Shown here piece by piece: positions 1 to 64,000 of a stretch of DNA of 64,000 nucleotides. The notes below the pieces were generated by a model. It searched no databases and had not been told where the DNA came from. It was given only the letters and a program-made list of their open reading frames with translations. How positions within the stretch are numbered: the stretch's first letter is position 1; each line of letters opens with the position of its first letter. A program made the translations under genes and the position numbers. The stretch comes from Bdellovibrionota bacterium (lineage in GTDB: Bacteria > Bdellovibrionota > UBA1018 > CAUJDS01): NCBI GenBank assembly GCA_963169695.1, contig CAUJDS010000060.1, positions 190,780 to 254,779 on the forward strand, written 5' to 3'.

Positions 1-131
1 GGCGCAGGCCGAATTTCTCCGGGTGCATCAAATTTCTCATTTTGAGATTTTTATAAAGCCCATTGAATTTAGATACTTAGGCGAAAGTGGCCGAGTGCCT
101 ATTCAGAAAACTTGTTTTTCCAAGGTTTTTC

Positions 132-362
132 ATGGAAAATAAAGTTATGGAAAAACAAGCCACTCTGTCCACGAGCATTGATTCTGATCTTAAAAAAGCG
201 TTAGCGGCATTTTGTAAAAAGCGAGGTCTTAAAATTCAAAGCGTAGTAGAAAATGCCATTCGCGAGCAACTCGAAGACGAAATTGATCTGGCAGACTATG
301 ACCTACGAAAAGGAGAAGAAGAGATTTCACTCGCTTTGGTTATTAAGAAAATTAAAAAATGA
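132..362 (+). CDS. Antitoxin of a type II toxin-antitoxin pair (ribbon-helix-helix-like)
   Basis: A small protein of 76 residues expected to bind and neutralise the toxin encoded immediately downstream and to repress its own promoter. The N-terminal half (ATLSTSIDSDLKKAL, then a helix with KIQSVVENAI) looks like a ribbon-helix-helix DNA-binding fold, and the acidic tail would wrap the toxin. I chose the ATG at 132 because AAGG lies six bases upstream; an earlier in-frame ATG at 87 has no such site. The stop overlaps the toxin start by four bases (ATGA), the usual arrangement for such pairs. The exact antitoxin family is not clear from sequence alone. Confidence 0.72.
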   Translation: MENKVMEKQATLSTSIDSDLKKALAAFCKKRGLKIQSVVENAIREQLEDEIDLADYDLRKGEEEISLALVIKKIKK

Positions 363-631
363 GTTTGAGAGTTTACCAGGTTGTTTTTAAAAAGAGCGCG
401 GCAAAAGAGCTGCAAGGTTTACCTCAAAGAATTCAGCAGAGAATTTTAGACGCTGTTCAGCTTCTTTCTTTAAATCCTTATACTGAATTACTTCAGATAA
501 AAAAGATGAAAGGTGCAGATTCGCTTTATCAAGTGCGCATTCAAAATTATAGAGTCATTTACCTGATCGAAAACCAAATAATTAAAATCACGATAATCAA
601 AATTGGTCACCGCAAAGAAGTTTACGACTAG
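359..631 (+). CDS. RelE/ParE-family toxin
   Basis: A 90-residue basic protein with the RelE/ParE pattern: an N-terminal strand (YQVVFKKSAAKEL), the helix pair QRIQQRILDAV, the central K-MKG--LYQVRIQNYRVIY segment and a C-terminal IKIGHRKEVYD. RelE members cleave mRNA in the ribosomal A site, whereas ParE members poison gyrase. The ending with H-R---VY is typical of the RelE side. It overlaps the antitoxin by four bases. It lies next to a decayed dehydrogenase fragment, suggesting the pair came in with, or survived, a rearrangement. The domain is full length, so it is probably active. Confidence 0.82.
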   Translation: MSLRVYQVVFKKSAAKELQGLPQRIQQRILDAVQLLSLNPYTELLQIKKMKGADSLYQVRIQNYRVIYLIENQIIKITIIKIGHRKEVYD

Positions 632-660
632 GCGAAGACGTGCAAGGCAATAGTGGAAGG

Positions 661-793
661 AGGCTGGGAGTTGCGGAGCTGTCGGATATTGCGAAGGCAG
701 TGGCATTTTTTGGCCATGCCTGCAGCTAGCTATATTACTAGTGTCGTACTTGCCGTCGATGGAGGATACCTGGCTCAAGGTGGGCTAGGTTAG
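661..793 (+). pseudogene. Frameshifted 3' remnant of a short-chain dehydrogenase/reductase
   Basis: Two reading frames in succession give the end of a classical SDR. Frame one (about 661-720) reads LGVAELSDIAKAVAFF, matching the conserved helix before the C-terminal strand. Frame two (722-793) reads AASYITSVVLAVDGG, the SDR C-terminal signature, then YLAQGG and a stop. A frame change near 715-725 breaks the gene, and no N-terminal Rossmann region is present upstream, where the toxin gene sits. The ending resembles, but is not the same as, that of the intact SDR at 60998-61741. It is a dead fragment left by deletion or insertion. Confidence 0.75.
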
Positions 794-860
794 TAGAGCG
801 GAGACTATTAGCCGATCTGATAATTAGAGCGAATTGGACTTCGAACGAGTATCCAACTGA

Positions 861-912
861 CGCTATCCCCTTCGGGTAAGTACGTGGGACCCTTACAATG
901 AAAGGGATAGCG
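861..912. repeat. Nested inverted repeat (9-bp perfect arms)
   Basis: CGCTATCCC at 861-869 is exactly mirrored by GGGATAGCG at 904-912. Inside the 34-base loop a second pair, GTAAG (876-880) and CTTAC (892-896), can form. It lies between the dehydrogenase remnant and the end of the hibernation-factor gene transcribed towards it. There is no T-tract, so a classical intrinsic terminator is not supported. It could be a structured RNA end, a protein-binding palindrome or part of a small repeat family. The rest of 794-981 shows nothing recognisable. Confidence 0.5.
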
Positions 913-981
913 GCAGCTTGGATTTGCGGTGGAGAGGTATTTCCCTCCGTTTTTTTTATCAGTTTGAGGACGGTTCTAATT

Positions 982-1356
982 TTAAATGGCTCTTCTTCGT
1001 TGCTCAAACTCTTGACGCGAGATCCTTCGAGCCTGAGCTCGGTTTTTCACTCGCCTTCGATCACCAAAGCGATTGAGTCGTTCAAGCATATGATCGATGA
1101 CCTCCGCGAGCGCCACATAACTGTTAGCATTCGCCTTTTGTACGGTAATTCCATGATACCTACCTCCGGATACATGGAGCTTCACCTTAAAGTAGTCTGG
1201 GCCTGGTTGAGTTGGAGAGTTTTCCATTTCTAAGGTGACTTGAATTTTGCTCTCAGCCAAATTAGGAAACTTCTCTCGCAAGGCTTCCACTCGCGATGTG
1301 ACCGCGTCTCTAGCTAATTCAGACTTTTCTATGCTTTTAAATTTGATAAGAATCAT
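982..1356 (-). CDS. Ribosome hibernation promotion factor-like protein (HPF/RaiA family)
   Basis: A 124-residue protein with the HPF/RaiA fold: the first strand (MILIKFKSIEKSELARDAV), a long helix, then two strands (KIQVTLEME and DYFKVKLHV) and a second helix ending in a very basic tail (RFGDRRRVKNRAQARRISR). Family members bind the 30S decoding site and silence ribosomes under stress. The size matches the short HPF type, without the dimerisation domain of long HPF. Its ATG overlaps the end of the upstream eRF1-like gene by four bases, so both are likely made together. The basic tail probably contacts rRNA. Divergence from textbook HPF leaves the exact subfamily open. Confidence 0.8.
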   Translation of the reverse strand: MILIKFKSIEKSELARDAVTSRVEALREKFPNLAESKIQVTLEMENSPTQPGPDYFKVKLHVSGGRYHGITVQKANANSYVALAEVIDHMLERLNRFGDRRRVKNRAQARRISRQEFEQRRRAI

Positions 1357-2483
1357 AGTACCTGTCCTTTATTTTGGGTTGATAGAGTTTTTTCTGCATC
1401 GGGTCTCGGGCCATCCAAAATTGCCAAAATCGGACCGCCCTTTGGTATTTCATCCCTAGATGCAACAATCACTTCTCCCCCGTGACTTAGGACGATCTGT
1501 GCTAAGTCGTCCAGGAGGTCGTCGTCTTCGTGGTCGAGATCGAAAGGATGAATTTCAATGCTTCCTGTTTTAGGGTCAATTTTTCCAAAGATGTTCAGTT
1601 CATCCGTCACGAGTAGCTTCCGAACCCTTCCCTGTACAGCGGCCTTCGATATTTCAAAAAGGTCCTTTCGAACCTTTCTAGATTCTTCAGCAACGCGAAA
1701 GTCGAACAAGTACCTTTCGAGGTGATCTTTCGCTTCAGCTTTCATGATTTTTCTTATTGATGAACAGATAACGCTGACGCTGTGTTCGCTGAATATATGA
1801 ATGACCGGCGTTTTGATTGCGTTCGTATACCTCAGTCGTCGACTCATCTTTGCCACCAGAGATTTTTCTCCCGACAAAAAAAGTTTCGGCTTAGTATTTC
1901 TGGTCAATTGAGAAAGCCATAGATTTAGCCAAGCAATAGTTTCTTTCTCTTTTGCTAGTCTTGCATTGAAGTCACTTAAATTGAGTCTATCGGTATAGGA
2001 TGACTCTTCATTTAGTGTATCAGGGAATAACATTGAATCGACTAGCTTGAAGGTGCTCTGGCTCCCCAAGTAGAGGGAGGCCGCATTTTTTTCGAGTGCC
2101 AATACCAAAAATTCTTTGTCGGTTTGCATCCATTTCAGAATCGGCTTTACATGAAAGCTAGTGGCTACATAGCAGGCCGCTTTGACTCGAATAGGAATGT
2201 TGAGCAGTCTGAAATATTCCTGATTACGAAATATCGCGATATTGCCCTTAAGTTCTTTGAAGATTCGAGCGTCTTCTAGGAGTGAGCTAAGCGGCTCCAG
2301 AAACTTCTCTCTCTCCTCAGTGTTTAGCACTGGGTCAAGCCACTCCGATGCCTTAGTGATGGATTCTTGAAGTTGATTTTTTAGATCGATGAGGTCACCT
2401 CGGTTGTCGAGGTAGATCGTGAGATGGATACCTTGATCAGATTCAAGCAGGGGCTTTAGAGTCATCTTTATTGAAGCAATCAT
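1353..2483 (-). CDS. Bacterial eRF1-like protein (baeRF family, related to the Balon hibernation factor)
   Basis: A 376-residue protein of the archaeo-eukaryotic release-factor-like group found in bacteria. The C-terminal third (KLLVTDELNIFGKIDPKTG, then DDDLLDDLAQIVLSHGGEV and IPKGGPILAIL) has the L7Ae-like domain pattern of eRF1 domain 3. No GGQ peptidyl-release motif is visible, so it should not hydrolyse peptidyl-tRNA. Relatives such as Balon occupy the ribosomal A site in dormant cells. I start it at the ATG at 2483 because AGGAG sits five bases upstream; a longer ORF runs to 2513. It is translationally coupled to an HPF-like gene, which supports a role in ribosome hibernation or rescue. 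Assignment to baeRF family 3 is likely but made by eye. Confidence 0.75.
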   Translation of the reverse strand: MIASIKMTLKPLLESDQGIHLTIYLDNRGDLIDLKNQLQESITKASEWLDPVLNTEEREKFLEPLSSLLEDARIFKELKGNIAIFRNQEYFRLLNIPIRVKAACYVATSFHVKPILKWMQTDKEFLVLALEKNAASLYLGSQSTFKLVDSMLFPDTLNEESSYTDRLNLSDFNARLAKEKETIAWLNLWLSQLTRNTKPKLFLSGEKSLVAKMSRRLRYTNAIKTPVIHIFSEHSVSVICSSIRKIMKAEAKDHLERYLFDFRVAEESRKVRKDLFEISKAAVQGRVRKLLVTDELNIFGKIDPKTGSIEIHPFDLDHEDDDLLDDLAQIVLSHGGEVIVASRDEIPKGGPILAILDGPRPDAEKTLSTQNKGQVL

Positions 2484-2593
2484 TTGTTCTCCTAAGGGTC
2501 TCAGTGAAGGCACCTTGCCCTCACTTGAACTACTTTACGGAGAAAACGTAAATTGCTAAAATAGATAAAAACTCTTATGTGTATTGTAAAAGG

Positions 2594-3478
2594 CTATACA
2601 ACAAATGTGTCCCTGAGTTTTGATGCGATGCGATTTTCTATTTTTCTATGGGCCGATATGAGGAAAAGCTCTTCGTGAACTCCTTGAAGCCTTCCTATTT
2701 CAACCAGCTCTCCCTGCAAAACTTGATCTGTTACGGTGTGGGTTGCAGCTGGTATGAGGCCTAGTGCGCTCGTTGCAATGAGCTTTTTGAGAGAAATGTC
2801 TTGGCTTTCAACTATGATGTTGAGGTCAATTTTGTTTAATTTTGCCCAGTGATCGAGATCTTGTCTGAGCCGACTGTCGTAAGTCGGAAGCACCATCGGC
2901 TGTCCGGAAATGGACTTTGGAAAGCCTTTTCTCAATGATTTGAATTTTGGTGCTCCATAAAATGCTACATTCTTCTTAGTAATAGATCTTGGATAGAGTC
3001 CCTTACTATCAGTGCCTGAAGGTAAAAAGTTAGTCACCATCAAATCCATACTGTGTGCGCTCAGTTCTCTGAGTAATTCGTCAGACTTGCCCTCTGATAA
3101 AGTGATTTGACACGGTGAAATTCTAAAAGCTTGTTTGACAAGCTGTAATACTATTTGCTTAGGTACACTATCAAGTGCTCCGAGGTGAAGTGAGGGCTTG
3201 TGGGGCTTGATTCTATCATGAAGCACCTCGTACATTTCGGACCCCATTTTAAATATATTTTTAGCGTAATCGAGTGCGACCTTTCCTTGCTCTGTGAGTA
3301 CAAGCTTTCGATGGTTCCTCTCGAAGAGTTGAACTCCAAGTGTGTCTTCGAACTTCATTAGTTGAGCAGACAGGGTAGGTTGCCCAAGTCGCAATTTTGC
3401 TGCCGCTTTGGATACCGTTCCTTCTTCGGCGATAGTCTTGAAGTAGAAAAGATGGTGATAGTTGAGCCAAGGGTTCAT
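2594..3478 (-). CDS. nhaR: NhaR-like LysR-family transcriptional regulator
   Basis: A 294-residue LysR regulator. The winged helix-turn-helix is at the N-terminus (LNYHHLFYFKTIAEEG, SKAAAKLRLGQPTLSAQL), followed by the inducer-binding domain from about residue 90. The opening WLNYHHL-YF and LGQPTLSAQ are characteristic of NhaR, which activates the sodium/proton antiporter gene in response to Na+. An antiporter gene lies about 1.2 kb away beyond a TerC gene, read in the opposite direction, which fits. The start is supported by GAGG a few bases upstream. It probably acts in the 3479-3595 spacer. Confidence 0.85.
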   Translation of the reverse strand: MNPWLNYHHLFYFKTIAEEGTVSKAAAKLRLGQPTLSAQLMKFEDTLGVQLFERNHRKLVLTEQGKVALDYAKNIFKMGSEMYEVLHDRIKPHKPSLHLGALDSVPKQIVLQLVKQAFRISPCQITLSEGKSDELLRELSAHSMDLMVTNFLPSGTDSKGLYPRSITKKNVAFYGAPKFKSLRKGFPKSISGQPMVLPTYDSRLRQDLDHWAKLNKIDLNIIVESQDISLKKLIATSALGLIPAATHTVTDQVLQGELVEIGRLQGVHEELFLISAHRKIENRIASKLRDTFVV

Positions 3479-3595
3479 ATAGCCTCGCTACTTCTTATAT
3501 CGCATTTAATGATACAAAACAATTGCAATATCGATTGGAAAGATGGATCACTTTTAGTGATAATAGGGACAATTCATTTCGAAGGAGTAGTGCAG
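3479..3595. promoter_or_regulatory. Divergent control region between nhaR and terC
   Basis: This 117-base AT-rich spacer separates the divergently transcribed LysR regulator from the TerC gene and so must hold both promoters. LysR proteins commonly autoregulate from such a spacer, binding T-N11-A sites. I cannot single out one convincing operator by eye. AAGGAG at 3582-3587 is the ribosome-binding site that fixes the GTG start of the TerC gene. Confidence 0.5.
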
Positions 3596-4609
3596 GTGAT
3601 TCTTTTTCCGATTTCAGAATATTGGTGGTTCTACTTAGGATTTACTTTGTTTGTCCTGGTGGTTCTTGCTCTGGATCTTGGGGTGTTTCATAAAAAGGCT
3701 CACGAAGTCAGCTTCAAAGAAGCCTCGATTTGGACCAGTATCTGGGTAGGTTTGGCGCTAGTCTTTAACTGGTTGTTTTACCTGTTCGCTAAATATCAAT
3801 TCACTACCCATGATCGTTACACTTCCATAGAGGGGTTTGACCCGAACGGTCAGGCAAGAGCAACGGCGCTCGAGTTTCTAACGGGCTTTGTGGTCGAAAA
3901 ATCGCTCGCAATTGACAATGTTTTTATTTTTGCGGTTGTATTTTCCTATTTTGGAGTTCCCAAAATTTTTCAACATCGGGTTTTGTTCTGGGGAATTTTG
4001 GGAGCACTTGCTTTTAGGGGTGTCTTTATCGCGATGGGTTCAGTCCTTCTTCAATACCACTGGGTAGTTGTATTTTTTGGGGTACTTCTGATTCTTACAG
4101 GAATCAAAATGTTTTTTGTGGGAACCAAATCTCAGAATTTGGAAAATAGTTTCATTGTTCGTATGCTCAAGAAGCTATTTAGAATTCACCCCAAAATAGA
4201 AGGCCAGAAGTTTTTTGTTAGGCGACATGGTTTGATTTATGGAACTCCCCTATTTCTGGCGCTAGTTTTCTTGGAGCTGAGCGATATTATTTTTGCGGTT
4301 GACTCTGTCCCTGCAATTTTCTCTCTCACCAAAGAGCCATTGATTGTTTTTACTTCTAATATCTTTGCAATGCTTGGGCTTCGTTCGATGTATTTCATGT
4401 TGGCTGGCGTGATGGATAAATTTGTCTACATCAAGTTCGGGCTTGCTGCCGTGTTGGTGTTCTTGGGGTTGAAGATGGTTTGGCTTAATGAGGTATTTGG
4501 CGGGAAGTTTCCAATTCATTGGTCTTTGGGGATTATCGCTTTCCTCATTGGCTTGTCGGTCATTGCTTCCGTTGTCATCAATCGCTTTCAGGGTGAAAGA
4601 AACAGATAG
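3596..4609 (+). CDS. TerC/Alx-family integral membrane protein
   Basis: A 337-residue polytopic membrane protein. The hallmark TerC features are present: LVVLALDLGVFHKKAHEVSFKEA near the N-terminus, TGFVVEKSLAIDNVFIFAVVFSYF, and the late LELSDIIFAVDSVPAIFSLT segment, whose acidic residues in membrane helices are thought to bind Mn2+ or other cations. Length matches E. coli Alx. The GTG start at 3596 is chosen from AAGGAG eight bases upstream; no ATG fits. It sits between nhaR and nhaA on the nhaA strand, implying a joint role in alkaline pH, sodium or manganese homeostasis. No Alx-type pH riboswitch could be confirmed upstream. Confidence 0.9.
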   Translation: MILFPISEYWWFYLGFTLFVLVVLALDLGVFHKKAHEVSFKEASIWTSIWVGLALVFNWLFYLFAKYQFTTHDRYTSIEGFDPNGQARATALEFLTGFVVEKSLAIDNVFIFAVVFSYFGVPKIFQHRVLFWGILGALAFRGVFIAMGSVLLQYHWVVVFFGVLLILTGIKMFFVGTKSQNLENSFIVRMLKKLFRIHPKIEGQKFFVRRHGLIYGTPLFLALVFLELSDIIFAVDSVPAIFSLTKEPLIVFTSNIFAMLGLRSMYFMLAGVMDKFVYIKFGLAAVLVFLGLKMVWLNEVFGGKFPIHWSLGIIAFLIGLSVIASVVINRFQGERNR

Positions 4610-4704
4610 TGCAGTTGGGGATAATACTAGAACCCTGCAATTGGATTTAGTTGCGCTCGAGATAGCCTTCAGTCTTAGTTTATAAGAAAGGTAACGTCCG
4701 ACAA

Positions 4705-5862
4705 GTGACAAGCAAACATACCCAATCAAGTCTGGGCTCTATAAGCTTGGAGACCTTTTCTCTTGTGCTGCTCGTGGTGAGTTTGGGCGTAGCTTTGTTT
4801 CTTGCCAACCTAAGCACTACACAGGCTTTTTATTTTGATATCCTTCATTTTAATTTTGGCATGAGTGTGCACCTTTGGATCAATGACGGACTGATGGCCA
4901 TTTTCTTCTATCTCATAGGTCTCGAGATTAAGAAGGAGCTAGTTTCTGGTTCGCTGTCCTCAGTAAAAAAAGCGGCACTTCCGCTCTTTGCTGCCGTAGG
5001 GGGTATGCTGGTACCGGCATTGGTCTTTTCATTGATGAATAAGGAGGGCGAAGCTGCGAAGGCTTGGGGGATTCCTATGGCTACCGATATCGCCTTTGCG
5101 CTGGGAGCACTTCTCATCTTGGGGAAACGAGTACCTGCGCAGTTGCGGGCCTTGCTCCTGGCACTAGCCGTAATAGATGATTTAGGAGCAATCCTTGTCA
5201 TCGCATTCTTCTATTCATCGGGTGTTGGTCCGCTTTGGATTGCCGGCTTTGTACTCGTTGCACTTTTGCGTTGGTTGCTGGCAAGAAAGACGGAGTGGAG
5301 CTGGGCTATTCATATTTCTATGGGGTTGGTTGCTTGGTATTTCATGTTGAAGTCAGGTATCCATGCAACTTTGGCAGGCGTTATTTGGGGTTTTTTAACC
5401 CCGGACGATAAGTCAGGCCATTCTCCTTTGGATAAGGCGGTGCATGCCCTGCATCCCTGGGTGAATCTATTGATACTGCCGCTGTTTGCATTGGCTAACT
5501 CAGGATTGAAATTGCCATTACTCGGCGAGGCTTCTTCCATTTTGAGCAGTAGTCTCCTTTGGGCAATCGCTCTTGGGCTCTTTGTCGGAAAGCCAGTAGG
5601 AATCGTGGTTTCGTCCTGGATTTGCGTTCTGGGGGGCCTAGGTGAATTGCCAGCCAGGGTGAACTATAGGCATCTTTGGGGAATTGGATTTATTGCGGGA
5701 ATTGGGTTTACGATGGCTCTTTTTATTGCGCAGCTCTCACTTAAAGATCCAAACCTCCTTGATGTCTCTAAGCTGGGAATTCTGCTTGGATCAGGGCTGT
5801 CAGGAATTTTCGGAATCATGATTCTCTACTTGGCTTGCATGGCGCGTGAAATAAAGAGTTAG
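4705..5862 (+). CDS. nhaA: Na+/H+ antiporter NhaA
   Basis: A 385-residue inner-membrane antiporter exporting Na+ (or Li+) in exchange for protons. Diagnostic segments are LWINDGLMAIFFYLIGLEIKKEL, WGIPMATDIAFALGAL (the aspartate of the TDIAF motif), LALAVIDDLGAILVIA (the paired ion-binding aspartates) and LGLFVGKPVGI with the conserved lysine. The C-terminal helices LWGIGFIAGIGFTMALFIAQL complete the fold, so it looks full length. The start is a GTG. It follows the TerC gene by about 95 bases and has an NhaR-type regulator nearby, so induction by sodium and high pH is likely. Confidence 0.95.
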   Translation: MTSKHTQSSLGSISLETFSLVLLVVSLGVALFLANLSTTQAFYFDILHFNFGMSVHLWINDGLMAIFFYLIGLEIKKELVSGSLSSVKKAALPLFAAVGGMLVPALVFSLMNKEGEAAKAWGIPMATDIAFALGALLILGKRVPAQLRALLLALAVIDDLGAILVIAFFYSSGVGPLWIAGFVLVALLRWLLARKTEWSWAIHISMGLVAWYFMLKSGIHATLAGVIWGFLTPDDKSGHSPLDKAVHALHPWVNLLILPLFALANSGLKLPLLGEASSILSSSLLWAIALGLFVGKPVGIVVSSWICVLGGLGELPARVNYRHLWGIGFIAGIGFTMALFIAQLSLKDPNLLDVSKLGILLGSGLSGIFGIMILYLACMAREIKS

Positions 5863-6057
5863 GCTTGCTCCGGTGGCATTCATTGAAGGCACTTGGAGTA
5901 AAATCAGATTTCTGTCCGGAATTTTCCGAATTTATAGAATCTGCGGTGTTTGAGCAATAAAGCACGCTTCGGATTGCCCAGTGCGCAATGATTTAGTTGA
6001 CAGCTGGTTTATTTTCGATCAATAAGGAACAAGTTTTAAATAGAAAAAGGAAATATT

Positions 6058-6414
6058 ATGAAAAGTCAGATCACTGTTCTATCAATTCTTTCGGTTTTGT
6101 TGCTTTCACAAGGTTGCTCCACTGCTGAATTGTCTACCTCTGGTGGCAAGGTTGAACTAGTAAGCCAATTGGATCGTAAAGATTGCAAAAATCTTGGACC
6201 CGTATTTGGAAAAGGTGGAGGATCATTTGGTGGGAGCTTTATTTCTGATGAAAAATTGATGGAATATGCGGCCAATGACCTAAGAAACAATGCAGCGGAA
6301 AAAGGGGCAACTCACGTAGTGACCCAGACTCACCAAATGGGCCAAGCCGGTGGCCAGTATGGAAGCGCAACTTCAACTGCAACTCAGCAGGGCATTGCCT
6401 ATTCTTGTCCCTAG
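6058..6414 (+). CDS. Small lipoprotein, DUF4156-like
   Basis: A 118-residue secreted lipoprotein. A signal peptide of about 19 residues ends in the lipobox LSQGC, with cysteine 20 as the predicted lipid attachment site. The mature part contains KDCKNLGPVFGKGG and the helix LRNNAAEKGATHVV, the pattern seen in DUF4156/YjfN-type small lipoproteins, and then a glycine-, serine- and threonine-rich tail ending in YSCP. Two mature cysteines could form a disulfide. AAGG lies seven bases before the ATG and a TTGACA hexamer is at 5997-6002. Function is unknown; it stands alone. Confidence 0.75.
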   Translation: MKSQITVLSILSVLLLSQGCSTAELSTSGGKVELVSQLDRKDCKNLGPVFGKGGGSFGGSFISDEKLMEYAANDLRNNAAEKGATHVVTQTHQMGQAGGQYGSATSTATQQGIAYSCP

Positions 6415-6514
6415 AGAAGGCAATTCTGAGAGTAGATTTAGTCTTCAGCTAAAAGTTCAGAATTAACTCTAGTTTCGACTTACTTAAGTGGACCTATATT
6501 TCGAGCTTTGTGAG

Positions 6515-7432
6515 CTATGCAATAATCCTAAGAAAATTCGCTAGTGCTTCAGCGCTTCGAATGGCGCCATTGATGCTTGGCCCACCATGAGAATCTCCGG
6601 CGAGAAATAGCCCTTCGTGTGGACTACTGAATAATTCGGGGACTGATTCTTTGGGCTCGGCATAGCGCCACTTCTTGAGATGGATTTTGCGATAAGTAAG
6701 ACCGGGGGCAAAACGCAGTACTTCCTTTAGGGAAGCTGATAGGATTTCATCATCTGATTTTTCAAAATAGCTTTCACTAAATGCTGAACTGAGCGTGATG
6801 GTCCAGCCTGGTTCTGAAGTGAGTCCCTTTGCTTTTTGGTCCATGATGGAGTGAGGGGTGCTTGGTAATTGGTGATCGCATTGGGGATCTTCCACGAGAA
6901 GCACCAATGCCTTGTTATAGGCGCATTGATTTAACTTTAGGTCATACTTGATTTGACTTTGGTGAAGGATCGCAAGGGACTGAGGAAGCGGGCAAGTAAG
7001 AACCAGAGTGCGGCAAGTCCATGCAGTTCCTTGCTGGGTATGGACTTCCCAGCCGGATGCCGTTCTTACCATTCTATCGACATGAGTTTGAAGGTGAAGT
7101 TTGAGGTTTTGAGCCAAGGCCTTTGCCAAAGTGGTCATGCCTCCTTTCCCAAAGTATCTAGGAATTCCGTCTACACTCATAGGAAGTTGAAGACACTCCT
7201 CATCGCCAAAGGTGGCGTGAAAAGCCTGGGTCTCTTTCTTTAGCGTATAAAATTGAGCACCATGATCGAAGGACCCTATATCAAATCGGCGAGTAGCCAT
7301 TCTGCCACCGACTCCACGCGACTTCTCAAGAATGATCAAGGTAGTATCGCTCTGCTTTTGCAGCAAGGATGCGAGCCACAAACCACAGACGCCAGCTCCC
7401 ACAATGAGGGTGTCAACTTGATTGGGCGCCAT
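6515..7432 (-). CDS. Renalase-like FAD-dependent amine oxidoreductase
   Basis: A 305-residue flavoprotein. The N-terminus has a dinucleotide-binding fold (TLIVGAGVCGLWLASLL) followed by LEKSRGVGGRMATRR, the typical GGR-ATRR motif of renalase-like oxidases. The C-terminus closes the FAD site (GLFLAGDSHGGPSINGAIRSAEALA). Renalases oxidise isomeric dihydropyridine forms of NAD(P)H; whether this one does is inferred only from family. It overlaps the end of the upstream glycosyltransferase gene (TAATG), so both probably share a transcript, although no functional link is obvious. Confidence 0.8.
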   Translation of the reverse strand: MAPNQVDTLIVGAGVCGLWLASLLQKQSDTTLIILEKSRGVGGRMATRRFDIGSFDHGAQFYTLKKETQAFHATFGDEECLQLPMSVDGIPRYFGKGGMTTLAKALAQNLKLHLQTHVDRMVRTASGWEVHTQQGTAWTCRTLVLTCPLPQSLAILHQSQIKYDLKLNQCAYNKALVLLVEDPQCDHQLPSTPHSIMDQKAKGLTSEPGWTITLSSAFSESYFEKSDDEILSASLKEVLRFAPGLTYRKIHLKKWRYAEPKESVPELFSSPHEGLFLAGDSHGGPSINGAIRSAEALANFLRIIA

Positions 7433-8439
7433 TAGGTTCTCGCAAGGATGTCCCTTACCTTGTTAAATACGACTTCGGGTAGCAGCTGCTTCAAGCACTG
7501 ATTGTCAGTGCAATCGGCATACTTCTTACCATCGTAGCAAGGTTGGCAGGGAAGTGGAGTTGGTAGCTCCAGCGCCTGGCCTGGGTTGTTGAGTGGAAAT
7601 CTTGATTGTGCAGGAACGGGTCCAAAGAGTCCTATGACCGGAATGCCCGCAAGACCAGCCAAATGAAGAGGTCCGGAGTCATGAGTAATGAGGACTGCTC
7701 GCTCTGCTAGGCAGTCAATAAATTCTAGCAGCTTGAGCTTACCCAACTGAGATTGAACGTTGAGGCCTTGGAATGCTTCCAAAACCCAAAGGTCAGAATC
7801 AGAACCAAAAATTTCAACTTCCCATCCTTGTTCAAGACAGCGTTCTGCGAGTTTTCGATAATGGGAGAGTGGCCAACGTCGAAGGGGATCATCAGCGAGT
7901 AAGTTTTTGGCGCCGCCGGGAGCGAGGGCGATTTTCTTTGATTGTGCGCCTTTCCAGAAAATTCGAGGAGTGGGAAGGTAGCCCTTCGGATCGGGCATTT
8001 CATTTGGAATAAAGTGCTTGATAAGGTCGAAGTAAGCATAACTATGGTGTTGTGAGAGCGTCGAAGGCGATAGTGTACTATGCGGCGAAAAAAAGCGGGT
8101 CTTCTTTCCGCAGGCCCCAGCGACTAACCAGGCGTAGCGCGGATCGGAATGGGCGATCAAGATTTGATCAAAGCGACTACCCAAAAAATTGAAAAAAGTT
8201 TTTGCTGCTAAGAATGCTTTTTTGAAAGAGGAACCGGCCAACAAGTTCTGATCATCCAAGGCAATAATATGGGTAGCCTGACTGTACGCACGAACCAGGG
8301 GTTCAGCAGATTTTCCGACCACCCAAGTGACTCTCGTTCCTTTGCTCTCCAGGTACCTCGATAGAGGAAGCGCCATGATCACGTCACCAAGGGCGCCAAG
8401 TTTCAAAAAAAGAAGGGACTTGGGTAGGGAAGATTTCAT
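7432..8439 (-). CDS. Glycosyltransferase family 9 (heptosyltransferase-like)
   Basis: A 335-residue GT-B enzyme of the ADP-heptose:LPS heptosyltransferase family, acting at the cytoplasmic face on lipopolysaccharide core. Visible motifs are LFLKLGALGDVIMALPL at the N-terminus, IALAPGGAKN in the middle, and LITHDSGPLHLAGLAGIPVIGLFGP in the donor-binding domain. The C-terminus has a cysteine cluster (PCQPCYDGKKYADCTDNQC) commonly present in this family. The ORF extends further upstream, but the ATG at 8439 starts just before the conserved region. Sugar specificity cannot be read from sequence. Confidence 0.87.
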   Translation of the reverse strand: MKSSLPKSLLFLKLGALGDVIMALPLSRYLESKGTRVTWVVGKSAEPLVRAYSQATHIIALDDQNLLAGSSFKKAFLAAKTFFNFLGSRFDQILIAHSDPRYAWLVAGACGKKTRFFSPHSTLSPSTLSQHHSYAYFDLIKHFIPNEMPDPKGYLPTPRIFWKGAQSKKIALAPGGAKNLLADDPLRRWPLSHYRKLAERCLEQGWEVEIFGSDSDLWVLEAFQGLNVQSQLGKLKLLEFIDCLAERAVLITHDSGPLHLAGLAGIPVIGLFGPVPAQSRFPLNNPGQALELPTPLPCQPCYDGKKYADCTDNQCLKQLLPEVVFNKVRDILART

Positions 8440-8631
8440 CGCAGTGCATTCAGAATAGCACCGGCGGAATTTTTTTGTCCAGCACCGAAAGTGATCCTGA
8501 GAGGCTGCAAATGGCGAGAGCAAGGATGATGAGAATATTGTTTGAAGCATGGTGCCTATTGAAATGAATTGCGATCGCGTTCCCCTTAAGTCAGCATGGA
8601 ATTCAAAGTAGATGATGAAGAGGCAATAAGT

Positions 8632-11600
8632 ATGAAAATCTGGATTCAGTGGATGATCACCAAGCGCAGGTGGGTGGTAGCGGGCACCTTACTTGTGACC
8701 GCTTTGTTTATGTCTCAGCTTAAGAACCTTTCCATTATTATTGATCCTGATGACGCACTACCTCAGTCTCATCCCTACTTAAAAGTGAATAACGAAGTCG
8801 AACGAATTTTTGGGAATAAATTTACGGTAGTAATTGGCGTCACCGCCAATCAAGGCGATGTTTTTCAGACCCCCATTCTCAAAAAGGTCAAATCGATTAC
8901 GGACCAAATGCTAGCGCTCCCGGGGACCGTCAAGTCGAACGTCAATAGCCTTTCTGCAAGAAAAGCCAAGAGCATCTCGGGCGATCAAGAGGGAATGACC
9001 GTTCGTCCTTTGATGGAAAAGGTGCCGGAAAACGCAGCCGAAATGGAACGCCTGAAGGTTGGCCTTGCGTCGAATCCAGTTTATGAAAATCTCCTTATCT
9101 CCCCCGATCGAAAAACGACCCAGATTGTTGCAGAATTCAAAAAAATCCCGGGCGGGTTCAAAGCCATTGATGATCAGGTTCGAAAGATCGTAGACAATGA
9201 GCGTGACCCAAGTGTGGATTTGACTGTTGGTGGTCTACCTACCTTTCTTTCTTTGTTAGAGCGGTATTCTCAACGGATGGGATTTCTTTTTCCGATTGCG
9301 GTCTTGATCATTGGACTGATTCACTATGAGGCCTTTCGGACCGTACAGGCTCTGATTTTGCCCCTTGTGACCGCACTCGTTGCAGTCGTATGGGCAGTCG
9401 GGATCCTTGCCCTTCTTGGTCAGCCGATGGATGTTTTTAATGCCTCTACGCCCATTCTTATATTGGCGATCGCTGCGGGCCATGCGGTTCAAATTCTGAA
9501 ACGCTATTACGAAGAATATTCTTCCATCAGAGAGCAGTCACCCATGATGCCACCGGCTGAAATGAATAAGATGGCCGTCCTTGCATCCCTGACGAAGGTT
9601 GGTCCTGTCATGGTAGTGGCATGCTTGGTTGCCGCGTTGGGCTTCTTTTCGCTGATGATTTTTGAAATCAAGTCCATTCGGACCTTCGGGGTATTTACTG
9701 GATCGGGTGTAGTCAGCGCATTGATTTTGGAGCTGACCTTTATTCCTGCCCTGAGATCCATGTTACCTGCACCCAGTGAAAAGGAATATCGCAGAGAGAA
9801 GCAGGTGTCTTTTTGGGATCGCTTGACTGGCGCACTCTATGGTCTGTCTGTCGATCATCGTAAAAAGGTCTATCTTGTTTCGGGAATGGCTATCGTCATT
9901 CTTTCGCTGGGCGGCTACTGGCTCAAAATCGAGAATTCTCAAAAGAGTTACTTCTACGGAAAAATTCCAGCCAGGTTGGAAGATGACAAAATCAACGAAC
10001 GTATGGCGGGCACGAATACCCTTTATACCTTTGTCGATACCCAGAAAGAAGACGGAATAAAAAATCCAGAGGTGCTACACGCGATGGAAAAAATGCAGGA
10101 ATTTTTTTCCAAAGAGGCTCCAATAGGTAAAACGGTGTCCATCGTAGATTTCATCAAGCGAATGAACCAGTCCATGAATGCTGACAAAAAAGAATTCTAC
10201 CAAATTCCTGATAACTCGGACCTTGTCGCTCAATACCTTTTGCTCTATTCGAACTCAGGCGAGCCGGGAGATTTTGATTCCTATGTCGATTATGGCTACC
10301 AGAAAGCGATTGTTCAGGTTTTCACTAAGGTAGACAATTCGACCTACATTGATGACGTGGCCAAACGAGCCAAGGCCTATGCTGATAGTGTTTTTCCGGC
10401 GGGAGTGCAAGTGTCGATCGGTGGAGGCGCCACAGGGGGAGTTGCGCTCAATGAAGTCATGATTCATGAAAAGGTCCTCAATATTCTGCAGATTATGGCT
10501 GCGGTTTTTCTTGTGTCGTCTTTTGTTTTTCGATCCTTTCTCGCCGGCGCGTTGATTCTGGTTCCATTGGTTGCAGCAGTTTTTGTAAACTTCGGGGTCA
10601 TGGGTCTTCTTGGAATACCCTTACAAATAGCCACAGCTCTCGTATCTGCCATGGCGGTTGGTATTGGAGCGGACTATGGCATCTACATGAGCTATCGGAT
10701 GCGCGAAGAGTTGCGTTCAGGGCGACCGGAAAAGGAGGCCATTGAGCGCGCATTTCGCTCAGCTGGAAAAGCAACTCTCTTTGTGAGCAGTGCAGTCGCG
10801 GGTGGATTTGGAGTGCTCATTTTTTCTTGGGGATTTATGATCCATATCTGGATGGGTTTCTTGATTGCCACGGCGATGCTGGTCAGTTCCTTTACGGCAC
10901 TTACGGTATTTCCGTCGCTCATACTTACGTTAAGACCGACGTTTATATTTGATCGAAGAAAGGAAAAGCGAGAGATGAAGATGGCAAGTATTGGAATGGG
11001 TCTATTGAGTATGGGCCTCTTGGGAGGAGGAGGGCTTGAAGTTCGCGCAGAATCGCTTACGCCAGATCAGATTGCGAAGAAGAGCTTTTTGACCTCGAAA
11101 GTAATGGATTCCACCTCTGACTCAACTTTTCGACTCGTCAATGGAAACGGACAAGAGCGTGTTCGAGAGACCCAGGGTCAAACCAAGTTGATTCCTGGCA
11201 CGACGGACAATCGTCGAGTCGTAACGTTTCTTTCGCCATCGGATATCAAAGGAACCAAAACACTCCTAGTAGAACATAGCGAGAAAGATGACGACATCTG
11301 GATCTACCTACCAGCCCTAAAAAAGGTGCGAAGGCTTGTGGCCAACAATAAGAAAGACTCATTTGTCGGGACCGATTTTTCGTATAGTGATGTGATTGGG
11401 CAGAAAGTAGAAGAATGGAATCATATACTTTTAAAAGAAGAGAAGATAGATGGGCGCGATTGTTACGTCATCGAAGCCACTCCAAAGAAGCCAGAAACTG
11501 GCGAAAATTCTGGCTATGCTAAGAGCACCAGTTGGATTGATAAAGCTAGTTTCGTAGCGGTACAGGCTGAGTTTCATAATGGTGGTGGAATTCTGTATAA

Positions 11601-11781
11601 GCGTATTCGTTCCAAAAACATTCAAAAAGTCGACGACAAAAAAGACAAGTGGCAACCTATGTTGCTTGAAGCGGAGAATCTCGAAACTGGCCATAAAACA
11701 GTCATTGAATTTAAAAACTACAAAGCCAACGTTGGTGTATCGGATGAAGTCTTTACGACCCGCTATTTAGAAAAGCGATAG
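8632..11781 (+). CDS. RND/MMPL-family exporter fused to a LolA-like outer-membrane lipoprotein-sorting domain
   Basis: A 1049-residue protein. Residues 1 to about 780 form an RND permease of the MMPL/patched-like type: one TM helix, a periplasmic loop, five TM helices (including ILILAIAAGHAVQILKRYYEE), then the same again (LVSAMAVGIGADYGIYMSYRMRE). Residues from about 805 are a LolA-like sorting domain (LVEHSEKDDDIWIYLPALKKVRRL, FVGTDFSYSDV). Such domains are often separate secreted proteins. Between them sits a signal-peptide-like stretch starting at an in-frame ATG at 10975 with AAGGA ten bases upstream, so a separate 268-residue product is possible. The main start at 8632 has GAGG about eight bases upstream; the ORF runs back to 8596. 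It likely moves lipids or lipoproteins to the outer membrane with the barrel gene downstream. Confidence 0.88.
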   Translation: MKIWIQWMITKRRWVVAGTLLVTALFMSQLKNLSIIIDPDDALPQSHPYLKVNNEVERIFGNKFTVVIGVTANQGDVFQTPILKKVKSITDQMLALPGTVKSNVNSLSARKAKSISGDQEGMTVRPLMEKVPENAAEMERLKVGLASNPVYENLLISPDRKTTQIVAEFKKIPGGFKAIDDQVRKIVDNERDPSVDLTVGGLPTFLSLLERYSQRMGFLFPIAVLIIGLIHYEAFRTVQALILPLVTALVAVVWAVGILALLGQPMDVFNASTPILILAIAAGHAVQILKRYYEEYSSIREQSPMMPPAEMNKMAVLASLTKVGPVMVVACLVAALGFFSLMIFEIKSIRTFGVFTGSGVVSALILELTFIPALRSMLPAPSEKEYRREKQVSFWDRLTGALYGLSVDHRKKVYLVSGMAIVILSLGGYWLKIENSQKSYFYGKIPARLEDDKINERMAGTNTLYTFVDTQKEDGIKNPEVLHAMEKMQEFFSKEAPIGKTVSIVDFIKRMNQSMNADKKEFYQIPDNSDLVAQYLLLYSNSGEPGDFDSYVDYGYQKAIVQVFTKVDNSTYIDDVAKRAKAYADSVFPAGVQVSIGGGATGGVALNEVMIHEKVLNILQIMAAVFLVSSFVFRSFLAGALILVPLVAAVFVNFGVMGLLGIPLQIATALVSAMAVGIGADYGIYMSYRMREELRSGRPEKEAIERAFRSAGKATLFVSSAVAGGFGVLIFSWGFMIHIWMGFLIATAMLVSSFTALTVFPSLILTLRPTFIFDRRKEKREMKMASIGMGLLSMGLLGGGGLEVRAESLTPDQIAKKSFLTSKVMDSTSDSTFRLVNGNGQERVRETQGQTKLIPGTTDNRRVVTFLSPSDIKGTKTLLVEHSEKDDDIWIYLPALKKVRRLVANNKKDSFVGTDFSYSDVIGQKVEEWNHILLKEEKIDGRDCYVIEATPKKPETGENSGYAKSTSWIDKASFVAVQAEFHNGGGILYKRIRSKNIQKVDDKKDKWQPMLLEAENLETGHKTVIEFKNYKANVGVSDEVFTTRYLEKR

Positions 11782-11785
11782 TGTG

Positions 11786-13036
11786 ATGAAACGCTTAGTT
11801 GTCATCGCAGCTTTTTTGAGTGGTATGGCGTTGGCAGAGGACGATGCATCAAAAGGTATTTGGGATGCGCTGGGTCTTTCGGGCTCCTTGCGTCTGTCAG
11901 CGTGGGAAAGAGATAAGTCCTATAGCTCGCAACGCGGATTTTTTCAGGGCGGAGCGTGGCTTCAGGCTCGCCCTAAGGAATTTCTTGGGTTGCGAAGTTA
12001 TTTCGACGGAAAAATCGATTTTGAGAATCTGACAAGAAGTGCAAAGGTTAATGGAGACTTGAGAGAAGCCTATGTCGAAAGCAGTTTAGGTCGACTTGAC
12101 CTCAGAGTAGGGCGACAAATTACCTTATGGGGAAGAGCTGATAAAGCCAATCCGACCGATAGCTTTTCGACTCGAGATTTTACCTTACTAGCTACCGATG
12201 ATGAAGACCAGCGTTTCGGTAGTCTTGCAACACTCTTGACATGGAATATTGACGATGAATTTCGTCTTATCGGAATTTGGCAGCCCGAGTGGCGATTTCC
12301 AAAATACCCTTTGCCCCCGGTCTCAGGTGTGAGTTTCTCCTATGGAAATCCAAGCAGTAGAATGGAGCAGTGGGGTGCTAAGTTGGATCATTCAGGTGGG
12401 GCCATCGACTGGTCCGTATCTTTTTCGCAAACCTTGGACCGCAATGCCGATATGCGATTGGTATCTGCCACTGCTGCTGGGACCGAAGTCGAGCTACTCT
12501 TTCAAAAAATAGATGTTTATGGTTTTGATTTTGCCAAAGTCGTGGGGGACTACGGCTTACGTGGTGAATTGGCTTACGTGCGTACGTTAGATAAAACGGG
12601 AGATGATTTTTTAACCAAAAATCCTTTTTGGTTTGGGGTTTTGGGAGTGGATCGGACCTTCTTTGGTGACCTGAATGTCAATGCGCAGTACATCTTCCGC
12701 TACACTGAGAATTGGCATTCTGCGCAGGAGGTTTCTAACCTCAGTCTTCGAAGCTTGGCAGAGCAAGTGGAGATTCTCTCGAATCAGAAAGTGAGAATGC
12801 TTCATGCGGGTTCTCTTCGCGTGAGTTACAAACTCTTTCATGAAACCTTAGAGGCGGAATGGGCCATGGTGGGATGGTTTAATAATGGAGTTTCGCGACC
12901 CAAGGTGACTTATGCCATTTCGGATCAGTGGAAGGCCATTGCCGGCGCTGAAATATACTATGGCCATCCTCAGAGTTTCTTCGGAAGGATGAACTCCCTT
13001 TCAACACTCTTTGCAGAGGTGCGTTGGTTGTTTTGA
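11786..13036 (+). CDS. Outer-membrane beta-barrel protein, DUF1302-like
   Basis: A 416-residue secreted protein with a signal peptide (MKRLVVIAAFLSGMALA) followed by alternating hydrophobic strands. LRVGRQITLWGRADKANPTDSF is the type of motif found in DUF1302 barrel proteins that accompany RND exporters and LolA-like proteins. The chain ends in an aromatic residue (AEVRWLF), as expected for recognition by the BAM complex. It begins a few bases after the exporter gene (ATG at 11786, or GTG at 11783) and must be co-transcribed. It probably provides the outer-membrane end of the export route. A terminator follows at 13284. Confidence 0.8.
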   Translation: MKRLVVIAAFLSGMALAEDDASKGIWDALGLSGSLRLSAWERDKSYSSQRGFFQGGAWLQARPKEFLGLRSYFDGKIDFENLTRSAKVNGDLREAYVESSLGRLDLRVGRQITLWGRADKANPTDSFSTRDFTLLATDDEDQRFGSLATLLTWNIDDEFRLIGIWQPEWRFPKYPLPPVSGVSFSYGNPSSRMEQWGAKLDHSGGAIDWSVSFSQTLDRNADMRLVSATAAGTEVELLFQKIDVYGFDFAKVVGDYGLRGELAYVRTLDKTGDDFLTKNPFWFGVLGVDRTFFGDLNVNAQYIFRYTENWHSAQEVSNLSLRSLAEQVEILSNQKVRMLHAGSLRVSYKLFHETLEAEWAMVGWFNNGVSRPKVTYAISDQWKAIAGAEIYYGHPQSFFGRMNSLSTLFAEVRWLF

Positions 13037-13077
13037 GTGTACCTTGCTGGGGCCACGATTTCATGGAGACAGTGCAT

Positions 13078-13153
13078 CCCCAGCGAGGCGGGTTTGAAGC
13101 TAGGAAGTTTGTACGGGATGAACAGGAAGGGGACTCAGCGAGGGGGGAGGGTG
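13078..13153. repeat. Left inverted repeat flanking the HNH nuclease gene
   Basis: The first 32 bases (13078-13109) are the reverse complement of 14717-14748 with one mismatch. Similarity continues imperfectly to about 13153 (matching 14677-14716), through GGGATGAACAG and GAGGGGGGAGG-like blocks. An 11-base copy of the outer end, CCTTGCTGGGG, also lies at 13042-13052 and can pair with 13078-13088 to form a hairpin. The two long copies bracket the HNH nuclease gene. No other gene lies in 13037-13519, which also holds a terminator at 13284-13310. Confidence 0.75.
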
Positions 13154-13283
13154 ACAAAATTGAAAGAAACTTTTCAGTAAGTGCCCGTGAATACCTGTTA
13201 CGATGATTCCCTTTCTGCGCGCGAAATGGAAAAGAATTCTTTATCATCCGATTTGTAATTTAGAATTCTTTCTCGAATTATTG

Positions 13284-13310
13284 CTCGGTTTTTCTTGACC
13301 GAGTTTTTTT
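13284..13310 (+). terminator. Intrinsic terminator
   Basis: CTCGGT at 13284-13289 pairs with ACCGAG at 13298-13303 across an 8-base loop, followed directly by seven T residues (13304-13310). This is a small but canonical rho-independent terminator. It would end transcripts of the RND exporter and barrel operon before the nuclease gene. Note that it lies inside the repeat-bounded segment. Confidence 0.7.
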
Positions 13311-13519
13311 AAAAAAGTGCATTTGGCATTCAGCAAATCCAAGTAACGCGTAACATCCTATTACACGCGCACAATGCCTCAATAGAGCATCGTTCGCTTA
13401 GCAATCCTCCGGGTCCATTTGAATGTTTGTATCGTGTCTCTTATCGAAGACTAAGGCCTAAAAATTCGACCAAAAATTTCGTGATAAGTAGTCCGAAGAA
13501 AAAGAAACGGAGAAACACC

Positions 13520-14566
13520 ATGCTGCAAAATGAATCCACTCAAGCGTCAAAGAATAAAAATATTAGCACAGAACAAACGCCTTCTGGCCTCAAAGGATTG
13601 TCGGATACCCAGTTGCAGCTTCGAATCCGAGAGCTTGCCAAAGCCGAGCAGAGTCTGACTTTACAAGTGCTGCTTCACCTCAAAGAAATCTCCGATCGCA
13701 AGCTCCATGCAAAGCTTGGATATGCTTCCTTGTGGGAATACACAGTGAAAGAACTAGGCTATTGCGAAGCTTCTGCTTCCTCTCGTCTTGCCGCCATGCG
13801 ATTGATGGTGAGTGTCCCAGAAGCTAGGACTCAGATCGAAAGTGGAAAACTCACACTTTCTCAGGCAGCAAGGATTCAGCAGTTTATTCGTAAGGAGAAT
13901 CAAGTTTCTTCGGAGCCCATTACGAAAAGTGAAACCAAAGCAATCATCCAAGCCTCTTTAGGTTCTTCCATCCGAGAGACCCAGAGGATGCTCGAAGCCA
14001 AAGCCCAAGAACGAAGGCCTAGTTTGATTGCTGAAAAGCAGAATCAACCTACTATCTCCTTTCAGGCGGATGAAGAAACTCTGCAAATGCTAGAAAGGCT
14101 CCGGGAGCTACGTGGAAACCTGGGAGCCTTGGAGCTATTTAAGCTAAGCCTCAGAACCACTTTGGATAAACTCGATCCACTCCGAAAGAAGCAGAAGGTA
14201 ATAAGTAGCAAACCAGATCTGTCCCTTTTTGCGCAGAAACCCAAGGATGATTGCCTCGCTGTTGATAGGAATTTATGTCCAATGCCTTCGAAGCCTTCAC
14301 GCTTTATCCCGCAATGGATCCGGATCGAAGTAGCCAAGCGAAGCAAAGGCCAGTGCGAGTATCACAGTCCTTTAAACGGCAAGCGATGTGAGAGTCGGTA
14401 CCGAGTTCAATACGACCACATTGCGCCGATTGCTCGTGGAGGAGTAGGGACTCTAGAAAATATTCAGCACCTTTGCGGACTCCACAATCGTACGAAGGGA
14501 GTGCAGATGGAGGCTGCATACTTCGGGGCAGCGCTTACCGCTGTGTCAGAAGAAAGAAGAAGCTGA
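13520..14566 (+). CDS. HNH endonuclease
   Basis: A 348-residue protein. The N-terminal two thirds are helical and charged (LSDTQLQLRIRELAKAEQ, HLKEISDRKLHAKLGYASLW, YCEASASSRLAAM), a DUF222-like or DNA-recognition module. The C-terminal HNH nuclease runs from about residue 285: CEYHSPLNGKRCESR, then VQYDHIAPIARGG (the D-H of the motif), ENIQHLCGLHN and the final N-RTKG. The start at 13520 is preceded by GGAG at about eight bases; an unlikely upstream extension exists. The gene stands alone and is bracketed by long inverted repeats, so it may be part of a mobile unit. The DNA target is unknown. Confidence 0.85.
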   Translation: MLQNESTQASKNKNISTEQTPSGLKGLSDTQLQLRIRELAKAEQSLTLQVLLHLKEISDRKLHAKLGYASLWEYTVKELGYCEASASSRLAAMRLMVSVPEARTQIESGKLTLSQAARIQQFIRKENQVSSEPITKSETKAIIQASLGSSIRETQRMLEAKAQERRPSLIAEKQNQPTISFQADEETLQMLERLRELRGNLGALELFKLSLRTTLDKLDPLRKKQKVISSKPDLSLFAQKPKDDCLAVDRNLCPMPSKPSRFIPQWIRIEVAKRSKGQCEYHSPLNGKRCESRYRVQYDHIAPIARGGVGTLENIQHLCGLHNRTKGVQMEAAYFGAALTAVSEERRS

Positions 14567-14676
14567 TTTAAGTACTTGTAATGAGTTCGCGCGCCCGAAG
14601 TGGAAATTTTTTTTGCTTAGGGCAAGGCTGTTACTAAAATGCATTGATATTATATAAGTAAGTACCTGCCTCCGGG

Positions 14677-14748
14677 CACCTCTCCCCTCGTGGCTTCCCC
14701 TCTGTCATCCGTTGCTAACTTCCTAGCTTCAAACCCGCCTTGCTGGGG
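14677..14748. repeat. Right inverted repeat flanking the HNH nuclease gene
   Basis: Reverse complement of the left copy at 13078-13153: 31 of 32 bases match in the outer part (14717-14748), with looser similarity inward to 14677. Beyond it, GCTGAG and CTCAGC around 14749-14780 form a further short hairpin. The rest of 14567-14924 contains no gene; its last part carries the leader of the VWA lipoprotein gene. Confidence 0.75.
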
Positions 14749-14924
14749 CTGAGCACGCAGACTCCGCCTGTGTCTCAGCTTACCTGGGATCAGTGGTCGT
14801 TTTTGGGCCTCTAAGTGGAGCCTGTCAAAATCTTCATCAAATTTGAAACCTATGCCCCCGTAATTACAGCAGAGTAGAAGGGAACAACTCTTGCTTCTCT
14901 TTCAACCTGGGGAAATAAGATTTC

Positions 14925-16307
14925 ATGGGGTTTACTAATAGGGTATCTAACTCATTCGCTTTGAGTCTATTGCTCGTTGCAGGGATGCTGAGTCTTACGG
15001 CCTGCCCGACAAAATCGGCATTTAACCAAAGCCCGATTTCAGAAACTCATACCCTCCTGGGAAATAAAAAAAGCGATATCGTGTTCATTATGGACGACTC
15101 GCCAAGCATGGGTCCCATTTGGGCAAAGCTCTCAGACTATTTGAACGAGTTTATTGATACCTATCTAGTTACCAGTAATACCGAGAAGAAAATCGTAGAT
15201 ACCTGTATTCAATTTGCCACGGTGTCTTCTTACCTCAGAAGCCGGTCCTATGGACTCGATGCTACCAATGAGCCTTGGTTAGAGCCGGTTTGTACTATTA
15301 AGCCAGACGGGACTCCTATGAGTGTTGCCGAGCTTCAGACGGCACTGAATGACCGAATTTCTGGAATGAAATCAAACTTAAAAGGTTCCTTTTTGAGTCG
15401 ATGGATTCAGAGCTGGCAGCAGCTACTCGTGGAATCTATTCGCGGAACTGCAAAAGGGATTCCTCAAAAGGGTGCCTACAAATATTATTTCGCTTTTACG
15501 GATGTCGGAAATGGACCAAATCCTAAGATGAATGGTCATGGTTTTCTAGATTTCTTGCCGCTAACTTTCGGGTTTCAATACCTCTGTCCCTTTACCATCC
15601 CTGGAAGTCTTTTTGCGAATCAGAACGGTGTTCCGGTGACCTATCAGTATTTTTTAGGTATTTGTAGTGCGGCTTCCTCTGCTCAAGGATTTCAGGTTGC
15701 GGGCATTGATGAGATCAAAGAAACGATCGATCGATTGCACAATGAATTGGACGGAATGAGCGAGGGTTCTGATCCTACGTATGCCCTTCATGCTGTTGGG
15801 CCGTTGCAAGCGGACACCGTCAAACAGCTTAGGAGTGTACAGTACTGCGCTGGCAGTCGTCCCTATCCGAATAGTCCTGTCACAGCCCCTCCTTATGAGT
15901 GGTCAAATCCAGATGTGAATCCATTTGTTTCTTTAGCGCCTGAAATGAAGGAACTTACCAATAGGATTGGAAGTGATGTTCACAATAGTTTTGGTTCTTA
16001 TTCCTCGGCAACAGACATCTGTGAGTTCAATGCCGCTACTGCGCTGGGTGGAGCGGGTGAAGCGTTGGCTAGTTTAAATCGAAAGATCAAATTGGATAAG
16101 CTTCCCGATTGGACGCGTCCGGCGACTTTTCAGTTCGTAGGTCCCAATGGAAATGTGCTTTTGGAATTTAGTTTCGGCGATTCAAGAGTGCAGGTTGACA
16201 CATCGAATCCTCGTATCTTGACGTTCGCGAAAGAGGTAGTTGCACTCTCGCCGGTTATCGGAAAGTTTAAAGTCATCTTTTTTGAGAAATTGGCGGATAG
16301 CCTATGA
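14925..16307 (+). CDS. Lipoprotein with von Willebrand factor A-like domain
   Basis: A 460-residue secreted lipoprotein. The signal peptide ends in the lipobox LSLTAC (Cys 27). Soon after, KKSDIVFIMDDSPSMGPIW carries a MIDAS-type D-x-S-x-S metal site, the mark of VWA domains that bind partners through a divalent cation. Cysteines in the mature part (DTCIQF, PVCTI, YLCPF, GICSAA, QYCAG, DICEF) suggest disulfides, in keeping with an extracytoplasmic location. Its stop overlaps the start of a second lipoprotein gene by four bases, so the two form a unit. The role is unknown; surface adhesion or envelope scaffolding are possibilities only. Confidence 0.75.
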   Translation: MGFTNRVSNSFALSLLLVAGMLSLTACPTKSAFNQSPISETHTLLGNKKSDIVFIMDDSPSMGPIWAKLSDYLNEFIDTYLVTSNTEKKIVDTCIQFATVSSYLRSRSYGLDATNEPWLEPVCTIKPDGTPMSVAELQTALNDRISGMKSNLKGSFLSRWIQSWQQLLVESIRGTAKGIPQKGAYKYYFAFTDVGNGPNPKMNGHGFLDFLPLTFGFQYLCPFTIPGSLFANQNGVPVTYQYFLGICSAASSAQGFQVAGIDEIKETIDRLHNELDGMSEGSDPTYALHAVGPLQADTVKQLRSVQYCAGSRPYPNSPVTAPPYEWSNPDVNPFVSLAPEMKELTNRIGSDVHNSFGSYSSATDICEFNAATALGGAGEALASLNRKIKLDKLPDWTRPATFQFVGPNGNVLLEFSFGDSRVQVDTSNPRILTFAKEVVALSPVIGKFKVIFFEKLADSL

Positions 16308-17443
16308 AACCTCATTTCTATTCAAAGCGTTGGTTTGTTTTGGTGCTGATGTTTTCTTTGGGGGGGTGCCTCTCCACAAAGAGGAACGAAGTTGCGTTGC
16401 TTGAGTCTAAGCTTGTTGAACGGGAGTTACCTGTCGTACAACCCAATTTGAGTCCTTTACGTCCTACTGCAATTCTTTTTGGGGGTACTCAAATATCAGG
16501 AGATGCATCCCACAATGCCAGAGTTCAGGCGCATGTTCAGTATCTGCTAGGTTCGGTGCCTCAGCATACGGGTCAGACAGTCGGATTAAAACCTTCATTG
16601 CCGATAATAAATACGGGACCCGTTGTATCCATGGGTGCTGGTGAGAATTCAGCTTGGTACAATCAGGCGCGTATCATGCACGGTGCTGTCAGTGGGAGCT
16701 TTCCCGATAGACTAACGCTCTGGTTGGATACTAGCGGTCCCAATGACCAAGCTAATCTTTCGAGTTTTTGTCAGAATTTTTTAAATTTTTCCGTAGCGCA
16801 ATGCGGAAATATGGGCATTTTGAATGGGGGCTATAACCAGCGCGTGGCCTACGGTGAGTTGATGCTCTTCTTGTTCAATCATGAACTCTTGAGCATTCAT
16901 TCCTATAGAAATGCCCAGGGTCGTGGGACGGTGAGTGCTGGTTCTCTTGATTTTCTTTCATCTCAGTTGGCCCTTTATCGCTCTCAGAAGGGGCTGAATC
17001 AGTTTAAAGTAATACTTCTGAGTCAATTGAACCCCTTCAATAGCAACCCGGTTGAGTTTGATACTTCAATGTATAACCAGTTTGTCGCTCTTGCTCAGCA
17101 GTATCCTGAATTAGTGCTCGTGATTACGGGAGATGGGCAAGGCCCTCGAGCGCAGACAGCATGTCTTACGTTGCCGAATCAGTCAGGAGCGCCGAGCCGT
17201 GGCGGTGTTCGCATTATTAATCCTCCTGCACTCGCTTACGAGGATGAGAGTAGGATGGATCCATCCACAGCAGTTAGAACAAGTAAGTACTTTGGCCATA
17301 TGAACCTATACCTACATCCTGAAAGTGCTGACTACACGTTCTATCAGGATGTGAATCGAGGTGGTGAGTTCAATGCCACTGCAGGCGAGCCCATCATTCG
17401 CTGGACCGACAACTTTCAACTTTCGGCGCCTTGTACACCTTGA
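16304..17443 (+). CDS. Lipoprotein of unknown function
   Basis: A 379-residue protein whose signal peptide ends at the lipobox SLGGC (Cys 22). The mature region has no family I recognise. It contains FGGTQISGD, the phrase VSMGAGENSAWYNQARIMHG, several NQ-rich stretches and LVLVITGDGQGPRAQTACLTLP. The pattern of a nucleophile-like GGTQISGD followed by a late D or H (GHMNLYLHPES) hints at an SGNH hydrolase-like fold, but I cannot confirm it. It overlaps the VWA lipoprotein gene by four bases (ATGA), so the two products are probably partners in the outer membrane. Confidence 0.65.
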   Translation: MKPHFYSKRWFVLVLMFSLGGCLSTKRNEVALLESKLVERELPVVQPNLSPLRPTAILFGGTQISGDASHNARVQAHVQYLLGSVPQHTGQTVGLKPSLPIINTGPVVSMGAGENSAWYNQARIMHGAVSGSFPDRLTLWLDTSGPNDQANLSSFCQNFLNFSVAQCGNMGILNGGYNQRVAYGELMLFLFNHELLSIHSYRNAQGRGTVSAGSLDFLSSQLALYRSQKGLNQFKVILLSQLNPFNSNPVEFDTSMYNQFVALAQQYPELVLVITGDGQGPRAQTACLTLPNQSGAPSRGGVRIINPPALAYEDESRMDPSTAVRTSKYFGHMNLYLHPESADYTFYQDVNRGGEFNATAGEPIIRWTDNFQLSAPCTP

Positions 17444-17464
17444 TTGTGGTATGACTTGCCGCGT

Positions 17465-19501
17465 ATGGCAGGTCTGCAGTGGACACCCGATGGTACCCCT
17501 CTCTCAACTCGCTATGGCGACGTCTATTACTCCAAAGAGGGAGGAATGGAAGAGTCACGGTATGTTTTTCTAGAAAAGAGTGGGTTTCTAGACTCCGTAT
17601 CCCAAGGAGTCTCCGCCGTCACGGTAGCTGAATTGGGCTTTGGAACTGGCCTGAATTTCTTGCTGACTGCAAAGGCATGGTTGGACTCAGCTCCTTTGCC
17701 ATCTCGTAAGCTTCAGTTTATTTCGTTTGAGAAATATCCACTTTCAAAGTCCGAGCTGTTCTCCGTTCATCAAAAATGGGAAAGCCTCACCCCGCTTTCA
17801 GAAAAACTTTTGGCCGATTGGCCGGAAGCTATTGGTGATTTGGAACAGATCGAAGTGGGTTGCTTCGGTGTGAGCCTCGTCGTGTATCTTGGCGACGCCA
17901 AATCCAGCCTAGAAAAAGTAACCTTTCAAGCAGACCATTGGTACTTAGACGGATTCACTCCGTCCAAAAATCCAGACCTTTGGTCGCCTGAGATTGCTCA
18001 GCAGCTTGCAAATCACTCCCATGACGAAACTCGAATTGCGACCTATTCAGCCGCGGGGTGGGTGCGAAGGACTTTGGAGGGTGAAGGTTTCTTTCTTGAG
18101 AAAGAAAAAGGATTTGGTCGCAAACGTCACATGCTCTGTGGGGGAAGAAAACCAAAGCAAGGGATGGCTGCACCCATACTGGCTCCGTATCAGTGGCGGC
18201 ATGGAGTACGAGATCACGCCTTTGAGCGAGTAGCGGTTATTGGTTCGGGATTTGCGGGATCTAGCATTGCAAATCAATTGGCCTCGCGCGGATCGGATTT
18301 GCTTTTGCTAGATCGACATTCTCGTCCTGCAATGGAGGCATCCGGAAATGCACGAGCCTTATACGTGCCTTTGTTGAGAGATGCCGAAAATCGAGGAAGC
18401 CGCTTTTCGAAAATAGCGTTCGCAAAGCTCTTGGAAAATTTCGATCGTTTGGAATCAAAAGGTCTTTATTTTGATCGAAGTGAAACTGGCGTATTAGAGC
18501 TGCCTCGAAGACAAGAACATGAAACGATGTTGCAAGGTGCGTTGCAGGGCCTCAATGGAAGTATGGAAGGTAACTGGGTGACTGCATCCGAAGCGAGTGC
18601 GATCGCGGGAATACCGATTTCAAGCGAAGGCCTTTTTCATCCGCGAGCTGGAGCGTTGAATCCGCGAAAATATTGCCAAGCTCTCCTGCAGGAATTTCCA
18701 GAGCGTATTCGATGGTTTCCAGAATTTGATGTTCAAGAAATTTCTGAGGGTTCTAGATCGATACGAATTACCAGTCAGAAGGGCGACTCTGTCGAAGTAG
18801 ATACTGTTGTACTGGCAAATGCTTATGAAGTTCGAAAGTGGGTGCCGAGTCTGCCCTTGCGCGCCTTGGGTGGAAGGCTTGCTGAGGTAGAATCTACCGA
18901 CGAGAGTCGTAAATTAAAGGTTCCTCTTTCTTGGGAGCGTTATGTCTTGCCGGCTCACGACGGAGCCCATGTCTTCGGTGCGACGCATGAACGCATGAGA
19001 GACGAAGAGGTAAGGTATCGCAGCAAGCAAGCGAGGTTGGAGGTGCCAAACGAATCAAATTGGGCTTTGATCATGGGAGATTTGGAGACTCACCTTCCCG
19101 AGAATTTCTTTGGCGCCTCTCCGGCTTTTAGAACTCGTTGGTCGATGCGAGCAACGACGGCGGATAGCCTCCCGTTTGTGGGATCGATTGTGGATGAAAA
19201 GTCCTTTCGAGAAAATTTTGAAAATTGGCATTTAGGTCCTCATCACCAAGTTTGGTCGAAGCCAGAATACCGTGCGGGTATGTTTATGTTGACGGGTTTG
19301 GGCGGAAGGGGCTTGGTGTCGAGTGCTTTTGCGTCAGAGCTATTGGCAGAGATGATTTTTGGGATTCAAAATCCTGCCCACGCAGAATGGCTAACCCTAT
19401 TGAGCCCCAGTCGAGCGCTTCTACGAGAACTACAAAGACCGCCTATTCACCGAGGGCGTTGGCAGAATAACTCGGTTCCATCCGACACAATTCATCCATA
19501 A
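17465..19501 (+). CDS. mnmC: Bifunctional tRNA wobble-uridine modification enzyme MnmC
   Basis: A 678-residue two-domain cytoplasmic enzyme. The N-terminal methyltransferase (residues to about 240) has the MnmC opening LQWTPDGTPLSTRYGDVYYS, ESRYVFLEKSGF, and the SAM-binding VAELGFGTGLNFLL plus WYLDGFTPSKNPDLW. The C-terminal oxidase has a Rossmann FAD motif (VAVIGSGFAGSSIANQLASRG) and GLGGRGLVSSAFASELLAE. It removes the carboxymethyl group from cmnm5s2U34 and methylates the product to mnm5s2U34. I take the ATG at 17465, but a TTG at 17444, directly after the upstream stop, is also possible. Its 3' end overlaps the convergent gene by 59 bases. Confidence 0.93.
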   Translation: MAGLQWTPDGTPLSTRYGDVYYSKEGGMEESRYVFLEKSGFLDSVSQGVSAVTVAELGFGTGLNFLLTAKAWLDSAPLPSRKLQFISFEKYPLSKSELFSVHQKWESLTPLSEKLLADWPEAIGDLEQIEVGCFGVSLVVYLGDAKSSLEKVTFQADHWYLDGFTPSKNPDLWSPEIAQQLANHSHDETRIATYSAAGWVRRTLEGEGFFLEKEKGFGRKRHMLCGGRKPKQGMAAPILAPYQWRHGVRDHAFERVAVIGSGFAGSSIANQLASRGSDLLLLDRHSRPAMEASGNARALYVPLLRDAENRGSRFSKIAFAKLLENFDRLESKGLYFDRSETGVLELPRRQEHETMLQGALQGLNGSMEGNWVTASEASAIAGIPISSEGLFHPRAGALNPRKYCQALLQEFPERIRWFPEFDVQEISEGSRSIRITSQKGDSVEVDTVVLANAYEVRKWVPSLPLRALGGRLAEVESTDESRKLKVPLSWERYVLPAHDGAHVFGATHERMRDEEVRYRSKQARLEVPNESNWALIMGDLETHLPENFFGASPAFRTRWSMRATTADSLPFVGSIVDEKSFRENFENWHLGPHHQVWSKPEYRAGMFMLTGLGGRGLVSSAFASELLAEMIFGIQNPAHAEWLTLLSPSRALLRELQRPPIHRGRWQNNSVPSDTIHP

Positions 19502-19907
19502 GATGGATGAGTTTGGAGAGTTTAGGATCGGTAGATCGTTCAATAGAAGATCCATAGAGTGCCAAGAGCTGTTTGTTGCCCTGATGATCAAATCCTGAGT
19601 ACCGCACGGTAGGCTTGAGCGCGACAAAGGGATGAAGCGTTTCTTTGGGGGCAGAAAGAGTCGCATCCAAGTACCCCTGCAAAACCGCGTTGTCAGGCGC
19701 ATCGCCGAATTGGATTGCACGTGTTTCTTTGACTTCAACACCTTCAATCATTCTTACCGTGGTGAGATTTCCAGTGTTATCGATGACGCAATTCTCAGGG
19801 TGACCTCCTACTTCTTTCATCAAGAGTGGGGAGGTTGCTTGTGCTAAGGCGGCGTTTAGAAATACAAAACCCACGAGAGTCAAAGGTAGTTGGCGAGATA
19901 ACTTCAT
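19443..19907 (-). CDS. Secreted protein of unknown function
   Basis: A 154-residue protein with a clear signal peptide (MKLSRQLPLTLVGFVFLNAALA, cleaved before QATS) and no lipobox. The mature part has two cysteines (PENCVID, DELCRME) that could pair, and no domain I know. The ATG at 19907 begins exactly at the signal peptide; a slightly longer ORF exists. It converges with mnmC and the 3' ends overlap by 59 bases. Divergent from it lies the zinc peptidase gene, about 145 bases away. Confidence 0.65.
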   Translation of the reverse strand: MKLSRQLPLTLVGFVFLNAALAQATSPLLMKEVGGHPENCVIDNTGNLTTVRMIEGVEVKETRAIQFGDAPDNAVLQGYLDATLSAPKETLHPFVALKPTVRYSGFDHQGNKQLLALYGSSIERSTDPKLSKLIHLMDELCRMEPSYSANALGE

Positions 19908-19961
19908 AAGAAAATCATACACGAACCGTAGTTTACGTCAGAATTTTCTCTCTGATGCGAA

Positions 19962-19988
19962 TTGTCAGTGTAATAAGTACACTATAAA
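19962..19988 (+). promoter_or_regulatory. Promoter with embedded palindromic operator upstream of the metallopeptidase gene
   Basis: TTGTCA (19962-19967) and TATAAA (19983-19988) look like -35 and -10 elements, with a short 15-base spacer. The spacer carries AGTGTA and TACACT as 6-bp inverted arms around ATAAG (19967-19983). A repressor dimer bound there would block polymerase, and a twisting activator (MerR type) would suit a promoter with altered spacing, though MerR promoters normally have long spacers. The elements are seen; the regulator is not. Confidence 0.45.
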
Positions 19989-20052
19989 AATGTAAAAAAG
20001 ACCTAGCAATAATTTCATGGGCATGGATAATTTTCAATATAGGGAGAATGCT

Positions 20053-20970
20053 GTGAAAAATAGTTGGGTAACTCGGTTAGGGTTTGTCTTGGGTGTGGGT
20101 TTGAGTGGTGTGGTGAGTGCGGCGCCGTCGAGTTTGGTACAAGGACCAAACTTCTTGCCGCCTAACCAATTGAATTTGGAAGATCGCGTCGATTCCGTTG
20201 GAGCGATTGACGAGCAACTCTTCAATCAAATCATTGATGAGATTATTGGAATCTATGCACCAATTGTAAGGGAGCACGGCGCAACCTTGGTAGCGTCGAA
20301 GCGATGGAATGATTCTACTGTGAATGCGTATGCACAACAGAATGGCGGAAAATGGTTGGTGACCATGTTTGGTGGATTGGCTCGGCGCCCTGAAGTTACA
20401 CCAGACGGATTCGCCATGGTGGTTTGTCACGAGTTGGGACATCACCTTGCAGGCTATGCCTTCTATGAAGGTGACTGGGGAGCATCCGAGGGGCAAGCGG
20501 ATTACTTTGCAACTCACGCATGTGCAAAAAAGATTTGGGGTAAGAAGACCCGCGAAAATCGCTTGCACCAACACGCGCTCAATCGCTATTACGAAAAAGG
20601 CTGCAACGCCGCTTGGGGTACCGCAAGTGACCGAGCCCTGTGCTATCGCGTAGCCGATGCAAGTCAATCGCTCGCGAATCTCCTCTCCCAGTTGGGACGA
20701 GATCCTGCTCCAAGTTTTGACACTCCGGATCGAACCGTCGTACGCAAGACGGATACCTCCCATCCACGGGGCCAGTGTCGCTTGGACACATTTTTTCAAG
20801 GGAGTCTCTGTAAAGTGCCCTTTGATGACACGGTTATTCCTGGCAAAGGCAGTCCGGCAGGTCAGGATAGTCTGGATGCAGAGAAAGAGTCCGCGCAGTA
20901 TTCTTGCCATCAATCGCAAGGATTTTCAGCGGGAGCTCGTCCGCTCTGCTGGTTTGCGCCTCGTATCTAA
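20053..20970 (+). CDS. Secreted zinc metallopeptidase (HExxH, M48-like)
   Basis: A 305-residue exported protein. The signal peptide (KNSWVTRLGFVLGVGLSG, then VVSAAP) leads to a mature part with the zinc motif MVVCHELGHHLAGYAF; a conserved E in ASEGQADYFATHACAKKIW looks like the third ligand helix, as in M48 peptidases. Cysteines at the C-terminus (GQCRLDTFFQGSLCKVPF, YSCHQ, PLCWF) point to disulfides outside the cytoplasm. I use the GTG at 20053 since GGGAG lies six bases upstream; the ORF opens earlier. It may process envelope proteins; the target is unknown. Confidence 0.8.
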   Translation: MKNSWVTRLGFVLGVGLSGVVSAAPSSLVQGPNFLPPNQLNLEDRVDSVGAIDEQLFNQIIDEIIGIYAPIVREHGATLVASKRWNDSTVNAYAQQNGGKWLVTMFGGLARRPEVTPDGFAMVVCHELGHHLAGYAFYEGDWGASEGQADYFATHACAKKIWGKKTRENRLHQHALNRYYEKGCNAAWGTASDRALCYRVADASQSLANLLSQLGRDPAPSFDTPDRTVVRKTDTSHPRGQCRLDTFFQGSLCKVPFDDTVIPGKGSPAGQDSLDAEKESAQYSCHQSQGFSAGARPLCWFAPRI

Positions 20971-20998
20971 TTCTCAAAAGCTAGTTTAAAAACGCGCT

Positions 20999-21036
20999 TG
21001 ACCCTTCACCCTCCACAAGGTGAGAGTGAAGGGTCA
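20999..21036 (+). promoter_or_regulatory. RNA hairpin covering the translation start of the EamA gene
   Basis: TGACCCTTCAC (20999-21009) is perfectly complementary to GTGAAGGGTCA (21026-21036). The last base of the stem is the A of the ATG at 21036, and CGCG on both outer sides can extend it. The 16-base loop holds the AAGGTGAG ribosome-binding-like sequence. Formed in mRNA, it would mask the start codon, so it could regulate translation. No T-tract follows, so it is not an ordinary terminator. Confidence 0.5.
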
Positions 21037-21947
21037 TGACGCGCCTCAAAGCAGACCTCATTTTATTAGCAATCACCCTGGTTTGGGGTGGAACCTTCGT
21101 CACCATGAAATCTGCCCTGGGTTCAGTGGCGCCGATCAATCTGGTAGCTTGGCGATTTTTGATCGCAGCGAGTTTTCTTTTCGCCTTCTTTCGCAAGAAG
21201 CCTATTTTTAAAGGCAAAAAAATAGATTGGCTGATGGGTGCCGCAATCGGAATATTCCTTGGATTGGGCTACATCACCCAGACCATTGGATTACAGACCA
21301 CGACTGCTGGAAAAGCAGGTTTTTTGACCGGGGCATGTGTGCTCTTGGTTCCTATTTTTTCTACGATATTTGCGAAAAAGCCTCCCTCGCTATGGGTCGC
21401 TGCCGGAATCCTTCTCGCCTTTGTGGGCTTGGGTTTTCTGAGCCTGCAGGGCGACTTCACATTAGCAACAGGTGACCTTTGGGTCCTCCTCTGCGCGGTA
21501 TTTTTTGCGTTTCAGGTATTTATGCTGGGGCACTTCGGCCAGGGAAAATGGAATTTGGACTCACGAATTTTGGCCACGGCTCAGGTATCCGTGGCGGCAA
21601 TCGTGGCAACTATGGGAGCAGTCGCGTTAGAAGGTGTCCAGTGGAAACTTCCTATTTCCGCTTGGATCCTCATCGCGTCGATGGGGCTTTTTGCCACGGC
21701 TATTCTTTTTGTGGCTCAGTCTTATGCCCAAAAATTCACCACTCCGACTCATGCTGCGCTGATCTTTATGGCGGAGCCGGTCTTTGCGGCTTTCTTTGGT
21801 TGGCTTGTGAGTGGGGAACAATTTACTAGCCGTGAGTGGCTAGGTTCGGGGTTGGTTCTCGCAGGGATGTTTCTGGGAGAACTGCCATCCATTCGAGCTT
21901 CGATGCGGAGAGACCCAGCTTCCCAAGGGCAGCCTCATTCGATATAA
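21036..21947 (+). CDS. EamA-family (DMT) transporter
   Basis: A 303-residue inner-membrane protein of the drug/metabolite transporter superfamily, with ten predicted TM helices in two EamA repeats. Repeat one includes LILLAITLVWGGTFVTMKSAL and NLVAWRFLIAASFLFAFF; repeat two includes GDLWVLLCAVFFAFQVFMLG and HAALIFMAEPVFAAFFGWLVSGE, ending WLGSGLVLAGMFLGEL. Members export amino acids, nucleobases or other small metabolites. The substrate is not deducible. GMP reductase follows by about 30 bases, so a purine link is conceivable. A start-codon hairpin precedes it. Confidence 0.88.
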   Translation: MTRLKADLILLAITLVWGGTFVTMKSALGSVAPINLVAWRFLIAASFLFAFFRKKPIFKGKKIDWLMGAAIGIFLGLGYITQTIGLQTTTAGKAGFLTGACVLLVPIFSTIFAKKPPSLWVAAGILLAFVGLGFLSLQGDFTLATGDLWVLLCAVFFAFQVFMLGHFGQGKWNLDSRILATAQVSVAAIVATMGAVALEGVQWKLPISAWILIASMGLFATAILFVAQSYAQKFTTPTHAALIFMAEPVFAAFFGWLVSGEQFTSREWLGSGLVLAGMFLGELPSIRASMRRDPASQGQPHSI

Positions 21948-21977
21948 CCCATCCTTCACAGATTGGAGAAACCTACC

Positions 21978-22982
21978 TTGCATCCTGCCATTACCTTTGA
22001 TGATGTTTTGCTCGTGCCCGCTTACAACCACTACGCTTCTCGTAGGGACGTGGATATTTCGGTAACGGACCGGTCAGGAAAATTGACCTTGGGGTTGCCG
22101 TTGATCACCTCCAATATGGATACTGTGACGGAAAGTGAGATGGCCAATTTCATAGGCTCTAAGGGTGGAATGGGTGCTTTGCATCGCTTTATGTCGGTCG
22201 ACCGCAATGTTGAAGAATTCAAAAAATGCAAAACACAGGTCTTTGTTTCGATTGGATGCAATGAGCGCGAAATCGAACGCGCCGAAGCCCTGCGGGACGC
22301 CGGTGCCAATTATTTCTGCCTCGATGTGGCTCACGCACACGCACACTACATCGGAAAAACTCTAAAGCAATTACGAGAAGTTTTGCCGGAGGCATGCCTC
22401 TTGGCTGGTAACGTCGCGACCTATGCTGGGGCCGATTACTTGGCTAGCTGTGGTGCCGATATGATCAAAGTTGGAATTGGTGGCGGTTCGGTTTGTAGCA
22501 CCCGAATCAAAACCGGATTTGGTATCCCAATGCTGACTTCTCTTATGGAGTGTCGCAAGGTAGATCGATCGGTCGTTGCGGATGGTGGCATTCGTAATCC
22601 TGGTGATGTTGTCAAAGCGTTAGCGTTTGGAGCGGATTTTGTCATGATGGGTGGGGTATTTGCCGGCACGGCTCCGACACCTGGCAAAGTCGTAACCCAC
22701 GCAGATGGACGCCGCGTAAAAGAATATCGAGGTATGGCAAGTGCTGAAGCTCAGGAAGATTATCTCGGACCTCTGCCAGAGTGGAAAACCGCCGAAGGTG
22801 TTTCAACTTTCGTTGCCTATCGCGATGATCAAGAAGCTATTGTGGCAGACATCGTGGGTGGACTTCGATCCGGACTGACCTATGGTGGAGCAGCTACGAT
22901 TCGTGAACTTCAGCGCAAGTTGAACTATGTAACCGTCACACAGGCCGGACGGATCGAAAGCCTTCCGCATAAAACGCTATGA
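21978..22982 (+). CDS. guaC: GMP reductase (IMPDH/GMPR family)
   Basis: A 334-residue (beta/alpha)8 enzyme converting GMP to IMP with NADPH in purine salvage. Motifs include FDDVLLVPAYNHYASR, LITSNMDTVTESEMA, the catalytic loop GIGGGSVCSTRIKTGFG with its cysteine, VADGGIRNPGDVVKALA and YRGMASAEAQEDYLG. There is no CBS domain pair, and the C-terminal GGLRSGLTYGGAATIREL favours GMP reductase over IMP dehydrogenase. GIGGG replaces the usual GIGPG. TTG at 21978 is taken as the start, since GGAG lies nine bases upstream; the ORF opens at another TTG at 21963. Confidence 0.85.
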   Translation: MHPAITFDDVLLVPAYNHYASRRDVDISVTDRSGKLTLGLPLITSNMDTVTESEMANFIGSKGGMGALHRFMSVDRNVEEFKKCKTQVFVSIGCNEREIERAEALRDAGANYFCLDVAHAHAHYIGKTLKQLREVLPEACLLAGNVATYAGADYLASCGADMIKVGIGGGSVCSTRIKTGFGIPMLTSLMECRKVDRSVVADGGIRNPGDVVKALAFGADFVMMGGVFAGTAPTPGKVVTHADGRRVKEYRGMASAEAQEDYLGPLPEWKTAEGVSTFVAYRDDQEAIVADIVGGLRSGLTYGGAATIRELQRKLNYVTVTQAGRIESLPHKTL

Positions 22983-22994
22983 ACTGAGTGTTAT

Positions 22995-23975
22995 TTATTT
23001 CAGTTTTTGGTGCCAATTCCAGGCAGTTCGAACAAGGGTATTGAGGTCGCTATTTTTTGGGTTCCACTCCAATATTTTACGCGCGAGTGTAGAGTCGCCG
23101 ACGAGTGTAGCGGCATCTCCTCTTCGTCTGGCTGTTTTTTCAAAGGGAATTTTCTTCTGAGTTACTCGCTCAACAGCAGAGATGAGTTCTAAGACCGAGA
23201 AGCCCTTTTCACTGCCCAAATTATAGGCTTCGCAAACCGCTTCGTTTTCCAAGCGGCGAAGCGCTGCTACGTGTGCTGTCGCGAGATCGGTAACATGAAC
23301 ATAATCTCGAATGCAGGTACCGTCAGGAGTCGGGTAATCTGAGCCGTAGACTTTGAACTGGGGTCTTTTTCCTTTTGCGACATCAAGAAGTATGGGTATT
23401 GCATGGAACTCCGGCTGGTGATCCTCTCCGATCCGTCCTTTTTCATCTGCACCAGCCGCGTTGAAATAACGCAAAGCTACGCTTCTCAGTCCGTAGGCCG
23501 CATGAAAATCTTGGAGCATCCTCTCAACAAGGTGCTTGGTTTCTCCATAGGGGCTGAGGGGAGCATGAGGGTGATCTTCAGTAAGAGGAAGTTTTTGGGG
23601 CTCGCCATAAACGGCACAGGTGCTCGAAAAAACGATTCGATCAATTCCCTGTTTGCGCATTGCTGCGAGAAGGTGAAGGGTGCCTAGAACATTGGTTTCG
23701 TAGTAGCGGTGGGGAACTTCGACGGATTCACCCACATAAGTCAGCGCCGCAAAGTGGAGGACACCCTCGGGAGCATGCCGAGTAATCACACTTTCAACCA
23801 TGGCGCGATCACGAAGGTCGACTTTTTCTAAGGGTCCCCATTGGACCGCGGAGGCGTGTCCGCGTTCAAGGTTATCTAATACGATGGGCTGATAGCCTGC
23901 TTCAGCCAATGCCAGGCAGGCATGACTTCCTACGTATCCCGCTCCACCGGTGACCAGGATTTTTCGATTGCTCAT
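22995..23975 (-). CDS. galE: UDP-glucose 4-epimerase
   Basis: A 326-residue extended SDR that interconverts UDP-glucose and UDP-galactose (or the N-acetyl forms). The NAD motif is ILVTGGAGYVGSHACLAL; FAALTYVGESVEVPHRYYETN and SSTCAVYGEPQKLPLTEDH are typical of GalE. The catalytic Y-x3-K is in LSPYGETKHLVERML, and LRYFNAAGADEKGRIGEDH follows. The start at 23975 sits right before the Rossmann fold; the ORF continues upstream without support. It converges with guaC and probably supplies galactose donors for the polysaccharide locus that begins downstream of its promoter side. Confidence 0.92.
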   Translation of the reverse strand: MSNRKILVTGGAGYVGSHACLALAEAGYQPIVLDNLERGHASAVQWGPLEKVDLRDRAMVESVITRHAPEGVLHFAALTYVGESVEVPHRYYETNVLGTLHLLAAMRKQGIDRIVFSSTCAVYGEPQKLPLTEDHPHAPLSPYGETKHLVERMLQDFHAAYGLRSVALRYFNAAGADEKGRIGEDHQPEFHAIPILLDVAKGKRPQFKVYGSDYPTPDGTCIRDYVHVTDLATAHVAALRRLENEAVCEAYNLGSEKGFSVLELISAVERVTQKKIPFEKTARRRGDAATLVGDSTLARKILEWNPKNSDLNTLVRTAWNWHQKLK

Positions 23976-24132
23976 GGAACAAAGGGCCTTTCTTAAAGTT
24001 GAAGCTCCAAAGATTGGGCCAGCAATCTGAGACCAACCCAATCATGCTGCATCTGGCAATATGGGGTAAAGCTTTTCAAGAGTCTCTGGTCGTTATACCT
24101 CTTTCAAAGATGAGATCAAGTAGGGAGACTTC

Positions 24133-25917
24133 ATGACGGCAGTACTAGGATTTGCAAGCTGGGGGATAGCCGCCTTCGTTCCAGGCCTGGCATTCGAGTC
24201 ACTTATCTTTGGTCGAGAAGCAAGGTCCCTGTCTCAAAGAGTACTCGCGGCATTTGTTTGTAGTATGGCTAGCCACTGTGTTTTGGTTGGTCTTGCTACG
24301 ACAATGGGTTTAGGTGGGATTCGTGGTCTCGTTATCTCTTATTTCTTGATTGGGATCGTGGCGAGCATGATTTTTCTTCGGAGAGAAAAGGACTCGGCTA
24401 GGGCTCCGAAAGGGCATGGCCGTATCGGACGAGATGGCCTGCTACTTATTGCACTTAGGTTACTCGGGATTTGGATATTGGCCGGAGGTGCCTTCTATTT
24501 CTATCGAAATTTTGGAAGAGTTTTTGACAGTGTGGATTCCATTATGTCTTGGAATAAATGGGCTACTCATTGGTATCTTGGGCAATTTGCATTTGGAACC
24601 TGGAACTATCCCCAGTTAGTGCCAATGGTCTGGTCTCTGATGTATCACTGGATAGGGACGTCCGAGATTGAACTCTTCGTGCGACCCTGGATGGCGATCT
24701 TCTTTTTTATGGCGCTTCTGACATTCTTAGCCTGGGGAAAGAGAGAGTTTCCTTATCAGCGGCTTGTTTCACTTATTGTGCTCTCGCTGCTCTATCGCAA
24801 AGTTATCACATCCCACGAAATTTCCTCCGGGTACGTCGATGTTGCGATTAGTTTCTTCTATCTTCAATCTTTTTTCTGGCTCTATCGATGGCTTTCTGAA
24901 GTTAGTACAAAGAAAAAAAAATCCTATGCGATTATGTTGGGCATGAGCATTTTCTGTGCCTGTCATACCAAGCAATCCGGTTTGCTCTTGCTCTTGATGA
25001 TACCGAGTTTAGTTTGGAGAGATTTAACCGAAAAAGGTCAGAAGCTTATTTGGCCGGTTCCAAGGATTCGAGGCCTCGTGATATTTTATCTATTGGCTTG
25101 TTTGTCTTGGTATCTTTTTAGTCAATATCGAATTCAAGTTCAGGGAGCTTCCTCCGAAGTGAGCTACCTTCTTTATACTATTCATGGCTCAAGAACGCTC
25201 TGGCAGCGCGGCGCCCATGCTTTAGGGGTTCTGTCAGAGCGAACAGGAATGCACTCTGGACTCGTCTTTTTGTTTTTATTGATTCCGCTACTTAGATTGA
25301 GGCATTTTGTGGACCGTTACCTTATTCTGATCTGCTATTTGCCCTATACCTTGATATGGGCAATGGTCTATTCGTACGATCCAAGGAACCTTTCGCCTGT
25401 CTTTGGTCTTTATGCGCTTCTTATTGGGAATATCGTAGGTCCGATCATTGAGAGGTTAGACGTCAAAAAAATCAAATTAGAATTGAATCTGAAGGAGTTC
25501 AAATGGGGCATGCCAATGGTTTTTGCAGGTCTTGTGACTGGACTGCTCATCGCTGGATATTCCTTTCCTAGGTCAAGGATTGAAGCAATGAACCGAGAAG
25601 CGAAGCTTAGTGTTATTTATCCGGTCGAAAGTCGACTGATATTCGATCAGATCAGGAAGAATCCTAAGTTTAGATTCCTAAGTAGCCAGCCCTATTATAG
25701 CCAGTTGAGTATATTTAAGGAGCATCATCTTTTTTTTCCTTATAGATTTAAGGATATGCTTATAAAAAAACTAGATGAGAATAAGGGAAGCTTAGACTGG
25801 ATCATGTTGAGCTCCCAAGAAATCGACATAGCTTTCTCGGAGGATCCCCGTCTGGTAGGAAGACTCAAGCCGGTATATGAAAGTTATTTCAATACTATTT
25901 TGGTGGATCAAAAATGA
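24133..25917 (+). CDS. Polytopic membrane glycosyltransferase-like protein (GT-C type)
   Basis: A 594-residue protein with about ten or more TM helices and a short C-terminal cytoplasmic or periplasmic part. An early loop contains RVFDSVDSIMSWNKWATHWYLG with acidic residues after the first helices, the place where GT-C enzymes hold their catalytic aspartates. FYLQSFFWLYRWLSEV and KQSGLLLLLMIPSLVW are further helices. GT-C proteins use polyprenyl-phosphate sugars to glycosylate lipids or proteins in the periplasm. GGGAG lies five bases before the ATG. It overlaps the GT2-GtrA gene by four bases, which would make such a donor. Function is inferred from topology and neighbours. Confidence 0.6.
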   Translation: MTAVLGFASWGIAAFVPGLAFESLIFGREARSLSQRVLAAFVCSMASHCVLVGLATTMGLGGIRGLVISYFLIGIVASMIFLRREKDSARAPKGHGRIGRDGLLLIALRLLGIWILAGGAFYFYRNFGRVFDSVDSIMSWNKWATHWYLGQFAFGTWNYPQLVPMVWSLMYHWIGTSEIELFVRPWMAIFFFMALLTFLAWGKREFPYQRLVSLIVLSLLYRKVITSHEISSGYVDVAISFFYLQSFFWLYRWLSEVSTKKKKSYAIMLGMSIFCACHTKQSGLLLLLMIPSLVWRDLTEKGQKLIWPVPRIRGLVIFYLLACLSWYLFSQYRIQVQGASSEVSYLLYTIHGSRTLWQRGAHALGVLSERTGMHSGLVFLFLLIPLLRLRHFVDRYLILICYLPYTLIWAMVYSYDPRNLSPVFGLYALLIGNIVGPIIERLDVKKIKLELNLKEFKWGMPMVFAGLVTGLLIAGYSFPRSRIEAMNREAKLSVIYPVESRLIFDQIRKNPKFRFLSSQPYYSQLSIFKEHHLFFPYRFKDMLIKKLDENKGSLDWIMLSSQEIDIAFSEDPRLVGRLKPVYESYFNTILVDQK

Positions 25918-26954
25918 ATGCAAATGCGAGCATTCTTTTGATTCCTGCCTATCGCCCCAGTGTGGCGTTTAGAGATCTCTGTCAAAAATTTGCATCCGAT
26001 TGTCGTTTGGTAGTGGTAGATGATGGAAGCGGGAATTCCTATGCTGACCTCTTTCAAGAGATTGGTGAAATCCCTCAGGTAACCGTTCTCCAAAATGCTG
26101 TAAATCTCGGAAAAGGTGCTGCTCTCAAGCACGGAATCAATTGGATTCTATGTCATACTTCTGCCTCGGGTGTTGTTACAGCGGATTGTGATGGCCAGCA
26201 CCTGAAGGAAGATGTCGATAGTGTCAGAGCCCTGTTAGACAGAGGACGCGGTGAGTCCTTTATATTGGGAGTCCGAGGATTCGATGGCAAAGTGCCATTT
26301 CGAAGTCGTTTTGGAAATGGATTGACGAAACTCCTCTTTAAGTTTTTTGTAGGGGTAGGCATATCGGATACTCAGACCGGACTTCGAGGGATTCCGAGAA
26401 GCTTGATGTTTCATGTTTTGGGCATCAAGGCCAATCGATATGACTATGAGCTTTCCATGCTTGTGGTTGCCAAGGATCATGGTTTTCGATTTCAGGAAGT
26501 TCCCATTCAAACAGTCTATATTGATGACAATAGGGGCTCCCACTTCAATCCTGTTTTGGACTCGATGCGAATCTACTTTGTGTTTGCACGATTTCTAGCT
26601 TCTTCGCTTGCCACGATGGTCGCTGACTATTTGGTTTTCTCAATAGCCTTTTTGGGTTTTCATCTTGCTCTTTTTCCGAGCTTTCTTTGGGCGCGGTCTT
26701 TTGCTGTAGTAGTTAATTTTTTGCTTGTGAAGAAGTTTGTATTTAGATTTGAAGAAGGAACGATTCAGCCCTTAGTGAAATTCCTTGGTCTAGTGGGCGT
26801 GATGTTGGGAGTTTGCTATTGGATGGTGCTTTCCCTGCATGAACGATTCGGTATCCCCGTATTGGCAGCTAAGGCATTGGCGGAAGGTTCGATGTACCTG
26901 GGTAACTTCCTGATTCAACGAGAATTCATCTTTCGGCAAAGAAAGCCCACCTAG
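25914..26954 (+). CDS. Glycosyltransferase family 2 fused to a GtrA-like membrane domain
   Basis: A 346-residue protein in two parts. Residues to about 215 are a GT2 domain of the dolichol-/undecaprenyl-phosphate sugar synthase type: LLIPAYRPSVAF, LVVVDDGSG, NLGKGAALKHGI, VVTADCDGQHLKEDV (DxD region) and ISDTQTGLRGIPRS. The rest is a GtrA-like region with four TM helices (ATMVADYLVFSIAFLGF, KFVFRFEEG). Such proteins load a sugar onto undecaprenyl phosphate and help flip it, giving the donor for a membrane transferase. The gene overlaps the upstream GT-C-type gene (ATGA), forming a likely donor-transferase pair. Confidence 0.87.
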   Translation: MNANASILLIPAYRPSVAFRDLCQKFASDCRLVVVDDGSGNSYADLFQEIGEIPQVTVLQNAVNLGKGAALKHGINWILCHTSASGVVTADCDGQHLKEDVDSVRALLDRGRGESFILGVRGFDGKVPFRSRFGNGLTKLLFKFFVGVGISDTQTGLRGIPRSLMFHVLGIKANRYDYELSMLVVAKDHGFRFQEVPIQTVYIDDNRGSHFNPVLDSMRIYFVFARFLASSLATMVADYLVFSIAFLGFHLALFPSFLWARSFAVVVNFLLVKKFVFRFEEGTIQPLVKFLGLVGVMLGVCYWMVLSLHERFGIPVLAAKALAEGSMYLGNFLIQREFIFRQRKPT

Positions 26955-26974
26955 AGCAACGAGGGATGAGTGTT

Positions 26975-28462
26975 ATGACAAATAAAGAAGAAGCAGTTGA
27001 ACCGAGTGATGCGATTCTGCAGACTGCATTCTTTGCTGTCCTATTTTTTCTGGGATCTGCTGACCAGTTCTTTGCTTTTCGAGCGGGGGCAATGAATTTT
27101 CGATGGGGACAGGCACTTCTCTTTTCAATGGCGTTGTATCTTTTTTTCAGGCGAAAAGGCTGGGGGGGCGCGAGTAATTGTTTTGCGGACCTGCGTCAGT
27201 CGAAGCGGGGAAGGATGGGTTTTCGAACCGCAGCCTATGCTTTAGTTTCTTTTATTGGGTTGTATGCTTGGAGCTCCTTGCAATCGAAATATCCCATGAT
27301 GGGTTTTAAGAAGTTAACTTGGTTTGTGTTTAATGCCGGCCTTTCCGGAGCGCTTATTTTGGCATGGCCTAAGAAGTACTTTAGTTCCTTACGAAATGGG
27401 GTTTTCTTCGGTGTGGGAGCAGTTGCGGGAGTAATTCTCATCGATTCGATTGCGGTTCATGTTTTTGGACAAAGTCCGTGGCTGGGTTTTGCGCAGCAGG
27501 GTTATCCTTATAGGGGAGCGTATGTATTTCGTGCCCACGCTTTTTATTACGAGCCTTGCTATGCGTCTACCATGTTGGTCTTTGCCGCAATGCTTGCATT
27601 TGTTGATTCGATTCAGGAAAAGCGGTCCTACCTCTCGTGGTTGAATCCAGGGATCTGGATAGCGGCGGCTTTTTTGTCGGGATCGCGAACAGGGCTATTG
27701 ACTCTCTTTGTATGTGGGGTGGGTTGGTTTCTCATTGGTATTCGCAAACAAATGCGCAATTGGCTCAAGGCATCTATTGGAGTTGTGGTCGTTCTTGCGT
27801 TGGTAATGACGGCATTTGGTTTGACCACAGGTGGAAGACGGTATCTTAATTTCCTATCTGGTCCCATGGGTTTGGATGGCATTGTCTATCGCTTGGAGCG
27901 CTATCAAGCAGCTAGAAAAGCTTGGAGCGAAGGGGCAAAGACACTTGAAGTAAGAGAGAATCCTTATTTCAAAGAGCAATGTCAAGGCTTCGAGGAGGAA
28001 TGTAAAACCTGGCATGCGTTTACGGGTGATCCCACAAAAGACAAAATGGCAATGACGAGTGAGGGTGGAAGAATTCAAAGTTGGATAGATGCTTGGAACG
28101 ATGTCCAAGACTCACTTTTCTTTGGCAAAGGTGTGGGCAGCATGAAGGATGGCCGAATTGAGGTTCGAACCTTGAGTATGTGGCTGGAGATTTTACTTGA
28201 AAGTGGGCTTGCAGGTCTTTTGGCTTTTGGAATTGCTTGGCTCGCCCCATGGGCGGCGGTCATTCTTGGGTATTCGGTTGGCAAGCCAAAATGGGTGACT
28301 TGGATCGTATTGGGTCTGCCAATTCTGGCTCATGGCGTTTTTAGTATGAATATGACTTCTTCCTTTCCACGGTTAGATTTTTGGTTGCTGTATTTCTTTG
28401 GATTGCGAATGTATTTGGAAAATTCAAAAAATCAGGCAGGAAGCGTCTTGGCGGCTCCATAG
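26975..28462 (+). CDS. O-antigen ligase/polymerase-like membrane protein
   Basis: A 495-residue polytopic membrane protein with about eleven TM helices and a large periplasmic loop between about residues 300 and 380 containing GGRRYLNFLSG and RLERYQAARKAWSEG. This layout, a glycine- and arginine-rich entry to the big loop and GSRTGLLTLFVCGVGWFLIG, resembles the Wzy_C family of O-antigen ligases (WaaL) and polymerases (Wzy). The ATG at 26975 has GAGGG nine bases upstream; another at 26966 is possible. Its 3' end overlaps the convergent glycosyltransferase gene by 31 bases. Ligase and polymerase cannot be told apart here. Confidence 0.7.
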   Translation: MTNKEEAVEPSDAILQTAFFAVLFFLGSADQFFAFRAGAMNFRWGQALLFSMALYLFFRRKGWGGASNCFADLRQSKRGRMGFRTAAYALVSFIGLYAWSSLQSKYPMMGFKKLTWFVFNAGLSGALILAWPKKYFSSLRNGVFFGVGAVAGVILIDSIAVHVFGQSPWLGFAQQGYPYRGAYVFRAHAFYYEPCYASTMLVFAAMLAFVDSIQEKRSYLSWLNPGIWIAAAFLSGSRTGLLTLFVCGVGWFLIGIRKQMRNWLKASIGVVVVLALVMTAFGLTTGGRRYLNFLSGPMGLDGIVYRLERYQAARKAWSEGAKTLEVRENPYFKEQCQGFEEECKTWHAFTGDPTKDKMAMTSEGGRIQSWIDAWNDVQDSLFFGKGVGSMKDGRIEVRTLSMWLEILLESGLAGLLAFGIAWLAPWAAVILGYSVGKPKWVTWIVLGLPILAHGVFSMNMTSSFPRLDFWLLYFFGLRMYLENSKNQAGSVLAAP

Positions 28463-29391
28463 AGTCGCTTGGGTATTTTTCTGAGATTTTGAAAAAAAGT
28501 ATTCTTGTTTGGGTGAAATCCCGCATTGAATTGCGGGTTTACTTTCCGGACGGCAACTAGAGCGGATTTGAGACGCTGCACGTAAGGTTGGTAGATCCAA
28601 TTCACACAATCCCTGGAGAGAGAGTAGTCTCCATCACAAAGAAGAAACGATCCATCTTGCTGCCAACGAAGTGCGTGAAAATGGAAGAAAACGAGAGGTG
28701 CGCCCTGTACCATTGGGCCACTCGAAATTTTGTACTGTTGAACATTCCAGGGAGCTACTCCGCCCCCGAGGTGTTGAAGGATGTGTACGTCCTTGGGGTA
28801 ATCTGTTGGCCACTGGTCCAGGTACTTTTGGTCTCCAAATTTGCCATCTTCAACGCGACTGAAACACCATTCAAGGCATTGCTCTTTCCAGCGGTGTAGT
28901 ATCTTGAGTCCAGCTTCATTGCGTCGAAAGGTGACAAATTGTACACAGAACCTACCGCTCGTGGATGTCTGATCGTATCGGGGTGTGTAGCGATGTTCTG
29001 TGATCAAGCAGGACTTTTTGGATTTTCGAAATTCTTCTAATAATACGTCCGGTCTTTCAAAGAAAGCTAAGTCTGCGTCCAGGTAAGTCACTTCCTCAAT
29101 ACTTGAGTCTAAGTCGAAACACTTTTCCAAAATAACAGGGGTGCACGTCCAGCAGTATTCTCCCTCTGTTCTCTCTTGTCTAATTTGCTTCAGCCTAGCG
29201 TCTTCGAAAGAGTTGGCTTCATAAACACAAACGGATTCGAGCGTGAGAGACTTTAGGATCTTGGCACAGGTAGCATCCATCGCGAATACGTAAAGCTTAA
29301 ATGGGGATCCTGTGTCTACGAGTGATTGAATCAAGGCCAAACCACGAGTGAGGTAGTGAGAGTCAAAGAGCGTACAGTAAGTCGTGGTCAT
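28432..29391 (-). CDS. Glycosyltransferase (GT-A fold, GT8-like)
   Basis: A 319-residue protein that begins TTYCTLFDSHYLTRGLALIQSL, typical of GT8-related enzymes, and has the DxD metal motif in VTYLDADLAFFERPDVLLEE. Later, FVTFRRNEAGLKILHRWKEQC and HLGGGVAPWNVQQYKIS resemble nucleotide-sugar-transferase acceptor loops. It would add a sugar to the growing surface glycan in the cytoplasm. Its ATG overlaps the aminotransferase stop by four bases (ATGA), so it is the last gene of a three-gene operon on this strand. Confidence 0.75.
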   Translation of the reverse strand: MTTTYCTLFDSHYLTRGLALIQSLVDTGSPFKLYVFAMDATCAKILKSLTLESVCVYEANSFEDARLKQIRQERTEGEYCWTCTPVILEKCFDLDSSIEEVTYLDADLAFFERPDVLLEEFRKSKKSCLITEHRYTPRYDQTSTSGRFCVQFVTFRRNEAGLKILHRWKEQCLEWCFSRVEDGKFGDQKYLDQWPTDYPKDVHILQHLGGGVAPWNVQQYKISSGPMVQGAPLVFFHFHALRWQQDGSFLLCDGDYSLSRDCVNWIYQPYVQRLKSALVAVRKVNPQFNAGFHPNKNTFFQNLRKIPKRLYGAAKTLPA

Positions 29392-30506
29392 CTATAAAAC
29401 TCTACAACACTTGCGATGACCTGTTCTACTTCGGCATCAGCCATCCAAGGATTCATTGGGATGGATAGAATAGAGGAAGCCAGTGATTCAGTTTCTGGCA
29501 ATCGCAGCGACGTCTTCCAGGGTTGCTGTAGGTGATTTGGAGTAGGGTAATGAATAAGAGTTTGAACACCTTTTCCTTCAAGGTGAAGCATCATTCGATC
29601 TCTCGTATCCATGTCCTTGGTGCGTAGAACAAAGAGGTGTGGGTTGATGTCACAACCAGGAGTTACTGATTGAGCTACCAGCGGCAAATTGCGAAAGGCT
29701 TCAAGGTACGTTCTAGTAATCCGCTTTTTGCTCTCAGCAGTCTTTTGAAAATCTCGCAGCAGGATTCGAAGGTAAGCTGCTTGAAGCTCATCGAGTCGGC
29801 TATTCATCCCGATGTGTTCTGACATTTGATAGCGAGAAGTCTGTCCGTAATTTCGGAGTATTTGGAGGTGCCGAAGATCATTCGCATCGTTGGTGCGGAT
29901 AGCACCGCCGTCTCCAAATGCGCCTAGGTTTTTCGATGGATAAAAGCTATGTGCCGAGAAGCGACTCCAGCTTCCGGCCGATCTTCCGTTGAGTTTTGAT
30001 CCATGAGCCTGGGCGACATCTTCGAGGATGGCGATCGAAGGTGAATCATGGAGATCAAGGGCTTCCTTGAGTTGGTCCATATTCACCATGTTTCCATAAA
30101 GGTGAACAGGCATGACGCATCGTGTTTTTTTGGTGATTTTTTCCAGAATACTGTCGACGCTCAAGACCCAAGTTTTGGGATGGATCTCTGCAAAGACAGG
30201 AATAGCTCCCACGCTTTGGATGGCGACGATAGTTGGAATGGCAGTATGAGAAGCGGTGATGACTTCGTCTCCGGGTTTCAATCCAAGTGCTCGCATAGAA
30301 AGTATGAGAGCGTCGGTTCCAGATGCGCAGCAGGCCCATCCGCTGGTAGTGGCTGGGCCTTCGCGTAGGCTCAATTCTTTCTCAAGGGCTTCACCTTCTG
30401 GGCCAAGAATCCAGCGACCAGATCCTAAGCATCGTTCGGTCGCTTCAAGAATCTCCTTAGCGTATCGAACATAAATTCGGCTGGGATCAAAAAAAGGTAC
30501 CTTCAT
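29388..30506 (-). CDS. DegT/DnrJ/EryC1/StrS-family sugar aminotransferase
   Basis: A 372-residue PLP enzyme that transfers an amino group to a keto-sugar nucleotide. Motifs are GWACCASGTDALILSMRALG, VITASHTAIPTIVAIQSVGA, IAILEDVAQAHGSKLNGR and the lysine-bearing FSAHSFYPSKNLGAFGDGGAI. The C-terminal LPETESLASSILSIPMNPWM is also typical. It lies between an epimerase/dehydratase gene and a glycosyltransferase gene with four-base overlaps on both sides, so all three probably make and transfer one amino sugar. Which carbon is aminated is not clear. Confidence 0.88.
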   Translation of the reverse strand: MKVPFFDPSRIYVRYAKEILEATERCLGSGRWILGPEGEALEKELSLREGPATTSGWACCASGTDALILSMRALGLKPGDEVITASHTAIPTIVAIQSVGAIPVFAEIHPKTWVLSVDSILEKITKKTRCVMPVHLYGNMVNMDQLKEALDLHDSPSIAILEDVAQAHGSKLNGRSAGSWSRFSAHSFYPSKNLGAFGDGGAIRTNDANDLRHLQILRNYGQTSRYQMSEHIGMNSRLDELQAAYLRILLRDFQKTAESKKRITRTYLEAFRNLPLVAQSVTPGCDINPHLFVLRTKDMDTRDRMMLHLEGKGVQTLIHYPTPNHLQQPWKTSLRLPETESLASSILSIPMNPWMADAEVEQVIASVVEFYR

Positions 30507-31498
30507 TTTTCACCTAGGTAGTAGGGCGTATTTTCTCGATAATAATGAAGCGTTTTCTCAAGGCCAGACGCTACTGTTGTCTTGGGGTTCCATCCCGTCA
30601 GAGATTGAAAGGCTTGAGAGCTAGCCCTAAAATTTCCAATTTCTATTTTTTTGAGTTCATCAGGGAACGGACGGAGTTCGATTTTGTTCGAGGATGTTAT
30701 ACTTGAAAGTGTTTGAGCAACTTCCAAAATGGAAGCAGTTGGACCGCTCAGGTTGTAAAGGGAACCACTGGTTGAGCTGTGAGGAGCCGCTAAGAGTAGG
30801 GCATCCACCACGTCTTCAACGTAATTGAAATCACGCGTTTGGGATCCGTCCCCGTAGATTTCGATGGGAGCATTGGTCATGGCCCGAGAAATAAACCAAC
30901 CCACAAAGCCTTGTTTGGTGTCTCGTATTCGCTGTCGGGGTCCGTAAGTATTGGTTAGTCGAAGGGTGATGGTATTCAAACTGTGTTTTTGGCTATAGAG
31001 CTCGTGCAGCTGATCTCCCGCAATCATATGGATGGCGTTGACGTCAGGGGGAGCGAGAGGATGCGCTTCATCTACCGGGAGGTATTGAGGTTGCCCGTAG
31101 ACCTGGCGTGTGCTGGTTCGAATGATCTTGGCTTTTGGATTCCATTTTTTGCAGGCTTCTAAGAATTGAATCTGGGCATAGAGGTTGGAGTGGGCATCTA
31201 GGAGAGGTTCTAGCATGCTTTGGAGGTGTCCTGTGTGCGCAGCAAGATTGAAAATCCAATTTTGCTCCCTTATGATTTCTCTTGTCGTTGATTCATCAGC
31301 GAGATCTCCCCTGACGAGAGCGACCCTGTCCTCTATGCCAAATAGGTTTCGAGCATTGGCTCCTCCCCCGGCCAAGAAGGAATCCAATAGAGTGACTTTG
31401 GCATTCAAGTGGGCAAGACGATGGGCCAAGGCACTGCCAATAAACCCAGCGCCGCCTGTAATGAGGACTCTTGAGTGAGCAAATAAAGACGCTTCCAT
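30503..31498 (-). CDS. NAD-dependent epimerase/dehydratase with altered active-site motif
   Basis: A 331-residue extended SDR. The NAD-binding motif VLITGGAGFIGSALAHRL and later YGDGSQTRDFNYVEDVVDALLLA are normal for nucleotide-sugar epimerases. The usual catalytic Y-x3-K is missing: at residues 154-158 the sequence is N-A-I-H-M within PPDVNAIHMIAGDQLHELY, so both tyrosine and lysine are replaced. A related subgroup has the pattern VNGINK, keeping the lysine; here even that is lost. It may use a different catalytic base or be inactive. The ATG at 31498 precedes the Rossmann fold; the operon continues into the aminotransferase. Confidence 0.8.
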   Translation of the reverse strand: MEASLFAHSRVLITGGAGFIGSALAHRLAHLNAKVTLLDSFLAGGGANARNLFGIEDRVALVRGDLADESTTREIIREQNWIFNLAAHTGHLQSMLEPLLDAHSNLYAQIQFLEACKKWNPKAKIIRTSTRQVYGQPQYLPVDEAHPLAPPDVNAIHMIAGDQLHELYSQKHSLNTITLRLTNTYGPRQRIRDTKQGFVGWFISRAMTNAPIEIYGDGSQTRDFNYVEDVVDALLLAAPHSSTSGSLYNLSGPTASILEVAQTLSSITSSNKIELRPFPDELKKIEIGNFRASSQAFQSLTGWNPKTTVASGLEKTLHYYRENTPYYLGEK

Positions 31499-31550
31499 CT
31501 CGTGCGAGGATGCTACCACGCAGGTGTCAGTGATGTTAGACAGGAATGGC

Positions 31551-32477
31551 ATGCAATATTCACCCGTCGCACTTTTTGTTTATGCTCGTCCAGAGCATAC
31601 CCGTCTCACCTTGGAAGCGTTGAGTCGTAACAAAGGTGCGGAGCAGACCATTCTGACTGTGTTTAGCGATGGTCCAAGGGATGATCCTTCGAGCTCGCAA
31701 GTTAAGGAGGTGCGCAAAATAGTCGAAAAGGCGCGCGGTTTTAAGCGAGTGGATCTTGTCCCGCGATCGTCCAACATTGGATTGGCCGAGTCGGTTATTT
31801 CGGGCGTGACCGCGATGCTTAGTCAATCGAGTTCTGTCGTCGTACTTGAGGACGATCTGACAACTTCACCCGCCTTCTTGACCTATATGAATCGTGCCCT
31901 AGGGGTCTATTTAGAGGAGCCTCGTGTCTATTCTGTTGGAGCGTATCAATTCCCTAGGACACTCTTGCGTTTCCCTCGGGAATTTCAACGCCCGATCGTT
32001 TTTTCGCCCCGGGCGAGTAGCTGGGGTTGGGCAACCTGGGCGGATCGATGGAAGAATGCAAAATGGGAGCACTCCTATTGGCAGAAAGCTCTGACAGAAA
32101 CCGATTTGATTCATAGATTGAAAGGCGCAGGGCTTGATCTTCCTGATATGCTCCAAGCTCAACTCAGAGGCGAGGTACAGTCCTGGGCAATTCGTTGGGC
32201 TGCCACTCACCTTCTGTGCGGAGCTGTCTGTGCAACCCCTCTCAAGTCCTACATAAACAACCATGGGATGGACGGTAGTGGGGTGCATTGTGGAATCGAT
32301 CCTAGATTTTACCACCCTGAATTGGCCAAAGATGCGGATTTTAACTTTCCGTCCTTTACTCAGGAGGAAGAGTCACTGCTGTTTACGCTTAGGCATGTCT
32401 TTCGTCCAAGTATTTTGGAGCGAGTCCGACGAAAGCTTGAGAGGTTGGGTGGTCAAGGCCCTCAACTTTTGAAATGA
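31551..32477 (+). CDS. Glycosyltransferase, GT-A fold (GT2-like)
   Basis: A 308-residue putative glycosyltransferase. The N-terminus SPVALFVYARPEHTRLTLEAL and VFSDGPRDDPSS resemble GT-A transferases that open with a VxxYxRPxHT element, and VVVLEDDLTTSPAFLTYMN has the acidic metal-binding site. SSWGWATWADRWKNAKWE is also recurrent in such enzymes. The ATG at 31551 is preceded by AGGA; upstream in-frame starts have no site and would overlap the divergent epimerase. It would add a sugar during surface-glycan assembly; donor and acceptor are unknown. Confidence 0.75.
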   Translation: MQYSPVALFVYARPEHTRLTLEALSRNKGAEQTILTVFSDGPRDDPSSSQVKEVRKIVEKARGFKRVDLVPRSSNIGLAESVISGVTAMLSQSSSVVVLEDDLTTSPAFLTYMNRALGVYLEEPRVYSVGAYQFPRTLLRFPREFQRPIVFSPRASSWGWATWADRWKNAKWEHSYWQKALTETDLIHRLKGAGLDLPDMLQAQLRGEVQSWAIRWAATHLLCGAVCATPLKSYINNHGMDGSGVHCGIDPRFYHPELAKDADFNFPSFTQEEESLLFTLRHVFRPSILERVRRKLERLGGQGPQLLK

Positions 32478-32547
32478 CCTCGTGCATTAAATTTAAGAGT
32501 CGACATTCGCTTTTAGTTTGAAGATAAAGTCCTATGAAGGAATTTCT

Positions 32548-33567
32548 ATGAAAAAAGCCCTTATTACTGGCATCACCGGCCAAGATGGCTCGTACTTGGC
32601 TGAACTTCTTCTGGAGAAGGGCTACGAGGTTCATGGGCTGATTCGTCGCTCAAGCTCCTTCAATACCGCGAGAATTGATCACTTGTATCAAGATCCCCAT
32701 ATTCATGGGACTAAGCTTTTTCTCCACTATGCGGACCTCTGCGACACGACTTCCCTGAGTAAGCTGATGAAAAAAGTTCAGCCTGAGGAGATCTACAACT
32801 TAGGTGCTCAAAGCCATGTTCGAGTGAGTTTTGATGTTCCGGAGTATACAGCAGACACGATTGCCATGGGCACCATCCGTCTCCTTGAGGTGATGCGGGA
32901 CTTAGGTGTTCCAGCGCGCTTCTATCAGGCATCAAGTTCTGAAATGTACGGATTAGTGCAGGAGACTCCGCAGACCGAAAAGACCCCCTTCTATCCTAGA
33001 AGTCCCTATGCCTGCTCTAAGGTGTTTTCGTACTGGTCGACCATCAACTACCGTGAATCGTACGGACTCCACGCATCCAACGGCATTTTGTTTAATCATG
33101 AATCACCAAGGCGCGGTGAGACCTTTGTTACTCGAAAAATCACCCGTGCGCTCGCTAGGATTCTTAATAAGACACAGGACAAACTTTTCTTAGGAAATAT
33201 TGAAGCGAAGCGAGACTGGGGATACGCAAAGGACTACGTTGAAGCGATGTGGATGATGCTTCAAATGGATCGTCCAGATGACTACGTCATTGCAACTGGC
33301 GAAACGCATTCCGTAAAGGAATTTCTCCAAGAAGCCTTCTCTCTCGTTTCGCTGGATTGGAAAAAATCCGTTGAAATCGATGAAAAATACTTTCGGCCCG
33401 CCGAGGTCGAACTATTGATTGGTGACGCTTCTAAGGCGGAAAAGAATCTCCAATGGAAACCAAGGACCTATTTCAAAGACCTCGTTCGTATCATGGTAGA
33501 ATCTGATCTGCGCAGTGAAGGGCTTGATCCGGAGAAATATTTACCTTTATCAAAAAAAGACGTTTAA
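32548..33567 (+). CDS. gmd: GDP-mannose 4,6-dehydratase
   Basis: A 339-residue SDR that turns GDP-mannose into GDP-4-keto-6-deoxymannose. The start (ATG at 32548, AAGGA seven bases upstream) leads directly into [20 protein letters not shown], the Gmd signature. [38 protein letters not shown], the catalytic [12 protein letters not shown] and [19 protein letters not shown] are all Gmd-specific. No fucose or rhamnose synthase follows in this window, so the final sugar (fucose, rhamnose, perosamine or other) depends on another enzyme; the DegT transaminase nearby is one possible user. It heads the plus-strand operon to 39602. Confidence 0.95.
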
Positions 33568-33573
33568 TTTTAC

Positions 33574-35283
33574 ATGGCAAAGATATTATTGATATCGCCT
33601 CATTCCGTCATCGAAGACTATTCCCAGCCTGAATCGCTTTTGGCGATCTCGCTAGTAAAGGCGGGTCACTCGGTTGTACGGGTACACTGTGCAGGCTATA
33701 TGAATCGGTTCTGCGTCGGTATGTCTGCAATGAAGCTCAATCAAGAGTCGACTCAGGATGAGCGAGACAAGGTATGTAGAATCTGCACAATACGCAGGGA
33801 TGTTCAAAATCGATATTTTGGATTGCGTTCCATTCAACTTGATAGCTATTTAAATCAGGACGCTAAGAGTCGCGTAGAGGACATCCTACGCGATCCCAAT
33901 CTCAAAGAAAACTACTGGCAGCTCGAACATTTTGGCGTTTCAGTCGGGAGATCCGCGTTATATGAGTTTCTTCTTCAACATAAGAAAATGGAAATTCATT
34001 TCACAGAAATTGAGTGGGAGAGATATCGCATTGCTCTCAGGAACGCGCTTTTAACCCTAGAAGGTGCCAAACAGATATTGGCTACCGAAAAACCTGATTG
34101 TGTCATTGCGTTTAATAGTCTCTATTCGGCCAACGCAGCATTTTGCCAATTGGCTAAGAACGCAAAAATAGAGCAGTATTTTCTACATCCCGGAACCAAT
34201 CTCTCAGAGAGTACCCACACGCTTATGGTGGGGAAGGATTTCACCTGGAGGCTGCTTAAAGATCTCATAAGAGATTGGGAAGATCTCAAGGACCAGCCCT
34301 GTAGCCCTGAAGAGATACGCCGAGTGATGAATCATGTCTTGGTGCTAACTCACGCCAAAAATGCTTTGGTCTATTCACAAGGTCGTTCAAGTGAGCCCAA
34401 GAGTATTAAAAAGCACTTTGGTGTCCGGTCAAGTCAGAAGCTACTGGTGGCCACCATGAGTAGCTATGACGAACGCTTGGCGGTGGAGTCCGTCGGAGCT
34501 TTTTCTGCAGAACCAAAACTGCTTTTTAAGAAACAAATCGATTGGATCCGTGCTCTCCTCCTATGGATTAAAGATCGGCCGGATCTTTTCTTGATCATTC
34601 GCGTGCACCCAAGAGAGTTTCCCAATAAACGAGATTCCGTGCTCTCAGAGCATGCGAAAGATTTGCAAAAGGAATTTCAAAGCTTACCTGAGAACGTCAA
34701 GGTCAATTGGCCTGAGGATCTTATCTCTCTCTATGACATGACTGAAGAAGTAGATGTCTTTCTAAATGCATGGTCTAGCGTAGGCAAAGAAATGGCTCTT
34801 CTCGGAATTCCCGTAGTCATTTATTCGCCAGAGCTGATTCTTTATCCTAAAGACTTAAATGAATGGGGCATTACGGAAGCAACCTATTTTTCGGCAATAG
34901 AGCGAGCACTCAAGAGCGGTCGAACCTATGATCGGGTGCAAAAGGCCTTTAGATGGTACGCCTTAGAGTTTCAGAAGTCAGTAATCGACTTGGGCGTGTC
35001 CAAGGGTAGACCAAATACACTACTAAGAATAGCCTTGAGATTGGTAAAGGCTCTTAGCCCAGACCTTTTTGTGAGAGCGCAGGAGTGGTTGATACTCCAC
35101 TACTTGGACAAGAACATTAAGGATGATCAAGCCATTCAACGATTGTTTGATGGCTACTTTGATCACCCCTGGCAGGTTAAAGCCGCTGAATATTCTCCGG
35201 TGTCAGCTGAGACGGAAAAAGCTGCAATTTATCTAGAACTGAAAAGACTCCCTTTGGGGCTTGCGAGGATTGATCAAGAATGA
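33574..35283 (+). CDS. Surface carbohydrate biosynthesis protein, GT-B-like
   Basis: A 569-residue soluble protein with a GT-B-like layout. The N-terminal half opens KILLISPHSVIEDYSQPESLLA, and the C-terminal half has DLFLIIRVHPREFPNK, DVFLNAWSSVGKEMALLGIPVVIYS and YSPELILYPKDLN, as in capsule-type glycosyl- or glycerophosphotransferases. A cysteine pair VCRIC in the N-terminal part is odd. It follows gmd by six bases and overlaps the ABC transporter gene by four, so it is part of the same operon. The precise substrate is unknown. Confidence 0.65.
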   Translation: MAKILLISPHSVIEDYSQPESLLAISLVKAGHSVVRVHCAGYMNRFCVGMSAMKLNQESTQDERDKVCRICTIRRDVQNRYFGLRSIQLDSYLNQDAKSRVEDILRDPNLKENYWQLEHFGVSVGRSALYEFLLQHKKMEIHFTEIEWERYRIALRNALLTLEGAKQILATEKPDCVIAFNSLYSANAAFCQLAKNAKIEQYFLHPGTNLSESTHTLMVGKDFTWRLLKDLIRDWEDLKDQPCSPEEIRRVMNHVLVLTHAKNALVYSQGRSSEPKSIKKHFGVRSSQKLLVATMSSYDERLAVESVGAFSAEPKLLFKKQIDWIRALLLWIKDRPDLFLIIRVHPREFPNKRDSVLSEHAKDLQKEFQSLPENVKVNWPEDLISLYDMTEEVDVFLNAWSSVGKEMALLGIPVVIYSPELILYPKDLNEWGITEATYFSAIERALKSGRTYDRVQKAFRWYALEFQKSVIDLGVSKGRPNTLLRIALRLVKALSPDLFVRAQEWLILHYLDKNIKDDQAIQRLFDGYFDHPWQVKAAEYSPVSAETEKAAIYLELKRLPLGLARIDQE

Positions 35284-37091
35284 AAGATACGATTCAATCT
35301 GCTTTTAAACTTCTGGATAACAAAAGTCACCGAGGATTGGTTCTTTTATTCTTTCTCATGTTGGGCGGAGCAGGATTGGAAGTCATTGGTTTAGGGCTCT
35401 TTATGCCATTTGTTGCAGTGGTAGCAGACCCTACAATGGTTGATAGAAATTCCAAACTACTCGCATTGAGTCATTTGCTTGGAAATCCTGATTCCTCCAA
35501 ATTCTTACTTTTATTAGGGGGTGCCCTGATTGCAGTTATTTCTTTGAAGTCTCTCTATGCAATTCTATTGTCCTTTTTACAAAGCAGATTTTTATTCAAA
35601 CAGCAAATTACGCTGGAATCAAAACTTTACGAGACCTATTTGTACATGCCGTATTCGCGCTATGTGCTTAGGAATCCTTCTGAGCTATTTCATCATGTGC
35701 GCTACGTTTCGGGTGTTATGGCAAATGTGATTTTGCCGAGCTTGGTAATTTCTACTGAATCGATAGTAATGCTTTTCGTTTTTGCTTTATTGTTTGCTGT
35801 TCAGCCATGGCTTACCTTTTGCGCACTTGTTTTTGGCGGAGCCTTTGTTGCGTTGTTTTATGGATCAGTTCGAAGCTACATTAAGAAATTGGGAGAAAGG
35901 CAAGATCGAACTGGTGTGGAGATGGTGAAATGGATGAACCAAGGAATGGGAGGATTGAAGGAAATTAGGACTTTAGGTCGAGAAGAGTTTTTTCTGAATA
36001 AAGCCACCGAATATATGTATGCCTTCGGTCGAGATGGATTTATGGGCCAGTTCATCAATCAAGTTCCCCGACCAGTTCTGGAAACTGTGGCTTTTTCAGC
36101 TTTAGTGGGAGCGGTTCTTATTGGGGCTCGAAGTGGGATACAGTTTCAGGATACCCTACCTGTCCTTGTGCTATTTGCAGGCGCTATCATTAGAATTCTT
36201 CCTTCCATGAGCCGTGTCCTTGGGGCTACGGTAATGATTAGGCAAAGCCATTTCATTGTGAAGCGAGTAAGTGAGGATCTCAATGAACTCAGGCCTCTTA
36301 TGGGAAAATCAACCAAGACGGTTAGTGTTCGTAAAAAATTTCAAAATGAAATGATCGTGAGGCAGCTGAGTTATACCTACTCCGGAGCCAAAAAAACGGT
36401 TCTTCAGGATATTTCTTTTTCTCTTCATCCTGGAGAAGCGATTGCATTCGTTGGGCCCTCTGGAGCTGGTAAAACGACCTTAGTGGATATTCTATTGGGG
36501 CTATTGGATACCTATGAAGGGCAAGTATTGCTTGATGGATGCAATTTAAAGGAGCGTCGTCCAGAATGGGCAGGCTGTTTTGGCTATGTACCACAGAGTA
36601 TTTATCTGTCCGACGACTCCATTCGAAGAAACGTGGCGTTTGGTCTTCAGGATTCTGAGATCGATGATGCTCAGGTTTGGAGGGCATTGAAGGACGCTCA
36701 GTTAGAGCGCTTTGTGAAGGAGCTTCCCAACAGCCTCGACACGAGAGTGGGAGATCGAGGAGTCATGCTTTCTGGAGGTCAACGACAGCGCATTGGTATT
36801 GCCAGGGCTTTTTATCGCGATCCAGACATACTTGTATTAGACGAAGCGACGTCATCCTTGGACAATGAGACTGAACGTGATGTAAGTCTTGCAATCGAGT
36901 CTTTGCAAGGCCGCCAAACACTTATAGTGATTGCCCACCGATTGAGCACAGTTGCCAAGTGCGATCGAATCTATTTTTTAAAAGATGGCAAAATGATAGC
37001 AAACGGAAGTTTGGACTCCCTTTTGAAAAATAATCTGGAGTTCCAAAAATTCTCAACAATGGAAAGGCATTACAAAAATGAGATTCTGTAA
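35280..37091 (+). CDS. ABC transporter, fused permease and ATPase (MsbA/PglK-like flippase)
   Basis: A 603-residue half-transporter. Six TM helices (residues about 20-320) are followed by an ATPase domain with Walker A GPSGAGKTTLVDILLGLL, Q-loop YVPQSIYLSDDSI, signature LSGGQRQRIGIARAF, Walker B ILVLDEATSSLD and the H-loop in VIAHRLSTVAKCDRI. The dimer is expected to flip a lipid-linked saccharide, as PglK does. It overlaps the upstream gene by four bases and the amidotransferase gene by 14, pointing to a shared pathway. Export of a pseudaminic-acid-containing unit is a guess from position. Confidence 0.9.
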   Translation: MKDTIQSAFKLLDNKSHRGLVLLFFLMLGGAGLEVIGLGLFMPFVAVVADPTMVDRNSKLLALSHLLGNPDSSKFLLLLGGALIAVISLKSLYAILLSFLQSRFLFKQQITLESKLYETYLYMPYSRYVLRNPSELFHHVRYVSGVMANVILPSLVISTESIVMLFVFALLFAVQPWLTFCALVFGGAFVALFYGSVRSYIKKLGERQDRTGVEMVKWMNQGMGGLKEIRTLGREEFFLNKATEYMYAFGRDGFMGQFINQVPRPVLETVAFSALVGAVLIGARSGIQFQDTLPVLVLFAGAIIRILPSMSRVLGATVMIRQSHFIVKRVSEDLNELRPLMGKSTKTVSVRKKFQNEMIVRQLSYTYSGAKKTVLQDISFSLHPGEAIAFVGPSGAGKTTLVDILLGLLDTYEGQVLLDGCNLKERRPEWAGCFGYVPQSIYLSDDSIRRNVAFGLQDSEIDDAQVWRALKDAQLERFVKELPNSLDTRVGDRGVMLSGGQRQRIGIARAFYRDPDILVLDEATSSLDNETERDVSLAIESLQGRQTLIVIAHRLSTVAKCDRIYFLKDGKMIANGSLDSLLKNNLEFQKFSTMERHYKNEIL

Positions 37092-38217
37092 AAAGTGTGT
37101 CATGCCTGATACTCGTCCAGAAATTGTATTTTCGGAAGAAGGCATTTGTGACGCCTGCCTTTCTGCTGAAAGGAAAGTAAGTGGCATAGACTGGAATGCT
37201 CGAAAAAAGGAATTTGAAGCTATCTTAAGTCGCTACCGCTCCAAAGACGGTAGTTGGGATTGTGTTATTCCAGTAAGTGGCGGCAAGGATAGTTGCTTCC
37301 AGGCCATTACGATGAAAAATGATTATGGAATGAACCCACTCTGTGTGAATTTCGTGCCTTGCGAGATGACGGAAGTTGGACATCATAATTTGGAGTTCCT
37401 GCGAGATCAGGGGTTTGATCTCATTCAGGTAGGCGCGAATCGAAAAGCCTATCGAGAAATGTCCAAGGTCGGGTTTCATAAGCTTGGTGATTGTTGCTGG
37501 CCTGAACACATTGGGATATTTACGGCTCCGGTCAAAATCGCCGTACAATTCAATATTCCCCTCTTGATTTGGGGTGAAAATTCACAGCTCGAATACGGCG
37601 GACCTGCGACTGCAAGAGATAGTCAAACCTTAGACCGTCGTTGGTTGGAAGAGTATCAAATGCTGGGATATCGAATTGAAGATCTGGTTCACGACGGCTT
37701 GGAAATGAAGGATCTTAAGGTATTTACCTACCCCTCTGACCAAGACTTGAAGCGCGTTGGGGTGACGGGCCTCTTTCTTGGCCACTTTCACAATTGGGAT
37801 GGACGAGCCAATTACGAGAAGATGAAGTCGCTGGGTTGGCATCCAAATCCCGATGGCCCATGTGAGGGAACCTATACGGATTACGAAAATCTAGACTGTA
37901 AGTGGGTTGGAGGGCTTCATGATTATTTGAAGTTCCTTAAGTACGGTTACGGGAGAGCGACCGACAATGCATGCATTGATATTCGTAAAGGCCGCATTTC
38001 TCGTGACGAAGGCTTCCGCTTAGCGAAAGGCTATGAAGGGAAACTTCCCCGAAAATACCTTCAGGACTACCTCAATTTTATTCAATGTTCCGAAAGCGCG
38101 TTTATGGCTACGCTAGATCGATTTACCAATCCTTATATTTTTAAGCGCGATGCAGAGGGGAAGTTCATTCGTGATGCTGCCGGTGACCTCATTAAGCTCG
38201 ACTACGGACTAGCCTGA
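37078..38217 (+). CDS. N-acetyl sugar amidotransferase (PseA/WbpG/LegA type)
   Basis: A 379-residue enzyme that converts an N-acetyl group of an activated sugar to an acetamidino group, consuming ATP and ammonia. MRFCKKCVMPDTRPEIVF and CDACLSAE give a cysteine-rich, probably metal-binding N-terminus. CVIPVSGGKDSCFQAI is the PP-loop for ATP. The family also shows DCCWPEHIGIF and LLIWGENSQLEYGG. Homologues act in Pseudomonas (WbpG) and Campylobacter (PseA) with HisH- and HisF-like partners, and both partner genes follow here with stop-start overlap or a ten-base gap. With the pse operon opposite, the substrate is probably a pseudaminic-acid intermediate. Confidence 0.9.
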   Translation: MRFCKKCVMPDTRPEIVFSEEGICDACLSAERKVSGIDWNARKKEFEAILSRYRSKDGSWDCVIPVSGGKDSCFQAITMKNDYGMNPLCVNFVPCEMTEVGHHNLEFLRDQGFDLIQVGANRKAYREMSKVGFHKLGDCCWPEHIGIFTAPVKIAVQFNIPLLIWGENSQLEYGGPATARDSQTLDRRWLEEYQMLGYRIEDLVHDGLEMKDLKVFTYPSDQDLKRVGVTGLFLGHFHNWDGRANYEKMKSLGWHPNPDGPCEGTYTDYENLDCKWVGGLHDYLKFLKYGYGRATDNACIDIRKGRISRDEGFRLAKGYEGKLPRKYLQDYLNFIQCSESAFMATLDRFTNPYIFKRDAEGKFIRDAAGDLIKLDYGLA

Positions 38218-38831
38218 TGATTTGCGTTATCGACACGGGAGTTGGAAATATCAGCAGTGCTCTCAGAGCTTTAAAGAAAGTGGGAGCCGAATTCCAACTC
38301 ACCTCGGACCCACGAGTGGTGGAAAGCGCGGAAAAAATACTTGTTCCAGGAGTAGGGGCCTTCTCTTCTGCGATGGGTAGACTCGCATCGGCCAATCTCA
38401 TTTCTCCCCTAAGGCAGGCGGCTTTAGAAAGAAAAGTGCCTTTTCTTGGAATCTGTCTTGGAATGCAGCTTCTGGCTGAGTCAAGCGAGGAAGGTGGAAT
38501 GAGCGAGGGCTTGGGGGTACTACCTCATTCCAAGGTGAAGCAACTCGAACTTAGTAACTACCCAAAAATTCCTCATATGGGCTGGAATAATCTTGAGTCC
38601 ATCGAGGGACATCCGCTTTTTGCGGGAGTGGGGCCAGGATTAGACTTCTATTTTGTGCATAGTTATCAAGTACAAGCTATTCCTAATGACGCATCCATTT
38701 TGTATTGCAACTATGGCGGTCATCCTGTTGTTTCAGCAGTAGCGAGAAAGAATATTTTTGGTGCTCAGTTCCATCCCGAAAAGTCACAGAAGAATGGCCT
38801 AAAATTTCTTGAGAATTTTTGGAAGCTGTAG
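38217..38831 (+). CDS. HisH-like glutamine amidotransferase subunit
   Basis: A 204-residue class-I glutaminase. ICVIDTGVGNISSALRALKKVG begins the fold, the nucleophile cysteine is in VPFLGICLGMQLLAE, and the histidine-glutamate pair is in FGAQFHPEKSQKNG. In histidine synthesis HisH feeds ammonia to HisF. Here it is placed directly after the sugar amidotransferase gene (TGATG stop-start overlap) and before a HisF-like gene that has lost a key catalytic residue, so it most likely supplies ammonia for acetamidino formation. Not the histidine pathway, given context. Confidence 0.88.
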   Translation: MICVIDTGVGNISSALRALKKVGAEFQLTSDPRVVESAEKILVPGVGAFSSAMGRLASANLISPLRQAALERKVPFLGICLGMQLLAESSEEGGMSEGLGVLPHSKVKQLELSNYPKIPHMGWNNLESIEGHPLFAGVGPGLDFYFVHSYQVQAIPNDASILYCNYGGHPVVSAVARKNIFGAQFHPEKSQKNGLKFLENFWKL

Positions 38832-38840
38832 AAGGTTACT

Positions 38841-39602
38841 ATGCTGAAGACCAGAGTCATGCCGGTGGTTCTCCTGACAGGGTACAATGTAGTCAAGAGC
38901 CAGAAATTTTCAACGTTTCGAACATTGGGAAATCCCATCACCGTAAGCCGAATCTATGATGCCCGTGGGGTTGATGAAATGATTCTGCTGGATATTCGAG
39001 CGACTAGCGAGGGACGTGGGCCTCGTTTGGATATTATTTCGGATATTGCAGGGGAGTGTTTTATGCCGCTGACGGTGGGTGGCGGTATTCATCGCCTTGA
39101 CCAAGCCCTCGAGGTGATAAGAAAAGGTGCCGACAAAGTTGCGGTCAATACCGCAGCCATTGAACGGCCCGAACTTCTCAAAGAACTTTCTCAAGAGCTG
39201 GGAGTGCAGGCCGTTGTAGCCTCTATCGATGTGCGCAAAGAATCGGATGGTTGCTATCTTGTCATGAGTCACTCTGGCAAAAAAGAAACAACCCTAGTCC
39301 TACTTGATTGGGTAAAGAAGCTTGAGCAAATGGGTGCAGGAGAAATCTTGATCAATAGCATTGATCGAGATGGCGAAATGAAGGGTTACGATCTTGAGCT
39401 GATTAAAATGGTGAGTGAAGCCGTTAGCGTTCCTGTCATTGCATGTGGTGGTGCTGGCAGTCCTCAGGACTGCTTACTGGCTTTACAGGAGGGGGGCGCC
39501 AACGCTGTGGCCGCTGCCAGTATGTTTCATTTCACGGGCACGACACCCCTCATGGTGAAAGAGCACCTCAGCCGCAATGGGATTGCGGTAAGACTTGCCT
39601 AA
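38841..39602 (+). CDS. HisF-like ammonia-channel subunit of the sugar amidotransferase system
   Basis: A 253-residue (beta/alpha)8 protein with the HisF shape (DEMILLDIRATSEGRGP, LTVGGGIHRLDQAL, GADKVAVNTAAIE, VASIDVRKESDG, INSIDRDGEMKGYDLELI, VIACGGAG). Catalytic Asp11 of true HisF is replaced: residues 8-12 read P-V-V-L-L, so leucine occupies the position, while the second aspartate (SIDVRK) is kept. It would pass ammonia from the HisH-like glutaminase but not close an imidazole ring. Its stop overlaps that of pseI on the other strand by four bases, tail to tail. Confidence 0.87.
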   Translation: MLKTRVMPVVLLTGYNVVKSQKFSTFRTLGNPITVSRIYDARGVDEMILLDIRATSEGRGPRLDIISDIAGECFMPLTVGGGIHRLDQALEVIRKGADKVAVNTAAIERPELLKELSQELGVQAVVASIDVRKESDGCYLVMSHSGKKETTLVLLDWVKKLEQMGAGEILINSIDRDGEMKGYDLELIKMVSEAVSVPVIACGGAGSPQDCLLALQEGGANAVAAASMFHFTGTTPLMVKEHLSRNGIAVRLA

Positions 39603-40672
39603 TTAGGGCCTTTTTGATTTTCCACCCAATCCCATTTCATAGGAGTGCCTTTTTTGAGATCGCGATTGACCGGCTTTCCAATGAGGGATTCAAAATGCTT
39701 AGGTGAAAGGCCGAACCCCGGGCGAATGGGACGTAAATTCGAAGCATTGAGCAAATCGCCCTGCTTCATGTCGGAGGCAATATAGAGACTGCGTCGAAAT
39801 TGCAGGGAAGGTTTTTCTTTCTCGGAAGGCCCCCATTGAATAGATCCGAGGGATTGATGTGCGCGTTTGGTTTCAATGACCAAAGCCTTCAGCTCATCAG
39901 GTTCTAGCGAGAAAGCGGAATCGACGCCTCCATCGCTTCTTTTTAAGGTGAAGTGCTTTTCAATAACACAGGCGCCTAAAGCGACGGACGCTACAGCAAC
40001 TCCAATACCCATGGTGTGATCCGACAATCCTGCGTAAGTACCAAAGCGACGCGATATTTCCCGAATAGTCCTAATGTTGGTGTCCTCGGGTGAGGCTGGA
40101 TAGGTGCTTGTGCATTTCAATAAGACGATGGGAGAATTCCCTGATGATCGGGCTGCTTGTACCGCTTCTGCAATCTCAGCTTCCGTTGCCATACCCGTCG
40201 ACATAATGATGGGTTTTCCGGTCTTAGCGATACGCTTAATGAGGGGATGATCGACGAGTTCAAAAGACGCAACTTTATAGAGGGGAACTTCTAGCTCCTC
40301 TAGAAAGTCGACCGCAGAGGGATCGAATGGAGTGCTAAAGCCAACCATCCCGAGATCCCGGCAACGTTGGAATAAGGGTTGATGCCACTCATAGGGAGTT
40401 GATGCTTCTCGGTAGAGGTCGTAAAGTGTGCGACCATTCCAAAGGCTTTTTTCGTCGCGGATCGAAAATTCACCTTCAGATAGGTCCAAAGTCATAGAGT
40501 CAGCGGTATAGGTCTGAATTTTCATGGCATGCGCGCCACAAGCTGCAGCGGCATCAACAATTGCTAGAGCTCGCTCGAGACTTTGATTATGATTGCCTGA
40601 CATTTCAGCAATAATAAATGGAACATGTGCTTCACCAATCGTAAACGGGCCAACCTTGAAGGATGGGGTCAT
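39599..40672 (-). CDS. pseI: Pseudaminic acid synthase (NeuB family)
   Basis: A 357-residue enzyme condensing phosphoenolpyruvate with 6-deoxy-AltdiNAc to give pseudaminic acid. FIIAEMSGNHNQSLERALAIVDAA and AHAMKIQTYTADSMTLDL are the PseI/NeuB opening. KPIIMSTGMATEAEIAEA, VLLKCTSTYPASPED and DHTMGIGVAVASVALGACVIEKHFT follow. The C-terminal SAF (antifreeze-like) domain starts near residue 290 (RRSLYIASDMKQGDLLNASN). It is last in the operon pseB-pseC-pseF-pseGH-pseI, joined to the upstream gene by an ATGA overlap. PseI fits better than NeuB because the other pse genes are present. Confidence 0.92.
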   Translation of the reverse strand: MTPSFKVGPFTIGEAHVPFIIAEMSGNHNQSLERALAIVDAAAACGAHAMKIQTYTADSMTLDLSEGEFSIRDEKSLWNGRTLYDLYREASTPYEWHQPLFQRCRDLGMVGFSTPFDPSAVDFLEELEVPLYKVASFELVDHPLIKRIAKTGKPIIMSTGMATEAEIAEAVQAARSSGNSPIVLLKCTSTYPASPEDTNIRTIREISRRFGTYAGLSDHTMGIGVAVASVALGACVIEKHFTLKRSDGGVDSAFSLEPDELKALVIETKRAHQSLGSIQWGPSEKEKPSLQFRRSLYIASDMKQGDLLNASNLRPIRPGFGLSPKHFESLIGKPVNRDLKKGTPMKWDWVENQKGPN

Positions 40673-42090
40673 CTTAGTTCCCTTTCGTAGTGAGAAGCTA
40701 CCTTACGGTATTTCGCATTAAGAAATGCCTTTTGCGAGGGGAGGTTCTCAGGCTTAATCTCTGCGCGAATTTTTTCTATGGTTGAAAAGTGCGTCTTTAA
40801 GTATTCAGAACCGCTTTCTAATAATGGGCTTCCATATCCTTTTCCGTGGTGCCCAGGCACCAAGTAGATTGAGACAAGTGCTTCCTTCTGATGAAGGTCA
40901 TAGCGTAAAACGCCGATGGCTTCTTCTCTCTCGTAGCCAATCAAGAGGACTCTGTCCTGATTTTCTAGTGATTTTGTTAGCCACTCCAGGTGACTCTCGT
41001 AACTAAAAGGCTCTGTTTGAAAGGATTGATCGCGATTGATGGGATCCATTCGCCATTCAAAGAGAGAGCGGGCATCTTCAAGCTTTGCCGGCCGTAGTTC
41101 TATCTTTCTAGGAATCAATGAATCAGCAACGCGATGAACCCCGAGTCCATCTACTAAGGCCTGTCCCTTTTTGGAATAGCCGGCAAGGTGGTCTGGGTTT
41201 TCTAAATGGGACTGCAAGCTCTCTAGAATCATCTTTGGACTAACGTCTTCTGAGGATCCTAAATAACTAAGGTACCCAGCTTGGGCCAAATTGCGGATCA
41301 TATTAACTTGATTGTCTGCAATGGTGACAACAAGAGAAGGCAAGCCGACGCAAAGCCGTTCCCAGGTTGTCGTTCCGCCTGCCCCAATGAAGAGATCAGC
41401 CATTTTCATTTCCTCGGCAACCCTTGCTTCGGGCCCCAGGAGTTGAGTGGGGTGTCGCTTAGGCAAATTGGTCGGCGGGCTCGACTGAAATCCAGTCATC
41501 ACACGAATAGAAAGCGAGTGGAGAGGGTACTGATCTAGCGCCTGCAATACCTTTTGTGTTTCATTGGTGGGATCGCCGCCGCCAAAGTTCACTAAAATAC
41601 GAATAGGTGATTTTGAGGCATCAAAAGAGTCGTTGTCTGTTTTTCTGTTTTTTAAAAACTCAGGACGCAAAAAACAATACTTCGGCCCAAGGAGAAGCTT
41701 GGCTTGATCACTCACGAGGTTGTTTTCTAAGTATCGATTCGATATGCCAGGAAAGGTTGTGTCGACGAGGAGGTCACAGTCGTGGGACCGATTTGCGAGA
41801 TCGTCTATAACAAGAATCCTTTTTGAATGAGACCGCATTGTGCGCTCCCAATGGTGATTCAAATGGTAGTGATCAACGATGAGCCAATCCCATTCTCCAG
41901 TAGGCATTTGAGAATGCACATGAAATCCGGCAGATCGAATCAATGAGTTGATATTTCCTGGTTCCTCCGCGGATACCCATGCTACTTCACCACCCCGCAT
42001 TTCAATTTCATTGGCGAGGGTCAAGCAACGCATGATATGGCCCGTTCCGATGGTTGAAGAAGCGTCAGTTCGAATGAGGAATTTCTTCAT
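40669..42090 (-). CDS. pseG: PseG-PseH fusion: UDP-sugar hydrolase and N-acetyltransferase of pseudaminic acid synthesis
   Basis: A 473-residue fusion. Residues 1 to about 325 are PseG, which removes UDP from UDP-6-deoxy-AltdiNAc: IRTDASSTIGTGHIMRCLTLA, LVDTTFPG, ILVNFGGGDPTNET and DLFIGAGGTTTWERLCVGLPS. From about residue 330 a GNAT domain begins (IELRPAKLEDARSLFEWR) and ends in HGKGYGSPLLESGSEYLK, KIRAEIKPENLPSQKAFLNA; this is the PseH step that acetylates the C4 amine. The two steps are consecutive, so fusion may channel the product. The gene overlaps neighbours on both sides by four bases. Confidence 0.92.
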   Translation of the reverse strand: MKKFLIRTDASSTIGTGHIMRCLTLANEIEMRGGEVAWVSAEEPGNINSLIRSAGFHVHSQMPTGEWDWLIVDHYHLNHHWERTMRSHSKRILVIDDLANRSHDCDLLVDTTFPGISNRYLENNLVSDQAKLLLGPKYCFLRPEFLKNRKTDNDSFDASKSPIRILVNFGGGDPTNETQKVLQALDQYPLHSLSIRVMTGFQSSPPTNLPKRHPTQLLGPEARVAEEMKMADLFIGAGGTTTWERLCVGLPSLVVTIADNQVNMIRNLAQAGYLSYLGSSEDVSPKMILESLQSHLENPDHLAGYSKKGQALVDGLGVHRVADSLIPRKIELRPAKLEDARSLFEWRMDPINRDQSFQTEPFSYESHLEWLTKSLENQDRVLLIGYEREEAIGVLRYDLHQKEALVSIYLVPGHHGKGYGSPLLESGSEYLKTHFSTIEKIRAEIKPENLPSQKAFLNAKYRKVASHYERELR

Positions 42091-42830
42091 CTTAGGGTCG
42101 ATTCCTGAAATTCTTTCTGGGCGACTTCCTGATTAATGGCTACCCAGTGAGGGTGAGCTTTTAGTGTTTCCAGGATTGCAGCCAAATCAAATTGAGGATT
42201 GGTTGGGTAGAGTTCCTCAAAGATCAGTCTTATTAGTTCGTAGTCCTGAGCCGTATCTAGCGTGACTCTAAAGGAACTTTCATCTACTGGATATCTCACA
42301 TTGGCGAGTTTAAATCGGCTTGGGTTTTGGTAAAAATAGGGAGTAACATGTTCTCGCTCTAGCGGGCGAATGGCTCTCCAGTGAGCTTCTTCGAGCATAG
42401 CGAAAGAAAAAACTTCGGTGTCCATGCCACGGGGATAACTGCGCTCCAACGTATTAGAAACGTAGTCCGCGCCTTTTTCTTGATAGGTTTTAATAACATG
42501 AGAAATAACTGCAGGGTCGATGAGGGGACAGTCTGAAGTGACTCGCACAATGGTGTCCACTCCGTACACCTTTGCTGCCTCATAATAGCGACTCAATACA
42601 TCCTGTTCGGAGCCACGGAAATAAGGAAGTTCATTTCGGTCACAGAATTGAACAATAGGGTCATCGGTCGGCAGATCCGTGGTCGCCAGGATAATCTGGT
42701 CCGCAGCCTGCACCCTTCTTACGCGCTCTAAAAAAAAAGACAGCAGGGGTCGACGAAGGACCTCCTTGAGGACCTTTCCTGGTAAGCGGCTTGAAGTCAT
42801 CCTCGCTTGTACGATGATGGCCGTTTTCAC
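42087..42830 (-). CDS. CMP-pseudaminic acid cytidylyltransferase (PseF/SpsF-like)
   Basis: A 247-residue nucleotidyltransferase of the SpsF/PseF type. AIIVQARMTSSRLPGKVLKEV has the nucleotide-binding signature R-x5-RLPGK, followed by IILATTDLPTDDPIV, YFRGSEQDVLSRYYEAA and VRVTSDCPLIDPAVI. Its place between pseC and pseGH and the overlap with both indicate that it loads pseudaminic acid with CMP. It resembles the spore-coat SpsF branch more than classical NeuA. The last step before glycosyl transfer. Confidence 0.87.
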   Translation of the reverse strand: MKTAIIVQARMTSSRLPGKVLKEVLRRPLLSFFLERVRRVQAADQIILATTDLPTDDPIVQFCDRNELPYFRGSEQDVLSRYYEAAKVYGVDTIVRVTSDCPLIDPAVISHVIKTYQEKGADYVSNTLERSYPRGMDTEVFSFAMLEEAHWRAIRPLEREHVTPYFYQNPSRFKLANVRYPVDESSFRVTLDTAQDYELIRLIFEELYPTNPQFDLAAILETLKAHPHWVAINQEVAQKEFQESTLR

Positions 42831-43972
42831 TTAAAAAAGCCTTTGATCGTATCAATGACGTATTGCTGCTCTTCGTCCGACAAGCCTACATAAAGAGGAA
42901 TACTTAGTGCCTCCTGGTAATAGGCCTCAGCTTCTGGAAACTGCCCGAGACGAAATCCAAGCTCCTGATAATAGGGTTGAGTGTGGATAGGTATGTAGTG
43001 GACATTGGCCAAGATTCCATTGGAATGTAAAAAATCGTAAAGCGACTTCCGACGATTTTGGTGGACGCGCAGAACATAAAGATGAAGGCCCGATACGCGG
43101 TCTTTTAATCGTACGGGAAGGGTGAGAGGAAGCCCCGACAGTTCTCGGTCATAAGTGTCCGCAAGCCGGTGCCTTCTCTGAACTAAACTTTCGATTCTCT
43201 TTAGCTGGCTAAGTCCCATGGCCGCCTGGGCATCGGTCATTCGATAGTTGTATCCTAAATCAATCATCTGATAGTCCCAGCCTCCTTGCTTGGGGCCGAT
43301 GAATTCTTTATCGTCACGTGTGATTCCATGGGACCGCAGTCGCTGGAGTTTATGCGCTATCTGAGGATCTCGAGTCAGTACAACCCCGCCCTCTCCACCA
43401 GTCGTTAATACCTTTACGGCGTGTAGGCTGAAGATCGTTGCGTCGGAATAGTTGCAAGCGCCTACTCTTTCGTCAAGGTAGCGTCCGCCTATAGAGTGAG
43501 AGGCATCTTGAAGTACCTTAAAGCCATATTCGCGACCCAGCTGGGCTATTTCTTTGAGATCTCCAGTTTGACCCGAGAAATCAACCGTTACGAGGACCTT
43601 TGGGCGGCTTCCTGACTTTAGCTTTTCACGGAGGGCGCTTATGCTGAGGTTGTAAGTCTTTGGATCAATATCTACAAAATCGACCTTGGCACCGCAATAG
43701 ATTCCACAGTTTGCACTGGCAACAAAGGAGTTAGGACTAGTCCAAAGTTCTTCGCCAGGTTTGAGTCCGACCGCCAAACATGCAAGGTGTAGACCGGTGG
43801 TGGCATTGGAGACTGCAAATGCGAAAGGAGCACCAGTGTACTCTTTTAACGCAGATTCAAAATTGGTAATTGCCGGGCCAGTGGTGAGCCAGTCGCTCCT
43901 CAAAATCTGTGCAACTGCTTCTACATCCTCTTCCGTGACATTTTGTCGGCTATAGGGGATTGGTTTTCGCAC
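42827..43972 (-). CDS. pseC: UDP-4-amino-4,6-dideoxy-AltNAc transaminase
   Basis: A 381-residue DegT-family PLP aminotransferase acting on the 4-keto sugar made by PseB. IPYSRQNVTEEDVEAVAQILRSDWLTTGPAI is the family opening (in parts). FAVSNATTGLHLACLAVGL, LWTSPNSFVASANCGIYCGA, VLQDASHSIGGRYL and FSLHAVKVLTTGGEGGVV with the PLP lysine follow. The next gene upstream is pseB, ten bases away, and pseF is linked by a four-base overlap. Length and motifs match PseC. Confidence 0.93.
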   Translation of the reverse strand: MRKPIPYSRQNVTEEDVEAVAQILRSDWLTTGPAITNFESALKEYTGAPFAFAVSNATTGLHLACLAVGLKPGEELWTSPNSFVASANCGIYCGAKVDFVDIDPKTYNLSISALREKLKSGSRPKVLVTVDFSGQTGDLKEIAQLGREYGFKVLQDASHSIGGRYLDERVGACNYSDATIFSLHAVKVLTTGGEGGVVLTRDPQIAHKLQRLRSHGITRDDKEFIGPKQGGWDYQMIDLGYNYRMTDAQAAMGLSQLKRIESLVQRRHRLADTYDRELSGLPLTLPVRLKDRVSGLHLYVLRVHQNRRKSLYDFLHSNGILANVHYIPIHTQPYYQELGFRLGQFPEAEAYYQEALSIPLYVGLSDEEQQYVIDTIKGFFK

Positions 43973-43982
43973 GAAGATTTCC

Positions 43983-46003
<2,021 letters not shown>

Positions 46004-46014
<11 letters not shown>

Positions 46015-47689
46015 AGGCAGGATCCCCTGTAGGTTGGCAAAAACTTGAAAGTAGGTACCTGCTAACGAAGACCGGTTCTACGGCGGCTGCAGTTAACAAA
46101 GGATAGCTAGACCCAGCAAGGTCGTTTCTGGTTAGGGTTCTCATCGCGTTGGATACATAAGTCTCTATTTTGCAGTTTCCACTTTGGAAATACTTGGGAT
46201 TGCTTTTGGCACTTCTCCAATCGAATGAAAAATCAGAGTAGACCCTGTTGGTCAATTCCATATTTCCGATGCGATTTTTTCTATGGTCGCCATTTAAGTT
46301 TGATGAGGTTTGGTACATCGATGGCAAAAGACCTATTAGCAATAATATTGACGCGGCTTCGATTTTCTTGCTTTTCATTTCAGAGATGCGCGCTAGTCCT
46401 GCTCCAATCGACAAACAAAATGGCAAAATGAAAATGCACCCATAGAAATAAGTTAGCCAAGGATGATAAGGCCCGAGAAAGCTATGAATATATTGAATCC
46501 ACATGACGGTCGCTCCCGTCAGAAGAACCATCTTCGCCAACTTCCCACGCACGTTCTGTTGGATAGTTCGGGACAATAGCCACTTCATAAGCCCAGTCAA
46601 TACAAGTGCAAACGCTATAAGCGTAGTTAACGAAGTCAAAGATCTGTCAAATTCCATCATTTTCGGTTGAAAGGTCTTATAGTTCCTTAGAAAAATCGGA
46701 AAAACTCCATCTAGAAGGCCAAGTGTGCCGGTAACAAACCAATAGCAGTGAAGCAGAAAAGTTTCATAAAATTTTAAGCTCAGGAGTTCTAACCGCGGTG
46801 TCACAACTCCACCAGAAGTGTTCAGTCCGTGCATGAAACTCACTGGCTCTTCTAGACTTTGAAATAGGGGCGGTAAAAGAACATAGACAAAACATAGATA
46901 AAGGAGTCCAGCGCTCACAGCTGAGACGATTAGCCGTATGTCGGGACGCTCATCCCTCCTACTAAAGAATTGCCAAAGCGACAACTTTGGCGCCAATAAC
47001 GGTAGGCTAATAAAGGAAATAAATGCGTACCCGTCAGTGAACATACCAAAAAAGAGAAGCATGCTTAGGAAGACAAAGTGCAAATGAGGGACGGTTAGAC
47101 CCTTGCTGTATCGAGTTTCAATCTGCATTGTCAGAAGTACAGTGCTTGAAAAGAAGGTCAGTGCCAGGACTTTGCCTGGATGATAATTTTGCCAAACGCT
47201 TCCAATCACAGCGGGCGAGACGAGGTAACATGCAGTCGCCAAACCGGCATGAACGGATTTTCCTCCTATTTGATGTCGAATGGTTTGGAAAATAATTCCA
47301 GGTATTACTAAAAGAGACAATATCCATGAAAATGAAAAATTGGGAACTAGCGGAGTGTAAAATTGGAAGTGTGTTATCAACTTTGCATCAAGAAGTTGAA
47401 ACAATGCAGTTAAAAGTCGGAATTGTCCGCCGTCAATTCGAGACTCCCACCAAGCTATTTTTTTTAGATCTTCCGCCCAAGTTGTGTCTAGTTTAAAGGC
47501 CGTGTAGTCGGCATTGGTGAGATAGTTGAAGGTCCACAAAGCGCCTTCGTGCATTACGTATCCTTTTTTTGGATCACATGCCATCCATGTGACAAAGGCC
47601 ATGGGTAGCAGTAGAAGCAGCCAAGTCAAAATCCTCGATTCAAAAAATCTCAACTTTCCTTCCTTTCCTGGTGGTTTGCTTCTTCTCAT
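46004..47689 (-). CDS. Large membrane protein, family A paralogue 1 (unknown)
   Basis: A 561-residue polytopic membrane protein with about eleven TM helices. It shares strings with the protein at 50605-52302: GALWTFNYLTNADYTA, KIAWWESRIDGGQ, PNFSFSWIL, YHPGK, and near the end YHPWLTYFYG. The charged segment WWESRIDGGQ after the first helix may be the functional loop of a GT-C-like enzyme, but I recognise no family. The start used is ATG 47689, just after the upstream stop; ATG 47740 is possible with overlap. It ends 11 bases into the convergent dehydrogenase gene. Possibly transfers a lipid-linked sugar. Confidence 0.55.
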
Positions 47690-47693
47690 ATTT

Positions 47694-49766
47694 TTAATTG
47701 GGAAAAAGTGACCCTGTAGTGCCTTTTGATCTACACTCATAACGGTCAAGTAACGGCTGATTGTTTTGAAGCCTCAATACGTATAGAATGCTGCCTTTGT
47801 CTTCAAGGACTCTTTTGCAAAGTTTGGTCAGCGGTACTCCTGGAAATGGTCTGCTCTCGAGCGAGTAATTTGATCGAGCCCGAGCGTTGTTTTTATCCGC
47901 GTGAAAAGATCCATGGATCATGCGTATTCCGGTTAAAGCAGGCACCAAAAATGGAATGGAGAAACTTGGGATACCCCCTTCTGTGCCGAGGTTCCAAAAG
48001 ACGGAATGACTTTCGGGAACATAAACAAAGCTTCTCTTTTTCTCCTCCCGCGACAACCTTGAAAGCTCCTGGAGTTGAGCAATTGTTTGCTTTTCCTTTT
48101 TTCCAATCGAAGGGTATTTCATCAATAAGCCTTTGAATTCATCAACAAAGAACCTCCTGCGCTCAAAAATGGAAGTTTGATAGTTCCACACCACTGCCAT
48201 AGCAAAAGTCAGTACAATTGGTAAAACATAAAAGGACTTCAGTGCATTTCCTTCCAGTCTTTTGATTGGCATGGATGCAAGAAAGATAACGGCCATCCAT
48301 TTTTGGTAGTCGAGAAAATAAATCGCACTTCCGCCTGGAATAAAATACACCAATCCAGGAATCAGGCTAAAAAATGCGACGATCAATACAAATTCAATTT
48401 CAGTGGTAGCGCCTATTGCCCAAGAGCGTCTTAAGTCGGCGACACTCATGACTCCATTTCTGTGACATGCCCATTGAAAAAATAGAAAACTCCAAAGTGC
48501 GCCAACCAGAGGAAAAAATGGGTAGTATTGCGGACTGATGCACTCCCGAATGAAGTGAAAGGCATAGAAAAAAATGTCACTGTCAGACTTCCAGGTAGTT
48601 TGGTAGCCCAAATAGAACGAGATAGCAGCAAGCAGCAGAGTAAGGAGAAATAGTGGGCGCTTGTATCCTCGAAATCTTAAAAAAAAGTAAACAAGGGTGC
48701 CAAATGAAATGGATCCTACGGTGATCTTCGTTAGTGTCAGCGCGAATATAAAAAAAGGGATGACAATAGGTAACGCCAGACGTGTCATGGTGTCTCGTTT
48801 GATGTCATCGGATGATTCTGAGAGTGACTTTAGGGTGTTGAGTAAAGTGTCTAAAAACAAGACAGAAAAAGAAATGGCGAGCAGGTAGGACTCACTTGCA
48901 ATATCCGATAGCCATCCATCACCTAATCCAAACAACATTGACTTCGGGAGAAATCCAACCCTCGAAATCAGCAGTATTCCAAATACCCACATCCCATCTC
49001 TTCCCAGCAAGTCGAGCAACTTTCCATTTCGCTTGTAATAAAGTTGGCAAATGAGGTCGATTATGGCTTTAAATAACAAAGGTAAAATAAAGAGGGGGGT
49101 ACAAAAGCTATAAAATTCAAAAAGGTTGAGGCTTCCCAGTTTTGACAGAGCGGCCAGAAACCAATGACTTCCATAGTGATAGTCGATTTTTACCAATCCA
49201 TCCGAGCCTAGCGACGGAACGTCATAGGTGCCGATCATGGCGGCGATAGCTGGATGAAGCAAAGTATCAACATTACCATAGTGATTGACAATCATTCGCT
49301 CAAGATTAAAAGGATTTGCATATCCGATGCACCAGGCAGCTCCAGTAAGCCAGATGCCCAAGAGAATGGCGAAGAGCCCAAGCAGAATTTTTCCAAGCGT
49401 ATCTCCCCTCCAAAGCCAAAGCGCCCACCCCAATACAAAAAAAAGATAGCCAATGGTGCTAACGAAAAGTCCAATGTTGTTGGAAAAAAGGTAGGAAGTG
49501 GCAATGAGGAATACGAGCGAGGCAAGTGTAAGGGTGCCTTCGGAGTAAGGAATAGGGCGACGGGCGTAGATTCCCAAGCCTCTTGCTACCCAAGGAAGGA
49601 AAAGTACAAAATAGGTGCAGCCAAGGAGGGGCCAAAAAGTTGCCCTTGGAAGCTGTGGACAAAGGTGAGAGCGATACCACTCGTAGATAGCCAACGGAAC
49701 TAAAGTCAGTAGTGTTGAAAAAATCGCCGCTGAAAGGCTATTGGCCCTCAAGTCATTCTGTCTCAT
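47694..49766 (-). CDS. Very large polytopic membrane protein of unknown function
   Basis: A 690-residue protein with about 14 predicted TM helices. A loop near residue 190 has NVDTLLHPAIAAMIGTYDVP and KIDYHYGSHWFLAAL, where acidic and histidine residues face outward between helices, similar in style to GT-C enzymes. A soluble tail (from about residue 560) contains KEKQTIAQLQELSRLSREEKK and FWNLGTEGG. No family is recognised. Its stop lies four bases before the start of the next membrane protein gene, so they are likely one operon, and the other strand holds the YdjM-like gene upstream. Confidence 0.55.
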   Translation of the reverse strand: MRQNDLRANSLSAAIFSTLLTLVPLAIYEWYRSHLCPQLPRATFWPLLGCTYFVLFLPWVARGLGIYARRPIPYSEGTLTLASLVFLIATSYLFSNNIGLFVSTIGYLFFVLGWALWLWRGDTLGKILLGLFAILLGIWLTGAAWCIGYANPFNLERMIVNHYGNVDTLLHPAIAAMIGTYDVPSLGSDGLVKIDYHYGSHWFLAALSKLGSLNLFEFYSFCTPLFILPLLFKAIIDLICQLYYKRNGKLLDLLGRDGMWVFGILLISRVGFLPKSMLFGLGDGWLSDIASESYLLAISFSVLFLDTLLNTLKSLSESSDDIKRDTMTRLALPIVIPFFIFALTLTKITVGSISFGTLVYFFLRFRGYKRPLFLLTLLLAAISFYLGYQTTWKSDSDIFFYAFHFIRECISPQYYPFFPLVGALWSFLFFQWACHRNGVMSVADLRRSWAIGATTEIEFVLIVAFFSLIPGLVYFIPGGSAIYFLDYQKWMAVIFLASMPIKRLEGNALKSFYVLPIVLTFAMAVVWNYQTSIFERRRFFVDEFKGLLMKYPSIGKKEKQTIAQLQELSRLSREEKKRSFVYVPESHSVFWNLGTEGGIPSFSIPFLVPALTGIRMIHGSFHADKNNARARSNYSLESRPFPGVPLTKLCKRVLEDKGSILYVLRLQNNQPLLDRYECRSKGTTGSLFPN

Positions 49767-49954
49767 TCTTTAGACATCTTACACTGATTCGTACTCATTT
49801 GAATATTCAGTTTTTCTTGCAAGGATTTTAAGAAAATGAACTTCTTGAGATAAGAAATGAAATCCAGTCTTTGGCATTCGGCCTGGCTATCTGGGAATCG
49901 CAAGTCAATGAGCGTACACGGGTAGGGCTTTACTCTTGAGACTTCCTAGGTAAG

Positions 49955-50578
49955 ATGTTGGCAAATGAGATATCTAACTTGCCGTCACCGCTAATTCACA
50001 CTGCTGTGGCAGGTGCTATCGCTGTGATAACCTATAGAGAACCATCAGGGTGTCTTTCTAAGGGTTGTGAAAAAGGAAGTCAGTTCTTCTTCTTGTTTTT
50101 GGTCGTAGCTTTTATCGCTAACTTACCCGATCTGGATTTTATTCCAGGACTTCTCTTTGGAAATTTGCTTCAGTTTCATCATCATCTACTTTCGCACAGC
50201 CTTGGTTTGTCCATTTTACTGGCTTTTTTGGTTAGCCATTTCGGACTCCCAGGGCTTCCGTGTAAAAAAAGCTACCGCTTTTGGACCCTGCTCTTAGTTG
50301 GATGTTCTCATCCCCTCTTGGACATCTGTGTTTATGACTCCTTAGGAAGGTGTACCCCGGACCTGTGCGGTATTGCGGTTGGTTGGCCGGTGATATCCAA
50401 GAAATATTTTGCCGTCATTCCCCTATTTGAGGCAGCAAATCTTGGGGTAGACCTTAGCAGTTGGGTCAATTGGCACAATGCCAGGGTTGTGGCAAAGGAG
50501 TTCGTCTTCGGACTCTTGGTAGTACTCGCTGCTATCAGACTTCGCAGAACCTCAAGCAGGTTAAATTCCCACCACTGA
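49955..50578 (+). CDS. YdjM-like membrane-bound metal-dependent hydrolase
   Basis: A 207-residue membrane protein with four or five TM helices. Signature residues of the YdjM/DUF457 family are seen: PLIHTAVAGAIAVI, FIANLPDLDFIPGLL, FHHHLLSHSLGLSILL and GCSHPLLDICVYDSLG; the histidines and aspartates form a metal site. YdjM relatives are phospholipid-linked or LexA-regulated hydrolases of uncertain substrate. It is transcribed on its own between two minus-strand membrane genes. The exact start is unsure: ATG 49955 or the TTG slightly downstream. Confidence 0.78.
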   Translation: MLANEISNLPSPLIHTAVAGAIAVITYREPSGCLSKGCEKGSQFFFLFLVVAFIANLPDLDFIPGLLFGNLLQFHHHLLSHSLGLSILLAFLVSHFGLPGLPCKKSYRFWTLLLVGCSHPLLDICVYDSLGRCTPDLCGIAVGWPVISKKYFAVIPLFEAANLGVDLSSWVNWHNARVVAKEFVFGLLVVLAAIRLRRTSSRLNSHH

Positions 50579-50604
50579 CTAAGGGTTGATTCTATTGCGA
50601 TTCA

Positions 50605-52302
50605 TTACGGACTTTCTTCTAAAAATGATGAAAGCAAATAGCATTCGACAAATTCAGGCCTTGTTGCAACCAAGGTTAAAGTACTGTAGCTAGAATCGCT
50701 GTTGTAGTTCTGAGTCAACGACTTCATGGCTTCGGTTATCTTATGGTCAATCTTGCACTGCCTTTGAAGGTTGGCACGGTCACCAAATTTAGCTTTACTC
50801 CAAGTATGCGAAAGGAGTTCGTATGAAAGGTTGATACGTCTTGTGTCGTGAATTCTCAGCTGTCTGTGAAGGCTATTTAGTAGCTCGGAGGTTCCGTACA
50901 TATGGGGTAGAAGGCTGAGCAATATAAGTGTGGCCCAAATGCTTCTTACCTTGGAGTGCGACAGGGAGCTTAGTACGCTGCCCATTGCTAACAAAAAAGA
51001 GAAAATAAAAATGTTTCCATAAAAATAAGTCAGCCACGGATGGTAAGGTCCGAAAAATCGGTGCACAAATTGTACCCAAAAAATAGAGAGTAATACACTT
51101 AGAAGGGCCTTGCTGAAGTGCCTTGTGCTGTTGCCAGGTTTAACAATTTTTTTAAAGTAGTAGAAAGCCAAGGTCCCAAATAGCAGGTAAAAAAGAGTAA
51201 TCACGAAATAAGCCGGAAAATAGTGATGAAATGTCATGGAATGAGGTTGAAAGGTCTCGTGATGCTCTAAGTAGATTGGAAATACTAGCTGCCTGAGTCC
51301 TAGTGACCCGGAAACAAACCAATAAATATGAAGCAGGTAGGCCGCATAAAACTGGGGATCCAAGAGATAACCCAAGGGGGTACTTCGAATTCCTGAGTTG
51401 TCTACGCCATTCATGTAGTTGAGCTTTTCGCCAAGCACTAGGAACAGACGAGGTAGAATCCATTTGACACATACCAAGTACAACGATCCAACAGAAGCAA
51501 TCATCATGTTGGCTTTCAAAATGGCGCTTGTTTTCCATTTTCTTGGAGCTACCCAATACAAGCTTGGCAAGAAAACGGGGAGGAGCAGAATAGACAGAAA
51601 TGAGTACACGTCGGTGAATAGACTAATGAAAATGAGGAGTCCTAACTTAATGTAATCAAGGTTAGGAAGGCCCGTGTTGCTTTTTAGTTTCTGTTCTAAG
51701 GTTGATGCAAAATAAATAATACTTACCAAAAATGAAAGAGCTAAGGTCTTTCCTGGGTGATAGTCCTGCCAAACGGTTCCAACGACGGCGGGTGAAAGAA
51801 AATAAATAGCAAGAATCAATGCGCCATGGGATGGCTGGCAACGATAAAAGCGTACCAAGTAATTATAAATTACTGTTGGAATGTAAAGCAGCGTCAAAAA
51901 CCAAGAGAATGAGAAATTTGGAATGGGCGGAATGTAGTGAAATAGCAATGCCCTAAGTTTGATGTCAATTAACTGAAACAAACCGGTAAGAAGCCGACAC
52001 TGTCCGCCATCGATTCGAGATTCCCACCACGCTATTTTTTTGAGTGCATCATACAGATGGAAGGTCGGATCGTATGCCGTATAGTCTAAGTTCGTGATGT
52101 AATTAAAGTTCCACAGGGCACCTTCGTACATCACGTAGGCTTTAGTTGGATCGAGGGCACCCTTGATAACAACTCCCAAAGGAATAAGTATTACGGCCCA
52201 GAAAAACAATCTGGATTGGATGATATGGTCCAATGCATTTACCAAAGGGGTGATGCGGTCTTTTCTGTGCGCAAAAAAAGATTTTACGAAGTTTTTTTTC
52301 AA
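50605..52302 (-). CDS. Large membrane protein, family A paralogue 2 (unknown)
   Basis: A 565-residue polytopic protein, clearly homologous over its length to the product of 46004-47689: YEGALWNFNYITNLDYTA, KIAWWESRIDGGQCRLLTG, IPNFSFSWFLTLL, VWQDYHPGKTLALSFL, HPWLTYFYGNIFI. The pair is separated by a third membrane gene and a YdjM-like gene, so it is an old duplication. The start is an ATG overlapping the YfhO-like stop by four bases. No function is known; the conserved charged loop WWESRIDGG and the late FHRFFGPYHP-like element would be the first places to test. Confidence 0.6.
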   Translation of the reverse strand: MKKNFVKSFFAHRKDRITPLVNALDHIIQSRLFFWAVILIPLGVVIKGALDPTKAYVMYEGALWNFNYITNLDYTAYDPTFHLYDALKKIAWWESRIDGGQCRLLTGLFQLIDIKLRALLFHYIPPIPNFSFSWFLTLLYIPTVIYNYLVRFYRCQPSHGALILAIYFLSPAVVGTVWQDYHPGKTLALSFLVSIIYFASTLEQKLKSNTGLPNLDYIKLGLLIFISLFTDVYSFLSILLLPVFLPSLYWVAPRKWKTSAILKANMMIASVGSLYLVCVKWILPRLFLVLGEKLNYMNGVDNSGIRSTPLGYLLDPQFYAAYLLHIYWFVSGSLGLRQLVFPIYLEHHETFQPHSMTFHHYFPAYFVITLFYLLFGTLAFYYFKKIVKPGNSTRHFSKALLSVLLSIFWVQFVHRFFGPYHPWLTYFYGNIFIFSFLLAMGSVLSSLSHSKVRSIWATLILLSLLPHMYGTSELLNSLHRQLRIHDTRRINLSYELLSHTWSKAKFGDRANLQRQCKIDHKITEAMKSLTQNYNSDSSYSTLTLVATRPEFVECYLLSSFLEESP

Positions 52303-54836
52303 GAAGGGTATTTCTTTCTGAATTTTGATTTCGGATTTTGTTTCAATGGCGAATTAAAAAGTCTCTTTATCTGTATGAGCAGCACGCCTAGGATTCCTAG
52401 ACCTCCCAAGATCGAGAAAAGATACATTGCATCTAGCCTGTAGTCTCTATACGCGAATTCAACTTGTGTGGATTTGGTGTTAGGGCCGAAATCCACTTGG
52501 ACTGCCTTGAATCCCATATCTGCCTGGTAGACACGAGCGGGTCTTCCGTCCTGCGAGGCAAGCCAGTTGGGGTCCCATGCGTCTGCATAATAGAGTATGA
52601 GGTGGCCCGATTTATTGATGACGGGTGGGCGCTGAATTTCAAGCAATAGCCGATTTGAACTAAAATGCTTAATTTCATAAGCAACGTCATTCAGACGTAT
52701 CTTTTCAATCAAGGATGAGGAAGAAGTCGCAGGACTCGTTTCATCAGGATTCAAGGTAAGTATTGGTCTAGGAAGGTTCAGAAAGCCGACCTTCTTGAAA
52801 TCCAAGAGCGCTCTTTTTGACTGTTCCTGCGAAAGGTAATTTGCGGAACTGAAAAATTGAATTTTGTCTGTCTCACAACCTAAAACCTCTCGGAGTGTTT
52901 TTGGCAGTATAAAATGATCTGAGGGCCTCATGAGATGACCAAAATATTCCCTAAGCAATAGTCCTAAGGGTTTGTGAAATCGTGCTGGAAAATAAGTGTA
53001 GCAATTATCGAAAAAAAGTACATTGTCCAAATCTTCTTGAATGACTTCCACCATCCCTACGTCTGGAACCGGAAAGCGATACTCATAGCGTTCGGACCCT
53101 GATTTGCCATGAAGGTCATAGTAGGATTTTGCCCTATCAGAACTAAAAAAATACCCTGTATGCAAGGTGAGCTTACGAAATTTTGCATTTCCAAGATAGT
53201 CAAAAGTCCTTTGAGGAGGATAGGAGTAAGGACCCAGTTGGTAAATATCCCAAGCACCCGGGGAAAGGCCACTTGCATTGTGTGTCTTCGTGAAGTGATA
53301 GCGATAGGCAGCTACACCTATGATTTGGAATAGGACCAAGACCACCGCGATAGGGAGGATTCCAATTCGACTTCTGAACTTCAACAAGAGTAGAACCGAA
53401 AAAAAAGCTACCCCCAAATAGAGAAGCCAGAATCCTTCCATAGTTCGAATGATTGAAGAATGTTCTAAGGCAGTAAGGTTCCCTAAACCTTTCGAAAACC
53501 AAAGGTCCGCAAAAAACCCTGATTGAGCTTGGTAGTCGTAGGAGATGAGGCCAAGGCAAAACAGAATGCCAAGAAGCATGAAAATTAATATTTTCCTAGT
53601 TGATCGGTTCGAGTGAAGGAAGTATTCCATTCCGTATCCCGCTAAGAAAATCATCCAAATTCTTAAAAATCCATTGGATGTGCCTAGGTATTTGAAATAC
53701 TGCATCAAGGGGATCACATAATAAGTTAAAGCGGTTACGATAGTGCCGCATGCAAAGGCAATATTGATTAAAGTCAAAGCGGTCAAAAATTTGCCGTGCC
53801 GCCTTTTGGGATCGGTGGGTTTGATGAATGATGCGTAAATTCCAAGAAGCGAAAAGAAAATCCCAAAGAAGCCGAAGTAAATAGAAAGGTTAGAATTGAA
53901 ATTGATTCCTATGAACCATTCCAAATATTTTAGCAGGGGAGTATGTCCAGAAAAGTTGAGGTGTACAAAATCATAGAGAGGAATAGAACCATCGGGAGAC
54001 CGCAGGCTTACTGCAAAGGCGACTTTTTGGGCACCGTCCATGGTATTGAAGTAAAAATAACCAACCAGTAGCGTTGCTAGTAGAGCGACCCCTATTCTTT
54101 CTTTTTTTGAGTCATTTTTAAATGATTTCTGTAACCAGTTGCTGCGCTCACCGGGCTCTAAATTGAAGAAAACAAAGATAAAATTCAGGAACCAAAACAT
54201 AAGTTGGACAGGAAGGTAGTAGGGAGTGTTTCCAAGCGTCGCACCTAAAAGCAGAGTAAACGAGAATAAAACAGCAGAGAAGTTATGGCGATGTACGCCA
54301 ACCCACTGGAAGTAGATCATCCAAGGAACAAGATAGAACGAATTGAGTCCCGCCGTGTTGTTGTGAAGACAGAGTACAGAGCCAACCAGCGAAATTCCTA
54401 CGAATGCTACGGACAGGGAATGCCGATAGAAGTGCTTTGAACAAGCGTACACTCCGGCAAGGAGAATGACTTCATTGAAGAGAAATCCTATGTGGGACAA
54501 AAAACCAATATTGATCGAGGGAAAAAAGAGTACTCCTAGCGCCTGAAATGGAAAGAGAAGAGAGAAGCCAAACCCAGCTAGAAAATGAACACTGGTACCA
54601 AAACCATGAAAAGGCATCCATCTCGGAAAAGAGTGGTTCTGAGCCAACTCGTTGAGAAGATAATACAGCGCGTTAAATCCTCCGAAGCTGTCGCCAGCCA
54701 GCATTCGCGTCTGGAAGATTTGAATCGAGTAAAAGACCACCAAATAAGCAACAAGCAGGCTGAATGAAATCCGATCAAAAAGGTTAAAGCATCGGGCCTT
54801 TGAAAAGTCGGGAATAGATGCCTCTTGGCTGCTCAA
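52299..54836 (-). CDS. YfhO-like large membrane protein
   Basis: An 845-residue protein: about 12 TM helices (residues to about 520) and then a large soluble, probably extracytoplasmic, region ending in another TM helix (AMYLFSILGGLGILGVLLIQ). ARMLAGDSF-like loops and the C-terminal NWLASQDGRPARVYQADMGF, with AVQVDFGP, resemble YfhO proteins, which glycosylate lipoteichoic acid in Gram-positives and occur in Gram-negatives with unknown substrates. The start is TTG at 54836 with AAAGG eight bases upstream. It opens the minus-strand operon of membrane proteins to 46004. Confidence 0.7.
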   Translation of the reverse strand: MSSQEASIPDFSKARCFNLFDRISFSLLVAYLVVFYSIQIFQTRMLAGDSFGGFNALYYLLNELAQNHSFPRWMPFHGFGTSVHFLAGFGFSLLFPFQALGVLFFPSINIGFLSHIGFLFNEVILLAGVYACSKHFYRHSLSVAFVGISLVGSVLCLHNNTAGLNSFYLVPWMIYFQWVGVHRHNFSAVLFSFTLLLGATLGNTPYYLPVQLMFWFLNFIFVFFNLEPGERSNWLQKSFKNDSKKERIGVALLATLLVGYFYFNTMDGAQKVAFAVSLRSPDGSIPLYDFVHLNFSGHTPLLKYLEWFIGINFNSNLSIYFGFFGIFFSLLGIYASFIKPTDPKRRHGKFLTALTLINIAFACGTIVTALTYYVIPLMQYFKYLGTSNGFLRIWMIFLAGYGMEYFLHSNRSTRKILIFMLLGILFCLGLISYDYQAQSGFFADLWFSKGLGNLTALEHSSIIRTMEGFWLLYLGVAFFSVLLLLKFRSRIGILPIAVVLVLFQIIGVAAYRYHFTKTHNASGLSPGAWDIYQLGPYSYPPQRTFDYLGNAKFRKLTLHTGYFFSSDRAKSYYDLHGKSGSERYEYRFPVPDVGMVEVIQEDLDNVLFFDNCYTYFPARFHKPLGLLLREYFGHLMRPSDHFILPKTLREVLGCETDKIQFFSSANYLSQEQSKRALLDFKKVGFLNLPRPILTLNPDETSPATSSSSLIEKIRLNDVAYEIKHFSSNRLLLEIQRPPVINKSGHLILYYADAWDPNWLASQDGRPARVYQADMGFKAVQVDFGPNTKSTQVEFAYRDYRLDAMYLFSILGGLGILGVLLIQIKRLFNSPLKQNPKSKFRKKYPS

Positions 54837-55148
54837 TGATTCTGCCTTTATGATTATATAAGGATAAATTTAAGACCAAAATTCGAAGTTAGCTGGATCA
54901 AGAGCATCAGCAAAGCAGAAAGTTAATCTCAGCAAGATCGACACAAAGATGAACCTGTCATCGCATTTGACGCGATCCGTCGACTCAATTGAGGAAAGCT
55001 CTCTTGAACATATATCTGCGGCTGCTAGCGGATCACCCATTTGCACTTTACAATCGCTTGGTGCCTGGTCCATCTTAAGCAGATCGGCGTTTTGCAGATA
55101 CGAAAAGTGTTTCTGCGACGCACCAATGAAACTGTGGAGAATTGACCT
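54837..55148. other. Gene-free spacer with divergent promoters
   Basis: A 312-base spacer between the YfhO-like gene and the GT2 gene. A perfect TATAAT on the minus strand (54853-54858) lies so near the TTG start that it would give almost no leader, so its role is uncertain. GGAG at 55136-55139 is the ribosome-binding site of the GT2 gene. Otherwise I see nothing. Confidence 0.45.
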
Positions 55149-55856
55149 TTGAAAGTTTCGCTCATACTGCCAACGTGGAATGAAATCGATGGGATGCGGG
55201 CCATAGCTCCGCAAATTAATCCAGCTTGGGTTCACGAAATTATTGTCGTAGATGGGGGCTCCACGGATGGTACCGTAGAGTACGCAAAGGAGCTCGGCTA
55301 TAAAGTAGTGATGCAGAAGCGCCTGGGAAGTATGTCCGGCGCACTCATGGATGCGTTCGATGCTTCAACAGGTGACTACCTCATCACCTTTAGTCCAGAT
55401 GGCAACTCGGTTGCGGATCGAATTCCAGCCTTAATTGAAAAACTCAAAGAAGGTTATGACATGGTCATCGTGTCTCGGTACCTCGGTGGTCATAAAAGCG
55501 AAGACGATGATTGGGTAACAGCGTTTGGGAACAAGCTCTTTACGACGACCATTAATATTTTGTTTGGTGGAAGCTATACCGATACGTTGGTGATTTTTCG
55601 TGGTTACCGCAGGGATATTCTTACTCGCCTTGGTTTGAGTGAAAAAGACGTTGCGGGTCTCGAGCCCCAGTTGTCTATTCTGTCAGCAGTAAAAAAACTC
55701 AAGGTCGGAGAAATCTACGGAGCCGAGCCCCCAAGAATTGGTGGAGCGCGCAAGATGCAACCGCTGAAGCATGGTTTTGCTATTTTAGTTCTCATTGTTC
55801 GAGAGTGGTTTTTTTCAATTGGATTTAAGCGATCGACCACCAAGGTCAAGGCTTGA
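55149..55856 (+). CDS. Glycosyltransferase family 2
   Basis: A 235-residue cytoplasmic or membrane-associated GT2 enzyme without TM helices. KVSLILPTWNEIDGMRAIAPQ, EIIVVDGGSTDGTVEYAKELG (the DGGSTDGT variant) and YLITFSPDGNSVADRIPAL (DGN in place of DxD) define the fold; a SRYLGGHKSEDDD stretch follows. It is closest in style to dolichol-phosphate mannosyltransferases. The start is TTG at 55149, supported by GGAG nine bases upstream. It begins the plus-strand group of sugar genes to 59113. Confidence 0.85.
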   Translation: MKVSLILPTWNEIDGMRAIAPQINPAWVHEIIVVDGGSTDGTVEYAKELGYKVVMQKRLGSMSGALMDAFDASTGDYLITFSPDGNSVADRIPALIEKLKEGYDMVIVSRYLGGHKSEDDDWVTAFGNKLFTTTINILFGGSYTDTLVIFRGYRRDILTRLGLSEKDVAGLEPQLSILSAVKKLKVGEIYGAEPPRIGGARKMQPLKHGFAILVLIVREWFFSIGFKRSTTKVKA

Positions 55857-55857
55857 T

Positions 55858-56631
55858 TTGGAAAGTCAGAATAGCGTTAAAAGCAAGTTAGCTCGGGGAC
55901 TTGATGTGGTGGGAGTGTGGAGTATTGTCCCTTCACCCATGGTCTCGGAAATTGCTGGCTCTTCTGGTTTGGACTTTATACTCCTCGACTTAGAACACGG
56001 TATTTTTGATCTGCCATCGTTGCACTCTTGTATCGTGGCTAGTGAGTCTCAAGGATGTTCACCAATCGTGCGTATTCCTCGCGTTGGCGATTCTGTCATT
56101 CAAAATGTTTTGGATATGGGCGCCCATGGAGTTTTGACGCCACAGATCCAAAATTACGAACAGGCCGTCCATGCAGTAAAAGCGGGTCGGTTCCCGCCAG
56201 AAGGGATCCGAGGTTATAATCCCTTTACGCGCGCAGGCACTTACAATGGAGCAAGGGATTCCAATCTGGCACGCAGGCTGAGCAATGAATTTCCATTGCA
56301 GGGCATTTTATTGGAGACGCAAGAAGCTTATTCTGATTTGGATCGCATCCTAGAAATACCGGGACTTGATGTTGTCTATTTGGGAGCCTACGACATGTCC
56401 ATTGCGCTGGGCTGTCGTGGTGATTTTGCCAATCCTCGTCTGGTGGATTTCTTAGAAACAGCCACTCGTAAAATTAGAGCCAAAGGGATCGCTGCCGGGG
56501 CCATCTACAAAGATGCCTCGGATTACGCTAGACTGAAAAAAATGGGCACCAATTTTTTCGTCTGTGGAGTTGATTCGGGAATCTTCCGTAATGCAATGGT
56601 GGATGCGGTTTCTATTGTGAAGGGACGTTAA
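55858..56631 (+). CDS. HpcH/HpaI-family aldolase (pyruvate-dependent)
   Basis: A 257-residue (beta/alpha)8 aldolase. DFILLDLEHGIFDLPSLHSCI, VRIPRVGDSVIQNVLDMGAHGVL, IRGYNPFTRAG, LLETQEAYSDLDRILEIPG and VYLGAYDMSIALGC show the metal-binding E and D and the arginine of the family. These enzymes join or split pyruvate and an aldehyde or ketoacid. I take TTG at 55858 as start (AAGG six bases upstream, two bases after the GT2 stop), since the upstream extension is a read of the GT2 gene in another frame. Neighbours suggest a sugar or sugar-acid substrate. Confidence 0.82.
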   Translation: MESQNSVKSKLARGLDVVGVWSIVPSPMVSEIAGSSGLDFILLDLEHGIFDLPSLHSCIVASESQGCSPIVRIPRVGDSVIQNVLDMGAHGVLTPQIQNYEQAVHAVKAGRFPPEGIRGYNPFTRAGTYNGARDSNLARRLSNEFPLQGILLETQEAYSDLDRILEIPGLDVVYLGAYDMSIALGCRGDFANPRLVDFLETATRKIRAKGIAAGAIYKDASDYARLKKMGTNFFVCGVDSGIFRNAMVDAVSIVKGR

Positions 56632-56632
56632 A

Positions 56633-57619
56633 ATGATTATCACTCGTACACCCTATCGGATTTCTTTTTTTGGCGGCGGCACAGATTATCCTAAGTGGTA
56701 TCAAGATCACGGAGGGTCTGTGATAGCGACCACCATCGATAAGTACTGCCACATCAGCTGTCGCAAATTGCCTCCGTTTTTTAATCACAAGCATCGAATT
56801 GTTTATTCCAATACCGAAATGGTAAAGCAAATCGAGGAAATCAAGCATCCGGCTGTCCGTACGGTGATGCAAAAATATCAAATTGATGACGGACTTGAGG
56901 TTCATTATGACGGAGACCTTCCTTCTAGAACTGGGATTGGATCGAGTTCATCCTTCGTAGTCGGTTTCTCTCACACCATGATGGCCCTTAAGGGAATCTA
57001 TGCGGGTAAGAGGGACTTAGCCTCTGTTGCGGTCGATATTGAACAGAACCTCATGGGCGAAGTTGTTGGTTCTCAGGATCAAATTTCTGCGACCTATGGC
57101 GGGTTTAATCGCATCGACTTCAATACCAATGGTGGCTTTGAAGTCTCTCCCATGGTGATTTCCAAAGACCGGCTAGAGCTTTTTGAAAAGTCGTGCATGT
57201 TATTCTTTACAGGAATTTCAAGAACAGCGTCTGATGTCGCTAAGACACAAGTAGATAATTTCGATAAAAAGCAGATTGAACTGCATGGTATTTCTAGAAT
57301 CACGGAAGAGGCCACTAAGGTTTTTCATTCGAGTCAGGATTTTCTGCCAGAGATTGGGCGACTCCTCAATGAAACCTGGCTATTGAAACGTTCACTCTCA
57401 TCAATGGTTTCAAACTCGACCATTGATGAGATTTACACAAAAGCGATCAATGCGGGAGCACTGGGTGGGAAGATCCTTGGAGCGGGAGGAGGAGGCTTCA
57501 TCCTTTTCTTGGTCGAGCCTGATCGTCAGGAGCAGGTGAAGAAAAGTCTTGAAGGGCTTTTGCACGTCAATTTCAAATTTGAGACTCAGGGAAGTCGAAT
57601 CATCTTTTACGACCCCTGA
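56633..57619 (+). CDS. Sugar kinase, GHMP family (HddA-like)
   Basis: A 328-residue kinase of the D-glycero-alpha-D-manno-heptose 7-phosphate kinase type. IITRTPYRISFFGGGTDYPKWY is the diagnostic start; the ATP loop is LPSRTGIGSSSSFVVGFSHTM; GGKILGAGGGGFILFLVEPD is motif 3. It would put phosphate on C1 of a heptose or hexose derivative before nucleotide activation. AAGGG lies eight bases upstream of the ATG and the aldolase stop is just one base before. No GmhB or HddC neighbour is seen in the window, so the product could be used differently. Confidence 0.85.
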   Translation: MIITRTPYRISFFGGGTDYPKWYQDHGGSVIATTIDKYCHISCRKLPPFFNHKHRIVYSNTEMVKQIEEIKHPAVRTVMQKYQIDDGLEVHYDGDLPSRTGIGSSSSFVVGFSHTMMALKGIYAGKRDLASVAVDIEQNLMGEVVGSQDQISATYGGFNRIDFNTNGGFEVSPMVISKDRLELFEKSCMLFFTGISRTASDVAKTQVDNFDKKQIELHGISRITEEATKVFHSSQDFLPEIGRLLNETWLLKRSLSSMVSNSTIDEIYTKAINAGALGGKILGAGGGGFILFLVEPDRQEQVKKSLEGLLHVNFKFETQGSRIIFYDP

Positions 57620-57628
57620 GCTATCACG

Positions 57629-59113
57629 ATGAAAACCCTTCGGTTGAATCCTATAGACAACGTTCGGGTAGTTATCGAGTCAAAAGGCTCTGTGCCCAGA
57701 GGCCATAAGGTAGCTGCCAATGCTATCCCAAAAGGTCAGCCAGTCATAAAGTTTGGGCACATCATTGGATTTGCTACTCAGGCGATTGGCGAAGGTGAAC
57801 ATGTTCATGTTCACAATATTGAAATTTCTCAAGAAGGATTTGGAGCGGCTTCTGTTTCGAAGGAAGCGGGGAGCCGAAAGAAAGGCTGGTCTCATGATTT
57901 CTTACCCAGTCAATTTGAGGGCTACTTAAGATCCAATGGATCCGTTGGAGTGCGCAATTATCTAGTCATCGTGAGCAGCGTCAATTGCTCAGCAACGGTA
58001 GCAAAAGCAATTGCGCGGCACTTTGAGGGGAAAGATCTAGGCAATATTGATGGCATTATTCCCATTACTCACACTCAAGGATGCGCACAAGAAATCGGTG
58101 GGGAAGCCTACCAGCTCTTGAACCGAACCTTAGCAGGATGGATCTTTCATCCCAATGTGGTGGGAGCTTTGATTGTTGGTCTCGGTTGCGAAGGTACTAC
58201 CTTTAAGAGCATCGTAGCCAGTCATGAAGTTTCGGACCAGTCCTTTAATAGTCCATTGCCATTGGAGCACCTTGGAATTCAGGAGACTGGCGGTACAGCA
58301 GAAACCATTCGAAAGGGCATCTTGGCAGTGGAATCATTGATGCAGCAACTGCCTGCTTTCCAAAGGTCCACGCAGCCGGTGAGTAAATTGAAATTGGCAT
58401 TGAATTGTGGTGGAAGTGATTCTTTTTCGTCCATAACGGCCAATCCTATTTTGGGCTTAACGAGCGATGCCCTTTGTTCCATGGGAGGATCTGCGGTGCT
58501 GGCAGAAATTCCGGAGTGCCTAGGAACCGAGGCGCTCCTTTATTCGCGCGTGCGGGATATCCAGGTTAGCGAGAAGTTGCAGAAGATTTTTGGGTGGTGG
58601 GACCGGTACGCAAAAAGGCAAGGTGTTAGCCTGAATGACAATTTGGCACCCGGAAATATCGCCGGAGGGATATCTACCATTCTTGAGAAGAGCTTAGGTT
58701 CTGTGACGAAAGCGGGAACCTCTCCTCTTAATGAAGTTTTGGACTATGCGGAGCCCATAACTTCTCCTGGATTTGTTTTGATGAACACGCCAGGCTACGA
58801 TCCCGTTTCAGTGACCGGCCTCGTTGCGGGCGGATGTCAAATGGTCGCCTTTACGACGGGAAGAGGATCCGTCTATGGAGCTGCAATCGCACCTACGGTG
58901 AAAATAGCCACTACTTCAGAGCTTTTTGCTCGTATGACAGGAGACCTTGATTTCGATGCGGGTCGCGCTTTGAGCGGATCCGAGCCGGCTGATCTCGCGC
59001 GAGAGCTGATGGCATTGATATTGAAGGTCGCAAATGGAGAGAAGACTTGTAGCGAGACTTTAGGAATAGGAAAAGAAGAGTTCATTCCGTGGAACCTAGG
59101 CGAAACCCTCTAG
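57629..59113 (+). CDS. UxaA-family sugar-acid dehydratase (altronate dehydratase-like)
   Basis: A 494-residue protein made of an N-terminal SAF domain (about residues 1-80, MKTLRLNPIDNVRV, GHIIGFATQAIGEGEHVHVHN) and a C-terminal dehydratase part: LRSNGSVGVRNYLVIVSSVNCSA (in parts), ITHTQGCAQEIGG, LIVGLGCEGTTFKSI and GSDSFSSITANP. Altronate and galactarate dehydratases remove water from sugar acids to give 2-keto-3-deoxy acids. The motif set is complete. It follows the kinase by nine bases. With an aldolase and two kinases nearby, it suggests conversion of a sugar acid rather than ordinary LPS synthesis. Confidence 0.85.
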   Translation: MKTLRLNPIDNVRVVIESKGSVPRGHKVAANAIPKGQPVIKFGHIIGFATQAIGEGEHVHVHNIEISQEGFGAASVSKEAGSRKKGWSHDFLPSQFEGYLRSNGSVGVRNYLVIVSSVNCSATVAKAIARHFEGKDLGNIDGIIPITHTQGCAQEIGGEAYQLLNRTLAGWIFHPNVVGALIVGLGCEGTTFKSIVASHEVSDQSFNSPLPLEHLGIQETGGTAETIRKGILAVESLMQQLPAFQRSTQPVSKLKLALNCGGSDSFSSITANPILGLTSDALCSMGGSAVLAEIPECLGTEALLYSRVRDIQVSEKLQKIFGWWDRYAKRQGVSLNDNLAPGNIAGGISTILEKSLGSVTKAGTSPLNEVLDYAEPITSPGFVLMNTPGYDPVSVTGLVAGGCQMVAFTTGRGSVYGAAIAPTVKIATTSELFARMTGDLDFDAGRALSGSEPADLARELMALILKVANGEKTCSETLGIGKEEFIPWNLGETL

Positions 59114-60042
59114 GCCGACTTCTTTCCCCAAAGTTTCTTCATTCCAACCATTTCTTTGGCAGTAGCTACAATGCGCTCTGGAACGGGTGTTCCGTTTTCT
59201 AGGCGCGGCACTAAGCCCTGAGTTCGATCGAACTGTCCCAGTGCTTGAACCGGGAAGCCCGTATTGATCATCAAGGTGTATGCCAAATGTTCACAGGCAC
59301 TGACAATTTCATAGGTGGAGTCAATCACGAGTGCGCAACGGGTTTGCCGAAGGGGTTCCATGACTCTGGCATTCATTTCAAAGGGCTTGAGCCAAACAAG
59401 ATGGATCAGGTTGGCCTTCACGCCTTGTTCTAAGAGCATTTTATGTGCCTCAAGCGCATTGAGGCGTCCCGCTGAAGCTGCGTAAAGAGTAATTTCCGCA
59501 CCATCCATAATGATATCGGGCATCTCTTCTGAATTGAGGTAACAGCGCCGGTGCTCGCTCACGAGGATAGGGTCATCGTGTTTCATGTAGTAGTCCCAAA
59601 CCTGCTCGTACTCCTTCGGAGTCATGGGAGCACAGACCGGCATTCCGGGCATGTGCATGTAAATGCTATGATAGCAATTGGTGTGCACCGGCCCTGATGA
59701 GCCCCCCTCTGTTGCAATGGCGCGGATAAAGACCGGCGCTGGGTATCCAAAGATCGCTTTAGCCTTTGCAGCGTGATTGACCAACGGACTTGCCGCCATC
59801 CAGAGAAAACTCTGAAAGCGAAAAACCAAAATAGGACGTCTTCCCGCAATTGCGGCACCAACAGCCATACCTGGGCCGCTGTTGTCGTTCATTGGAAGTT
59901 CTACGAGGTTAACGCAATGAGGTGGGACCGTGTTTTGGATCCAACCTACCGCTGTTATACACTGACCCATCAAAAGGCCATTGTTCTTCTCTAAGTGCTC
60001 GCGTGTGAGGTCTCGGATAGTTTCTGCAACTGTTTTAGCCAT
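59110..60042 (-). CDS. Thiamine-diphosphate enzyme, beta subunit (E1-beta/transketolase-like)
   Basis: A 310-residue subunit with the transketolase pyrimidine domain (LVELPMNDNSGPGMAVGAA, FRFQSFLWMAASPLVNHAAK) and C-terminal domain (EITLYAASAGRLNALEAHKML, ALVIDSTYEIVSACEHLAYT). GGSSGPVHTNCYHSIYMHMPG is the variant of the usual GG-G-QHS loop. GGAG five bases before the ATG at 60042 supports the start, so it overlaps the alpha gene by 52 bases. With the alpha subunit it would form a two-carbon or acyl transferring ThDP enzyme. No E2 or E3 gene is close, so it is not a classic dehydrogenase complex. Confidence 0.85.
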   Translation of the reverse strand: MAKTVAETIRDLTREHLEKNNGLLMGQCITAVGWIQNTVPPHCVNLVELPMNDNSGPGMAVGAAIAGRRPILVFRFQSFLWMAASPLVNHAAKAKAIFGYPAPVFIRAIATEGGSSGPVHTNCYHSIYMHMPGMPVCAPMTPKEYEQVWDYYMKHDDPILVSEHRRCYLNSEEMPDIIMDGAEITLYAASAGRLNALEAHKMLLEQGVKANLIHLVWLKPFEMNARVMEPLRQTRCALVIDSTYEIVSACEHLAYTLMINTGFPVQALGQFDRTQGLVPRLENGTPVPERIVATAKEMVGMKKLWGKKSA

Positions 60043-60932
60043 AAAGACTCCATCTCTTGTTTCGCTTCGGATTCTATTTGAGTGATTTCTTTTTCGAGAC
60101 CCAATTCGATCATCTTATTTCGAGTGATCTGAAATCGATTCCATTCGGGGGCGCCGTCTGTGCCGGTGCCCTGGTGCCAGAGCTCACGGCAGTTTCTGAC
60201 ATTGATGATTGCCGGAAGCTTAGTTTGAAACTCTCGAACATAATGATCAATGAGCCAAGGGTCGTCTGCAATATCGACGCCTTCCATGCCATAGGCTTTG
60301 CAAACTTCGTGGATCTTCCACGTTCGGCGATCGCGGGTTGGAGTGAGAACTGATAGATCGTTGTCATCACAAATAAAGAGCATCGGAAGTTTATGAGTGG
60401 CCGCAAAGCCCAATGCGCCAATGACGTAGTCTTCTTCGGCGGCACCGTCCCCAAAAATGCAAATCGTTTTCTCACCCGGCTTTGCGTACGAAAATCCTAC
60501 CGCTACGGGGACATTGTCGCCAATCAGGTGATTGTGACCAAGGATTTTCTTAGAGATATCATGAATGGCAGGCGATCCTCCCATTCCTTTGCAGCAACCG
60601 GTCTCAAGTCCAAGGAGCTCATCGATGATCTTGGCTGGTTCCATTCCAAACAAGAGGCAGGTGCCGTGCCCCCGATGCTGAGGCACAACCCAAGATCCCA
60701 TCATGGTCATGGAGAGTGCGGCCGGAAAGGATTCTTGGCCTAGCGATAAGTAGCAGAATACTTGAACGACTTTTTCGTCGATGTACTTTTTACACTGAAG
60801 TTCGAATTCACGAACTCGGCAAATCCTACGATACATTTCCAACGAGCGATCCTTGGGGCATGCTTCGGCTAAACCAGGTATCATTCCGAAGTCAGGTACG
60901 CGCTCAGCTAGTCCGGAGAAAGTAGTAGTCAT
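59991..60932 (-). CDS. Thiamine-diphosphate enzyme, alpha subunit (E1-alpha-like)
   Basis: A 313-residue subunit carrying the ThDP-binding motif TICIFGDGAAEEDYVIGALGFAATHK... ending with the asparagine in FICDDNDLSV. The earlier VVPQHRGHGTCLLFGMEPAKII and GCCKGMGGSPAIHD are typical of 2-oxoacid dehydrogenase E1-alpha proteins. The serines normally phosphorylated in mitochondrial E1 are irrelevant here. It overlaps the beta gene (59110-60042) and is divergent from an SDR gene only 65 bases away. The substrate is unknown; acetoin-type or sugar-forming ketol transfer are possible. Confidence 0.87.
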   Translation of the reverse strand: MTTTFSGLAERVPDFGMIPGLAEACPKDRSLEMYRRICRVREFELQCKKYIDEKVVQVFCYLSLGQESFPAALSMTMMGSWVVPQHRGHGTCLLFGMEPAKIIDELLGLETGCCKGMGGSPAIHDISKKILGHNHLIGDNVPVAVGFSYAKPGEKTICIFGDGAAEEDYVIGALGFAATHKLPMLFICDDNDLSVLTPTRDRRTWKIHEVCKAYGMEGVDIADDPWLIDHYVREFQTKLPAIINVRNCRELWHQGTGTDGAPEWNRFQITRNKMIELGLEKEITQIESEAKQEMESLWLKQLQKLSETSHAST

Positions 60933-60997
60933 CGATAAAATCCCTTTGATTTTAAGCTGTAAAATTTAATTGTTAGGATACATAAAGGAAACTGGCA

Positions 60998-61741
60998 ATG
61001 ACAAAGATAAGTAAAAGAATTGCAGTTGTTTTTGGCGGAGGCTCAGGACTTGGCCTTGCTATTTTACATGGATTACGCAACGAGTCATATGTTGCTTTGC
61101 CAGTCGGACGCCGTGTTGAACAAATTCGTCGGGCCCTTGGTGACGTGGATTGCGATCCTCAGAGCCTGGTAGCAGACATCACAGACTCCGCTCAGGTGGG
61201 GAAGGTCTTTGACACGATTTCAGAAAAATTTGGAAAAGTAGACGTCGTTATCAATTCTTCGGGAACTCATGTGAAGGTTCCCTCAGAAGCAATGTCTGAC
61301 TTGCAATGGGACACCGTGATGGCCACCAACTTACGAGGGGCATTTCTTATTTCGCGAGAGGCCTTCCGGGCATTTCGGGGCTCAGGGTCACTCCTTCATA
61401 TTTCCTCGATCAATGGTGAGGTAGCATTTTCGGATACCTTGGCCTATTGCACCAGCAAAGCTGGAATGAATATGCTGGTAAAGAGTTTGGCAAGAGATTG
61501 GGCAAAAAAAGGAATTCGAGTCAATGCCATTGCTCCGGGTGTCATTCCAACAGATTTAAATCGCGCGGCACTAGCCGATGAAGATCGAAAGAAGCGAATC
61601 ATCGAAAGAAGTCCTATGGGGAAATTGGGAACTCCCGATGATTTAGTTGGAGCCGCGCTTTATTTGGTGTCGGATGCAGCTTCCTATGTGACGGGTGTCG
61701 TTTTGCCGGTAGACGGCGGATTTTTATCGAACGGACTATAA
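60998..61741 (+). CDS. Short-chain dehydrogenase/reductase
   Basis: A 247-residue classical SDR. The cofactor motif is AVVFGGGSGLGLAILHGLR (TGxxxGxG variant), then VDVVINSSGTHVKVPSEA, catalytic serine in LLHISSINGEVAF, Y-x3-K in LAYCTSKAGMNMLVKSLA and the C-terminal SYVTGVVLPVDGGFLSNG. It oxidises or reduces a hydroxyl/keto group, probably on the sugar or sugar-acid handled by the neighbours. AAGGA eight bases upstream of the ATG. It is the first gene of a plus-strand group running out of the window. Confidence 0.9.
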   Translation: MTKISKRIAVVFGGGSGLGLAILHGLRNESYVALPVGRRVEQIRRALGDVDCDPQSLVADITDSAQVGKVFDTISEKFGKVDVVINSSGTHVKVPSEAMSDLQWDTVMATNLRGAFLISREAFRAFRGSGSLLHISSINGEVAFSDTLAYCTSKAGMNMLVKSLARDWAKKGIRVNAIAPGVIPTDLNRAALADEDRKKRIIERSPMGKLGTPDDLVGAALYLVSDAASYVTGVVLPVDGGFLSNGL

Positions 61742-61743
61742 AT

Positions 61744-63069
61744 ATGAAACCTTCCATTCAGACAGAACTTCCTGGACCGCTATCAAGAGCGATTTTTTCC
61801 GAATCAGAGAAATACGAGCCTAAATCCATCAAGAGACAATTCCCAATTGCTTGGAAAAAAGCGGAAGGCGCCTGGGTCGAAGACGTCGATGGCAATCGCT
61901 TTTTGGATTTTACGTCGAGTGTGCTGATAGCCAATATCGGGCACACCCATCCGCGCTTGAAAAAGGTTTTGAAAGAACAGCTCGATGACAACCTTCATTC
62001 TTACAATTTTCTGAATCCCTGGAGGATTCAGTTGGCAAAGAAATTGGTGGAACTGGCACCGAAGTCTTTGGATCGAGTGTTTATTGCGACGACGGGTGCT
62101 GAGGTCATCGAGTTGGCGTTGAACGCTGCAAGACAGTTCACTGGGAAGCATGAGATCCTTTCGTTCTTCGGTGGGTACCATGGCAAAACCTATGGAGCAG
62201 TATCGGTAGGAGGCAAGGCATCTAGCCGTGAAGGACTGGGATCTCAAATGCCTGGAGTTATTCACGCTCCATTTCCGTATTGTTATCGATGCGATTTCGA
62301 CAAGAGCTATCCAAGCTGCGGGGTTTTTTGCTTTGGTTTTATTGATCGATTACTCAAAGGGACGGGTACCAATGATTTGGCAGCCGTTATCGTGGAGCCC
62401 TATCAGGGTAATGCAGGTCAGATTCAGCCTCCTTCTGAATGGATGCGTGCCCTCTCAGAGTGGTGCAAGAAGCGAAACGTCCTTCTTATTATGGATGAGG
62501 TTCAGTCCTCTTTCGGTCGGACCGGAAAAGTTTTTGCTTTCGAAAATCACGGAATTGTACCTAACCTTGTAGTAGCCGGAAAAGGAATTTCAGGTGGTAT
62601 TCCACTTACAGTAATGTTGGGAGAGTCTCGAATCTTAGATGTCCTGAAGCCGGATTCGCTTTCAAGTACTCACGGCGGAAATCCTTTGGCGACTCGAGCA
62701 GCCTTAGAAACGATCTCGATACTGTTTGAAGAAAAGCTCATGGACAATGCGGTAGAGGTGGGAAACTTTATTGTTCAGGGATTGAGAAGGCTTCAGCAGA
62801 AGTATCCTGTGATTGGCGAAGTACGCGGAACGGGAATGATGATTGGCGTGGAGTTCGTCAAGGATCCAGAGACACGAGAGCCCAATGTTGCCCTCGTTTC
62901 TGCCGTGGTCGAGAACGCGATACGAATGGGTCTTATGTTGATCAAGCCTATTGGGTTTCACGGAAATGTCTTGCGTCTTTCTCCGCCCCTTTGTTTGACG
63001 ACTGCTCAAGCGGTGATGGGCCTAGAGATTCTCGAGTCCGCTTTGCAAAAGGCATTGAAGTCCGCATGA
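61744..63069 (+). CDS. Class-III PLP aminotransferase
   Basis: A 441-residue aminotransferase of the ornithine/GABA type (fold type I). VEDVDGNRFLDFTSSVLIANIGHTHP, IATTGAEVIELALNAARQFT, FFGGYHGKTYGAVSVGG, LLIMDEVQSSFGRTGKVFAFE and VVAGKGISGGIPLTVM with the PLP lysine are standard. A cysteine group (PYCYRCDFDKSYPSCGVFC) is common to a subfamily of unknown metal use. Only two bases separate it from the SDR gene, and it overlaps the PfkB gene. It may aminate a keto group produced by the SDR. Confidence 0.88.
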   Translation: MKPSIQTELPGPLSRAIFSESEKYEPKSIKRQFPIAWKKAEGAWVEDVDGNRFLDFTSSVLIANIGHTHPRLKKVLKEQLDDNLHSYNFLNPWRIQLAKKLVELAPKSLDRVFIATTGAEVIELALNAARQFTGKHEILSFFGGYHGKTYGAVSVGGKASSREGLGSQMPGVIHAPFPYCYRCDFDKSYPSCGVFCFGFIDRLLKGTGTNDLAAVIVEPYQGNAGQIQPPSEWMRALSEWCKKRNVLLIMDEVQSSFGRTGKVFAFENHGIVPNLVVAGKGISGGIPLTVMLGESRILDVLKPDSLSSTHGGNPLATRAALETISILFEEKLMDNAVEVGNFIVQGLRRLQQKYPVIGEVRGTGMMIGVEFVKDPETREPNVALVSAVVENAIRMGLMLIKPIGFHGNVLRLSPPLCLTTAQAVMGLEILESALQKALKSA

Positions 63070-63974
63070 TGGCAACGAAGCCCAAACTTGTGGTTTTCGG
63101 CAATATGAATATGGATGTCCTGGCGGTTTCGCCAAGGTTTCCGGAAGCGGGCGAGAATATCCGTTGTTCAGAAATCAAGCTGGCCCCAGGTGGAAAGGCT
63201 GCCAATCAATCCGTTGCGGCAGTACGACTGGGTGGCGAGGTCACCTTGGTCGCGGCGACGGGGAGTGATGGGCTTTCAGACGCCTTAATGAAAAACCTTC
63301 AGACCGAAGGGGTTCTGACAGATCGTATTCGGCGTGTGAAAGATCGCAATTGCGGAATGGCCTTGGTGGTTGTCGATGATCGAGGTGAGAATCGCATCCT
63401 GAGTCATTTGGGAGCCAATGACCTCCTTTCTCCAGAGGATGTGTTGAGAAGCCAAGACCGCGTGGAAGCGGCAGATTTAGTTCTCGTCCAGTTAGGGATC
63501 CCGAAGGTTACTGTCGAAGCGGTAATTGAAATGTGTCAGAGATTGAATCGACGGGTCCTAGTAGATCCCACTCCTTTGTCTGGCTGGTTTCCTGCAAATA
63601 TTGCCGAATGTGATTTTCTTTTGCCGAATGAGACAGAGTTCACGGCCCTCATGGACGCACTTCCTCATGCAGAATTTGAGAATATCATTCTAAAAAAAGG
63701 TGCAAGGGGTGGCGAGTGGATTCGAGGATCCGAACGAGTTGCTTATCCAGCCTTTGCAAAGGTCCGCGCTTTGGATACCACTGGAGCCGGAGATTGCTTT
63801 GCGGCCGCTTTTGCCGTTGAACTTGCCAAATCGGGAGAGATTCAAAAAGCGCTGAGATTTGCCAGTGTGGCATCCGCATTGGCAACGACCCAAGTAGGCG
63901 CGCAAGCTGCAATGCCTCGCCTAGATGCGGTAGTCAGCGAAATGAACACGTGGACAGGGAGCAACCATCAATGA
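63066..63974 (+). CDS. PfkB-family carbohydrate kinase (ribokinase-like)
   Basis: A 302-residue kinase. LVVFGNMNMDVLAVSPRFP and IKLAPGGKAANQSVAAVRLGG form the ribokinase opening; the anion hole and catalytic base are in RALDTTGAGDCFAAAFAVELA. It phosphorylates a sugar or ketodeoxy-sugar acid. The ATG at 63066 overlaps the aminotransferase stop by four bases; a longer ORF starts inside that gene. Its stop overlaps the next gene start (ATGA), so the operon continues past the window edge. Confidence 0.88.
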   Translation: MMATKPKLVVFGNMNMDVLAVSPRFPEAGENIRCSEIKLAPGGKAANQSVAAVRLGGEVTLVAATGSDGLSDALMKNLQTEGVLTDRIRRVKDRNCGMALVVVDDRGENRILSHLGANDLLSPEDVLRSQDRVEAADLVLVQLGIPKVTVEAVIEMCQRLNRRVLVDPTPLSGWFPANIAECDFLLPNETEFTALMDALPHAEFENIILKKGARGGEWIRGSERVAYPAFAKVRALDTTGAGDCFAAAFAVELAKSGEIQKALRFASVASALATTQVGAQAAMPRLDAVVSEMNTWTGSNHQ

Positions 63975-64000
63975 ACCTCCAAAAAAAACTCCCAGCCACG
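63971..64000 (+). CDS. Start of a further gene, cut by the window end
   Basis: An ATG at 63971 overlaps the kinase stop by four bases and opens a frame MNLQKKLPAT that runs to the last base without a stop. Spacing and overlap are the same as elsewhere in this operon, so it is probably real. Ten residues are too few to assign a family. Confidence 0.45.
   Translation, partial: MNLQKKLPAT

Follow-up and report, generated by a model that had tools for sequence, protein, structure and literature searches.

The window, that is, the whole stretch of 64,000 nucleotides that we analysed, belongs to a 263-kb contig of the 2.79-Mb draft genome of a Bdellovibrionota bacterium (G000), and it is this genome that was searched for further copies of the feature studied here. 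The feature consists of an HNH nuclease gene lying between two long inverted repeats, or arms. Direct comparison gives an inverted repeat of 47 nt at 87% identity (13075-13121 and 14705-14751), and a profile made from all copies lengthens the arms to about 69 nt, with the left arm at 13075-13144 on the + strand and the right arm at 14751-14689 on the - strand. The outer 22-base block of the arm, CATCCCCAGCGAGGCGGGTTTG, is nearly invariant in about 36 arms, and of the 70 columns of the arm, 22 show conservation of 95% or more. An HNH gene is the only gene between the arms. It is located on the + strand at 13520-14566 and encodes a protein of 348 aa; the ATG at 13520, preceded by a GGAGAA ribosome-binding site, is the best start, and the stop is at 14566. 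Both the gene and its zinc-ribbon HNH motif are intact, the catalytic and zinc-binding region (14354-14485, + strand) containing C279, C290, H300, N314, C319 and H322. A terminator-like hairpin is present between the left arm and the gene (13283-13304, + strand), in a region where the number of hairpins is not above that of shuffled sequences. The initial annotation had reported the long inverted repeats, a left repeat starting about 40 bases after the stop of a barrel gene, and the lack of a transposase, and these points hold: the distance from the stop codon of the upstream porin gene to the left arm is only 38 bases, and no transposase or recombinase was found adjoining this copy. The extra 11-base copy of the arm end that it mentioned, CCTTGCTGGGG, is also present, at 13043-13053 on the - strand. 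It lies 21 bases to the left of the arm, in the opposite orientation to it, and is either a relic of a second arm or due to chance. Elsewhere in the window, ARAGORN reports a 99-base tRNA-Gln at 28086-28184 that lies within a long ORF of the same orientation (26966-28462) and is possibly a false prediction.

The gene had been described as solitary, and this is not the case. A search of the genome for paralogous nucleases gave 28 HNH matches, which fall into two families: members of family 1 share 84-91% protein identity with the protein of the window, and those of family 2 about 25%, while the arms are the same in both. A search with the arm pattern CCCCAGCAAGGCGGGTTTGA gave 41 matches at up to three mismatches, against none for the reversed control. 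Nearly all of the approximately 40 arms are located beside HNH genes or their remnants, so that the repeat is not found widely without a link to the nuclease; some are located at contig ends, as is expected of repeats. Altogether there are about 30 copies, about 16 of them near-complete and about 14 remnants (14 intact genes, two genes with one stop codon, and the remnants). The elements measure about 1.6 kb from arm to arm, and about 1.8-1.9 kb with the outer ends where these are preserved. Every copy that we checked is intergenic, in any orientation and between unrelated flanks. Six relatives have a conserved counterpart of the MMPL-porin operon that lies upstream of the window copy, and in none of the six is it followed by an HNH gene. 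The arm sequence was found in none of the 368 further genomes of the phylum, which rejects the idea that the arms are general in this group, and exact matches to it were found neither in GTDB contigs nor in IMG/VR viral contigs. A tblastn search for a phage or plasmid origin gave no match. On locus L240, fragments of the family 2 leader are preserved around the palindrome described below (2040-2260 and 8570-8700), without arms or gene.

In some copies, conserved flanks are present outside the arms: flank B, of about 85 bases, and flank A, of about 100-130 bases. Within the genome these flanks are found only beside arms, and both start with a similar motif, GGNCTCCGTAGTAATCGTTGAA; the arms are thus placed 80-130 bases inside the probable ends of the element. 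The copy in the window has no recognisable A or B end. Both outer ends are kept in three copies only (L044, L047 and L048), and each of these has an imperfect direct repeat at its outer ends, as transposition predicts: GGATTGTCC/GGATTGCCC in L044, with 8 of 9 positions identical (P 0.001 against random pairs), AGTTTTAGA/AGTTTTAAT in L047 and GCCTATTAT/GCCTTTTTT in L048 (3777-4667), both with 7 of 9 (P 0.012). Of the random pairs, 0.1% reached 8 identities and 1.2% reached 7; the outer ends were first recognised by eye, and the repeats of L044 and L047 had been spotted in this way ahead of the test. Insertion at the outer ends with a probable target duplication of about 9 bp is supported by this small sample. 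Elsewhere in the assembly the outer-end motif has two extra matches, which is at chance level; no autonomous partner was seen, and the possibility that the motif represents the ends of another IS was rejected. A separate palindromic repeat resembling AAAAGGTGCCTGGCACCTTTTGC recurs beside elements, near the outer flanks (L051, L058 and L050).

The proposal that the feature is a mobile unit is supported by the dispersed copies at unrelated intergenic sites, the relatives' operons lacking the gene and the direct repeats of three copies, and we regard a mobile element family as well supported. That this unit is non-autonomous applies in part. Three copies located at three loci (L045, L046 and L047) have a deletion of the HNH domain with a common junction, which implies that copies spread after loss of the nuclease and that the nuclease is dispensable in cis. 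Pairwise dN/dS within each family is 0.09-0.19 at dS values of 0.27-0.76, showing strong purifying selection on the nuclease.

The orientation of the flanks relative to the gene differs among the copies of family 1. In L046, L062 and L063 the 5' side of the gene is occupied by flank A, and in L039, L044 and L047 by flank B. The inner segments thus appear to have been flipped relative to the outer flanks, which supports past inversion of the segment between the arms over evolutionary time. In addition, the 3' part of the family 1 element, about 168 bases (14584-14751 in the window), is homologous on the - strand to the 5' end of family 2 elements (85% identity to L051). Arms of the same element are no closer to each other than arms of different elements (mean likeness 0.76 against 0.74), and arms from different families can be up to 94% alike, indicating that arms recombine. 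A structured RNA in the arm or leader was considered and rejected, as there was no match in Rfam and the fold of the arm, with 8 pairs, showed zero compensatory changes.

Each element holds a pair of conserved internal sites. In family 2, the palindrome TCGTACNGTACGA occurs twice, about 1.0 kb apart, once in the leader and once in the part of the ORF encoding the linker. The core of the ORF site is present in 10 of 10 genes, with only the centre base varying, and synonymous divergence at this site is 0.029 per codon versus 0.262; the leader palindrome is likewise present in 10 of 10, L052 retaining only an 11-base core with changed edge bases. Genome-wide, this palindrome is nearly confined to these elements. 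In family 1, the leader contains TTTCTGCGC, which recurs inverted in the linker; in the window, the leader site TTTCTGCGCGCGAAAT is at 13212-13227 and the ORF site TTTTTGCGCAGAAACC at 14226-14241 (both annotated on the + strand). The latter lies in the interdomain linker and is covered by the family 1 codon windows of lowest synonymous divergence, in which synonymous change is zero. A search for palindromes repeated within an element recovered the family 2 loci and three loci in two other genomes, against 0-1 of 75 loci in the shuffle control. All three have their palindromes in leader and linker: ACTCCGCCGGCGGAGT in L147, ACTTCCGACGTCGGAAGT in L165, and a palindrome with four copies in L153. 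The last of these, CTCCGCCGGCGGAG, occurs about 10 times in about 613 kb of genome G015, where about 0.002-0.004 would be expected; four of these are in one HNH element and the others are away from the HNH genes examined. In G019 the corresponding palindrome is present in the element only. In the remnants L046 and L242, deletions appear to join the leader site exactly to the ORF site; this is supported by a small sample, and recombination of short repeats would also explain it.

The protein of the window matches Pfam in its HNH domain only. DUF222 (PF02720) is matched weakly by 13 of 50 family members (best 5.7e-5), and not by the window protein. AlphaFold2, run on an alignment of 50 sequences, gives a confident helical N-terminal domain, for which the best three Foldseek matches are Noc and ParB proteins (7ng0, 2.6 A over 119 columns, probability 0.99, E 0.6). 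The predicted architecture is a ParB/Noc-like DNA-binding domain joined to a C-terminal HNH domain, in a DUF222-like arrangement, the ParB/Noc likeness being only a lead. ParB/Noc proteins bind palindromes, and palindromes recur in these elements; on the other hand, the domain is here fused to an HNH part, which resembles McrA and the Gme nickase.

The nearest known relatives are the REP13E12 or DUF222-HNH repeats (13E12 family), which share with the present elements dispersed, multi-copy genes with a C-terminal HNH domain, the lack of a transposase and, possibly, an N-terminal domain of DUF222 type. REP13E12 elements are reported to be repeats that occur close to insertion sequences (PMC10589994), and have been described as gene-conversion hotspots whose function is not defined (PMC13061034). 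They differ in that the DUF222 match is here weak and confined to some members; the long inverted arms, the A/B outer ends and the paired sites of the present elements may be further differences. A literature search combining Bdellovibrio, HNH and inverted repeats returned no report. Free-standing HNH homing endonucleases are likewise selfish single-gene units; they encode an HNH nuclease that is sequence-specific and has a separate DNA-binding domain, which in our case is predicted. However, they have one cognate site, whereas the elements described here have many unrelated intergenic sites, long inverted repeats and internal sites of their own; since the insertion sites are all different, the suggestion of a homing-type element is not supported in the strict sense. 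IscB/HEARO elements resemble ours in being compact, with an HNH domain and a conserved 5' leader, but neither a RuvC domain nor a guide RNA leader was found, the NCBIfam IscB match is far below cut-off and limited to the HNH part, and the leader has no Rfam match, so that this assignment was rejected. MITEs and other TIR transposons have dispersed copies, inverted ends common to these copies and target duplications, which are probable here; by contrast, the elements described here encode no transposase and no partner was found, their arms are located inside the probable ends, and they carry a nuclease gene under selection. Multi-copy HNH genes without a transposase, as in REP13E12 and its relatives, are widespread and unexplained. 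In this genome the ends of about 30 copies are defined, target duplications are probable, some derivatives have lost the nuclease, and there is a candidate for the recognition site. A role of the HNH protein as mobility enzyme can thus now be put to a direct test of binding, cutting and mobility.

On balance, we believe that the feature in the window is probably one of many copies of a mobile element that is specific to this lineage, lacks a transposase and carries one sequence-specific HNH nuclease. It is plausible but unproven that the HNH protein drives mobility. The protein would bind the paired sites via its N-terminal domain, resulting in autoregulation, cutting or both; cuts made by the HNH protein, or by a partner acting in trans at the conserved ends, would lead to copying of the element through break repair; and recombination between arms would invert or exchange the inner segments. 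More tentatively, the nuclease with its ParB-like HTH may be the mobility enzyme itself, recognising the leader and ORF sites, cutting there or at the ends, and spreading, inverting and exchanging cassettes by break repair; the same paired layout with other palindromes elsewhere in the order might then point to a general, undescribed class. Counting against our main reading are the dispersal of HNH-dead copies, the small number of copies that keep both outer ends, and the observation that the nuclease family is multi-copy in related genomes without long inverted arms.

The main rival, which we consider possible though doubtful, is that the HNH gene is a passenger: cargo kept for another reason in a MITE-like transposon that is non-autonomous, has both outer and inner inverted ends and is mobilised in trans by a DDE transposase of the host. 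Since DDE transposases typically produce duplications of 9 bp, the element could be moved by one that went undetected, and both the dispersed HNH-deleted copies and the presence of two distant HNH families between the same arms fit this scenario. It is harder to reconcile with the chance-level occurrence of the outer-end motif elsewhere in the assembly, with the tens of copies that related HNH genes reach in other genomes without these arms, and with the paired internal sites, which connect the recognition of DNA with the HNH gene. It seems unlikely that the cell keeps the copies as resident nucleases with a beneficial function (defence, breakdown of DNA or regulation), the repeats marking only old duplications and gene conversion. 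The low dN/dS at high dS and the conserved leaders would agree with such a role, but the conserved terminal structures, the direct repeats, the many decaying remnants and the dispersal of HNH-dead copies would not. The least probable alternative, to which we give very little credence, is a phase-variable locus in which recombination of the arms flips the gene. The initial annotation had raised this possibility, and the occurrence of both A/B orientations supports inversion over evolution, but nothing points to a present-day switch: a linked site-specific recombinase was not found beside the window copy, the arms are only about 70-87% alike, with no greater likeness within than between elements, and the gene has its own leader, so that flipping would not obviously switch it.

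Related HNH genes are multi-copy across much of the order, with up to 46 matches per genome; none of the copies in other genomes has comparable long inverted repeats, and they have conserved upstream leaders of 100-350 bases. In one of these genomes, G056, the HNH copies L174-L190 are 95-99% identical at the protein level but 86-91% at the DNA level, and the 5' leader of about 220-270 bases nearly matches the gene in conservation. One pair of these copies has a dN/dS of 0.06 at a dS of about 0.45, a further value in keeping with the resident-nuclease alternative. The loss of similarity between the G056 copies at the stop codon, a candidate gene-conversion boundary, is expected from this level of divergence.
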